Source of the DNA: an uncultured Alphaproteobacteria bacterium
GTDB taxonomy: Bacteria; Pseudomonadota; Alphaproteobacteria; HIMB59; GCA-002718135
DNA length: 46,904 nucleotides
Reading direction: 5' to 3'
Assembly: GCA_902593125.1 (NCBI GenBank)
Contig: CACJGU010000003.1
Span: 1-46,904 of the forward strand
In this document: positions 1 through 46,904 of the stretch, in pieces
Numbering within the stretch: position 1 is the stretch's first letter
How the letters are laid out: the number at the start of each line of letters is the position of its first letter
The notes under the pieces: model-generated
What the model was told of the DNA's origin: nothing
The model's database searches: none
Seen by the model: the letters and a program-made list of their open reading frames with translations, nothing else
Position numbers and translations under genes: made by a program

Positions 1-37
1 AATTAGCGCAATGTGACTTATTTTTTTTTTATTCAAA

Positions 38-580
38 TTAAACTTTCAAAATATCGGATTTTTTTATTTCTAAAATTTTTTCTATCCTCTCAATATTTTC
101 ATCTGTAATTTTTTGAATATTATCAATGTTTTTTTTTAACTCATCTTCAGAAATATTTGATTCTTTTTTTTGTTTCTTTTGAGCATCAATAAATTCTCTT
201 CTAATATTTCTAATTGTAACTTTGGAATTTTCAGAGAATTCAGAGGCAATTTTACTTAATTCATTTCTTCTTTCTTCACTTAATTTAGGAATTGGTAATC
301 TAATTAAAGAACCATCTATCTGAGGATTTATTCCCAAGTTAGAATCAAGGATTGCATTTTCAATACTTTTTACTAAGCTGTTATCCCAAACTTGAATTGT
401 TAAAGTGCTTGCGTCAGGTACTGATATGTTACCTAATTGATTTATTGGTGTTTTTGAGTCATAGGCATCAACGAACAAATTTTCTAACATAGATGGATTT
501 GCCCTGGAAGTTCTTAAAGAATTAAGTTCTTTTTCAAAGTGATCTATTGCAGACTGCATTTTTTTTTCTAAATCTATCAT
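38..580 (-). CDS. frr: Ribosome recycling factor
   Basis: Ribosome recycling factor splits the post-termination 70S complex together with EF-G in the cytoplasm. The 180-residue product is close to the usual 185. It starts with the typical long helix (MIDLEKKMQSAIDHFEKEL), followed by the conserved SLRTSRANPSML segment and the later LPIPKLSEERR motif. The charged coiled-coil C-terminal half is normal for the three-helix domain I. It is the last gene of rpsB-tsf-pyrH-frr. Its ATG shares one base with the pyrH stop (TAATG), so translation is probably coupled. The 37 bases left downstream at the window edge are T-rich on the plus strand and hold no recognisable gene. In many alphaproteobacteria uppS would follow. 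Identity is secure. Confidence 0.97.
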   Translation of the reverse strand: MIDLEKKMQSAIDHFEKELNSLRTSRANPSMLENLFVDAYDSKTPINQLGNISVPDASTLTIQVWDNSLVKSIENAILDSNLGINPQIDGSLIRLPIPKLSEERRNELSKIASEFSENSKVTIRNIRREFIDAQKKQKKESNISEDELKKNIDNIQKITDENIERIEKILEIKKSDILKV

Positions 581-1284
581 TAACTTATCTTACTATAATC
601 CCCTTTTTCTTTTAAAACACTAATTAATGAATTATTTTTAAATATATTTGTAACAAATATTGGAATTTTTGTTTCTTTTGCTAAGCTAACTGCTGTTAAA
701 TCCATAACTTTTAAATCTTTATTAATTACATCATTGTATGAAATATTCTTAATTAATTTTGCCTTAGGATTTATGTTTGGATCGCTATCATATATACCAT
801 TAACTTTAGTAGCTTTTATAATTAGAGAACAATCTAGTTCTGAAGCTCTTAGAGTAGCTGCTGTATCGGTAGAAAAAAATGGATTTCCAGTACCTGCAGC
901 AAAAATGACAATTCTATTTTTTTCTAAGTGTCTCAACGCCCTCCTTCTAATATACGACTCAGCAATTTGTGACATTGATATTGCAGATTGAACTCTTGTT
1001 GGAACTTTAATTTTTTCTAAACTGCTTTGTAATGATAAAGCATTCATAACGGTTGCTAACATACCCATATAGTCAGAAGTTGATCTATCTATGCCTTCTG
1101 AAGCACCTTTTATTCCTCTAAAGATATTTCCTCCTCCAATTATAAGGCAAATTTGATATTTTAATTTATAAATTTTTTTAATTTCATTTGAAATTTTATT
1201 TATAGTAGAAACATCAATTCCATAATTAGATGTACCCATTAATGATTCACCTGAGATTTTAAGCAAAATTCTTTTGTGTATCAT
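580..1284 (-). CDS. pyrH: UMP kinase
   Basis: UMP kinase phosphorylates UMP to UDP with ATP, a step of pyrimidine nucleotide synthesis. The 234-residue protein belongs to the amino acid kinase fold. Seen are the phosphate-binding KISGESL at residues 9-15, the glycine-rich IIGGGNIFRG near 48-57, GTGNPFFSTD at 131-140 and the VNGIYDSDP nucleotide-binding segment at 161-169. The length matches bacterial PyrH (about 240). The start ATG overlaps the tsf stop as ATGA, and the stop overlaps the frr start. It lies in the conserved alphaproteobacterial order tsf-pyrH-frr. A plus-strand reading frame inside it is only a shadow. Confidence 0.97.
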   Translation of the reverse strand: MIHKRILLKISGESLMGTSNYGIDVSTINKISNEIKKIYKLKYQICLIIGGGNIFRGIKGASEGIDRSTSDYMGMLATVMNALSLQSSLEKIKVPTRVQSAISMSQIAESYIRRRALRHLEKNRIVIFAAGTGNPFFSTDTAATLRASELDCSLIIKATKVNGIYDSDPNINPKAKLIKNISYNDVINKDLKVMDLTAVSLAKETKIPIFVTNIFKNNSLISVLKEKGDYSKIS

Positions 1285-2141
1285 GAAAGACTTACAAAGA
1301 TAAATGATTTAATTTTAAATTTATTTTCTTTACCTTGTTCTTCAATTATAGATTTTACATTTTTATCTGGATCCAAAATAAAAGACTGGTTAAGAAGAGT
1401 GACCTCAGAATAATATTTATTCATTTTACCTTCTAAGATTTTATCAACAATTGCTGAGGGTTTTCCAGAGTTTAATATTAATTCCTTTTGTATATCTTTC
1501 TCTTTTTGTATTTTATCTTTATCCAGATCATCAATGTCTAATGAATCTGGTTTCATAGCTGCGATATGCATACAAATATTTTTTGATAAGGTATTTATAA
1601 AATCATTAACTTTATCTGCTTCAAATAAAATTAGCGAAATAATTTTACCTATATTTTTTTTATAACTATTATGAACGTAAAAAGAGTAATTTAAATTATT
1701 TACATCTATAATTTGAAGATCATTTAAAACTAAGTTTTCTCCAATTTTAGATATCATACTTTTAAAGTAATCTGAGACAGTATCTTCATTATATTTTAAA
1801 TTAAGAAAGTCTTCTTTTTTTATTCCTGGCTTACTAAGACTCAAAGCAAATTGACCTAAATCATCTAAAAAACTTAAAAATGTTTCACTTTTTGCTGCAA
1901 AGTCAGTTTCACTGTTAATACGAATTAATACTACTAATTCTTTGCTTTCGTAAATTCCGACAGCACCCTCATTTGCTTCTCTAGAGGTTTTTTTTGAAGC
2001 TTTAGCTAAACCTTTTTTTCTTAAATATTCATTTGCTTTTTCTATATCATTATTATTTTCAGAAAGAGCATTTTTACAATCTAAAAAACCTGCGCCTGAT
2101 TTACTTCTTAATTCTTTAATCAACTCAGTTACATTGGACAT
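1281..2141 (-). CDS. tsf: Elongation factor Ts
   Basis: EF-Ts is the guanine nucleotide exchange factor that recycles EF-Tu from its GDP to its GTP form. The 286-residue product has the N-terminal UBA-like module (residues 1-50, including RSKSGAGFLDCKNAL at 12-26) and the EF-Tu-contacting core motif TDFAAKSETF at 79-88 (usual form TDFVARN). The C-terminal half ends with the conserved pattern around LLNQSFILDPDKNV. It follows rpsB after 14 bases, with only a weak AGG before the ATG, so it is probably translated from the rpsB message. It overlaps pyrH by 4 bases. Both domains have the usual length and nothing appears missing. Confidence 0.97.
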   Translation of the reverse strand: MSNVTELIKELRSKSGAGFLDCKNALSENNNDIEKANEYLRKKGLAKASKKTSREANEGAVGIYESKELVVLIRINSETDFAAKSETFLSFLDDLGQFALSLSKPGIKKEDFLNLKYNEDTVSDYFKSMISKIGENLVLNDLQIIDVNNLNYSFYVHNSYKKNIGKIISLILFEADKVNDFINTLSKNICMHIAAMKPDSLDIDDLDKDKIQKEKDIQKELILNSGKPSAIVDKILEGKMNKYYSEVTLLNQSFILDPDKNVKSIIEEQGKENKFKIKSFIFVSLS

Positions 2142-2155
2142 ATTTTTACCTTAAT

Positions 2156-2890
2156 TTATTTTTTTACTTCAGTTTTTTTTTCACTTTGATCTTTGCTTTC
2201 AATTTCGACAGCATCAGATATGGTTTCTTGAAAATACTTTTTAAATAAGCTTATTGATCTTATAGCATCATCATTTCCTGGAATAACATAATCAATTTGA
2301 TCTGGATCAGCATTAGAGTCTACTATTCCAATTACTGGAATATTAAGTTTATTTGCTTCTTTAACTGCTATTCTATCTTTCAAAACATCAAATATAATTA
2401 AAAGGTCTGGCTTACCATTCATACTTCTTATTCCGCCTATATTCAATTCAAGTTTTTCTTTTTCTCGAGAAATATCAAGCAATTCTTTTTTTGATAAGTT
2501 TTTTGAAGAAGAATCATCATTTAAAAAACTTTCAATTTCATTAAATCTATTTATTGAATTAGAAATTGTATTCCAATTAGTGAGAGTACCACCAAGCCAT
2601 CTTTTATTTACATAAAAATTATTATTAATATTAGCTAGTTCTTTGACAGTATCTCCACATTGCTTTTTTGTTCCTACAAATAAAATTTTTCCTGATTTTT
2701 GAACAGTTTCATGAATTTTAGTTAAGGCTGTATTTAAAAGCTCAACTGTAATTCTTAAATCAAATATATGAATGTTATTTCTAACTCCATAAATATATTC
2801 TTTCATTTTAGGATTCCATCTTCTAACATTGTGTCCAAAGTGTACTCCGGACTCAAGCAAGTCTTCAATCTTTATTTCGGGTAAGTTCAT
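2156..2890 (-). CDS. rpsB: 30S ribosomal protein S2
   Basis: S2 is a late-assembling protein of the 30S subunit, placed between head and body. The 244-residue product begins with the family hallmark [15 protein letters not shown] (residues 6-20), then [20 protein letters not shown] and the [11 protein letters not shown] segment. The end is rich in Lys and Glu. The ATG is preceded by a strong Shine-Dalgarno sequence (CCGGAGGAAAT). The 98-base gap between dnaE and this gene holds a structured leader and a promoter candidate, so rpsB-tsf-pyrH-frr may be transcribed separately from dnaE. The leader suggests feedback by S2, as known in other bacteria; that control is inferred here. Confidence 0.98.
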
Positions 2891-2943
2891 ATTTCCTCCG
2901 GTTTTACCTCCACAGAAAGAAAAACACCGGTTTTTTCTGTGTG
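2891..2943 (-). promoter_or_regulatory. rpsB (S2) leader RNA, stem-loop with pseudoknot
   Basis: Read on the minus strand, CACAGAAA (2941-2934) pairs with UUUCUGUG (2918-2911) to give an 8-bp stem around a 15-nt loop. The loop carries ACCGGU (2931-2926). Its CCGGU can pair with ACCGG (2902-2898), which runs into the Shine-Dalgarno sequence ACCGGAGG. This gives an H-type pseudoknot that would occupy the ribosome binding site. The pairs were found by eye. A leader before rpsB has been reported in the SAR11 bacterium Pelagibacter ubique, and this is probably the same kind of autoregulatory element. Binding of S2 is inferred. Confidence 0.7.
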
Positions 2944-2963
2944 CTAGATTTAATTTAATTAGT

Positions 2964-2992
2964 CTATTACTTATAATAAATTATTTTTTCAA
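2964..2992 (-). promoter_or_regulatory. Candidate rpsB operon promoter
   Basis: On the minus strand TTGAAA (2992-2987) is followed after 17 bases by TAATAG (2969-2964). The -35 half is good (5 of 6) and the -10 half is weak. The -35 overlaps the end of dnaE. Transcription would begin near 2957, just upstream of the S2 leader. This is a consensus guess in very AT-rich DNA. Confidence 0.3.
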
Positions 2993-5900
2993 GATATTTC
3001 TAGAGAATAATCTAGCATTTTTGAATTATTCAATTCATCAAGTTTTTTGTAAGATTTAATAGTATATTTATTAAAATCAAAATTGATTAATTTTTGATCC
3101 AAAGTTATGAATAGGTCTATGGGTTTATCATTATTATTTATGCTTTTTTCAAAAATATCATTCTTTATGGATGAAATATTTTCAATATTTGCATAAATAT
3201 TAAACTTAAACTTATTTTTTAAAAAAGTTTTTTCTAGTGAAACAATATCTCTAATAATAAATCGAGTATCAGTTTTATTATCAATAAAATCAATAGTAAA
3301 TATTAGTAAATTACCTTCTTTTAACAAAGGTCTGAATTTATACAAATTTTCACTAAATATTGTTAATTCAAACTGAAAATTTTTTTCTGAAACAGTAATA
3401 AATGCATATTTCTTTCCATCTTTATTAGATCTTTCTTTTATATCTAAAATTGCCCCACAAACTTTCATCATTTTTATTTTATTATTTTCAGAATAATAGT
3501 TCTTAAAAGAATTTATATTTTCTAATTCAAAAAATTTTCTTGGATAATGATTTAATGGATGATCAGAGAAATAGAAACCGATAACTTCTAACTCATTAGA
3601 TAAAATTTCAGAATTTTTCCAAGTTCCTAGATTTTGATTAAATAAGTTTTTATCATTAAAAGAGATTTCATTCTCTTCAAAAAGCAAATCTTGATTTTTA
3701 TTTTTATCGACACCAAATAATTCTACAAATTTAGTTACATTGTTAAATAACTTAGATCTATTTAATTCAATACTATCAAAAGCTCCTGCTTGAATAAGTT
3801 TTTCTAGTTGTCTTTTATTAATTACATCTTTTGAAACTCTATTCATAAAATCTATAATATTTTTAAATTTGCCATTTCTATTTCTTTCTTCTACCATGCT
3901 TGAGATAGATTTAATCCCAACACCTTTGATTGCCGCAAGACCAAATCTAATTGATTTATTGCCATCAGTTGTATCTATTGAAAATAAAGGAGTGGAAAAA
4001 TTTATATCTGGTTTTAAAAAAGAAATATTTAATCTTTCTATTTCTTGTTTAAGTAGAATAATTTTATCTGTTCTATCAATCGAGTAATTTAATGTTGCCG
4101 TAAGAAATTCATGTGGAAAATTAGCTTTTAAATAAGCTGTTTGATATGAAATTAATGCATATGCAGCTGCATGACTTTTATTGAATCCATAGCCTGCAAA
4201 CTTATCAACTAAATCAAATATTTTTGAAGCTTCTTTTCTTTCAATATTATTTTGGATGGCACCTTCAATAAATCTGGATTTCTGCATATCCATTTCTTTT
4301 TGTATTTTTTTTCCCATTGCCCTTCTTAGCAAATCAGCTTCTCCTAATGAATAATTAGACAATACTTGTGCTATCTGCATTACTTGTTCTTGATAGACAA
4401 TGATTCCATAAGTTTCTTTTAAGACATCTTCTAACATTAAATGAAGATACTTGATTTCTTCACGTCCATGCTTTCTATTGCAAAAAGAAGGAATATTATC
4501 CATTGGACCAGGTCTAAATAAAGCAACAACTGCAATTATTTCCTCAAATCTATCTGGCTGCAATTGTCGAAGCACACTACCCATTCCATTACTTTCTAGT
4601 TGAAAAATTCCAACAGTGTCACCTTTACTTAACTGATCATATGTTTTTGTATCATTTAAGGGTATATTATTTATAGAAAAATCTTTACTATTTTTTTTTA
4701 TAAATTTTATACAATCTTCTATTATTGATAATGTTGTTAGACCTAGAAAATCAAATTTAATTAACCCTGCTTCTTCTACATATTTCATAGAAAATTGTGT
4801 AGCATTAGTATTTGTGTTTTGATCTTTATATAATGGTACAACTTTTGATAACTTTTCGTGACCAATAACTACTCCAGCTGCATGTGTTGATGCGTGTCTA
4901 TGAGTGCCTTCAATTTTTAAACTTACATCAATAATATTTGCAATTCTTTCATCATTATTAATTCGCTCCTGCAAACTCCTTTCTGATCTTATAGATTCAC
5001 TTAGTGTAAGTGGATTAGAAGGATTAAATGGTATAAGCTTAGCAAAAGAGTCTACCTCACCATATGGCACTTCTAAAACTCGCCCTATATCCCTTACAGC
5101 TGCTCTTGATGCTAGAGTACCAAAAGTAATAATATGTGCTACACATTCATTACCATATTTATTATTAACATATTCTATTACTTCATCTCTTCTAGTTTGG
5201 CAAAAATCTATATCAAAATCTGGCATTGATACTCTTTCTGGATTTAGAAATCTTTCAAATAGCAAATCATACTCTAGTGGATCTAAGTCAGTAATTCCTA
5301 AACACCAAGCTACCAAACTTCCTGCTCCTGATCCTCTACCTGGCCCAACAGGGATATACTGCTCTTTGGCCCAATTAACGAAGTCAGCAACTATTAGAAA
5401 GTATCCTGCAAATCCCATTCTAATAATTATTTCATTTTCATATTTCAATCTATCTTTATAGATTTCTTCATTCTCAATATTCTTTTCTTTTATTTTTTTA
5501 CTAAGTCCTATTTCTGATGATTTTAATAGAAAATCTTCAGCTGATAAATTTTGATTATTCTTAAATTCAGGTAATTGTGGTTTTGTTGATTCAGGAAAAT
5601 AGTTACAAGATATAGCAATATTGAAATTATTTTGTATTATCTCAGGAATATCATCAAAATTTGAATACATTTCTGCGCTCGATTTAAAATAGATATTCTC
5701 ATTTGAAGTATTTCTTTGTGAATTATTTATAGTGGATTTTTGAGCAATACATAGTAATGCATCGTGAGCTGAATAATCATCTTTATTAGCGTATTTAATA
5801 TTATTTGAACCAATAAGAGGTATATCAAACTCTTTTGATAAATTGATAAATTCTTTTTCAAAAATATCTATATTTTGATCGTTAATTCTCTGAATTTCAA

Positions 5901-6393
5901 AGAGGAAATTTTGTTTGAATATTTGTTTAAAATTATTAATTAATTGAATGATATCTTTTTTTTTACTTTCTTTGTTTAATAAAAGTAAAGGATTAAATTC
6001 ACCACCTATATAACAATACAAACCTTCAGAGAATTTCTCTAATTGCGAAAAGTATATTCCAATATTATTCCCTTCATTAAGGTGAGAAAGTGAACTTAAT
6101 TCTAAAAGATTCCTATATCCAATTTCATTTTTGACTAAAAATGTAATTTGGGAAATTTGATTATTTACAATAATATCTAGTAAATTTATTGAAGTTCCAA
6201 TTATGGGTTGAATATTATTTTTTACACATTCTTTGGAAAATTCAAATACTCCAAACATATTATTATTATCTGTAATGGCGATTGCAGGCATACCATTTTT
6301 TTTAGCAAGCTCTACTAAATTAGTAATTTTAAGCGTACTTTCAGATAAAGAATATGAAGATAAAGATCGCAAATGAATAAAAGGATTATTCAT
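2989..6393 (-). CDS. dnaE: DNA polymerase III subunit alpha
   Basis: Replicative polymerase catalytic subunit, 1134 residues (E. coli 1160). Order: a PHP domain at the N-terminus (residues 1 to about 220), then the C-family polymerase core with GPGRGSGAGSLVAW and the catalytic MPDFDIDF motif at about 386-396. A third acidic residue sits in KFDFLGLTTLS near 548. A tandem helix-hairpin-helix region follows (FGLAAIKGVG), then a likely beta-clamp binding peptide QDLLF near 900 and a C-terminal OB-fold region. The PHP motif reads HLRSLSSYSLSES, so metal ligands found in active PHP domains are replaced. Proofreading probably comes from a separate DnaQ, which is not in the window. The start overlaps the lolD end by 8 bases. 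Plus-strand frames within it are shadows. Confidence 0.97.
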   Translation of the reverse strand: MNNPFIHLRSLSSYSLSESTLKITNLVELAKKNGMPAIAITDNNNMFGVFEFSKECVKNNIQPIIGTSINLLDIIVNNQISQITFLVKNEIGYRNLLELSSLSHLNEGNNIGIYFSQLEKFSEGLYCYIGGEFNPLLLLNKESKKKDIIQLINNFKQIFKQNFLFEIQRINDQNIDIFEKEFINLSKEFDIPLIGSNNIKYANKDDYSAHDALLCIAQKSTINNSQRNTSNENIYFKSSAEMYSNFDDIPEIIQNNFNIAISCNYFPESTKPQLPEFKNNQNLSAEDFLLKSSEIGLSKKIKEKNIENEEIYKDRLKYENEIIIRMGFAGYFLIVADFVNWAKEQYIPVGPGRGSGAGSLVAWCLGITDLDPLEYDLLFERFLNPERVSMPDFDIDFCQTRRDEVIEYVNNKYGNECVAHIITFGTLASRAAVRDIGRVLEVPYGEVDSFAKLIPFNPSNPLTLSESIRSERSLQERINNDERIANIIDVSLKIEGTHRHASTHAAGVVIGHEKLSKVVPLYKDQNTNTNATQFSMKYVEEAGLIKFDFLGLTTLSIIEDCIKFIKKNSKDFSINNIPLNDTKTYDQLSKGDTVGIFQLESNGMGSVLRQLQPDRFEEIIAVVALFRPGPMDNIPSFCNRKHGREEIKYLHLMLEDVLKETYGIIVYQEQVMQIAQVLSNYSLGEADLLRRAMGKKIQKEMDMQKSRFIEGAIQNNIERKEASKIFDLVDKFAGYGFNKSHAAAYALISYQTAYLKANFPHEFLTATLNYSIDRTDKIILLKQEIERLNISFLKPDINFSTPLFSIDTTDGNKSIRFGLAAIKGVGIKSISSMVEERNRNGKFKNIIDFMNRVSKDVINKRQLEKLIQAGAFDSIELNRSKLFNNVTKFVELFGVDKNKNQDLLFEENEISFNDKNLFNQNLGTWKNSEILSNELEVIGFYFSDHPLNHYPRKFFELENINSFKNYYSENNKIKMMKVCGAILDIKERSNKDGKKYAFITVSEKNFQFELTIFSENLYKFRPLLKEGNLLIFTIDFIDNKTDTRFIIRDIVSLEKTFLKNKFKFNIYANIENISSIKNDIFEKSINNNDKPIDLFITLDQKLINFDFNKYTIKSYKKLDELNNSKMLDYSLEIS

Positions 6394-7075
6394 TCTTTAA
6401 TTGTAAATTCTTATTTTTAAAATAATAGATTTCATCAGCTAATAGAGAATAAGTTTTGTTATGAGTGACATATACTAAAGTTTTTTTATTTTGTTCGATA
6501 TAATTGATAAAAAATCTAAAAATGTTGTTAGCAGTATCTTCATCAAGATTTCCAGTCATCTCATCAGCTAAAATTAAATCTGGATTATTTACTAATGATC
6601 TTGCAATAGCGACTCTTTGTTGCTCTCCTCCTGATAACTTTAAAGGTTTAAAATTAATCCTTTCATCTAAACCAAATTCATGAAGTAGTTTTTTAGAAAT
6701 TTCATAAGTTTTCTTTTCATTTTTATTTATTAATGATGGAAGCATAACATTCTCGATAACAGTAAGTTCAGGAATCAGATGAAAAAATTGATGAATAAAA
6801 CCAATTGATAATCCTCTAATTTTATTTATTTCATCTTTAGAGCATAAAGAAATATCTTTATTCTTAAAATAAAAGTTTCCATCATATTCTGAGTCAAGTA
6901 AACCAATAATATTAAGAAAAGTAGTTTTGCCTGAACCTGAAGGTCCAACAATCGCAACTTTAGTGTTTTGCATTAATTTAAAATTCAGATTTTTAATTAT
7001 CTCAATTTTTAAATTATTTTCATTGGAATAATGTTTACCTAAACTAGATATCTCTAATAAATATTTGTTATTCAC
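6386..7075 (-). CDS. lolD: Lipoprotein-releasing ABC transporter ATPase LolD
   Basis: ATPase of the LolCDE complex, which extracts outer-membrane lipoproteins from the inner membrane for hand-over to LolA. The 229-residue ABC protein shows Walker A GPSGSGKT (44-51), Q-loop Gln96, signature LSGGEQQ (147-153), Walker B LILADE (167-172) and the switch histidine in VTHN (205). The residue after the Walker B glutamate is Met where DEPTGNLD is usual (here DEMTGNLD). The start is GTG, inside the last codons of lolC, with an 8-base overlap. A MacB- or FtsE-like ATPase is the alternative, but pairing with a LolC/E permease upstream of dnaE is the usual alphaproteobacterial arrangement. Confidence 0.92.
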   Translation of the reverse strand: MNNKYLLEISSLGKHYSNENNLKIEIIKNLNFKLMQNTKVAIVGPSGSGKTTFLNIIGLLDSEYDGNFYFKNKDISLCSKDEINKIRGLSIGFIHQFFHLIPELTVIENVMLPSLINKNEKKTYEISKKLLHEFGLDERINFKPLKLSGGEQQRVAIARSLVNNPDLILADEMTGNLDEDTANNIFRFFINYIEQNKKTLVYVTHNKTYSLLADEIYYFKNKNLQLKNE

Positions 7076-8318
7076 TTCTTAAACTCTTAACAGGATCTAT
7101 TCTAGCTGAACTTAAAGCCGGAAAAATAGTTGAGATAATTGATATGATTATTGCCACACAAAGTACGTAAACAACCTCATTTATACTAATTTTTGAAGGC
7201 AAAGATGATAAATAATAAACTTCTTCAGAAAACAGTTTTGTTCCAAGTAAATTTTCTAAAAAACTTTGAATTGATTTAATATTTATTGTGAAAATTATTC
7301 CAATTATTAATCCTATTAAAGATCCAATCAAACCAATTGAGATTCCAATAGTAAAAAATATTTTTATAATACTTTTATTACTCATTCCAATAGTTTTTAA
7401 AATACCAATATCTTTGTTTTTTTCTTTTACAAATATAATTAACCCTGAAATTATATTTAATGATGCAACTAAGATAATTAAAGAAAGAATAATAAACATA
7501 ACATTCTTTTCCACCTTAAGTGCATTTATTAAAGTTTTGTTTTGATCCTTCCAAGATATTGAATAAAAATTTAATAAAAGATTAGATGTTTCTAATTCTA
7601 CTTTATTTTTAAATAATTCAATTTCATTAGGAGATGATGTAAAGAATTCAATTTTGTTGTATATATCTTCATCATATAAGAGTAATTTTCTAACAAGTTC
7701 TGAAGATAAAAAAATTAAATTTGAATCATATTCATATAAACCTAGATCAAATACACCTACTACCTCCAATGTTTTAAATCTTGGAATATTTCCTAATATT
7801 GTTTTATCAGTCTTAGGAATTGCAATTTTAACCTTATCTCCCACGCTTAAATTCATTTCATTCGCTAAGGAGTCTCCAATTAATATTTCACTTTTTGGAT
7901 TTTGAATTAATGTACCCTTATTAATTGAATTAAACAAATAATGATTTTTATCATATTCGTCATAGCCTTTGATCATAACACCTTTTGAATTATTTGATTT
8001 TATAATTAATCCATTTGTTTCAATAGATTTGTAGTGTTGGTAATAAAAAGAATTATCAATATTCAATATGAGTTCATCAGCTTGATTATTTGTTATCTCA
8101 TTATCAAAACTATAAATATTAAGGTGTGAATTAAGACCAATTATTCTGTTAGTTAAATCAATTCTAAAACCATTCATAACAGACATTACTATAATAATTG
8201 CTGCTACTCCTAAACTTATACCTATTATTGAAAACCAAGCGAAAATAGACACATAGCCATCAGATTTCTTAGAGAATAAAAATCTAAAAATCAGTAATCG
8301 TTCTGATTTAGAAATCAT
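7068..8318 (-). CDS. lolC: Lipoprotein-releasing permease LolC/LolE
   Basis: Inner-membrane permease of the lipoprotein-release complex. The 416-residue protein has one N-terminal membrane segment (about 24-46), a large periplasmic domain (about 50-270) and three C-terminal segments (about 272-300, 315-345, 375-405), the standard LolC/LolE (FtsX-family) layout. The N-terminal stretch FRFLFSKKSDGYVSIFAWFS and the segment ASLNIISGLIIFVKEKNKDI with GILKTIGMS are typical of the family. As in other alphaproteobacteria there is one permease gene, so a homodimer probably replaces the LolC-LolE pair. Its ATG follows directly on the proS stop (TAGATG). Confidence 0.92.
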   Translation of the reverse strand: MISKSERLLIFRFLFSKKSDGYVSIFAWFSIIGISLGVAAIIIVMSVMNGFRIDLTNRIIGLNSHLNIYSFDNEITNNQADELILNIDNSFYYQHYKSIETNGLIIKSNNSKGVMIKGYDEYDKNHYLFNSINKGTLIQNPKSEILIGDSLANEMNLSVGDKVKIAIPKTDKTILGNIPRFKTLEVVGVFDLGLYEYDSNLIFLSSELVRKLLLYDEDIYNKIEFFTSSPNEIELFKNKVELETSNLLLNFYSISWKDQNKTLINALKVEKNVMFIILSLIILVASLNIISGLIIFVKEKNKDIGILKTIGMSNKSIIKIFFTIGISIGLIGSLIGLIIGIIFTINIKSIQSFLENLLGTKLFSEEVYYLSSLPSKISINEVVYVLCVAIIISIISTIFPALSSARIDPVKSLRSE

Positions 8319-9614
8319 CTATTTTTTTAACTTATTATTAATAAAATAAATTACACTACTGGATGAAATTTTTTCGCTTTCATTATTTTGGCGATTTTTT
8401 ATTTCTACTAAATTATCTTTTAAATCTCTTTTGCCAATAATAATTTGATATGGCGTCCCAATTAACTCATTATCAGATAATTTTTTTCCTATACTGCAGA
8501 TTCTATCATCTAAAATGACTTCAATATTATTTTTCATAAAATATTCATAATATTCTGATGATTTTGTGGCACAATCTTGATCTTCTGGCATTAAATTAAC
8601 TATGGAAATCTTAAATGGAGCAACCTCTAAAGGCCACCTAATTCCTTTTTCATCATGATAAGCTTCTATAATTGCACCCACAAGTCTTGAAACACCAATG
8701 CCATATGATCCCATATGTACTGGAACATTTTTCCCACTTTTATCTTGAACAAATGCATTTAATTTCTCAGAATATTTTGTTCCAAAATAAAATATATGAC
8801 CCACTTCAATGCCCTTAGAAATTTTTAAATCTTCATTTGAAATTGGGCAATTTTTTTCATCATGCTGATCATCAACTGCAGCATAAAATGACTGCAACTC
8901 ATTTGGGTCTATTGTTTCATGGTTTAGTGTTTCTAATTTTTTATCATAATAAAGTGTACTTTCACCAGTCTTAGCTAGTATTTGAAATTCATGACTTAAG
9001 TTACCTCCAATTGGTCCTGTTTCTGCTCTTAAAGAGATTGGAGTTAAACCCATTCTAATAAAAGTTTTTATGTATGCTTTAAACATATTGTCATAAGATT
9101 TTTTTGCTTCGCTTTCATCAAGATCAAATGAATAATTATCCTTCATTAAGAATTCTCTTCCTCGCATTACTCCAAACCTAGGCCTAACTTCATCTCGAAA
9201 TTTCCATTGAATATGATAAAGATTTTTTGGAAGATCTTTGTAAGAATTTATGTGTGATTGAAATATATCTGTAATTAATTCTTCATTTGTTGGGCCGTAA
9301 AGCATTTCCCTTCCACTTCTATCTGTAATCCTTAACATTTCTTTTCCATAATCATCGTATCTTCCTGATTTAATCCATAAATCAGAAGATTGAATCGTAG
9401 GCATAAGCAGTTCTACTGCTCCTGCATTATTTTGTTCCTCTCTAACAATCTGTTCAATTTTTTTTAATACAAGCAGACCTAGAGGTAACCACGAATAAAT
9501 ACCGGCGCTAGATTGTTTAATCATGCCAGCTCTTATCATTAATTTATGTGAAATTATTTCAGCATCTGATGGAGCATCTTTAATAGTGGGAAGAAAAAAG
9601 TTAGAATATTTCAT
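8319..9614 (-). CDS. proS: Prolyl-tRNA synthetase, short form
   Basis: Class II aminoacyl-tRNA synthetase charging tRNA-Pro. At 431 residues it is the short alphaproteobacterial type lacking the roughly 180-residue editing insertion of the E. coli enzyme. Seen are motif 1 around IRAGMIKQSSAGIYSWLPLG (residues 28-47), motif 2 FRDEVRPRFGVMRGREFLMKD region (about 138-158), motif 3 GSYGIGVSRLVGAI (about 303-316) and a C-terminal anticodon-binding domain. The start ATG overlaps the stop of the DUF1467-like gene as ATGA. Clearance of Ala-tRNA-Pro would need a free-standing editing protein, which is not visible here. Confidence 0.96.
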   Translation of the reverse strand: MKYSNFFLPTIKDAPSDAEIISHKLMIRAGMIKQSSAGIYSWLPLGLLVLKKIEQIVREEQNNAGAVELLMPTIQSSDLWIKSGRYDDYGKEMLRITDRSGREMLYGPTNEELITDIFQSHINSYKDLPKNLYHIQWKFRDEVRPRFGVMRGREFLMKDNYSFDLDESEAKKSYDNMFKAYIKTFIRMGLTPISLRAETGPIGGNLSHEFQILAKTGESTLYYDKKLETLNHETIDPNELQSFYAAVDDQHDEKNCPISNEDLKISKGIEVGHIFYFGTKYSEKLNAFVQDKSGKNVPVHMGSYGIGVSRLVGAIIEAYHDEKGIRWPLEVAPFKISIVNLMPEDQDCATKSSEYYEYFMKNNIEVILDDRICSIGKKLSDNELIGTPYQIIIGKRDLKDNLVEIKNRQNNESEKISSSSVIYFINNKLKK

Positions 9615-9844
9615 TTATTAAATATATTTGATAAATCAAATCCAAATAAAATCAAAAAAAATAAAATTAAAGCTGATATTAATGAAGTTACTATAAATTT
9701 TATTAGAAGATATGGCTTACTTGGAGCGCTTTTTGCATGTCCAGATTCTACATTTTGGGGTACTTTTATCTTAATCGGTAGGAGTATGAAAAATAAAATC
9801 CACCAAACAAGGATAAAAATTAGAACGTGAGTAAATAGTGCCAT
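9611..9844 (-). CDS. DUF1467-like small membrane protein
   Basis: A 77-residue protein with two predicted membrane helices, about 5-25 (HVLIFILVWWILFFILLPI) and 48-70 (LIKFIVTSLISALILFFLIL). They are joined by a polar loop with the pattern VPQNVESGHAKSAPSKP. The two-helix hairpin with conserved WW and the P-rich loop matches the DUF1467 family, which occurs at this place (between rnj and proS) in alphaproteobacteria. Function is unknown. It overlaps rnj by one base and proS by four, so it is translated from the same message. The family call rests on layout and recall of the motif. Confidence 0.82.
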   Translation of the reverse strand: MALFTHVLIFILVWWILFFILLPIKIKVPQNVESGHAKSAPSKPYLLIKFIVTSLISALILFFLILFGFDLSNIFNK

Positions 9845-11517
9845 TAAGATCGTATTAAATGAACTTCAATTTCTGGTTTTTTTTGAATTGAATTTTTTAT
9901 AATCTTTCTAAAACTATTTTTAACTAAGTCTGATACTATGAGATCTGATGATTTTTGATCTTTGTTAAGTTTTGTATAGTTTTCTATAAATAATATTTTA
10001 AAATCATTTTTAATATTTTCTTCATCTATTCCCGGCAATCCTTTTAAAGTAAGTAGCATATTTTTGTTAATTGAATAGTCATCTTCATTAATAATTAAAG
10101 AAATTAAAACTAGCCCCTCAAATGAATATTTCCTTCTCTCTTTAATAAATGCAGATTCAGAGTCATAAAGATTTTTACCCTCAACAATTAACTTTCCAGT
10201 TTCAAATTTTTCTACAATTTTAGGTTCACCAGGTGCAATTTTGAGACATTTTCCATTTTCTAAAATTTTAGTAAATGGTACTTGAGATGAGTAAGATAAT
10301 TGTTTATGCGCCTCTAGATGCATGGGTTCACCATGAACAGGAATAGATAAGTACGGTTTTGTCCAATTATACATTTGTTTTATTTCATCTGCATAACCAT
10401 GACCTGAAACATGTACTAGATCATCATCAGCAGTTACTATCTCAACTCTTTGTCTAATAAGTAAGTTCTTTAAATTATTTATTGATTTTTCATTACCAGG
10501 AATATCTCTAGAGCTAAAAATTACTACATCTTCAGGCTCTAAATGTAAATGTTGATGAGAATTATAAGCTATTCTGAAAAGTGCAGATCTTTTTTCACCC
10601 TGACTTCCAGTACAAATTATAACTAAATTTTCTCTTGATATATAAGAAGCTTCATCTTCACTAATAAAAATTTCATCATTTGCAACATAACCACATTTTC
10701 TTGCTACTTCGATATTTTTTTTCATACTCCTGCCAACAAGAGCGACCTTTCTTTTATTTTTTTTTGCTGCTTGAATAATATTTTTCATACGTGCAATATT
10801 TGAAGAAAAACAGGTAACAACAATTCTATTAGAAAATCTTGAAAATATACTTGTCAGCTCATCTCTAACATCACTTTCAGATTCTGATCTACCAGGCACA
10901 TTTGCATTAGTAGAGTCACCTATTAAGGCAAGTAATCCATCATTTCCTAATTTTTCAAATTTTTCTTTTGAAAATGAGTCTCCTAAAGTAGGTGAATTAT
11001 CTATTTTCCAATCAGCAGTATGAAGTAATGATCCATATGTTGTTTTAATTACTATTGCAGTTGGTTCAGGAATTGAATGTGTAGTTGGAATAAAACTTAT
11101 TTCAAAATTATTGAGTATTAATTTCTTGTCTAGATTTATCTCTTTTAAAGTAAATTCTTCTACTTTATTGAATTCTTTTAGCCTATTTTCGATAAGAAAT
11201 TTTGCAAATTTACTAGCATATACAGGACATTTAATTTTATTTGCTAAGAACGCGACAGCTCCTGCATGATCTTCATGACCATGGCTGATAATAATGGCCT
11301 CGAGATTATCTTCTAAACTTTCAATATGATCTATTTTTGGTACCAATAAATCTACACCAGGAAACTTTTCATCTGCAAATGAAAGGCCTAAATCTATCAT
11401 TATCCATTTTCCATCACATCCGTAAAGATAACAATTTGCACCTATTTCTCCAATACCCCCAAGAGATAAAAAGTGTAGTCCTTCATTAAAATCATTTAGT
11501 TGTAAATTATTACTCAT
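9844..11517 (-). CDS. rnj: Ribonuclease J
   Basis: Metallo-beta-lactamase/beta-CASP ribonuclease with 5'-3' exonuclease and endonuclease activity in RNA maturation and decay. The 557-residue product shows the zinc motif SHGHEDHAG (His79, His81, Asp83, His84) and HTADWKID near 166. Beta-CASP segments are present, such as GDSTNANVPGRSESE (about 196-210), VTCFSSNIARM, GRSMKKNIEVA and the HVSGHGYADE histidines. A C-terminal domain follows. It sits between coaX (8-base overlap) and the DUF1467-like gene. This genomic place is typical for alphaproteobacterial RNase J. Confidence 0.95.
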   Translation of the reverse strand: MSNNLQLNDFNEGLHFLSLGGIGEIGANCYLYGCDGKWIMIDLGLSFADEKFPGVDLLVPKIDHIESLEDNLEAIIISHGHEDHAGAVAFLANKIKCPVYASKFAKFLIENRLKEFNKVEEFTLKEINLDKKLILNNFEISFIPTTHSIPEPTAIVIKTTYGSLLHTADWKIDNSPTLGDSFSKEKFEKLGNDGLLALIGDSTNANVPGRSESESDVRDELTSIFSRFSNRIVVTCFSSNIARMKNIIQAAKKNKRKVALVGRSMKKNIEVARKCGYVANDEIFISEDEASYISRENLVIICTGSQGEKRSALFRIAYNSHQHLHLEPEDVVIFSSRDIPGNEKSINNLKNLLIRQRVEIVTADDDLVHVSGHGYADEIKQMYNWTKPYLSIPVHGEPMHLEAHKQLSYSSQVPFTKILENGKCLKIAPGEPKIVEKFETGKLIVEGKNLYDSESAFIKERRKYSFEGLVLISLIINEDDYSINKNMLLTLKGLPGIDEENIKNDFKILFIENYTKLNKDQKSSDLIVSDLVKNSFRKIIKNSIQKKPEIEVHLIRS

Positions 11518-12271
11518 AAAAATGTTTGTTACCGATTTCTTTTATTCCTTCTAATGTCAAATATTCCATATATATAGGTTTATAAATAATTTTATCCCTA
11601 AATATTTTACCTAGACCACCTGTAATATAGACTTTGGGCTTAAAGTTATTCTCCTTAATAGTTTGCTTTAATATGCCATTAACTGCATGCAAATAACCAA
11701 AATAGAAACCTGATTGAATAGAAGCAGATGTATTACTATTAACAATTTTATTTGATTTTGAGATTTTTGAAGTTTTTATTAACTCAGCATTTTTTAAAAG
11801 TGTCTCCATTGAAAGATTGATACCTGGAAAAATTAATCCACCTAAATATTGATTATTTTTAATGACATCAAAAGTAGTAGCTGTACCAAAGTCTACAATT
11901 ATACAGTCTTTGATTTTCTTACTATATATATAGGCATAGTTTGCTATTCGATCACTTCCAATTTGATTTAAATTATAATTGATACTATTTCTAAATGATA
12001 TTTTTTTTGCATTAATTACATAAAATTTGAATTTATTTTTTTGAAAAATATTTTTAAAAATTAAATTTAAAGAAGGTACAACAGAGGACAGGATACAAAA
12101 TCTATCTTTAAGATTATTAATCAACTTTTTGTTAGATTTAAAAAATTTATTTATTTCTTTTTGTGTAATATTGATTTTTTTTTCTGTTTTTAATCTAATA
12201 ATTTTAATTAATTTATTTTTAATATAAAAACCTATAACTATATTAGTATTACCTACATCTATAACAATCAT
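11510..12271 (-). CDS. coaX: Type III pantothenate kinase
   Basis: Phosphorylates pantothenate, the first step of coenzyme A synthesis; CoaX enzymes are ASKHA-fold and insensitive to CoA feedback. The 253-residue product starts with the phosphate-binding DVGNTN (5-10). It has the second phosphate motif IVDFGTATTFDVI (about 125-137), then GGLIFPGI and ITGGLGKIF near the end. Length is normal (about 255). The stop of birA overlaps the ATG by one base. This birA-coaX-rnj order is common in alphaproteobacteria. Confidence 0.95.
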   Translation of the reverse strand: MIVIDVGNTNIVIGFYIKNKLIKIIRLKTEKKINITQKEINKFFKSNKKLINNLKDRFCILSSVVPSLNLIFKNIFQKNKFKFYVINAKKISFRNSINYNLNQIGSDRIANYAYIYSKKIKDCIIVDFGTATTFDVIKNNQYLGGLIFPGINLSMETLLKNAELIKTSKISKSNKIVNSNTSASIQSGFYFGYLHAVNGILKQTIKENNFKPKVYITGGLGKIFRDKIIYKPIYMEYLTLEGIKEIGNKHFYE

Positions 12272-13005
12272 TAAATTATTCTAGCATTATATATATTTTC
12301 AAAATTAATATTATTTTTTAAAGTGATTGAACCATCTGGGTTAAGATTATGAAATATTCCTTGTTTTACATTTTGTTCATCAATTTTCAAATTAATATTA
12401 CCTCCTAAATATAACAATCTACTTTTATATTCAGTCATAATTTTTTCGTGACTATTTAGCAGTTGTTTAAAATTGTTAAAATACTCTTTCATAATTTCAT
12501 ACACAAAATAAAAATTGTTAATTTCTTTATTGTATTGATTAATATTAGTTGTTGGATATTTTTCAATTTTTGGAGAAGATACTATATTAACTCCAAAACC
12601 AGTATTTATATATTTATCACTTTTGATACTAAATATTTCAGAAATTATTCCAGAAATTTTTTCTTTATTAATTAAAATGTCATTTGGCCATTTAATTTGA
12701 GTTTTAACATTACAAATATTTTCAATCACAGAACAGATCATATTTGTAATAAAAGCATTGTTTATAAAATGATTTTCTATTGGCAGTATATTTTTAGATA
12801 AAATAGAAATATAGACATTATTTCTTGGACTTTCCCAAGTTGTTCCCCGTCTTCCAAATCCTTTTTTTTGTTCATTTGCCATCAAACATATATTTCTATT
12901 ATTAATAAGTTTTTTAACCTCTGACATTGTAGAATCTACAGATTCAATGAAATGAAAATCAAAATTGTTTTTATCTAATAGATTTTTAATTTTATCTAAT
13001 GACAT
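12271..13005 (-). CDS. birA: Biotin--[acetyl-CoA carboxylase] ligase
   Basis: Attaches biotin to the carrier protein of acetyl-CoA carboxylase. The 244-residue protein contains only the catalytic and C-terminal domains: GFGRRGTTWESP at 49-60 binds biotinyl-AMP, and KWPNDI at 105-110 is the second hallmark. It lacks the N-terminal helix-turn-helix found in E. coli BirA, so it is the monofunctional type and should not repress transcription. It follows nuoN after 3 bases, the usual alphaproteobacterial position at the end of the nuo genes. The sequence is very lysine- and asparagine-rich, like its neighbours. Confidence 0.93.
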   Translation of the reverse strand: MSLDKIKNLLDKNNFDFHFIESVDSTMSEVKKLINNRNICLMANEQKKGFGRRGTTWESPRNNVYISILSKNILPIENHFINNAFITNMICSVIENICNVKTQIKWPNDILINKEKISGIISEIFSIKSDKYINTGFGVNIVSSPKIEKYPTTNINQYNKEINNFYFVYEIMKEYFNNFKQLLNSHEKIMTEYKSRLLYLGGNINLKIDEQNVKQGIFHNLNPDGSITLKNNINFENIYNARII

Positions 13006-13008
13006 TAA

Positions 13009-14445
13009 TCAAATGGTCAAACTTGCTGATATATTAATCAATAAAGACGGGTAAAATATAAAACAAATAATTAAAAATAAACTTAAAGATAAAATAATTT
13101 TTGATTGAAAAGAAATTTGAAAATTAATTATTCCTTCACTTTTACTTTCATCAAAATACATTATCTTAATAATTCTTAAATAATAAAAAGCAGAAATTAC
13201 ACTAGCTAGGACACCAAGAACTGAAAGTACATATAATTCTTGTTCAATTGCAGCGATGAAAACATAAAACTTTCCAAAAAATCCTATAAATGGCGGAATG
13301 CCAGCCATAGATAGCATTATGATTGAAATAGAAAGACTAACGATTGGATTACTTTTACTTAATCCTTTTAAATCACTTATATTAATTAAATATTCATTTT
13401 TAACTTTTAACGAAAGTAAAATAGCAAAAATAGCAACATTCATTATCATGTATGAAAACATATAAATTGATGCTGCTTTAATTCCATCATCATTTGCGGC
13501 AACTAAAGCGATTAAAATATAGCCTATATGTCCGATAGAACTATAAGCTAATAATCTTTTAATATTTGACTGTGCTATAGCCGCTATAGCTCCAAGAAAC
13601 ATTGAGGATATTGATAAAAATAAAATTATTTGACTCCATTCTAAATAAAAATTTTCAAATGGAACTAAGCAAAAACGATAAATTAAAGCTACTGCAGCAA
13701 TCTTAGGGACAATAGCGAAAAAACCTGTAATTGAGTTTGGAGCTCCTTCATAAACATCTGGAGTCCACATATGGAAAGGTACGGCTGAAACCTTAAAAGC
13801 CAAGCCTACCATCACAAATACAAGCCCAAATATTAGACCTAAATTTAAATTATCATATTTTGATAAATAGAAACTTATATCATAAAAATTCATTGAACCA
13901 GTAAATCCATAAATTAAGGAGAAACCATACAAAAGTATACCAGACGATAATGCTCCTAAAATAAAGTATTTTACTCCTGACTCAGCTGATGAGATTGAAT
14001 CTCTTTTTATTGCTGCTGCAACATACAAAGATAAACTTTGTAGTTCTATTGCCAGATACATAGACATAAGATTATTTGAAGCAATCATTAACATCATCCC
14101 AAGTGTTGAAAATAAAAATAAAATAGGAATTTCAAAATTTTTTAGCCTAATGCCTAAGAAATAATCTTTAGAAATGATGATACTAGCTATAGATCCTAAT
14201 AGAGCTAAAATTTTAAAAAAATTTATAAAAGAAGAGTGACTAAATAAACTTTTATAATTTGCAAAATTTGATTCACTATCATAGTAAACAAGAAAAATAG
14301 TTAATAATAAAACAAAAACTGCTAGATTGGAAGTTTGTCTAAATGCATTCTTTTTTAAAAAAAGGCCAAAAAGTAAGCAAACAAAAGAAGAGCATGCTAA
14401 AAAAATTTCAGGTATAAAAAAAATATTGTAAATATTATTTAGCAT
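13009..14445 (-). CDS. nuoN: NADH-quinone oxidoreductase subunit N
   Basis: Antiporter-like proton-pumping subunit of the complex I membrane arm. The 478-residue polytopic protein has about 14 hydrophobic helices. Family motifs include the stretch with AIELQSLSLYVAAA, SSGILLYGFSLIYG, FKVSAVPFHMWTPDVYEGAP (with pump lysine and histidine) and the discontinuous-helix region KRLLAYSSIGHIGY. The ATG lies inside the end of nuoM (11-base overlap). It is the last of the 14 nuo genes. Confidence 0.97.
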   Translation of the reverse strand: MLNNIYNIFFIPEIFLACSSFVCLLFGLFLKKNAFRQTSNLAVFVLLLTIFLVYYDSESNFANYKSLFSHSSFINFFKILALLGSIASIIISKDYFLGIRLKNFEIPILFLFSTLGMMLMIASNNLMSMYLAIELQSLSLYVAAAIKRDSISSAESGVKYFILGALSSGILLYGFSLIYGFTGSMNFYDISFYLSKYDNLNLGLIFGLVFVMVGLAFKVSAVPFHMWTPDVYEGAPNSITGFFAIVPKIAAVALIYRFCLVPFENFYLEWSQIILFLSISSMFLGAIAAIAQSNIKRLLAYSSIGHIGYILIALVAANDDGIKAASIYMFSYMIMNVAIFAILLSLKVKNEYLINISDLKGLSKSNPIVSLSISIIMLSMAGIPPFIGFFGKFYVFIAAIEQELYVLSVLGVLASVISAFYYLRIIKIMYFDESKSEGIINFQISFQSKIILSLSLFLIICFIFYPSLLINISASLTI

Positions 14446-15919
14446 TGGCTATTTCATAGTTTGTTATAATTAGTTCAAGTGATAATCTCATAGGATCTAA
14501 AAATAGATTTGGAAATATACCTAGTAATATTACTGAAATTGCTAAAGGAATTAATATGATTTTCTCTCTTGTGTTTATATCTAAAATATCTGCAAGTTTA
14601 TTATTAGTTATGGTGCCAAAAATAATTCTTTTATAAAGGTATAGCATGTAAACAGCGGATAATATTATTCCAAAAGCTGCACCAATAACAACGTAACTTG
14701 AAAATTTAAATGCGCCAATAATAACTAAAAATTCTCCAATAAAACCACTAGTCCCAGGTAATCCAACTGATCCCAGCATAAAAATCATGAATACTGTTGC
14801 ATAAAGTGGCATTCTTTGAACTAATCCTCCGTAAAATTTAATTTCTCTAGTATGCATTCGATCATAAATAACACCAACGCATAAAAATAAAGCTGCTGAA
14901 ACTAGTCCATGACTAATCATTTGCATCATTGCTCCTTCTAAACCTTGTTGATTCACTAAGAAAATTCCGATTGTTACAATTCCCATATGAGCAACAGATG
15001 AATATGCAATTAGTTTTTTAATATCAGTTTGTGCTAGTGCTACTAAGGAAGTGTATACTATAGCAACTATACTTAATGTCATAATTAAAGGAATAAAAAA
15101 CTCTGTTGCTTCTGGAAGCATACCTAAAGAGAAACGTATAAAACCGTATCCTCCCATTTTTAAAAGCACTCCAGCTAAAATAACAGATCCAGCCGTTGGA
15201 GCTTCAACATGGGCATCGGGCAACCATGTATGAAACGGCCACATAGGAATTTTAACTGCAAAGGAAGCAAAGAAGGCGAGCCATAGAAATAATTGAGTAT
15301 TATAGGAAAAATAATTACCTTGTAAGAACTCAATACTCATTGAACTTGTATTTCTATACATCACAATAATAGCAATCAACATGAGTACTGACCCCAAAAG
15401 AGTGTAGAGAAAGAATTTAAAAGAAGCATAGATTCTTCTATTACCTCCCCATATACCTATTATTAGATACATTGGTATTAATACTGCTTCAAAAAAAATA
15501 TAAAATAAAAGTATGTCTATAGAAGCAAACATTCCAATCATTACAGTCTCTAAAAATAAAAAAGAAAGCATGTATTCCTTGACTCTTTTTTTTATATTAT
15601 GCCAACTAGCTAAAACACAAAGTGGGGTCAAAAATGTACTTAGTAAAATCATAAAAAGTGAGATACCGTCAACTCCAACATGGTAGAAGAAATTAAAATC
15701 ATCAAACCATCTAAATTTTTCTTCATATTGATAAGACGGATTGGAATAATCAAATTGTAACCAGAGTATTAAACTTAAAATAAATGTTCCTAACGTTGTT
15801 AGTAAAGCAGCCCATTTAATATTAATTGATGTTAATTCATCTTCTTTAATAAAAAGTATGATTGAAGCACCAATCAAAGGTAAAAAAATTATTACTGATA
15901 CTAGTGGCCAGTCAATCAT
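14435..15919 (-). CDS. nuoM: NADH-quinone oxidoreductase subunit M
   Basis: Antiporter-like proton-pumping subunit of complex I. The 494-residue protein has about 14 membrane helices with the hallmark FFEAVLIPMYLIIGIWGG (containing the conserved glutamate), FAVKIPMWPFHTWLPDAHVE, VILAGVLLKMGGYGFIRFS and KKLIAYSSVAHMGIV. Length and motifs match the family. It starts one base upstream of the nuoL stop boundary (nuoL ends at 15920), so coupling is likely. A plus-strand frame at 15051-15233 is a shadow. Confidence 0.97.
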   Translation of the reverse strand: MIDWPLVSVIIFLPLIGASIILFIKEDELTSINIKWAALLTTLGTFILSLILWLQFDYSNPSYQYEEKFRWFDDFNFFYHVGVDGISLFMILLSTFLTPLCVLASWHNIKKRVKEYMLSFLFLETVMIGMFASIDILLFYIFFEAVLIPMYLIIGIWGGNRRIYASFKFFLYTLLGSVLMLIAIIVMYRNTSSMSIEFLQGNYFSYNTQLFLWLAFFASFAVKIPMWPFHTWLPDAHVEAPTAGSVILAGVLLKMGGYGFIRFSLGMLPEATEFFIPLIMTLSIVAIVYTSLVALAQTDIKKLIAYSSVAHMGIVTIGIFLVNQQGLEGAMMQMISHGLVSAALFLCVGVIYDRMHTREIKFYGGLVQRMPLYATVFMIFMLGSVGLPGTSGFIGEFLVIIGAFKFSSYVVIGAAFGIILSAVYMLYLYKRIIFGTITNNKLADILDINTREKIILIPLAISVILLGIFPNLFLDPMRLSLELIITNYEIANAK

Positions 15920-17827
15920 TTAGTAATATAAAAACCATGTTAAAATTATTACTAAGCCACCAAGCATAGCAAAAGCATAATGAAACAAATACCCTGATTG
16001 AAATAAACTGACATAAGATGAAGATTTTGAAATAATCCAGGAAACCCCGTTTGGTCCTAAACCATCAATAGTTTTTTCATCTCCTTTTTTCCAGAAAAAG
16101 TTTGCCAGTTTGAAAAAAGTTAAAACAAATACTTTATGATAAAGCTCATCCACATACCATTTATTTTTAGAAAGAGAATATAAAGGATCTAAGTTATAGG
16201 AAAGATTTTTTGCTCTGTTTAAACTATTTGAATATATCAACACACATACAAGAATTCCAATTGCAACAGCCGATTTTGATATTAATGATTGCGTAAAAGG
16301 AAGATATTTATGAGAACTTTCTGTTAATAATATTGCATTATCCCAAAATTCTTTTTTGTAATATCCAATAAAATAATCAGCAAAGAATATTCCAGAAAAA
16401 ATAGAACCAATTGCAAGAATAAATAATGAAACTGTCATCACTAAAGGTGATTCATGGACGTGATCATATGTTTTATTACTTGATCTATTTTCACCATGAA
16501 ATGTTAGGAATAATAATCTCCATGAATAAAAAGCAGTAAGTAAAGCAGTTAAAATACCTACTAAATATGCAAAGTATGCTATTCCATTTGAGGCATAGAA
16601 AGCATTCTCTAAAATACTTTCTTTTGAATAGTAACCAGATAGATATGGGAAACCAATAATTGCAAGAGATCCAATCCACATCATTGTAGCAGTAAAAGGT
16701 ATTTTTTTGAAAAGTCCCCCCATTTTTCTCATATCCTGTTCATGATGCATTGCGTGAATTACAGAACCTGCAGAAAGAAATAGAAGAGCTTTAAAAAAGG
16801 CATGAGTTGTTAAGTGAAATATTGATGCATTATAAGCTCCTACACCTGCTGCAAAAAACATATATCCTAATTGACTACATGTTGAATATGCAATGACTCT
16901 TTTAATATCATTTTGTGTTAAGGCTATAGAGGCAGCAAAAATAGCTGTGGCCGCACCAATAAAAGTAATGAATAAATTAGTAAATGTAGCAAATTCATAA
17001 AGAGGACTCATTCTTGCAACTAAAAATACACCAGCTGTTACCATTGTTGCAGCATGTATTAGTGCAGATACTGGAGTAGGCCCCTCCATAGCATCTGGCA
17101 ACCAGGTGTGTAAACCTAATTGAGCAGATTTACCCATTGCACCTATGAATAAAAGAAAACATAAAAAATCTAAAGTTGGAAAACTGAATGAAAGGAATTG
17201 AATTTGATGTTCACTAAATTGATCCACTTGTGAAAATATACTGTCGAAACTTATCGTGCCAAAAATATAAAAAATTCCAGCAATTCCAATTGCGTATCCA
17301 AAATCTCCAACTCTGTTTACAACAAATGCTTTTATAGCAGCTTTATTTGCTGAATCTTTATGGTGCCAAAAACCAATTAATAAGTATGAGGCTAGCCCAA
17401 CACCTTCCCAACCAAAAAACATTTGCAGCAAGTTATTACTTGATACTAGAACAAGCATAAAAAAAGTAAATAAGCTTAGATAACCCATGAATCTTATTTT
17501 TGATGGATCTTCTTCCATATAGCCTATTGAATATAAATGAACACAAGCAGAAACAGTTGTAACCACAATGAACATCACAGCAGTTAAGGTGTCTAATCTT
17601 ATCGACCAATTAACAATAAAGTTTCCAGAAGTTATCCAATTAAGAATAAAGATTATTTCAGTTTCCTTATTATTAATAAACTGAATGAATATTATCCAAG
17701 AAAATAAAGTACAAAGAAAAAGGATTGAAGTTGTTGATATTTGATAAACCTTATAGTTAAACTGTTTACCAAGTAAAAAACAAAAAAGAAAACCAAGTAG
17801 AGGTAAAAATATAATTGAGGTTGCCAT
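15920..17827 (-). CDS. nuoL: NADH-quinone oxidoreductase subunit L
   Basis: The distal antiporter-like subunit of complex I. It has 635 residues, the longest of the three, with the long C-terminal lateral helix and final membrane helix expected of NuoL. Motifs include FFGWEGVGLASYLLIGFWHH, FVVNRVGDFGYAIGI, KSAQLGLHTWLPDAMEGPTP, SALIHAATMVTAGVFLVARM and IAYSTCSQLGYMFFAAG. It follows nuoK by 3 bases. No frameshift or loss is apparent. Confidence 0.97.
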   Translation of the reverse strand: MATSIIFLPLLGFLFCFLLGKQFNYKVYQISTTSILFLCTLFSWIIFIQFINNKETEIIFILNWITSGNFIVNWSIRLDTLTAVMFIVVTTVSACVHLYSIGYMEEDPSKIRFMGYLSLFTFFMLVLVSSNNLLQMFFGWEGVGLASYLLIGFWHHKDSANKAAIKAFVVNRVGDFGYAIGIAGIFYIFGTISFDSIFSQVDQFSEHQIQFLSFSFPTLDFLCFLLFIGAMGKSAQLGLHTWLPDAMEGPTPVSALIHAATMVTAGVFLVARMSPLYEFATFTNLFITFIGAATAIFAASIALTQNDIKRVIAYSTCSQLGYMFFAAGVGAYNASIFHLTTHAFFKALLFLSAGSVIHAMHHEQDMRKMGGLFKKIPFTATMMWIGSLAIIGFPYLSGYYSKESILENAFYASNGIAYFAYLVGILTALLTAFYSWRLLFLTFHGENRSSNKTYDHVHESPLVMTVSLFILAIGSIFSGIFFADYFIGYYKKEFWDNAILLTESSHKYLPFTQSLISKSAVAIGILVCVLIYSNSLNRAKNLSYNLDPLYSLSKNKWYVDELYHKVFVLTFFKLANFFWKKGDEKTIDGLGPNGVSWIISKSSSYVSLFQSGYLFHYAFAMLGGLVIILTWFLYY

Positions 17828-17830
17828 CTA

Positions 17831-18136
17831 CTATCCCTTAAGCTGATTAATTTTATTTACTTCTATTGATCCTAAATTTCTAAAAAATACTACAAGTATG
17901 GCAAGTCCAATTGCTGCTTCAGCAGCTGCAACAGTAAGTGTAAGCATTGCAAAAATTTGCCCTGAAATATCATTAATATATGCTGAGAAAGCAATAAAAT
18001 TAATATTTACTGACAACAATATTAGTTCTATGGACATTAATATTATAATTAAATTTTTTTTGTTTAAAAATATTCCTAAAACACCTAAGGTAAAAATAAT
18101 TGCTCCGAGAAAAAGATAGTGTTCAAGAGTAATCAT
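17831..18136 (-). CDS. nuoK: NADH-quinone oxidoreductase subunit K
   Basis: Small three-helix membrane subunit of complex I. The 101 residues show the expected [20 protein letters not shown] first helix, [19 protein letters not shown] second helix with the conserved glutamate used in proton transfer, and a third helix with [19 protein letters not shown] carrying the second glutamate. Three bases separate it from nuoJ. Length is exactly family-typical. Confidence 0.97.
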
Positions 18137-18139
18137 AAA

Positions 18140-18751
18140 TTAAATTCCTTCGCCTATTTTTACTTTTTTCTTTTCTATAGCTGTTGATGCATCAACTGTA
18201 TTTTGAGAATCTATATTTTGCCTTTTAACACCACCTTTATCTCTTAATGTAAGTGTAATAGAGCCAATCATTGCGACTAATAAAATTATCCCACATATTT
18301 GAAATAAATAAAAATATTCAGTGTATAGTATTTGCCCAATCATTTTTGTATTCTCCACTTCATTAACTATAGGTTGTAATGGAGTTTGATTGTTGTAAAT
18401 ATTTGACGATCTATCTGTTAAAAAAAGTATTCCAAGTTCAATTACTAGAACTATCCCTAATAATGCTCCAAAAGGTAAATATTGCAAAAAACCTTCTCTC
18501 AATTTTACAAAATTTATATCAAGCATCATTACAACAAATAGAAAAAGGACAGCAACAGCTCCAACATATACAACGACAAGGATCATTGCCAAAAATTCAG
18601 CACCTAACAAAACAAAGAGTCCTGATGCGTTAACAAAGCTTAAAATTAAGAACAAAACTGAATGAACAGGATTTTTTGCACTTATAACCATCAGGGCTGA
18701 AAGAACTGCAACAGATGAAAAAAGATAAAATGTTAATGAATAAAGAACCAT
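18140..18751 (-). CDS. nuoJ: NADH-quinone oxidoreductase subunit J
   Basis: Five-helix membrane subunit of complex I near the quinone chamber. The 203-residue protein has the N-terminal helices with KNPVHSVLFLILSFVNASG, then GAEFLAMILVVVYVGAVAVL, which is the third-helix pi-bulge region. The C-terminal helix carries GGVKRQ just after ITLTLRDK. A polar lysine-rich tail follows. It lies 2 bases after nuoI and 3 before nuoK. Confidence 0.96.
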   Translation of the reverse strand: MVLYSLTFYLFSSVAVLSALMVISAKNPVHSVLFLILSFVNASGLFVLLGAEFLAMILVVVYVGAVAVLFLFVVMMLDINFVKLREGFLQYLPFGALLGIVLVIELGILFLTDRSSNIYNNQTPLQPIVNEVENTKMIGQILYTEYFYLFQICGIILLVAMIGSITLTLRDKGGVKRQNIDSQNTVDASTAIEKKKVKIGEGI

Positions 18752-18753
18752 TC

Positions 18754-19233
18754 TTATCTATATTTTCTATCGAGATGAATATTTTGAGCAATTTCTTGCT
18801 CCCATCTATCTCCATTTTCTAAAAGTTTATCTTTATTATAAATTAATTCTTCTCTGGTTTCAGTGGCAAATTCAAAATTTGGTCCTTCGACTATTGCATC
18901 AACTGGACAAGATTCTTGGCATAAACCACAGTAAATACATTTAGTCATATCTATATCATATCTTGTTGTTCTTCTGCTTCCATCCTCTCTTGGCTCAGCC
19001 TCAATTGTAATTGCCTGAGCAGGACATACTGCTTCACAAAGTTTACAGGCGATACATCTTTCTTCTCCACTAGGATACCTTCTTAGTGCGTGCTCACCTC
19101 TAAAACGTGGACTTAATGGACCTTTTTCATGAGGATAATTTATTGTAACTTTAGACTTAAATATATATTTGAAAGTTAAAAATAGACCTTGAATTAATTC
19201 AAATAAAGTAAAAGATTTAATTAATTTGTACAT
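18754..19233 (-). CDS. nuoI: NADH-quinone oxidoreductase subunit I
   Basis: Carries the two [4Fe-4S] clusters N6a and N6b that pass electrons towards NuoB. With the ATG at 19233 it has 159 residues, with cysteines at 60, 63, 66, 70 and at 99, 102, 105, 109 in two CxxCxxCxxxCP ferredoxin motifs. A longer reading frame would begin at TTG 19254 inside nuoH. The ATG one base after the nuoH stop is preferred and gives the usual length. There is no Shine-Dalgarno sequence, so re-initiation after nuoH is likely. Confidence 0.95.
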
Positions 19234-19234
19234 A

Positions 19235-20236
19235 TTAATTTGGTAGCATGTCAAAATATACTAAAAAACCTGAAGTTACTACAACCCAAAACAAAGAAAA
19301 AGGTAGAAAAACTTTCCATCCAAGTCTCATTAACTGATCATATCTATATCTTGGAAAAGTTCCTCTAACCCAGATAAATAAAAATAATATAAATATCACT
19401 TTCAAAGTAAACCAGATGACTCCAGGAACAACATTTAATGGGTATACATCAAATGGAGGAAGCCATCCGCCTAAAAAAAGAATTACAGTCATAGAAGACA
19501 TCAAAATCATACTCGCGTATTCACCTAAAAAAAATAATACAAATGAAGCAGATGAATATTCAGTAAAAAATCCTGCAACAAGTGTTGATTCATCTTCAGG
19601 AAGATCAAAAGGTAATCTATTTGTTTCAGCTAAAGCAGAAATAAAAAAAATAATGAACATAGGCAATAATGGAATTGCAAACCATACAGTCTGCTGAGCT
19701 AAAACTATCTTTGATAAATTTAAAGAACCTACACATAATAATACTGTAATTATTACAAATCCAATAGATACTTCATATGAAACCATTTGAGCAGCTGATC
19801 TTAATGCTCCTAGAAAAGGATATTGAGAATTACTAGCCCAACCAGCCATTATTATTCCGTAAACTCCAAGAGATGATACTGCAAACAGATACATGATACC
19901 TACATTAATATCAGAAACTACCCATCCTGGAGCAAAAGGTATTACTGCCCAACCCGCCAAGCTTAGTACCATTGTTATTATAGGGGCTAAGATAAATACA
20001 ATTTTATTAGATCCACTAGGTATGATATTTTCTTTAGTGATAAGTTTTAATGCATCTGCAAAGCTTTGTAATATACCAAAAGGCCCAACTATATTTGGAC
20101 CTCTTCTTAATTGTATTAGGGCTAAAACTTTTCTTTCAGCATAAACCAAAAAAGCTACAGATATTAAAACTGGCACAACAACAGCAAGTATTTGGGCAAC
20201 GATGATAAGCCCTGTAATTAATATATCATAACTCAT
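19235..20236 (-). CDS. nuoH: NADH-quinone oxidoreductase subunit H
   Basis: Membrane subunit that, with NuoB and NuoD, forms the quinone-binding chamber. The 333-residue, eight-helix protein contains [20 protein letters not shown] (residues about 32-51), [13 protein letters not shown], the cytoplasmic loop [20 protein letters not shown] with conserved acidic residues, and [10 protein letters not shown]. The end [19 protein letters not shown] is typical. It follows nuoG by 7 bases. Plus-strand open frames over it are shadows. Confidence 0.97.
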
Positions 20237-20243
20237 GTAATTA

Positions 20244-22283
20244 TTATGCTGCCTTGTTTAAAATATCTTTGGTACATTTTGCCATTGTTTCAGAGGATCT
20301 AGAGATAGAGTCATTCATATAAAAATTTTCAATGTTATATTTAATTTTAATATTCTCAATTTTATTTTTTTTTGCAAAAGTAATTTCACCAATAGAATTA
20401 ACTTCATTTAGTAAAGCAAATTGACCGTGGGTATTTGTTAATTCATTTCGAAGCTCTCCAAGATTGTTAAAATTTAAATCTTTTTCAAATAAGTCACTTA
20501 AAACTCTAAAAATTTTCCACTCCTCTTTAGCTTCACCTAGTGGATTATGACACTTAGTCGTTTGAATAACTCTACCTTCTATGTTCATGTATGTAGAACT
20601 TTTCTCGGTATATGCAGGAGTTGGTAAAATTATATCAGCTATAGATGCTGAAACATCTCCATGATGACCAAGGTAAACAACAAAAGAATTTTCAAATGTT
20701 GAAAAATTTATTTCATCTAATCCCATTAAGAAAACTACAGGCTTAGTTTTATCAATATGTTTCTTTAATTGTTTGTTGTAATCAGCATCAAATTTTTTAT
20801 TATAAAATTTTAAATCTAATGCTCCTACCCTAGAAATATCTTGGTTAAGAATATTTAATGGATTTATATTTTTATTTTTTTGAATATTTTTTGCAATCAA
20901 TCCTGCGGTTTCTAATATTTTTTCTCCATGATCATTATTTATTGCTGAAGTACCTAATATTATGAGTGGGTTTTTTGCCAATTTTAAAACTTTATTAAAA
21001 TCACATTCATTATTAGATAATTTATTAAGATAATCTAAAGAATCAGATAGATGATGATAATTGTAAGTAAGATCTAATTTAGGACCTATAAGACCAATTT
21101 TGCAGTTATTTTCAATATATGCCTTTCGAATTCTAGCGTTAAGTACTGCCGCTTCCCATCTAGGATTGGATCCAATTAAAAGAATAGCATCAGCCTTTTC
21201 AATTTCTTGTATTGTCGAATTAAATTTATAACTTGAAGATGAATTATCAATAATTTGCGCATTATCAAATCTGCAATCGTAGTTTTTTGATTTTAGTGAA
21301 TGACTAAACTTTTGTGAAGAATATAAAGTTTCAATGTCTGTAAACTTACCGGATAGAAATACCGTATTTTCTTTCCCTCTTTTTGTAATTTCTTTTTTTA
21401 TTAATTCAAATGCATCATCCCATGAAGATTTTTGGAGTTTTTTATTTGATTTAGAATAAACAGTATCTAATCTTTGACTTGAAAGTCCATCAACAGCAAA
21501 TCTAGATTTATCACTTATCCATTCTTCGTTGGTTTCTTCATTTATTCTAGGAAGAGCTCTTAAAACTTTTTTTCCTCTTGTATCAATTCTTATACTTGAA
21601 CCTATACCATCAAATACATCAAATGTTTCTGTCTTGGTTAGTTCCCATGGTCTAGATTTAAATGCATATGGTTTACTTGTTAAAGCACCTACAGGACACA
21701 AATCAATTACGTTTCCAGATAATTCTGATTCAATAGTTTTTTCTAAGTATGTCGTGATCTCAGCATTTTCACCTCTACCGAGCAATCCTATATCGTCAAC
21801 ACCAGCAACTTCAGTAGAAAACCTAACACATCTTGTGCAATGTATACATCTTGTCATAATTGTTTTAACAAGTGGTCCCATATTTTTATTTTGAACTGCT
21901 CTTTTGTTTTCTTCATATCTAGTTTTATCAAAACCATAATACATCGCTTGATCTTGAAGATCACATTCTCCCCCTTGATCACAAATAGGGCAATCCAATG
22001 GATGATTAATAAGAAGAAACTCCATTACACCTTTTCGAGCTTTTTTAACTGTTTCTGTATTTGTTTTTATAACCATTCCATCTGCAGCTGGCATGGCACA
22101 TGATGCAATAGGTTTTGGAGCTTTTTCCATTTCTACTAAACACATTCTACAGTTCCCTGCTATTGAGAGTTTTTCATGATAACAAAATCTTGGAATTTCA
22201 GTTCCTGCTTGTTCACAAGCTTGCATTACAGTCATGCCGTTTTCAAATTCGTATTCTTTATTATCAATTGTTATCTTTGGCAC
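20244..22283 (-). CDS. nuoG: NADH-quinone oxidoreductase subunit G
   Basis: Large iron-sulfur subunit of the peripheral arm of complex I, 679 residues, the size usual in alphaproteobacteria and mitochondria. The N-terminus holds the [2Fe-2S] N1b ligands (Cys34, Cys45, Cys48, Cys62). Next comes the N5 set with a histidine ligand (His94, Cys98, Cys101, Cys107), and then the N4 ligands in [12 protein letters not shown] and DLCPVGAL near 145-200. The rest resembles a degenerate molybdopterin oxidoreductase fold. The start is GTG, overlapping the nuoF stop (TAGTG). Confidence 0.96.
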
Positions 22284-23557
22284 TAGGCTACTCTTATGTT
22301 TCTTTCTGTAATTCTTTTTTCAATTTCAGGTCTAAAGTGTCTAAATAAACCTTGAATAGGCCAAGCAGCAGCATCACCTAAAGCGCAAATAGTATGACCT
22401 TCGATTTGCTTAGTCACATCTAAAATTTTATCAATATCTTGATGTTCAACATTTCCATGAATCATTTTTTCCATCATTCTGTACATCCATCCAGTACCTT
22501 CTCTACAAGGTGTACATTGACCACAACTTTCATGCTTATAAAAATGTGACAATCTGGCTATTGCCTCAACAATATCCGTTGATTTATTCATTACAATAAC
22601 AGCTGCAGTGCCTAATCCACTTTGCACTTCTTTTAGACTATCAAAATCCATTTTAACAGTATCACAAATAGACTTAGGTAATAAAGGCACACTTGCGCCT
22701 CCAGGAATTACAGCTAATAAATTTTCCCAACCACCAATTACCCCACCTGCATGTTTTTCAATGAGATCTTTCAGTGGTATGCCCATTTCTTCTTCTACAT
22801 TACATGGGTTATTTACGTGTCCAGAGATACTAAAAATTTTTGTACCTGTATTATTTGCACTACCTAAATTAGCAAACCATTTAGAACCACGTCTTAAAAT
22901 AGTTGGCGAGACAGCAATTGTTTCAACATTTGTAACTGTTGTTGGGCATCCATATAAACCAGCGCCAGCGGGAAACGGAGGTTTTAATCGTGGTTGGCCT
23001 TTTTTACCCTCTAAACTTTCAAGTAAAGCAGTTTCTTCGCCACAAATATATGCTCCTGCTCCTCTGTGAAGATAAATATCAAAATCCCAACCTGTACCAC
23101 ATGCATTTTTACCAATTAAATTATTTGTGTAAGCCTCATCAATTGCTTTTTGTAAATTAGAAGATTCAGAATAATATTCACCCCTTATGTAAATATAGCA
23201 AGTATGCGCATGCATGGCAAAGGCCGCAACTAAACAACCTTCTAAAAGAAGATGTGGGTCGTTTCTCATAATCTCTCGATCTTTACATGTACCTGGCTCT
23301 GACTCATCTGCATTAACAACTAGGTAATGATCCTTTCCAGAGTCTTTTGGCATAAATGACCACTTTAGTCCCGCTGGGAAACCTGCTCCTCCCCTTCCTC
23401 TTAATTGACTATTTTTAATTTCCTCAACAATTTTTTCACTACCCATTTTTATAAGTTCTTTAGTATTTGACCAAATACCTCTTTTTTTAGCGCCTTCTAA
23501 TTTCCAGTCTTCAAAACCGTATAAATTTTTAAAAATTTTATCTTTTTCCTTAAGCAT
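22283..23557 (-). CDS. nuoF: NADH-quinone oxidoreductase subunit F
   Basis: NADH-oxidising subunit with FMN and the [4Fe-4S] cluster N3. From the ATG at 23557 it has 424 residues. Seen are the NADH/FMN glycine-rich loop [13 protein letters not shown] (about 54-66), [13 protein letters not shown], the second glycine-rich stretch [16 protein letters not shown], and the cluster motif [11 protein letters not shown] near 342-352. The reading frame is open back to a TTG at 23593. The ATG was chosen because it gives the normal length and only an 8-base overlap with nuoE. A weak GAAAG lies upstream. Confidence 0.95.
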
Positions 23558-24149
23558 CAAATTTTCTTTCAGGTTGTGATGATTTTCTACCAATTTGCGA
23601 ACCTACTTTTATTGATTTATTATCTTTTAAATCTTGAAGTATTTTTTTAAATCTCTCTTCATCTAAATCTTCATAATAATCATCATTGATCTGGACCATA
23701 GGAGCATTGCAACATGCACCTAAGCATTCAACTTCGACAACTGTAAATTTTTTATCATTACTTGTCTCACCAATATTGGTTTCACAAACTTCTTGTGCAA
23801 CTTTAGAAAGTTTATCACTTCCTCTTAGCCAACATGGTGTTGTTCTACAAATTTGGACAAAATTTTTACCAATAGGCTCTAAATTAAACATCGAATAAAA
23901 AGTGGCAACTTCTAACACTCTTATATAAGACATACTTAGAGTTTCAGCTACTTTTTCCATTGAGTTTTTACTTAGCCATCCATTATTTTGTCTTTGCGCT
24001 AAATCAAGTAAAGGGATAACTGCGCTTTGAATACGATTTGATGGATATTTTTTTATTATTTCAGAAATTTTTTTAAAATTTTCTGATGACCATTCAAAAT
24101 TATCATTAATTTTTTTATATACTTTATTATTTGTACCAGGATGATGCAT
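23550..24149 (-). CDS. nuoE: NADH-quinone oxidoreductase subunit E
   Basis: Thioredoxin-like subunit carrying the [2Fe-2S] cluster N1a. The 199-residue product has the N-terminal helical part ([16 protein letters not shown]) and the four cluster cysteines 101, 106, 142 and 146 (CRTTPC and CLGACC). A basic tail follows. The ATG shares a base with the nuoD stop (TAATG), and its end overlaps the nuoF start. The short basic C-terminal extension after the thioredoxin fold is common in alphaproteobacterial NuoE. Confidence 0.95.
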
Positions 24150-25327
24150 TATCTATCTATCTCTCCAAAAACAATATCTAAGCTACCTAGTATAGCAGCT
24201 ATGTCAGCCATTAAGTGACCTTTAGATAAGTGATTCAATGTTTGAAGGTGTGCAAAACCTGGTGCTCTTATTTTACATCTATATGGTTTACTAGATCCGT
24301 CAGAAACAAGGTAAACGCCAAATTCACCTTTTGGAGCTTCAACTGCACTATATACCTGACCAGCTGGAACGCGGTAGCCTTCAGTGAAAAGTTTAAAATG
24401 ATGGATTAATGCTTCCATTGATTTTTTCATTTGATTTCTTTTAGGGGGTGTAATTTTATTATCCTCGATTGATATCGGACCTGGTTTAATTTTATTCAAA
24501 CATTGGTTAATAATACTAATGCTTTGTCTCATTTCTTCTATACGCACTAAATATCGGTCAAAACAATCTCCTTTTTTTCCAACGGGAACCTCAAAATCAA
24601 CTTGATCGTAAGCGTCATAAGGCTGTGATCTTCTTAAATCCCATGCAATACCTGAACTTCTTAATACTGGGCCAGAGCACCCCCATTCAATTGCTTCAGC
24701 CTTTGAAATAATTCCAATATCAACTGATCTTTGTCTTAGTATTCTGTTATTAGTTAGCAAGCTTTCTAGATCATCAATAAATTTTGGAAGAGATTTAAAA
24801 TGTTGAAACAATTTATCTTCCATACCTTCTGGCATATCTTGATGAACACCACCGGGTCTAAAATAGGCTGCATGAAATCTTGCACCAGACACTGCTTCAT
24901 GAAATTCCAAAAGTTTTTCTCTTTCTTCAAAGCACCATAGGAATGGTGTAACTGCACCAATATCAGCAGCATAAGCAGGTATATTTAATAAATGATTAAG
25001 TATTCTGGTAATTTCAGCAAAAATTACACGAATATATTTTGCTCTTTCTGGAACATCTATACCTAAAAGATTTTCAGTAGCTAATGCAAAGGCATGCTCT
25101 TGACACATCGGTGAAACATAATCAAGTCTATCAAAATAAGGGACAGCCTGAAGATAAGTTTTATATTCAATTAATTTTTCTGTTCCCCTATGCAGTAATC
25201 CAATATGTGGCTCTGCCCTTTGAACTACTTCTCCTTCAAGCTCAACTACTAACCTTAAAACACCATGTGCAGCTGGATGTTGTGGTCCAAAGTTGATTGT
25301 TGTTGTATTTAGCTCTACTTCTTTCAT
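24149..25327 (-). CDS. nuoD: NADH-quinone oxidoreductase subunit D
   Basis: 49-kDa-type subunit lining the quinone site. The 392-residue protein contains [14 protein letters not shown] (residues 12-25) with the quinone-site histidine, [44 protein letters not shown] and the C-terminal [19 protein letters not shown] and [13 protein letters not shown]. It is a separate gene, not fused to nuoC as in E. coli. The ATG abuts the nuoC stop. Confidence 0.97.
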
Positions 25328-25909
25328 TTAATTTTCACCAGTAGATTTTTCATCACCAAAAAGTTTGTTTTCCATCCCTTCCCAAGGAGATTCACTATCA
25401 AAATTTCTAAATTCTTGACTCAACTTAACTGGCTCATATATAACTTTTTTTTCAAGATCATCATAGCGAACTTCTGTATGCCCTGTTAAAGGAAAATCTT
25501 TTCGTAATGGATAACCTTCAAAATTGTAATCTGTCATTATTCTTCTTAAATCGGGATGATTAACAAACTCTATTCCAAATAAATCGTAACATTCTCTTTC
25601 ATACCAATCTGCAGATTTGTAAATGTTGGTAATAGACTCTATATTTTCATTTTCTTTAATAAAAGTTTTTAGAATAACTTTCTTATTCTTTGTTAGGCTT
25701 TGTAAGATATAAATCAAATCAAATCTAAATTCTCTTGATGGATAATCAACTGCAGTAATATCTAACAATTGATTAAAACTAAGATCAGCATTATCTTTTA
25801 GCTGGTTAAATATTTTTAAAATATTAGTTTTATCAAATTCTATTTCTAACAAATTATTTTTTTCTAAAACATTATTTATACCATTTATGTTATTGAGAAT
25901 TCTAATCAT
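25328..25909 (-). CDS. nuoC: NADH-quinone oxidoreductase subunit C
   Basis: 30-kDa-type peripheral subunit bridging NuoD and NuoI. The 193-residue product carries the family signature EREcYDLFGIEF region (WYERECYDLFGIEFVNHPD, about 103-121) followed by RRIMTDYNFEGYPLRKDFPL. The N-terminal third is variable. It lies 6 bases after nuoB and directly abuts nuoD. Confidence 0.96.
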   Translation of the reverse strand: MIRILNNINGINNVLEKNNLLEIEFDKTNILKIFNQLKDNADLSFNQLLDITAVDYPSREFRFDLIYILQSLTKNKKVILKTFIKENENIESITNIYKSADWYERECYDLFGIEFVNHPDLRRIMTDYNFEGYPLRKDFPLTGHTEVRYDDLEKKVIYEPVKLSQEFRNFDSESPWEGMENKLFGDEKSTGEN

Positions 25910-25915
25910 ATAAAA

Positions 25916-26428
25916 TTATCTTTTAAATTTATTTTCTCTTCTTATTTTTTTTTGTAATTGAAGAATTCCGTAAACTAATGCCTCTGCTGTTGGAGGACAT
26001 CCTGGTACGTAAACATCAACAGGAACTATTCTATCGCATCCTCTTACTACTGAATAAGAGTAGTGATAATATCCTCCTCCATTTGCACATGAACCCATTG
26101 AGATAACCCATCGAGGCTCAGGCATTTGATCATATACTTTTCTTAAAGCTGGAGCCATTTTATTTGTTAGGGTGCCTGCAACTATCATTACATCAGATTG
26201 TCTTGGACTACCTCTTGGTATAACTCCATAACGATCTAGATCATATCTTGCCATATATGAATGAATCATTTCAACGCCACAACATGCTAATCCAAAAGTC
26301 ATTGGCCAGAGAGAACCTGTCCTGGCCCAAGTAAGAACTTTGTCATAACTAGCAACTAAGAAACCTTTAGAAGATAGTTCCGTATTTAAAGTGTCTTCAA
26401 CATATTTTTTAGCTTTATCTACTCCCAT
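25916..26428 (-). CDS. nuoB: NADH-quinone oxidoreductase subunit B
   Basis: Carries cluster N2, which reduces quinone. With the chosen ATG (26428) the protein has 170 residues with the four N2 ligands Cys49, Cys50 (tandem pair in GLACCGVEM), Cys114 ([10 protein letters not shown]) and Cys144 ([10 protein letters not shown]). The frame is open to another ATG at 26449. The inner ATG has a good Shine-Dalgarno sequence (AAGGAGCATTGGA) at ideal spacing while the outer has none, so the short form is preferred. It overlaps the nuoA end by 10 bases. Confidence 0.96.
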
Positions 26429-26784
26429 TCCAATGCTCCTTTTTTCCATTCATAAATAAAACCAATTGTTAAAACTGTTAAAAATATCATCATTGACCAA
26501 AAACCAAATAATCCAATTGTACCCAAGGTTATTGCCCAAGGAAACAAGAAGGCAACTTCTAAGTCAAAAATTATAAATAGAATTGCCACTAAATAAAATC
26601 TTACATCAAATCTTCCACGAGCATCATCAAATGCTTCAAATCCACATTCATATGCCGATAGTTTTTCCTGATCTGGTTGAGAATCTCCCACAACAAAAGA
26701 AAGAAGTGTCATTCCAACTGCTAAAGCTAAAGCAATAAATATGAAAATCAAAATAGGTAAATATTCAAAAAGAAACTCTGACAC
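26419..26784 (-). CDS. nuoA: NADH-quinone oxidoreductase subunit A
   Basis: First gene of the nuo cluster: a three-helix membrane subunit. The 121-residue protein shows a first helix ([20 protein letters not shown]), the loop [20 protein letters not shown] with the conserved cysteine that reports the active/deactive state in homologues, and two further helices ([20 protein letters not shown]). The start is GTG at 26784, with a GAG 6-8 bases upstream as a weak ribosome binding site. It is headed by a 93-base gap after tRNA-Asp. Confidence 0.95.
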
Positions 26785-26877
26785 TATAATCTCACAATTA
26801 AATTAGTAATGTATTTAACGATTTATTCAACAATAACAACGTGTCTAATTGCGACTTTAATACACAAAAAAGATAAG
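26785..26877 (-). promoter_or_regulatory. nuo operon upstream region, promoter likely
   Basis: The only sizeable gap ahead of nuoA, between it and the 3' end of tRNA-Asp. On the minus strand it carries weak promoter-like pairs, for example TTGAAT followed by ACTAAT at 17 bases. No operator repeat or stable hairpin was seen. The nuo genes may instead be read from the tRNA transcript. Confidence 0.25.
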
Positions 26878-26954
26878 TGGCGCGAGAGACGGGATTCGAA
26901 CCCGCGGCCTCTGCCGTGACAGGGCAGCGTTCTAACCAGCTGAACTACTCCCGC
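26878..26954 (-). tRNA. tRNA-Asp (GTC)
   Basis: Full cloverleaf on the minus strand, 77 nt with encoded CCA. The acceptor stem is GCGGGAG with CTCTCGC (one G-U pair). The anticodon arm CTGCC-CTGTCAC-GGCAG gives anticodon GTC, and the T-loop is TTCGAAT. It is four bases downstream of tRNA-Val and probably co-transcribed with it. Confidence 0.97.
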
Positions 26955-26957
26955 GCA

Positions 26958-27033
26958 TGGTGGGTGTTGAGAGACTTGAACTCCCGACCCTCTCGGTGTA
27001 AACGAGATGCTCTACCAACTGAGCTAAACACCC
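26958..27033 (-). tRNA. tRNA-Val (TAC)
   Basis: Full cloverleaf on the minus strand, 76 nt with encoded CCA. The acceptor stem GGGTGTT/AACACCC is perfect. The anticodon arm TCTCG-TTTACAC-CGAGA gives anticodon TAC, and the T-loop is TTCAAGT. Its 5' end lies only about two bases after the U-tract of the hup terminator. Confidence 0.97.
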
Positions 27034-27035
27034 TA

Positions 27036-27067
27036 ATAAAAACGGCTGTTAAATTATTTAACAGCCG
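27036..27067 (-). terminator. hup intrinsic terminator
   Basis: On the minus strand CGGCTGTTAAA pairs with TTTAACAGCCG (arms within 27043-27067), followed by TTTTTATT. It is a long stable hairpin with a U-tract 18 bases after the hup stop. The next feature, tRNA-Val, begins almost at once. Confidence 0.85.
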
Positions 27068-27084
27068 GTGCAAGAAAAAAATTT

Positions 27085-27360
27085 TTAGTTGTTTACTGTA
27101 TCTTTTAAAGCCTTACCTACAGTAAATTTTGGTCTTTTAGAGGCTGGAATCTGAATTGACTCACCAGTTCGTGGATTTCTTCCAGTAGTAGCTTTTCTGT
27201 GACTTACGCTAAAATTCCCAAAACCTACAATACTAACTTTCTCATCTCTTTTTAGAGCATTTGTAATTGCATCTAAAAAGCTTTCGATAGCTCTAGTAGC
27301 ATCAGATTTAGATAGTCCAGCGGAAGAAGCGACAGAGGCAATAAGATCGTTTTTATTCAC
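27085..27360 (-). CDS. hup: HU-family DNA-binding protein
   Basis: Histone-like protein that bends and compacts DNA as a dimer. The 91-residue product has the N-terminal helices (MNKNDLIASVASSAGLSKSD) and GFGNFSVSHRKATTGRNPRTG at 45-65. The beta-arm contains RNP and ends in IPASKRPKFTVGKALKDTVN. This is the HU/IHF fold, and HU is preferred because it follows lon, the usual HU context. The start is GTG with a strong AAGGAG 6 bases upstream. Confidence 0.95.
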   Translation of the reverse strand: MNKNDLIASVASSAGLSKSDATRAIESFLDAITNALKRDEKVSIVGFGNFSVSHRKATTGRNPRTGESIQIPASKRPKFTVGKALKDTVNN

Positions 27361-27486
27361 TTTAAATCTCCTTATTATTAATAATTAATCTATGGATACT
27401 CTTGGTTTTTGGGCCAAGTCAATATTTATAATATTTTATGTCCCAGTTTACAGCGAATTTATAAAAAAAAACCTAGAAATGCGCGA
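27361..27486 (-). promoter_or_regulatory. hup leader and promoter region
   Basis: This 126-base gap between lon and hup holds a strong Shine-Dalgarno sequence (AAGGAG) before the hup GTG. It also has a small hairpin CTTGG-CCCAAAAA-CCAAG in the leader and several TATA-rich -10 candidates (TATTATAAAT), none with a convincing -35. An U-rich run just after lon has no stable hairpin before it, so read-through from lon is possible. Evidence for an own promoter is the gap size only. Confidence 0.3.
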
Positions 27487-29880
27487 TTAATGAGTAATAT
27501 TTTTCTCAATTTGTTGAGGTGATATATCGGTTTTTTCAGGGTTAGAAATATCTGATTCGCTCAAATTTAGTGGAACAATAGCCTTGAGAAGAGTATGTTC
27601 CAAAATAGAAATTGCCTCACTTACTGGAATAATCTTAAGTGTTTTCAATATTTCTTTATCAAATTCTGAAATTTCCCTATAATTTTCTTGAGGTATTAAA
27701 ACTTTTTTAATACCAGCCCTATTAGCAGCATATATTTTTTCTTTTAAGCCTCCAATTGGAAGTACTCTTCCTCTAAGGGTAATTTCTCCAGTCATTGCAA
27801 CATCTTTCTTAACTTTATTATTAGTTAGTGATGAAACAAGAGAGTTGAAAATAGCTATACCTGCACTTGGACCATCTTTTGGAGTAGCACCTTCAGGAAC
27901 ATGAACATGGATATCGTACTTATCAAAATCTCTTGGATTAATGCCAAGGCTTGGAGCTTTCGATTTAACATATGATGTTGCAGCCTGTATTGATTCTTTC
28001 ATGACTTCACCAAGCTTACCAGTGATAGTTAGTTTACCTTTACCAGCTGATAATAGAACCTCAATAGAAAGGATTTCGCCTCCAACTTCTGTCCAAGCCA
28101 GTCCATTTGTAATCCCAACTAAATGTTTTTTTTCAATTTCGTTAGATCTAAATTTTGTTATACCTAAAAGCTTTTCAATACCTGAATTATCAAGTGAAAT
28201 TTTCTTCTTCTTTGAAGTTTCTAAGATCTTTACTACTTTTCTACAAACTTTTGAAATTTCTTTTTCCAAATTTCTTACACCTGCCTCTCTTGTATATCCT
28301 CTAATAATATGATTTAATATTTTTGAGTTAAATCTAAGCTCTTTTTTATTAAGACCGTGATTTAACATTTGCTTAGGTACAAGATATTTTTGAGCAATTT
28401 GATTTTTTTCTTTATCAGTATATCCAGGTATTCTTATAATTTCCATTCTATCTAAAAGTGCTGGTGGGATATTTAATGTATTTGCAGTACAAACGAACAT
28501 TACGTTTGATAAATCATAGTCAAGTTCAAGGTAATGATCATTGAATTTATTATTTTGTTCTGGATCAAGAACTTCAAGCAAAGCAGATGATGGATCTCCC
28601 CTCCAATCTGATCCGAGCTTATCAATTTCATCAAGTAATATTAGAGGGTTTGAGGATTTGGATTTTTTCATAGACTGAATAAATCTACCGGGCATTGAGC
28701 CAATGTATGTTCTTCGATGTCCTCTTATTTCCGCTTCATCTCTTACTCCACCTAATGACATTCTAACGAAGTTTCTCCCTGTAGCATTTGCTATAGATTT
28801 CCCTAAAGAGGTTTTACCTACTCCGGGAGGTCCAACTAAACATAATATTGGACCCTTAAGTTTTTCTTTTCTTTTTTGAACGGCTAAATATTCTAAAATT
28901 CTTTCCTTAACCTTATCAAGTCCATAATGGTCATTTTCTAGTACTTTAGATGCTTTAAGTATATTTTTTGATATTTGATTTGGAATATTCCAAGGAATAG
29001 ACAAAACCCAATCTAAATAATTTCTTATAACGGTAGCTTCAGCAGACATAGGACTCATATTTTTCAGTTTTTTTAATTCTGATTTACATTTTTCTTTTGC
29101 TTCAGTAGAAAGCTTCAAATCTTCAAGTTTTTTTTCGATTTCACTAATTTCATCAATTTCCTCTGTATCACCTAATTCTTTTTGGATAGCTTTCATTTGT
29201 TCGTTAAGGTAATACTCCTTTTGAGTTTTTTCCATTTGTCGTTTTACTCTTCCCTTAATCTTTTTCTCAACTTGAAAAGAGTCAATTTCTGAAACTAAAT
29301 ATCCGTATATTTTGTTTAATTTATCTTCGAGTTTATCTATTTCTAGAATTTCTTGTTTTTGATCTAATGAAATATTTAAGTTAGCGACAATTGTGTCAGA
29401 TATTTTATTTAGATCTGACATTGATTTTATGTTTGAAACCAAATCAACTGTAATTTTTTTATTTATTTTTTGATATTCTTCAAATTGCTCAATAATAAGT
29501 TTTTGGAGAGCTTTGACTTTAACAGATTTTTTTTCATTATTCTTAATTTGTAAAATAGTAGCAATTGTAAAATCTTTATTAAATACTAACTTCTCAACTT
29601 TTGCTTTATATAAGCCCTCAACTAAAACCTTAAGTGTACCATCTGGAAGCTTAAGCAGCTGTATTACTTTTGCAACTGTACCATATCTGTAAAGATTATC
29701 TTCCACTGGATTATCAACCTCTGAATTTTTTTGTGTAAGGAGAAAAATTTTTTTATCCCCAGACATTACGTTGTTCAAAGCGTTAACGGACTGTTTTCTA
29801 CCAACAAATAGAGGAGCTACCATATTAGGAAAAACTACAATGTCTCTTAAAGGAAGGGTTGGTAAGATTATTTTAATCAT
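27487..29880 (-). CDS. lon: ATP-dependent protease Lon
   Basis: Cytoplasmic AAA+ protease for damaged and regulatory proteins. The 797-residue protein has the N-terminal substrate-binding domain (starting LPTLPLRDIVVFPNMVAPL) and a coiled-coil linker. The AAA module carries Walker A GPPGVGKTS near 350 and Walker B region LILLDEIDKL. The C-terminal protease domain has catalytic Ser in KDGPSAG near 672 and Lys in GGLKEK near 712. It follows clpX by 31 bases without a terminator, in the order tig-clpP-clpX-lon-hup common in alphaproteobacteria. Confidence 0.97.
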   Translation of the reverse strand: MIKIILPTLPLRDIVVFPNMVAPLFVGRKQSVNALNNVMSGDKKIFLLTQKNSEVDNPVEDNLYRYGTVAKVIQLLKLPDGTLKVLVEGLYKAKVEKLVFNKDFTIATILQIKNNEKKSVKVKALQKLIIEQFEEYQKINKKITVDLVSNIKSMSDLNKISDTIVANLNISLDQKQEILEIDKLEDKLNKIYGYLVSEIDSFQVEKKIKGRVKRQMEKTQKEYYLNEQMKAIQKELGDTEEIDEISEIEKKLEDLKLSTEAKEKCKSELKKLKNMSPMSAEATVIRNYLDWVLSIPWNIPNQISKNILKASKVLENDHYGLDKVKERILEYLAVQKRKEKLKGPILCLVGPPGVGKTSLGKSIANATGRNFVRMSLGGVRDEAEIRGHRRTYIGSMPGRFIQSMKKSKSSNPLILLDEIDKLGSDWRGDPSSALLEVLDPEQNNKFNDHYLELDYDLSNVMFVCTANTLNIPPALLDRMEIIRIPGYTDKEKNQIAQKYLVPKQMLNHGLNKKELRFNSKILNHIIRGYTREAGVRNLEKEISKVCRKVVKILETSKKKKISLDNSGIEKLLGITKFRSNEIEKKHLVGITNGLAWTEVGGEILSIEVLLSAGKGKLTITGKLGEVMKESIQAATSYVKSKAPSLGINPRDFDKYDIHVHVPEGATPKDGPSAGIAIFNSLVSSLTNNKVKKDVAMTGEITLRGRVLPIGGLKEKIYAANRAGIKKVLIPQENYREISEFDKEILKTLKIIPVSEAISILEHTLLKAIVPLNLSESDISNPEKTDISPQQIEKNITH

Positions 29881-29911
29881 ATAGATATAAATGATATTAC
29901 AATATTTAAAA

Positions 29912-31171
29912 TCAAGAGTTATTAGCCATAATTTTTTGGGTATTTCCCTTACTTGAGTAAATTAATATTGGTTCACTTTTTTTAGAAACTACATCTTTAT
30001 TGATAACTACTTTATCTAAGTCTTTAATGTCAGGTATAGAAAACATTAGTTCTATTAATGTACCTTCGATGATTGACCTTAAACCTCTTGCACCTGTATT
30101 TTGCTTAATAGCTAACATTGCTATTTGAATTAAAGCATCATTTTTAAACTCAAGATTTACATTATCCATTTTAAATAATGATTGAAACTGTTTTACTAGT
30201 GCATTTTTGGGTTTTGTCATTATTTCAACCAACATATCTTTATTTAACTCATTTAATGTGGTTACTATAGGAAGCCTGCCAATAAATTCTGGTATCATAC
30301 CAAATTTTAGTAAATCTTTGTTTTCAAGTTTTTTTAGAGATTCATCTAATACTTTAGTTTGATTATTTATATTAGAGTTAAATCCAATTGATGATCCCTT
30401 AATCCTAGAGTTAATAATTTCTTCCAATCCAGAAAATGCTCCTCCACAAATAAACAATATATTAGAAGTATCAACTTGTAAAAATTCTTGCTGAGGATGC
30501 TTTCTTCCACCTTGAGGTGGAACACTGGCAATAGTTCCTTCCATTATTTTTAAGAGAGCTTGTTGAACACCTTCACCCGAAACATCTCGAGTTATGGAGG
30601 GGTTATCACTTTTTCTTCCAATTTTATCTATTTCATCAATATAGACTATGCCCTTCTGAGCTCTTTCAACATTATAATCTGAAGCTTGTAGTAGTTTTAA
30701 TATAATATTTTCTACATCTTCACCAACATAACCTGCTTCAGTCAAGCTTGTGGCATCTGCAACAGTAAAAGGAACATCTAAAATTTTAGCTAATGTTTGT
30801 GCAAGTAGTGTTTTACCTGTACCAGTTGGGCCAACCAATAATATATTTGATTTAGAAATTTCAACACTATCATAATCAATATTTTGGAGCCTTTTGTAAT
30901 GATTATATACTGCAACGGATAGTATTTTTTTTGCTTTATCTTGACCTATTACATAATCATTTAAAAATTTATTTATCTCAGAAGGTTTTGGAATATCTTT
31001 TTTAACTTTATTGTTATTATTTTTATTATCCTCTTTTATGATATCCATGCATAATTCAACGCATTCATCACAAACAAAAACTGTTGGGCCAGCTATTAGT
31101 TTTTTAACTTCTTTTTGATTCTTGCCGCAAAAAGAGCAAAATAATGAATCTTTATCATTTTTCTTTGTCAT
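29912..31171 (-). CDS. clpX: ClpX ATPase subunit
   Basis: AAA+ unfoldase that feeds ClpP. The 419-residue product has the zinc-binding N-domain (Cys12, Cys15, Cys34, Cys37), Walker A GPTGTGKT near 118, Walker [11 protein letters not shown], and the pore loop GYVGEDVE. A Shine-Dalgarno AGGAAAA precedes the ATG. It overlaps clpP by 17 bases, so the pair is made from one message. The length is that of the family (about 420). Confidence 0.97.
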
Positions 31172-31781
31172 TTTTCCTATTCTCTATAATTTTATCTATT
31201 AAACCAAACTTTATAGCTTCATCAGCAGAAAAATACTTATCTCTTTCCATGATTGATGAAATCTCAGTAATTTTTTTTCCAGTATGTTTTGAATAAATTT
31301 CGTTTAATCGTTGTTTGGTATTCTTAATCTCTGCTGTCTGAATTTCAATATCAGTTACTTGTCCTTGATATCCTCCACTTGGCTGATGAACCATAATCCT
31401 CGAATTTGGTAAAGAAAATCTCATGTCTTTTTCACCTGCTGTTAAAAGTAATGATCCTGCTGATGCTGCTTGCCCAATACATATGGTCATAATTTTTGAG
31501 GAAACATATTGCATTGTGTCATATATTGCTAGACCTGACCAAACAATACCACCAGGTGAATTTATATAAAATGAAATTTCTTTTTTAGGATTTTCAGATT
31601 CTAAGAATAATATTTGGGCACATATTAAACTTGCAATATTATCATCAATAGGACCTGTAAGAAAAATTATTCTTTCTTTTAATAGTCTAGAATAAATATC
31701 ATATGCTCTTTCACCTCTAGATGATTGTTCTACCACCATAGGTATTAGATTGTTACTTAGGTTATCTAATGGATCTTTCAT
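31155..31781 (-). CDS. clpP: ClpP protease subunit
   Basis: Serine protease that forms the double-heptameric chamber with ClpX (and ClpA). The 208-residue product shows the triad Ser107 (QAASAGS), His132 (MVHQPSGG) and Asp181 ([12 protein letters not shown]), with spacing identical to E. coli ClpP (97/122/171). The N-terminal part has [20 protein letters not shown]. The ATG overlaps the tig stop by one base. Confidence 0.97.
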
Positions 31782-33130
31782 TATATATTCTCTTTCTTAA
31801 TATTAAATGTTTCTTCTTCAAGCTTTTTATATTGTTCATCATTAATACTTTTTTTTGACAAGTTAGCCATAGAACTAATGCTATCAATAATCTTTTGCTC
31901 TAGAATTGGTCCTCTTATAGATTCGACGCTAGTTGGATTTTTTTTAAGATATTCCATAATCTGTTTTTCTTGACCAGGATATTGACTCGAGTATTGCATT
32001 ATACCTTGACTTAACTCTTGTTCAGATACTGTAATTTTTTGTTCATTAGCTATATGTTGCAAAAGCACACCCAACTTAACTCTTCTTTCTGAAATTTTTT
32101 TATATCTTTTCCTTAATTCTTGCTCAGATAAAGCTTTATCATCTTTATCTAGATTTCCATTTTTTTTTGCGTCTTCCAATCTTTGCCATATTTCATTAAA
32201 GTCTTCTTCAAGAACACCCTCAGGTAAATCAAAATTATATTGCTCATTTAGCAGATCCATTAATTGTTTTTTTTCAATTTGTTTAATGCCCTGATTATAC
32301 TGTTGACTTGAATTTTCTTTTAATAACTTTTTTAAGTCATCCTCACTTTTAAAACCATTTTTTTCTAAATACTCTTTATTTATCTCAAACTTTACTTTTT
32401 CTTCGATCGAAACTACTTCTATTTCATAATCTATTTTGTTTAATTTTTCATTCTGAAGTAATTTCGATAGATCAAAAGTTATATTTTTCTTATCGCCTTC
32501 TTTTAATTTAGATATTAGTTGTTTATTAATACCCGGTAATAGTTCTTGCTCTAAGCCAGTATCAATAGGCATATTTGTTTGAGACCTTAGGTACTCTGGT
32601 ATAGTTTCGTTTGTAGTTTTAAAATTAATTAAGACTCTGTCATCTTTTAAAATTTTTCGATTATTTTCAATTTTTTTAAAACTTTTTTGACTATCAATAA
32701 ATTTTTTGTATTGATCATCTAAATTTTTTTTTGATAAATTTATTTCATATTTATTTAATTTGATTTCTTTAAAATCTTTCAGTTTAATTTCGGGCTGTAA
32801 ATCAATTTTAATCTCAATTTGAGTAGGTTTGTTTTTCTCAAATTGTTTTAAATCAATTTTTGGTTGTCTAAATAAATTTAATTTTTTTTCTTTTATTAAA
32901 TCATTAGTTTTTGAACTTACAACATTTTGTATTACTTCATTTAAGACACTATCTTCATATTTTTTCTTAACAATACTTAACGGTGCTTTTCCTTTTCTGA
33001 ACCCGGGAATTGAAACTGTGGGAATGAGATTATTTATTTTTTCATTAATTTCTTTATCAATGTCTTCAAATGGTATTTCAAGAGAATATTCTTTGTAAAG
33101 TTTTTTTGATTTTATTTCTTTTATATTCAT
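31781..33130 (-). CDS. tig: Trigger factor
   Basis: Ribosome-bound chaperone and peptidyl-prolyl isomerase. The 449-residue protein has the ribosome-binding loop GFRKGKAP at 43-50 (F44, R45, K46 as in E. coli), an FKBP-like middle domain (about 160-245) and a long helical C-terminal domain. The lysine-rich composition is like the neighbours. The ATG lies 22 bases after the 3' CCA of tRNA-Leu with only a weak GGAT upstream, so the tig message may begin at the tRNA processing site. Confidence 0.94.
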
Positions 33131-33152
33131 AGTTAAATATCCAATAATGAAA

Positions 33153-33237
33153 TGGTAGGCCGGAAAGGACTTGAACCTTCACACCTCGCGGCACTAGAAC
33201 CTAAATCTAGCGTGTCTACCAATTCCACCACCGGCCC
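33153..33237 (-). tRNA. tRNA-Leu (TAG)
   Basis: Class II tRNA on the minus strand, 85 nt with encoded CCA. The acceptor stem is GGGCCGG/CCGGCCT with one G-U pair. The anticodon arm CTAGA-TTTAGGT-TCTAG gives TAG. A long variable arm (TGCCGCGAGGTGTG) and T-loop TTCAAGT are present. Confidence 0.96.
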
Positions 33238-33314
33238 AATTACAGAAACGCTTTTATGTAGTTTGAGCTAAAAAACAATAGAGAATATAAATATAAAAAT
33301 AATATTTAAAAAAA

Positions 33315-33392
33315 TGGGGCGAACGATGGGATTCGAACCCACGACATCAGGCACCACAAGTCTGCGCTCTAACCAACTGAGCTACGTTCGCC
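33315..33392 (-). tRNA. tRNA-His (GTG)
   Basis: Minus-strand cloverleaf with encoded CCA and the encoded extra G(-1) opposite C73 that marks tRNA-His. The acceptor GCGAACG/CGTTCGC is perfect. The anticodon arm CAGAC-TTGTGGT-GCCTG gives GTG but has an A30-C40 mismatch. A run of T follows the 3' end. Confidence 0.94.
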
Positions 33393-33394
33393 AT

Positions 33395-33404
33395 ATTATA
33401 TAAT
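33395..33404. promoter_or_regulatory. Palindromic ATTATATAAT, possible divergent -10
   Basis: A perfect 10-bp palindrome lies between tRNA-His (minus) and the aminotransferase gene (plus). Read either way it contains a TATAAT or TATTAT -10 sequence. No convincing -35 was found on either side. The site is a guess in AT-rich DNA. Confidence 0.3.
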
Positions 33405-33446
33405 AAAAAGTTTTTATTTTTTTTATTATTTCGCTATATCAAATAT

Positions 33447-34604
33447 ATGGAACTTTCAAAAAGAATATTTGATCTAGAAACAGAAACTGCCTTTGCTGTT
33501 CTAGCAAAAGCTAATAAATTGATATCTCAAGGTAGAGATATAATTAATCTAGGTATTGGGCAGCCTGATTTTCCAACACCAATAAACATACAAGAAGCTG
33601 CAATTAGAGCAATAAAGGATGGTAAACATGGATATACACCATCTAATGGAATACCTGAATTACGTGAAGCAGTTGCTGAAAAAATATTTAATGATTACAA
33701 TGCTAATGTTAGTCCAGAAAACATTTTGATTACACCTGGTGGTAAACCAGTAATTTTTATATCAGCCTTAATATTTGGTGGAGAAAGTAAAGAAATTATT
33801 TATCCTGACCCCGGTTTTCCAATCTATAGATCAATGATTAAATTTAGTGGCGCTAAACCTGTTCCACTAAATTTAGAAGAAGAAGACAATTTTGAAATAA
33901 ATTTGGATAAATTAAAAAAAATTATTAATGATAAAACAAGTTTAATAATAATTAATAATCCAAATAATCCAACTGGTTCATTTATGAAAAAAGATAAAAT
34001 TGATGAGCTAGTAAAAATTTTAGAAGAATTTCCACAGACATATATATTAAGTGATGAGATTTATAGTAAGATAATCTTTGATAATTTAATGATGCCTTCT
34101 TTACTAAACTACAAAAAATTATTTGATAGACTTATTGTTCTAGATGGTTGGAGTAAAACCTATTGTATGACTGGTTGGAGATTAGGTTACAGTATTTGGC
34201 CAAGTAAAATAATTGAGCATGCTAACAAACTTTGTGTAAACAATCATTCATGTCCAACTTCTATTTCTCAATATGCCGGACTGGAGGCAATCAAGGGTCC
34301 GCAAATTGAATTAAAAAAAATAGTTTTAGAATTTCAAAAGCGTAAAGAATTTCTTCATCATAAAATCAATAAGTTGGACAAAATATCATGTTTTAATCCT
34401 GGTGGAGCTTTTTATGCCTTTCCAAATATTTCTAAAACTGGTTTAAGTGGAGAGGAGTTTTGTAGTTTAGCTCTCGAAGATAAAGGTGTAGCGTTAGTCC
34501 CTGGAACAAGTTTTGGAAACAAAGCAAATGAATTTGTAAGAATTAGCTTTGCAAATTCTCTAGAAAATATAGATGAAGCTATTAAAAGGATATCAACAAT
34601 ATGA
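33447..34604 (+). CDS. Class I/II pyridoxal-phosphate aminotransferase
   Basis: Fold-type I aminotransferase, 385 residues, starting MELSKRIFDLETETAFAVLAKA. Seen are LGIGQPDFPTP, KHGYTPSNGIPELREAVA, NNPNNPTGS (about 170), SDEIYSKI and the PLP lysine Lys237 in DGWSKTYCMTGWRLGY, and an Arg for the substrate carboxylate near the end (FVRISFANS). It resembles aspartate/aromatic or alanine aminotransferases (AspC/AatA group). The exact substrate cannot be read from sequence. Its stop overlaps the glnB ATG (ATGA), which links it with nitrogen metabolism. Confidence 0.9.
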   Translation: MELSKRIFDLETETAFAVLAKANKLISQGRDIINLGIGQPDFPTPINIQEAAIRAIKDGKHGYTPSNGIPELREAVAEKIFNDYNANVSPENILITPGGKPVIFISALIFGGESKEIIYPDPGFPIYRSMIKFSGAKPVPLNLEEEDNFEINLDKLKKIINDKTSLIIINNPNNPTGSFMKKDKIDELVKILEEFPQTYILSDEIYSKIIFDNLMMPSLLNYKKLFDRLIVLDGWSKTYCMTGWRLGYSIWPSKIIEHANKLCVNNHSCPTSISQYAGLEAIKGPQIELKKIVLEFQKRKEFLHHKINKLDKISCFNPGGAFYAFPNISKTGLSGEEFCSLALEDKGVALVPGTSFGNKANEFVRISFANSLENIDEAIKRISTI

Positions 34605-34942
34605 AAAAGATTGAAGCAATAATAAAGCCATTTAAATTATCTAGTGTGAAAGATTCACTTCATGAGTTAGGTATTTCTGGAATGACTGTAAATGATGTAA
34701 AGGGTTTTGGCAGACAAAGAGGTTCAACAGGTGGAATTGACAATGATGATAGTTTTGATGACGAATTTTTAGCGAAAATGAAATTAGAAGTAATAGTTGA
34801 AGATAAACAAGTTGAAAATGTAATTGAAGCTATAAAAAGTACCGCATATTCTGGGAAAATTGGTGATGGCAAAATTTTTGTATCAAATATTGAGCAAGTT
34901 ATAAGGATTAGGACAGGAGAAAAAGACAGTGAGGCTGTCTAA
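34601..34942 (+). CDS. glnB: Nitrogen regulatory protein P-II, altered T-loop
   Basis: Trimeric P-II signal protein, 113 residues, one more than E. coli GlnB. It keeps MKKIEAIIKPFKL, the Gln39-containing GFGRQRG loop, the B-loop TAYSGKIGDGKIFV (Lys90 region) and the VIRIRTGE C-loop, so ATP and 2-oxoglutarate binding should survive. The T-loop (about 42-58) reads STGGIDNDDSFDDEFLAKM. Tyr46 and Tyr51 of E. coli are Ile and Ser here, and the loop is strongly acidic with no Tyr. GlnD-type uridylylation at position 51 is therefore impossible. It overlaps the aminotransferase gene and precedes glnA by 243 bases. Confidence 0.93.
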   Translation: MKKIEAIIKPFKLSSVKDSLHELGISGMTVNDVKGFGRQRGSTGGIDNDDSFDDEFLAKMKLEVIVEDKQVENVIEAIKSTAYSGKIGDGKIFVSNIEQVIRIRTGEKDSEAV

Positions 34943-34948
34943 TTTTAC

Positions 34949-34985
34949 TTTACTTTTTACAAAATAGCAGTAATTAAGCCATAAT
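34949..34985 (+). promoter_or_regulatory. Candidate glnA promoters
   Basis: Two overlapping candidates are seen. TTTACA (34956-34961) with CATAAT (34980-34985) at 18 bases matches consensus at 5 of 6 in each half, but would start transcription near 34992, inside the first riboswitch. TTTACT (34949-34954) with TAATTA (34971-34976) at 16 bases is weaker but would start just ahead of it. Confidence 0.4.
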
Positions 34986-35034
34986 CGTTCAACTCATAGT
35001 GAGTCGGAAGTAGGTACTTGTACCGAAGGAACGC
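34986..35034 (+). ncRNA. Glutamine riboswitch (glnA RNA), first aptamer
   Basis: Complete glnA-RNA (glutamine-I) aptamer. P1 CGTTC pairs with GAACG. P2 is ACTCA-TAG-TGAGT. The conserved CGGAAGTA joins P2 to P3, which is GGTA-CTTG-TACC, and the conserved GAAGGAACGC closes it. The class binds free L-glutamine. It is followed 17 bases later by a second copy and then by glnA. Confidence 0.93.
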
Positions 35035-35051
35035 ATGCAAAAGTTATAAAT

Positions 35052-35103
35052 CGTTCAATCTAATGTTGATTAGATCGGAAGTAAGCTCCAGCTGAAGGAA
35101 CGC
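35052..35103 (+). ncRNA. Glutamine riboswitch (glnA RNA), second aptamer
   Basis: Second complete aptamer. P1 is CGTTC/GAACG. P2 is ATCTAAT-GTTG-ATTAGAT (7 bp, longer than in the first copy). The core CGGAAGTA is identical, P3 is AGC-TCCA-GCT, and the tail is GAAGGAACGC. The core is identical to copy one while the P2 and P3 sequences differ with pairing kept, which is covariation in favour of a real RNA. The P3 loop contains CTCC, complementary to the glnA Shine-Dalgarno GGAG. Confidence 0.93.
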
Positions 35104-35138
35104 GCATAATGCAGATTTCATAACTAGAGCATGATTTA

Positions 35139-35168
35139 ACCGGGTAAACTGGTGAAGTTGCCCTTTTG
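35139..35168 (+). promoter_or_regulatory. Possible riboswitch expression platform
   Basis: Two hairpins share bases here. ACCGG-GTAAA-CTGGT (35139-35153) and GGGTAA...TTGCCC (35142-35163, with an inner CT/AG and a bulged A) cannot form together. The second is followed by TTTTG and looks like a short intrinsic terminator, ending about 10 bases before the glnA ribosome binding site. Its control by the aptamers is inferred. Confidence 0.4.
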
Positions 35169-35185
35169 TTGAATAGGAGATAGAT

Positions 35186-36616
35186 ATGAAATTGAAAAGC
35201 TCTACACCAAAAGACTTGATGTCTGAAATTAAAAATATGGACATCAAAATGGTTGATTTGAGATTTACTGATATTCCAGGAACAACTCAACACTTTACAA
35301 TTCCAATTAAATTTTTAGATGAAGATATATTTTCAGATGGTCTTGGCTTTGATGGATCATCAGTAAGAGGTTTTCAAGAAATTCAGGACAGTGATATGAT
35401 AGTTTTACCAGATGCACAAACTGCATACATTGATCCATTCTTTTCTGAAAAAACCCTTGCTTTACATTGTAATATTAAAGATCCAGTTACTTTGGTTGAT
35501 TATAGCCGTGATCCAAGAAATATAGCTAAAAAAGCAGAAGCATATTTAAAATCCTCAGGAATTGGTGATACCGCATTTTTTGGCCCTGAAGCAGAGTTCT
35601 TTGTATTCAATAATGTACAGTTTGATTCTGGTTCAAACTTTGCATTTCATGAAGTTGACTCAACCGAAGGAACTTGGAATAGTGGTACAGATGAAAATCC
35701 AAATTTAGGTCACAAACCTCGTCATAAAGAGGGATATTTTCCTCTTCCCCCAGTTGATACACTTCAAGACGTAAGAACTGAAATGGTTATGACTATGCAA
35801 GATATTGGTCTTACAGTCGAAGCTCACCATCATGAAGTAGCTACAGGTGGTCAATGTGAGATAGACTTAGAATTCTCACCATTGCTTAAAATGGCAGATG
35901 ACATGATGAAATATAAATATGTAGTTAAAAATGTTGCAAAGCAACATGGAATGACAGCAACATTTATGCCAAAACCTCTTTTTGAAGATAATGGATCAGG
36001 TATGCACGTTCATCAAAGTGTTTGGAAAGATGGTGATACGCTTATGTACAAAGAAGGTAACTATGCCAACTTAAGTGATTTAGCTCTTAATTATATTGGA
36101 GGAATACTTAAACATGCGCCTGCACTATTAGCTTTTTGTGCTCCTACTACCAATTCTTATAAAAGATTGGTTCCAGGCTTTGAGGCCCCAGTGAACATTG
36201 TTTACTCTCAAAGAAATAGAACAGCTTCTGTAAGAATTCCTGCTTATTCTCAAAGCCCTAAATCAAAAAGAATGGAATTTAGATGCCCCGATCCAAGTGC
36301 AAACCCATACTTAGCATTCTCAGCAATGTTAATGGCAGGATTAGACGGAATTAAAAATAAAATTGATCCCGGTGATCCAACGGATATAAATCTCTACGCT
36401 GCTAGTGATGAGGTTTTATCGAAAATTCAATCCACGCCTGGATCGCTAGCTGAATCTCTTGAAGCTCTTGAAAAAGATCATGCATTTTTATTAGAGGGTG
36501 ATGTATTTACTAAAGATGTAATTGAAACATACATCAGCTATAAAAAAGAGAGTGAGGTTGATCCTATTAATATTAGACCTCATCCACACGAGTTCAAACT
36601 TTACTACGACGTGTAA
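35186..36616 (+). CDS. glnA: Glutamine synthetase, type I
   Basis: Makes glutamine from glutamate, ammonia and ATP, the entry point of ammonium assimilation. The 476-residue protein has the beta-grasp N-terminus ([14 protein letters not shown]), the DGSSVRGF loop, the metal-binding [11 protein letters not shown] and [10 protein letters not shown], the ATP-site [21 protein letters not shown], and [11 protein letters not shown]. Tyr404 in [10 protein letters not shown] corresponds to the adenylylated Tyr397 of E. coli, so GlnE control remains possible. A Shine-Dalgarno AGGAG lies 7 bases before the ATG. It stands alone between the tandem riboswitches and a strong terminator. Confidence 0.98.
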
Positions 36617-36636
36617 ATAATACTTATTTCTTATAA

Positions 36637-36664
36637 AGAAAACCGCCTTAGGGCGGTTTTTTTT
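36637..36664 (+). terminator. glnA intrinsic terminator
   Basis: Hairpin AACCGCC-TTAG-GGCGGTT (36641-36658), flanked by A on the left and followed by a run of T to 36664. This is the GC-richest hairpin near glnA and a textbook Rho-independent terminator. It closes the glnA transcript. Confidence 0.93.
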
Positions 36665-36700
36665 ATATTTTTAGAACAACACTTTTGATAAGAAATATTA

Positions 36701-38635
36701 GTGCCAAAAAAATCTACTTATGATGCGAAAGATATAGAAGTACTTGAGGGTCTTGAACCTGTTCGCAAAAGACCAGGAATGTACATTGGAAGCACAAACC
36801 AAGATGGGCTTCATCATTTAGTTAATGAGGTATTGGATAATAGTATAGATGAAGTTTTAGCTGGCCACGCGACTGATATAAGTTTTCATTATAAAAAAGA
36901 TGGTTCAATAAAAATAAAAGATAATGGAAGAGGTATTCCTATTGATTTTCATCCAAAATACAAAAATAAAAGAGCACTAGAGGTAGTCTTAACAACACTT
37001 CACGCTGGTGGAAAATTTAACGGCAATGCATACAAAACTTCAGGTGGCTTACATGGAGTTGGTATTTCTGTTGTTAATGCACTAAGCTCTTTATTAAAAG
37101 TTCAGGTATTTAAAGATGGTAAAGTATATAAGCAGGATTATTCAAAAGGTAAAATTAAAACAAAAATTAAAGCTGAGAAGTGTAACAAGAAACTGAAAGG
37201 TACTGAAATTTCTTTTGTGCCAGATGAAACTATATTTGAAGATACAAAATTTGTTCCAAAAAAATTATATAATTTTATAAACATGAAATCGGTATTAGTT
37301 GGTGGCACGACTATCAACTTTGAAATAGATAAGGAACTAATTAAAGATAATACACCAAATAAAAAAAGCTTTTTTTACAAGAAAGGAATTGAAGATTATT
37401 TTGAACTTGAATATGCAAAAAATACTAAATTATTTGAAAAAAAATTTTTATTAAAATCTAAAATTAAAGAAAATGAGAATTTTGAGACATTAATATTATT
37501 TAATTCAAATGAAAATTCAAGTTTAATGTCTTACTGTAATACAATTGAAACACCAGATGGTGGTTCACATGAAATTGGTATTCGTAATGGGATTTTAAAA
37601 GCTGTAAAGCTTTATGGTCAAAAAAATCAATTTTCAAAAATAAATAATATCAATCATAGTGATATCTTTGATTACTCTAATGTTATTATTTCTATCTTTA
37701 TTAATGATCCAAGTTTTGAGGGTCAAACTAAAAAAAGAATAATAATGCCTAATTTACAAAAAGAAATTGAAACTAAAACACAACAAGAATTTTTACTATG
37801 GTTAAATGCTAATAAAAAAAATTCAAAAATACTTTTAGAAATTTTAATTGAAAGAGCGCTTCAAAGAACTGATCTATCAAAAATCAAAGAGTTAGATAGA
37901 AAGAGTATCAAAGAGAGAAACAGACTGCCCGGCAAACTAGTAGATTGTTCTAGTAAAACAATAAAAGGGTCAGAAATTTTCATTGTTGAGGGTGATAGCG
38001 CTGGTGGATCAGCAAAACAAGCAAGAAATAGAGAATTTCAAGCAATACTACCTTTAAGAGGAAAAATTTTAAACGTTTACAGTGTTGGATTATCAAAAAT
38101 TGCTGACAATAATGAAATACAAAATCTTATTCAATCTTTAGGATGTGGTATTGGTAAAAATTTTGATATTTCAAAACTTCGTTATGAAAAAATTATTTTG
38201 ATGACTGATGCTGATGTAGATGGCTCACATATTGCAACACTGCTAATTACTTTTTTCTACAAATATATGAAGCAATTGATAGATGAAAATAAACTTTTTT
38301 TAGCTATGCCTCCTCTATTTAAGATTTATGATAAGAATAAATCTTTTTATGCATTTGATGAAAAAGAAAAGGACAAAATCATAAAAAAAGAATTTAAAAC
38401 AGACAATTTAAATATAACAAGATTTAAAGGCTTAGGAGAAATGCCAGCAAATCAATTAAAAGAGACTACAATGGATCAAACTAAAAGAAATTTAATTTCA
38501 ATTAATACTGAACTAGCAAAAAAAGATTTAAAAACAACTGAAAAGCTATTTGAAACATTGATGGGAAAACAGGCTGAGTTACGTTTTAAATTTATTCAAA
38601 ATAATGCTAACTTTATTAAAAATTTAGATATCTAA
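36701..38635 (+). CDS. parE: DNA topoisomerase IV subunit B
   Basis: ATPase subunit of topoisomerase IV, which unlinks daughter chromosomes. The 644-residue protein has the GHKL ATPase motifs ENEVLDNS-like EVLDNSIDE (43-51) and DNGRGIP (74-80), GGLHGVGISVVNALS, and the TOPRIM domain with EGDSAGGSAKQ near 429 and DADVDGSHI near 503. HIATLL after the DxD and the LRGKILNV form favour ParE over GyrB; the length and missing C-terminal insert do not separate the two alone. The start is GTG. The stop is three bases from glpK. Confidence 0.88.
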   Translation: MPKKSTYDAKDIEVLEGLEPVRKRPGMYIGSTNQDGLHHLVNEVLDNSIDEVLAGHATDISFHYKKDGSIKIKDNGRGIPIDFHPKYKNKRALEVVLTTLHAGGKFNGNAYKTSGGLHGVGISVVNALSSLLKVQVFKDGKVYKQDYSKGKIKTKIKAEKCNKKLKGTEISFVPDETIFEDTKFVPKKLYNFINMKSVLVGGTTINFEIDKELIKDNTPNKKSFFYKKGIEDYFELEYAKNTKLFEKKFLLKSKIKENENFETLILFNSNENSSLMSYCNTIETPDGGSHEIGIRNGILKAVKLYGQKNQFSKINNINHSDIFDYSNVIISIFINDPSFEGQTKKRIIMPNLQKEIETKTQQEFLLWLNANKKNSKILLEILIERALQRTDLSKIKELDRKSIKERNRLPGKLVDCSSKTIKGSEIFIVEGDSAGGSAKQARNREFQAILPLRGKILNVYSVGLSKIADNNEIQNLIQSLGCGIGKNFDISKLRYEKIILMTDADVDGSHIATLLITFFYKYMKQLIDENKLFLAMPPLFKIYDKNKSFYAFDEKEKDKIIKKEFKTDNLNITRFKGLGEMPANQLKETTMDQTKRNLISINTELAKKDLKTTEKLFETLMGKQAELRFKFIQNNANFIKNLDI

Positions 38636-38638
38636 ATT

Positions 38639-40120
38639 ATGAAAGACTATCTGTTAGTTATTGATCAGGGAACAACTAGTTCTAGAGTGGTATTGTATAA
38701 CAAGAAATTTAGAATTTTTGATATTGTTCATAAAGAGTTTAATCAGCATTTTCCTAATGAGGGCTGGGTTGAGCATGATGCACTAGAAATATGGAATGAT
38801 GTAAAAAATCTCATTAAAAGAATTTTAAAAAAAAATAAATTATTATCTAAAAATATAATTTCAATTGGTATAACAAATCAAAGAGAGACTACAGTAATTT
38901 GGAATAAAAAAACTGGTGTTCCTATATACAATGCAATTGTATGGCAAGATAGAAGAACTGGAATTTACTGCTCTAATTTAAGAAAAAAAGGATTGCAAAA
39001 AAAGATACAAAAAATTACTGGATTAGAGCTTGACCCTTACTTTTCAGCAACAAAAATAAAATGGATATTTGATAACGTTACTATAGCAAAAAATAATCTC
39101 AAGAATGATAATCTTTTATTTGGAACTATAGATACATGGTTGTTATGGAATTTAACAGAGGGTAATTCTCACCTAACTGATATTACAAATGCATCAAGAA
39201 CTATGATTTTTGATCCAAAAAAAGAAGAGTGGTCTAACGAAATGTTAAAAATTTTTGGAATATCAAAAAAAATATTGCCTAAAGTTGTTGAGAATTCTTT
39301 TGATTTTGGATCAACAAAATTATTTGGAAAGCCTATAACAATTGGTGGTATGGCAGGTGATCAACAATCCGCTACTATTGGTCAAGCCTGTTTTAATAAA
39401 GGTCAATCAAAAAGTACTTATGGAACAGGTTGTTTTTTGCTTATGAATATTGGGAATAAATTTAAAATGTCTAAAAATCGGTTGCTTACTACAGTTGCAT
39501 TTAAAATTAATGGTAAGAAAATGTTTTGTTATGAGGGAAGTATATTTGTAGCCGGGTCTGCAATTCAGTGGTTAAGAGATAATCTAAATTTTTTTAGCAG
39601 TTCATCAGAAACTGATAAGCTATATGAAAAAGCAAATAAAAATGAGAGTGTGTATTTTGTACCTGCATTAACAGGACTAGGGGCTCCATATTGGAATTCT
39701 AATGCCAGAGGTACCTTTTTTGGAATAACTAGAAATACTTCCAAGGAAGATATAATTAAAGCAACAATTGATAGTTTATCATATCAAACTTATGAATTGA
39801 TTGAATGTATGGAAAAGGACTCAAAAACTAAAATAAATGAAATAAAAGTTGATGGCGGGATGGTAAAAAATAATAATTTTATTCTAAGTTTATCAAATAT
39901 TACTCAAATTAAAATTATAAGACCAAAAAATATTGAAACAACCTCGTTAGGCGCAGCTTATCTCGCAGGCTTGCAATCTGGTATAATTAAAAATACTAAA
40001 GAAATTAATAAATTTTGGGAAAAAGATAAAATATTAAAATCTAAGATTCCAAAAAATAAAGCAATTGCAAATATTAATAAATGGAAATCAACAATTAGAG
40101 CAGTAAATAAGTTTTATTAA
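38639..40120 (+). CDS. glpK: Glycerol kinase
   Basis: Phosphorylates glycerol to glycerol 3-phosphate. The 493-residue FGGY-family kinase has the phosphate loop DQGTTSSR (9-16), GITNQRETTVIW, WQDRRT, the FGGY-type GGMAGDQQSATIGQ (about 239-252) and YGTGCFLLMN, and VDGGMVKNN near the C-terminus. It has an ATP-binding Gly-rich segment and normal length. It is 3 bases from parE, with no apparent link in function. Its stop codon overlaps that of the convergent amidotransferase gene (TTAA). No glpF or glpD is in the window. Confidence 0.95.
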   Translation: MKDYLLVIDQGTTSSRVVLYNKKFRIFDIVHKEFNQHFPNEGWVEHDALEIWNDVKNLIKRILKKNKLLSKNIISIGITNQRETTVIWNKKTGVPIYNAIVWQDRRTGIYCSNLRKKGLQKKIQKITGLELDPYFSATKIKWIFDNVTIAKNNLKNDNLLFGTIDTWLLWNLTEGNSHLTDITNASRTMIFDPKKEEWSNEMLKIFGISKKILPKVVENSFDFGSTKLFGKPITIGGMAGDQQSATIGQACFNKGQSKSTYGTGCFLLMNIGNKFKMSKNRLLTTVAFKINGKKMFCYEGSIFVAGSAIQWLRDNLNFFSSSSETDKLYEKANKNESVYFVPALTGLGAPYWNSNARGTFFGITRNTSKEDIIKATIDSLSYQTYELIECMEKDSKTKINEIKVDGGMVKNNNFILSLSNITQIKIIRPKNIETTSLGAAYLAGLQSGIIKNTKEINKFWEKDKILKSKIPKNKAIANINKWKSTIRAVNKFY

Positions 40121-40932
40121 TTATTTAGATTTAACCAATTTGTTAATTCTAATGAATGTATTTTTTCATTAAGCACATCATTGTATAGACTATTATTGAT
40201 AAATTCTGAAGTAGACTGATTTTCAAAAATTTTTTTTTCTTTTTCTAAATCAGATAATTTTTCATATATATTATTTTCTAATAAAATCTCTTTTCTTTGT
40301 TCAATTAATCCAGCCATCCATTTTGGATTAAATTCTGGATGATATTGCACTGCCCAAATAGTTGATTGATTAAAATTGAAACTTATAGATTGAAATTTGC
40401 TTTTTTCATTCGATGCTAAAATTAATGTATCTTTTGGTAAGGTCTCTGCCTCATCATAATGCCAGCAAAAAGCATTGAATGATTTTTGTTTATTTTTATA
40501 CATTTTATGATTAATACCATCATCGCTTAGTTTAATATTTCTAGCCAGAATTGCCTCAAGTCCATTTGGGTTATTTCTTACCTTACCTCCTGCTGCAGTT
40601 ACCAAAACTTGCAAACCCCAACAACTTCCAAATATTTTATTTTTTCTTTTAAATAACTCTTTAGCCAATTCTATTTGTTTTATTATTGGTTTTGTTTGAT
40701 CATAAATATTAAGTAAACTTCCAGTCCAGGCTATTGCTTCAAAATCATCTAAATTTACACCAAGCGGAAGATATTCTTCATGAATTGCTGGATGAATAGT
40801 GGTAATATTTATATCTGATTTAGAATTTTTTTTTAAAACTTTTTCATATACTTCATATTGAGTTTCCATTCCTAATCTTTTATATCGATCAGAGGCTTCT
40901 TTCTCATTTCCATCTACAAGTAAGATATTCAT
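40117..40932 (-). CDS. Class I glutamine amidotransferase of unknown role
   Basis: A 271-residue stand-alone class I amidotransferase domain with nucleophile Cys104 (FGSCWGLQ) and the His198/Glu200 pair in QYHPEF, so the triad is complete. CWHYDEAETLP resembles GMP-synthase-like amidotransferases, which is why it is often named guaA-like. The synthetase half of GMP synthase is absent. The C-terminal 70 residues are charged and probably helical. It is isolated, convergent with glpK and divergent from iolE (43 bases apart). The acceptor substrate cannot be read from sequence. Confidence 0.85.
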   Translation of the reverse strand: MNILLVDGNEKEASDRYKRLGMETQYEVYEKVLKKNSKSDINITTIHPAIHEEYLPLGVNLDDFEAIAWTGSLLNIYDQTKPIIKQIELAKELFKRKNKIFGSCWGLQVLVTAAGGKVRNNPNGLEAILARNIKLSDDGINHKMYKNKQKSFNAFCWHYDEAETLPKDTLILASNEKSKFQSISFNFNQSTIWAVQYHPEFNPKWMAGLIEQRKEILLENNIYEKLSDLEKEKKIFENQSTSEFINNSLYNDVLNEKIHSLELTNWLNLNN

Positions 40933-40975
40933 ATTTATCTTTATTTTTTATCTATCATGAAATATTAAAAACATC

Positions 40976-41869
40976 ATGAAAATTAAACTAGGAATAGCGC
41001 CAATCGCGTGGAGTAATGATGATATGCCAGAGCTTGGTGGCGATACTCCAATTGAAAAGTGCTTGGAAGACGCAAAAGTATCAGGTTTTACAGGTATAGA
41101 ATTAGGAGGGAAATTTCCTAGAAACCCAGGAATAACAAAATTTCTTTTAGAAAAATTTCAACTAAAAATGCCAGGAGGATGGTATGGTTCTCTTCTCAGA
41201 ACAAGAAGTGCTAAAGAAGAATGGTTAGCTATTCAAGATCATTTGAAATTATTAAAGTTGGTAAATGCAGATGTTTTTGTTTTTGCTGATGTATCTGGAT
41301 CAATCCAAGGTGATCAATCAAAAGCTTTGAGTAAAAGACCAAAACTTGAAAAAGATGAATGGGATATCTATTGCAAAAAAATTAGTGAATTATCGGATAT
41401 GCTGATGGATGAAGGAATGCCACTGTCGTATCATGAGCATATGGGAACTATTATACAATCTGAGGAAGATGTGGATCGATTTATGGAAATGACAAATAAA
41501 AATACATTTTTACTTTATGACACTGGACATTTGATGTTTGCTGAGGCAAATTATGAAAGAGTATTAAAAAATTATATTTCTCGAATTAACCATGTTCATT
41601 GTAAAGATATTAGAAAAGATGTTTTTCTAAAATCCATAAAGAATGACTTAAGTTTTAGAGAGTCTTTTTTAAATGGAGTTTTCACTGTTCCAGGTGATGG
41701 ATGCATCGATTACGTGCCATTGGTTAAAATATTATTTGAAGAAAAGTATCAAAAATGGCTCATAATTGAAGCTGAACAGGACCCTATAAAAGCTAATCCT
41801 CTTGAATATGCTAAAATTGGTTATAATTACCTATCTAATATATTAAAAAAAAATGGCTACTCATTGTAA
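40976..41869 (+). CDS. iolE: Inosose dehydratase IolE
   Basis: Inosose (2-keto-myo-inositol) dehydratase, second step of inositol catabolism, a metal-dependent TIM barrel. It has 297 residues, the same as Bacillus subtilis IolE. Hallmarks are KLGIAPIAWSNDDMPELGG (4-22), HEHMGT (153-158), YDTGHLMF (181-188), INHVHCKDIR (204-213), FTVPGDGCI and IIEAEQDP (264-270). It stands alone: no iolG, iolD, iolB or inositol transporter is seen in the window. It overlaps the following cytochrome gene by 17 bases. A relative acting on another keto-sugar cannot be excluded. Confidence 0.9.
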   Translation: MKIKLGIAPIAWSNDDMPELGGDTPIEKCLEDAKVSGFTGIELGGKFPRNPGITKFLLEKFQLKMPGGWYGSLLRTRSAKEEWLAIQDHLKLLKLVNADVFVFADVSGSIQGDQSKALSKRPKLEKDEWDIYCKKISELSDMLMDEGMPLSYHEHMGTIIQSEEDVDRFMEMTNKNTFLLYDTGHLMFAEANYERVLKNYISRINHVHCKDIRKDVFLKSIKNDLSFRESFLNGVFTVPGDGCIDYVPLVKILFEEKYQKWLIIEAEQDPIKANPLEYAKIGYNYLSNILKKNGYSL

Positions 41870-42302
41870 AATTATACTTATTGTCCTGTACTTGATCACA
41901 CCAACTATATTGATGGGTCATAAAGTAACTTTAGAAGATAAATCTCTTGAAGAAATTGTTAATAATAGAATGGCTTTAATGCAAAAAGTTAAAAATACGT
42001 CATCTCAAATATTTAGATTATTAAAAACTAATGATTATGAAGCAATTCTTGAATTAAACGAAACTTTGTTGCACGCAGCATCGGAGTTTAAAGATCACTA
42101 TCCTGAAGGCAGTCAGCACAAAGGAGCTAGTGAAGAAATATGGAATGATAGAGAAACTTTTAATGAATTAAACGATAAGTTTGTTAGTGATATTGAAATG
42201 ATTTCACTTAGTGCTGAATTAGAAGATAGTGAAATGCTAAATGATGCTTTTAAAATAATGTCAGCAAATTGTGGAGCATGTCACAAAAAGTTTAGAAATT
42301 AA
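41853..42302 (+). CDS. c'-type cytochrome (CytC556-like)
   Basis: Periplasmic cytochrome of 149 residues. It has an N-terminal signal peptide (about 1-22, KIILIVLYLITPTILMG) and a body of predicted alpha helices, and one heme-binding motif at the very C-terminus, Cys140, Cys143, His144 (CGACHKKFR), which is the cytochrome c' arrangement with a four-helix bundle. Cys5 lies in the signal peptide but does not look like a lipobox. The ATG is inside the iolE end (17-base overlap). The stop overlaps that of the convergent permease gene (TTAA). Confidence 0.86.
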   Translation: MATHCKIILIVLYLITPTILMGHKVTLEDKSLEEIVNNRMALMQKVKNTSSQIFRLLKTNDYEAILELNETLLHAASEFKDHYPEGSQHKGASEEIWNDRETFNELNDKFVSDIEMISLSAELEDSEMLNDAFKIMSANCGACHKKFRN

Positions 42303-43009
42303 TTATTTAATCTTAAGTGTGGATTATATTTCCATTCTAAATATTTAACGAATTGTACCATTAAAAAATTTAAAAATAAATAAAGTATACCTGCAGCAAT
42401 AAATGCTTCTACTGGAGCAAATGTTTTAGCCATTATCTTTCTCGCTATACCAGTCATTTCCATATATGTTGTAAGACTAACTAAAGAGGTAGCTTTGACC
42501 ATTAAGATTAACTCGTTACCATATGATGGTAGAACTTTTCTTATAGCTATGGGTAATATAATTTTTCTTAAAAGTAAAAATTTTCCAAACCCTAGAGATA
42601 AACCAGACTCTACCTGACTTTTTTCAATTGATTGAATACCTCCTCTAAAAATTTCTGCTCCATATGCAACAGTATTAATTGTAAGGGCTATTACCCCACA
42701 CCAAAAAGGTTCTTTCAATGCGTACCATAAAAAACTTTCTCTAATAAATTTTATGGAGCCTAAACCAAAATAAATTAAATATATTTGGACAAGTAAAGGG
42801 GTTCCTCTAATAATAAAAATATAACTTGCAATTGTTCTTGATAAAAATGTAATTTTAGAAACTCTTCCCAAAGCAAATAATAATGCTAAAATAAAACCAA
42901 GTGGTAATGAAATTAATAATAATAAAATTGTATTATCTAAACCAGATAGTACCAAAAAGAAATTTTTAAATATAAGTGAATTTTGAATATTGTTAAAAAA
43001 TTCCATCAT
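42299..43009 (-). CDS. Polar amino acid ABC transporter permease (HisM/OccM type)
   Basis: Inner-membrane permease of the polar amino acid ABC family, 236 residues. It has about five membrane helices, the family motif FIIRGTPLLVQIYLIYFGL (about 68-86) and the EAA loop (SGLSLGFGKFLLLRKIILP, about 135-153). It is close to HisM, OccM and NocM. The substrate is unknown: arginine, histidine, lysine or opine types are all possible. It overlaps its partner by 4 bases. No binding protein or ATPase gene is within the window. Confidence 0.9.
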   Translation of the reverse strand: MMEFFNNIQNSLIFKNFFLVLSGLDNTILLLLISLPLGFILALLFALGRVSKITFLSRTIASYIFIIRGTPLLVQIYLIYFGLGSIKFIRESFLWYALKEPFWCGVIALTINTVAYGAEIFRGGIQSIEKSQVESGLSLGFGKFLLLRKIILPIAIRKVLPSYGNELILMVKATSLVSLTTYMEMTGIARKIMAKTFAPVEAFIAAGILYLFLNFLMVQFVKYLEWKYNPHLRLNN

Positions 43010-43713
43010 GCAGAAAACCCTTTTGAATAATTTACTTCTAAAGTTTTAAAAACCCTGCCTGAGATTGTTGTAAGGCATAAATACAGTATTGCAGCTGTTA
43101 TTAAGAAAGTTAAAGGCGAATGCTCAACATTAGAGGATATCCTTGATTGACGCATAATTTCAACAAGACCAGTGACTGAAATGAGGGAAGTATCTTTAAG
43201 AGTTATTTGCCATACATTTCCTATTCCTGGTAAGGCATGTCTAATAACTTGCGGTGAAATAACTTTAAAAAAAATGCTAAATCTATTCATACCTAGTGCT
43301 CTTGCAGCTTCTAATTGACCTTTAGATATTGCCAAATAAGAAGCCCTTAAAACTTCACTGGAATATGTTGCTGATATTACTGCAATAGCTATTGTTGCAA
43401 TTGTAAGTGCATTAAGCTCAATATACTTATTATAACCAAATACTTTAGCTATACTCATTACAACTGCATTCCCACCAAAGAAAATTAGATAAATAACTAA
43501 TAATTCGGGAACACCTCTGATTACTGTTGTGTAAAAATTTGCAATAAATCTTGTTATCCTGTTTTGTATTATCTTTGCCCAAACTGTAATAATTGCTAAA
43601 AAAAGACCTAAACCCATTGATAAAATACTTACCAGTAGAGTCATAAGTGTTGCTATAAGAAATTCATCGCCCCACCCTGCATCTCCAAATACAAGCTTAT
43701 CAAATTTGAACAT
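43006..43713 (-). CDS. Polar amino acid ABC transporter permease (HisQ/OccQ type)
   Basis: Partner permease, 235 residues. The N-terminal FGDAGWGDEFLIATLMTLLV is characteristic of the HisQ/OccQ side. VIRGVPELLVIYLIFFGG and the EAA loop (EAARALGMNRFSIFFKVISP) are present. It is followed by the HisM-type gene in an ATGA overlap, so the two form a heterodimer. 59 bases separate it from the end of the glycosyltransferase gene upstream, without a terminator. A promoter of its own in that gap is not evident. Confidence 0.9.
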   Translation of the reverse strand: MFKFDKLVFGDAGWGDEFLIATLMTLLVSILSMGLGLFLAIITVWAKIIQNRITRFIANFYTTVIRGVPELLVIYLIFFGGNAVVMSIAKVFGYNKYIELNALTIATIAIAVISATYSSEVLRASYLAISKGQLEAARALGMNRFSIFFKVISPQVIRHALPGIGNVWQITLKDTSLISVTGLVEIMRQSRISSNVEHSPLTFLITAAILYLCLTTISGRVFKTLEVNYSKGFSA

Positions 43714-43772
43714 ATAAAATAAAATAAGTAATGATGAAAAATATACTTGTCTACCTTCTAATATATGGAATT

Positions 43773-44747
43773 TTAAATCAAAACTTTTTCTATTTCTTCA
43801 ATTACTCTAGAGACAGGTATTTTATTGATATTTTTCGAGTTAAAATCACTTGAGGATATTGAAAATAGATTTGGATTTTCAGGAGTAAATTTTGTAGAAT
43901 CTTTAGGGCCAAAGAGTTTTATTAATGGGCAATATCCAGTTGATAACATATGACTAACACCACTATCGTTCGAAATGGCTAATTGTAAATATTTGGTTGT
44001 AGCCATAATAATTTCTATATTTTGATATCCAGTAATATGATCCTCAATAAATATTGAGTGAGGATAAAGATTTTTTAATTTTTCTTTTAAATATAATTCG
44101 TCAGGTCCAATAAAAAAAACTATAATCTTATTATTTTTTTCAAGATAGTTACATAACTCGATGTAGTTATCTAAAGACCAAATCTTATTTTTTTCACCAG
44201 CTCCAGGAGCTATACCAATATAATTTTTATCTTTTATTAAAATATTAGTAATTAATTCTTCAAGTTTTTCACTAATAGGAAACTTAAAATCATCTCTTAT
44301 ATTTTTAATTACAATTAAATCTAGCAAATCTAAAATATAGTTTAAATAATATTTTCTTTTCTTAGTATTTTTAATCTTATTAGTAGAAAAGAATCCATTA
44401 GCTGACCCAGAAATAAAATTTTTGTGCTTGATTCTGTTTAATGCTATAGTTCTTATTACTGATTTTTGTGTATCTAGAATATAATCAAAAAATTCATTCT
44501 CTAAATTATATCTTTTTGATATTTTATTCCAAAAAAAAGGACTAAGATCTGCTTGATCAAGAATCTCATCAATATAGTTACATGAAATAAATTTAAGAGT
44601 ACTTGAATAAACAGTTTTACCCTTATTAGTAAGCCAATATAATTTATAATCTGGAAGTCTTGACTTAATTTCATGAAGAAGTTGTAATTTTATAATTCCA
44701 TCCCCAATTTTTTCACCATTTGAAAAAACTAAAATTTTTTTTTTCAT
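43773..44747 (-). CDS. GT9 family glycosyltransferase (heptosyltransferase-like)
   Basis: GT-B fold glycosyltransferase of family 9, usually in lipopolysaccharide core assembly. From the ATG at 44747 it has 324 residues. Seen are the N-terminal ILVFSNGEKIGDGIIKLQLL, the nucleotide-sugar region IGIAPGAGEKNKIWSLDNY and the C-terminal AISNDSGVSHMLS with LFGPKDSTKFTP. The acceptor and sugar are not known. A further ATG at 44759 is in frame; the inner one was chosen because it overlaps the preceding stop as ATGA. Lysine- and isoleucine-rich like its neighbours. Confidence 0.85.
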   Translation of the reverse strand: MKKKILVFSNGEKIGDGIIKLQLLHEIKSRLPDYKLYWLTNKGKTVYSSTLKFISCNYIDEILDQADLSPFFWNKISKRYNLENEFFDYILDTQKSVIRTIALNRIKHKNFISGSANGFFSTNKIKNTKKRKYYLNYILDLLDLIVIKNIRDDFKFPISEKLEELITNILIKDKNYIGIAPGAGEKNKIWSLDNYIELCNYLEKNNKIIVFFIGPDELYLKEKLKNLYPHSIFIEDHITGYQNIEIIMATTKYLQLAISNDSGVSHMLSTGYCPLIKLFGPKDSTKFTPENPNLFSISSSDFNSKNINKIPVSRVIEEIEKVLI

Positions 44748-46783
44748 AAATCTTTGCATAATCTTAATGAATCATAAATAGAGGCATGTATATTTCTACT
44801 AGATACTGCATCACCAACTCTGTATAAAAAATACTTTCCCTCATTATTTAAAACAATCTCATTAAGTTTTCCTTTTATGAGTGAAGTGTAGTCAATAGAC
44901 CCTAAATTTTTTGATTCATTTTTAAGTTCAAAATATAATTCTGCATTTGGAATAGTCCCATGCTCAACAACAATTTGGGATGTTTTCTTATTTTCAATTT
45001 TATTAGAATAATCAGATCCAACAATTGCAGATAACCTATTTCCATCTTTTTTAATACTCTTTAGTCTTTTGTTAATTGTAATAGTTACATCTTTATCAAT
45101 AAATTGTTTTGCATAAATAACGTGGTTTAAACCTCCTATTTCTGGTGAAAAAAATCTTTCAGGTGTTATTATTTCAAGTGTGGAACCTTTATTACTTATA
45201 ATTTCAGCTGCTTGTAATCCAGGATAAGCTCCATTATCATCAAATAAGATTACATCATCTTCTATATTAATTGTTCCTGAAATTATATCCCAAGCTGAGC
45301 AAGATAATTCATTACCTTCCTCTAAAATATCTTTGTTAGGTAAACCACCAGTAGCAATGATAACTATGTCTGGATTTTCATTTAGTATAATTTCTTTAGT
45401 TGCAAGAGTATCAAAATAAAATTTTACATTATGTTTTTTACAAGCTTTAATTCGCCAATCTATAATGCCAACCATATCTCTTCTTCTTTTAGATCTTGTA
45501 ATTAAATTTAATTGACCGCCTGGAATATTACTTGCTTCAAATACTACTACTCTGTGGCCTCTTTCTGAACTTATTTTCGCTGCTTCTAAACCAGATGGAC
45601 CAGCACCAACTATTACAATATTCTTTTTATGATTTGCTTGTATTGAAATTTCATGAGGAATAAATCTCTCCCTACCTGTTGCAGGATTGTGAATGCATAG
45701 AGCCTCATGACCTTCGTAAATCCTATCTAAACAATATGTAGCACCAACGCATGGCCTTATATTATCCTCCATTCCATTGATGATTTTTTTTACTATGTGA
45801 GGATCAGCTATGTGAGCTCTTGTCATTCCCACCATATCTAGTTTTCCTTCCCTTACTGCATATCTCGCAGTTGCAACATCATTGATTTTTGATGCATGAA
45901 ATACAGGAAATTTTGTTTTTATCTTTATTTCAGTAGCAAAATCTAAATGCGGGGAAGAACGCATACCTTGAGTGGGTATTACCTTAGTAAGTGACGCATC
46001 AGTATCAATATGTCCACGGATTATATTTAAAAAATCTATGTTATTTGTTGATATTAATTTATTTGCAATCCACAATCCATCTTCTTTTGATAAACCTTTG
46101 TCCCAATCTTCATCAGCAACCATCCTTACACCTATAATAAAATCTTTGCCTACAGCTTTTCTAATTGCTTCTATAACATTTAGAGAAAATCTTATTCTGT
46201 TATCCAAGCTTCCACCATATTCATCATTACGCTTATTTGTTGCGGGAGACCAAAATGAATCTAAAAAATGTCCATAAGCTTCAATTTCAATTCCGTCCAT
46301 ATTAGCTTCTTTCATTCTAGATGCTGCTTCAGCATAATTTTTTTTAATTCTATTAATATCCCAATCCTCAGCTTCTTTTGGAAAAGCGCGATGAGCTGGT
46401 TCTCTAGTTTGTGAAGCAGAAAGAATTGGAAGCCAATCCGAATGATTCCAATTTGTTCTTCTGCCTAAATGAGTTATTTGTATCATGACTTTAGATCCAT
46501 AATCATGGCACTCTGCTGTTAACTGTTTAAGCCATGGTATTATTTCATCTTTGTAGGCATGTAAGTTTCCAAAAGTTGAGGGTGAATCAGGAGATACCAC
46601 AGCACTACCTGCTGTCATAGTTAAACCTAATCCACCTTTTGCTCTCTCTACGTGATAAGATCTATATCTTTCTTTAGGGAATCCATCTTCAGCATAAGAA
46701 GGTTCATGAGCAGAAGTCATTATTCTATTTTTAATTTCGAGATTTTTAATTTTATACGGGATTAAAAGAGGATCATTACTCAT
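44744..46783 (-). CDS. Trimethylamine-dehydrogenase-like flavoprotein, N-demethylase candidate
   Basis: Two-part flavoprotein of 679 residues: an N-terminal old-yellow-enzyme barrel (FMN, residues 1 to about 335), a cysteine segment, then an FAD/NAD(P)-binding half with VIVGAGPSGLEAAK near 392. It resembles trimethylamine dehydrogenase and the dimethylglycine and N-methylproline demethylases (DgcA, StcD), whose YGHFLDSFWSPATN and DEYGGSLDNR motifs are present. Only three cysteines of the iron-sulfur site are seen: Cys345, Cys351 and Cys363, with Ala at 348. The frame is open to a TTG at 46792. The ATG at 46783 is preferred. 121 bases lie upstream to the window edge with no clear structure. 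Confidence 0.82.
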   Translation of the reverse strand: MSNDPLLIPYKIKNLEIKNRIMTSAHEPSYAEDGFPKERYRSYHVERAKGGLGLTMTAGSAVVSPDSPSTFGNLHAYKDEIIPWLKQLTAECHDYGSKVMIQITHLGRRTNWNHSDWLPILSASQTREPAHRAFPKEAEDWDINRIKKNYAEAASRMKEANMDGIEIEAYGHFLDSFWSPATNKRNDEYGGSLDNRIRFSLNVIEAIRKAVGKDFIIGVRMVADEDWDKGLSKEDGLWIANKLISTNNIDFLNIIRGHIDTDASLTKVIPTQGMRSSPHLDFATEIKIKTKFPVFHASKINDVATARYAVREGKLDMVGMTRAHIADPHIVKKIINGMEDNIRPCVGATYCLDRIYEGHEALCIHNPATGRERFIPHEISIQANHKKNIVIVGAGPSGLEAAKISSERGHRVVVFEASNIPGGQLNLITRSKRRRDMVGIIDWRIKACKKHNVKFYFDTLATKEIILNENPDIVIIATGGLPNKDILEEGNELSCSAWDIISGTINIEDDVILFDDNGAYPGLQAAEIISNKGSTLEIITPERFFSPEIGGLNHVIYAKQFIDKDVTITINKRLKSIKKDGNRLSAIVGSDYSNKIENKKTSQIVVEHGTIPNAELYFELKNESKNLGSIDYTSLIKGKLNEIVLNNEGKYFLYRVGDAVSSRNIHASIYDSLRLCKDL

Positions 46784-46904
46784 TGATTTCAAGATTTTAA
46801 TTAAAATTAAAAATATACAAAAACAAGTGAAAGATTAACACATGCATAATAACTGAATATCTAAACTTTAAAAGAGAGTATAAACTGTTTTGCAGAACAA
46901 GATA

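Follow-up and report, generated by a model that had tools for sequence, protein, structure and literature searches.

Glutamine-I riboswitches (glnA RNA, RF01739) are the described RNAs closest to the locus analysed here. Their occurrence in tandem and their placement before glutamine synthetase, P-II and amt genes have already been published (Weinberg 2010, PMC2864571; Sherlock 2022, PMC9481103), with 157 doublets and 4 triplets counted in the later survey. A 2018 review describes the class as restricted to cyanobacteria, and its associations with glutamine synthetase, PII and amt genes as restricted to environmental, uncultured sequences (PMC6316151). Two other tandem systems offer useful comparisons: the tandem glycine riboswitch, which PMC9481103 (Table 1) places in a dual-aptamer, one-platform class, and a tandem from Pelagibacter ubique, in which the linker is reported to block the response of the upstream aptamer (PMC11508383).

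Here we present an analysis of a tandem glutamine-I element located upstream of glnA in a 46,904-nucleotide stretch of DNA (the window) from an uncultured alphaproteobacterium. The locus shares with described glutamine-I RNAs the aptamer sequence, the three helices, the core, the placement at nitrogen genes and the reported tandem arrangement (PMC2864571, PMC9481103), but differs from them in possessing a linker of near-fixed length with complementarity to a conserved strand further downstream, with which it would form a single expression platform; in contrast to the description given in PMC6316151, its host belongs to an alphaproteobacterial genus. As in the tandem glycine riboswitch, two aptamers for the same ligand are joined by a short linker ahead of one platform, although here the coupling is a prediction and the linker itself is proposed to be regulatory. 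Pelagibacter ubique is likewise a streamlined marine alphaproteobacterium, but its tandem combines two aptamer classes with two proposed levels of control (PMC11508383), whereas here there is one class and one proposed platform. The aptamers are thus ordinary members of their class, while the way in which they are joined is probably a new variant; neither a linker helix nor this alphaproteobacterial regulon was described in the open-licence literature searched.

Two glutamine-I aptamers upstream of glnA

In the window, a class I/II aminotransferase gene (33447-34604) lies upstream of a gene for a P-II signalling protein of the glnB/glnK type (34601..34942, forward strand, 113 aa; Pfam PF00543, 114.2 bits), which is followed by aptamer 1, the linker, aptamer 2 and glnA (35186..36616, forward strand, 476 aa; PF00120, PF03951). 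A first-pass annotation had read the intervening region as two complete glutamine riboswitches directly ahead of glnA in a putative streamlined alphaproteobacterium. The Rfam covariance search it called for matched both copies over the entire model (positions 1-53) at gathering thresholds, with RF01739 hits on the forward strand at 34984..35037 (59.2 bits, E 1.2e-10) and 35050..35106 (61.1 bits, E 3.6e-11). A chance match is ruled out, both scores lying far over the 35-bit cut-off, and we regard the element as almost certainly a tandem glutamine riboswitch; that the leader binds glutamine and changes expression is a prediction from sequence. The host is indeed a small-genome alphaproteobacterium, and glnA is genuine by its Gln-synt_C domain. 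The two cores (CGGAAGTA in aptamer 1 and GAAGGAACGC in aptamer 2) are identical as claimed, and P2 and P3 differ in sequence between the copies with pairing kept. Two distances required correction: P1 of aptamer 1 (34986-34990 with 35029-35033) and P1 of aptamer 2 (35052-35056 with 35098-35102) are separated by 18 nt, from 35033 to 35052, rather than by 17 bases, and the true glnA downstream begins (ATG at 35186) not immediately but 83 nt past the end of aptamer 2 P1, the position of the leader being derived from the DNA.

Comparison of 85 tandem units (sample described below) revealed that all five counted P2 pairs and all three P3 pairs of aptamer 1 show two-sided changes, and that every lettered cell of these helices is paired (100%). 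The covariation score of 0.378 (0.158 for shuffled alignments) was reached by none of 500 shuffles; the count of pairs with two-sided changes (8) was itself no higher than in the shuffles. The consensus fold of aptamer 2 contains five P2 pairs with two-sided changes, two of them partly broken (4/85 and 12/85 cells). In both aptamers the core GG and the C after GAACG, the residues of the G23-C60 pair, are invariant across the 85 units. In the bound fold C60, the base after P1, pairs with a core G upon ligand binding (PMC11477058), its position being fixed by the aptamer sequence printed in PMC5393176, and its equivalent in aptamer 1, C35034, opens both the linker and the helix P4 proposed below.

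The terminator scan identified, on both strands, a terminator-like hairpin in the 3'-terminal part of the P-II gene (34924-34940), and given this hairpin glnA may be transcribed apart from P-II. A promoter match in the leader (TTTACA-18-CATAAT, 34956-34985) was set aside, its implied start lying inside aptamer 1 P1; it was the only match, fewer than the mean of 3.1 in shuffled sequences.

A multi-gene glutamine regulon in one alphaproteobacterial genus

The window's own genome (1.26 Mb, 69% complete) contains seven RF01739 matches at four loci. Tandem aptamers precede glnA, an ammonium transporter gene (amt, 438 aa, PF00909) and an operon encoding CP_ATPgrasp_2, Alpha-E and transglutaminase-like proteins (L117:7151-10333; G000:C1:33150-36332), and a single aptamer precedes a second amt (427 aa, PF00909) that is divergent from a glutamine-synthetase paralogue. 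As a sample we collected 50 stretches around genus loci among the matches listed, the genome's own loci, and the 12 of 80 GlnA-search contigs that carry aptamers; by our own sequence pattern, the remaining 68 of the 80 loci lack one. Removal of identical arrays left 91, of which 85 are tandem: 38/38 at GlnA, 31/31 at the first type of Amt, 16/17 at CP-ATP-grasp and 0/5 at the second type of Amt. The lone single array at CP-ATP-grasp (L019) sits at a contig end, where the end of the first aptamer and the linker are still visible. A pair of amt genes separated by about 2 kb, both preceded by a separate tandem, was observed at G235:C1:460733-462894 and, in the same arrangement, in L123, L142, L145, L148, L149, L157 and L161.

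The aptamer family is close to universal in the genus. A first draw of genomes found it in 36 of 61, the window's own included, which amounts to 36 of the 37 genomes of the genus and none of 24 from a sister family of the same order; a full draw of the genus found it in 100 of 102, including all six of at least 90% completeness; and an even draw of the class found it in 6 of 385, two from the genus and four from one other family, all three draws (61, 102 and 385) having been filtered more strictly, at the cost of weak matches. The other alphaproteobacterial family with aptamers has 27 matches in 23 of 32 genomes, none of the 27 side by side on one contig, and 11 of the 15 loci read precede a CP-ATP-grasp-like start (L313 among them by eye), which Pfam confirms at the one locus tested (L292). 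Three loci on separate contigs of one genome (L309, L310 and L311; G526) carry an identical single aptamer and leader with no long ORF starting within 150 nt, perhaps as part of a repeated or mobile element. Among 11 cyanobacterial and 4 other genomes used for comparison, one had the family and none had a tandem; the two matches in that genome are on separate contigs and hence have no tandem linker, and our own sequence pattern missed both loci.

Urease-type genes, recognized by eye, lie a few kb upstream of the operon headed by the CP-ATP-grasp (circularly permuted ATP-grasp) gene. The presence of glutamine aptamers before this gene in two alphaproteobacterial families suggests a nitrogen role and links the operon to nitrogen control, which agrees with a report that domains of this operon co-occur in marine metagenomes with those of urea metabolism (PMC3597751). 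In all 17 CP-ATP-grasp leaders inspected (L117 and 16 related), a short upstream ORF of 16-25 codons from its likely start, often preceded by GAAAGG or AAAGGA, ends between -6 and +8 bases from the main start. Its position may point to translational coupling to the CP-ATP-grasp gene. In 7 of the 17, the sequence at the start of this ORF is CUAUGG, which is complementary to CCAUAG of the downstream strand described next.

Conservation of the linker and of a complementary downstream strand

The inter-aptamer linker CATGCAAAAGTTATAAAT (35034..35051, forward strand), which we propose as the 5' strand of P4, is 18 nt long in 64, 17 nt in 20 and 16 nt in 1 of the 85 tandems. This near-fixed length is maintained before three unrelated gene families, with P2 and P3 varying in length, and the linker sequence is also conserved, in the form CATGC-A(n)-AGTTAT-AAAT. 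The terminator scan found no terminator-like site between the two copies in the window, and an 18-nt linker is too short to accommodate an expression platform for aptamer 1. The two-step response suggested in the first-pass annotation is therefore unlikely to come from two independent switches, and the steeper response suggested there stands as a prediction.

Downstream of aptamer 2 lies a conserved strand ATTTCATAACTAGAGCATGA (35115..35134, forward strand), hereafter the switch strand, whose general form, ATTT-C-ATAACT or ATAGCT-(n)-GCATG, is complementary to the linker and whose CATA part starts 14-21 nt past aptamer 2 P1. In the window the complementarity spans 35115-35133, and P4 would consist of an outer helix, GCATG (35129-35133) with 35034-35038, and an inner helix, ATAACT (35120-35125) with 35042-35047. 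All 84 distinct tandem units possess both the switch-strand motif and a parsed linker; all 11 pairs of P4 are possible in 79 of them and 9 of 11 in the other five, namely four glnA leaders (about 83% GlnA identity) and L156, which have gained an adjoining GAA/TTC stretch. The motif was found in none of the 5 single-aptamer amt leaders, none of the 15 loci of the other aptamer-carrying alphaproteobacterial family, none of the 68 GlnA loci without aptamers and none of the 119 viral stretches.

The internal loop of P4 differs in size from one gene family to another, on both of its strands: it is 3x3 in glnA, 2x2 in amt and 1x2 in 15 of 16 CP-ATP-grasp units. When applied to the 85 units, RNAalifold placed the outer five P4 pairs in the consensus unprompted, and also formed three pairs between the 3' strand of aptamer 2 P1 (GGA) and UCC/UUC in the switch strand. 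Shuffled sequences matched the linker:downstream duplex in 52 of 2700 cases for glnA, 27 of 2500 for amt and 17 of 1500 for CP-ATP-grasp leaders (average z scores near -2.8, -2.9 and -2.8, respectively), in tests that are non-independent since the leaders are related. Covariation does not prove P4, because its outer pairs are nearly invariant and its inner changes are of wobble type or losses: no outer pair shows a two-sided change, four of the five being invariant and one altered one-sidedly in 1 of 85 units, and the inner helix shows wobble-type changes or, in 5 of the 84 distinct units, has lost two pairs. The inner six pairs were counted with our own script, as the aligner had misplaced the linkers of glnA units by one base. 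P4 is thus supported by conservation together with complementarity, and although the units are related and conservation of the two strands could have a different cause, we consider it likely that P4 is a real functional helix.

Predicted pairing at the start region and computed folding

Between the switch strand and the ribosome binding site, sequence and folds place a hairpin, P5 (GGGTAAAC..GTTGCCC, 35142..35163, forward strand), the sequence of which varies between relatives; a probable Shine-Dalgarno sequence of glnA, AGGAG, follows at 35175..35179 (forward strand). The switch-strand segment AUUUCAUA can pair with UAUGAAAU across the glnA start, such that 35181..35193 (forward strand) would form an alternative helix, P6, with 35114-35126 (duplex -9.7 kcal/mol), and before amt the segment AUUAAUUUCCAUA can pair with a stretch from the Shine-Dalgarno sequence to the AUG. 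As a control we took the window, L117 and L119, which together supplied 72 start regions, among them the genome's own glnA, amt and CP-ATP-grasp starts. For the window's glnA, 7 of the 72 (itself included) pair with the switch strand as well or better. The corresponding numbers are 2-7 for seven distinct glnA leaders at 97-100% GlnA identity and 1-2 for seven at 77-78%; in four distinct leaders at 74-83% the start pairing is weak (11, 20, 33 and 33 of 72). Values for 18 amt leaders range from 2 to 35, with 14 of them at 6-18, and those for the main starts of 16 CP-ATP-grasp leaders from 0 to 35, mostly near chance.

In ensemble folding, forcing both aptamers to form lowered the mean number of P4 pairs from 2.3 to 0.8 in 38 glnA leaders, and raised it from 8.8 to 10.6 in 16 amt leaders and from 2.4 to 4.1 in 16 CP-ATP-grasp leaders. 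Mean accessibility of the start site stayed nearly flat (0.44-0.45 for glnA, 0.55-0.60 for amt and 0.41-0.45 for CP-ATP-grasp, where the main start rather than the short upstream ORF was measured). The computed folds thus give no single direction of switching, as the shift in P4 differs between gene families and the start barely changes. Cross-pairing of the identical P1 strands was also tried as a source of cooperativity, and the computed coupling between aptamers was appreciable only in glnA leaders (mean -1.3 kcal/mol, compared with -0.2 for amt and 0.0 for CP-ATP-grasp). Among single-aptamer amt leaders, start accessibility fell with the aptamer forced in all three that were folded (of five); in the other aptamer-carrying family the change at the start site was small and mixed.

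Proposed mechanism and alternative explanations

We propose that the tandem constitutes one two-aptamer glutamine-I riboswitch with a single expression platform that controls glnA translation, with the linker as its regulatory strand, a reading to which we give about even weight. The two-aptamer, one-platform anatomy fits, the platform being deduced from complementarity and conservation. At low glutamine, the linker would pair with the switch strand to form P4, enclosing aptamer 2 and leaving the glnA start open. Glutamine would stabilize P1 of both aptamers, which flank the linker, and aptamer 1 with its ligand would capture the first C of the linker (the C60 position), which is also the outermost base of P4. 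With P4 so weakened, the switch strand would be freed to pair with the Shine-Dalgarno and start region, closing translation. Binding at the two aptamers would be coupled because both border one linker. The same module is present before amt and the CP-ATP-grasp operon. The double use of C35034, together with the pairing of the aptamer 2 GGA strand with the switch strand, hints that glutamine binding and sequestration of the switch strand are mutually exclusive, and hence that the device is OFF with glutamine; we lean towards this direction over ON. A fuller version of the scheme, which we offer tentatively and with more doubt than conviction, holds that the aptamers clamp the linker at both ends while linker and start site compete for the switch strand, that both aptamers must bind to release the linker (a two-glutamine gate), and that the module, copied before glnA, amt genes and the CP-ATP-grasp operon, serves as a main glutamine sensor of the genus.

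The same module could instead act as an ON switch, in which bound P1 helices favour P4 by removing cross-pairing of the aptamer 1 P1 3' strand with the aptamer 2 P1 5' strand, thereby holding the switch strand off the start and raising translation. Type 1 glutamine riboswitches tested in cyanobacteria are activating (PMC6316151), forced aptamers raise mean P4 in amt and CP-ATP-grasp leaders, and the cross-paired hairpin appears in the free-state fold of three of seven glnA leaders folded singly (L037, L041 and L132). On the other hand, the mean folding shift in glnA leaders runs in the opposite direction, and the single-aptamer amt leaders of the genus lose start accessibility when the aptamer is forced (3/3 folded). 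Glutamine is not expected to activate glutamine synthetase or ammonium transport under the usual logic of nitrogen control, to which an ON switch at these genes runs counter, and we judge this alternative rather unlikely.

A transcription attenuator, in which P5 and the TTTT that follows it act as a terminator under control of the tandem, would account for the hairpin and T-run of the window, which recur in some relatives (L046 and L047, for example). The terminator scan, however, gives P5 no score as an intrinsic terminator, and inspection by eye found the T-run weak or absent in L041, L164 and L132, shifts in P5 sequence for which the switch strand offers no evident partner, and a different hairpin without a T-run in those amt leaders that were read (part of the total), all of which makes attenuation improbable. 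Least probable of all is a pair of independent, pseudo-cooperative switches, each with its own platform and together giving a steeper joint response, even though Sherlock 2022 classes glutamine tandems as pseudo-cooperative (PMC9481103). The linkers, 16-18 nt in all 85 tandems and conserved in sequence, are too short to hold a terminator or start site of their own, such that a separate platform for each aptamer was rejected, and the viral tandems have linkers of still shorter length in 116 of 117 pairs.

The glnA and amt associations are now placed in one alphaproteobacterial genus as part of a multi-gene regulon, to which the CP-ATP-grasp, Alpha-E and transglutaminase-like operon is added. 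If the linker truly is the switch, short-linker tandems may each represent one cooperative device rather than two switches.

Related tandems on viral contigs

Tandem glutamine-I aptamers were also observed in 119 stretches of viral contigs (L170-L288). These share with the bacterial units the aptamer class and the presence of two copies, but their linkers measure 6-11 nt in 116 of the 117 pairs measured and 25 nt in one, under a search pattern that allowed 5-35 nt and which shorter or longer linkers would escape; the bacterial linker pattern had no matches in the viral contigs. The viral tandems precede small ORFs, and many carry a compact Shine-Dalgarno hairpin right after aptamer 2 (CATCT..AGATG, CAATCT..AGATTG or CACC..GGTG; for example CATCTTTGTAAAAGGAGATG), whereas the bacterial units carry the switch-strand motif. 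The 25-nt-linker tandem lies on a contig of the viral collection (L222:4394-4834, reverse strand) before a short ORF that, by eye, resembles the N-terminal part of glutamine synthetase.
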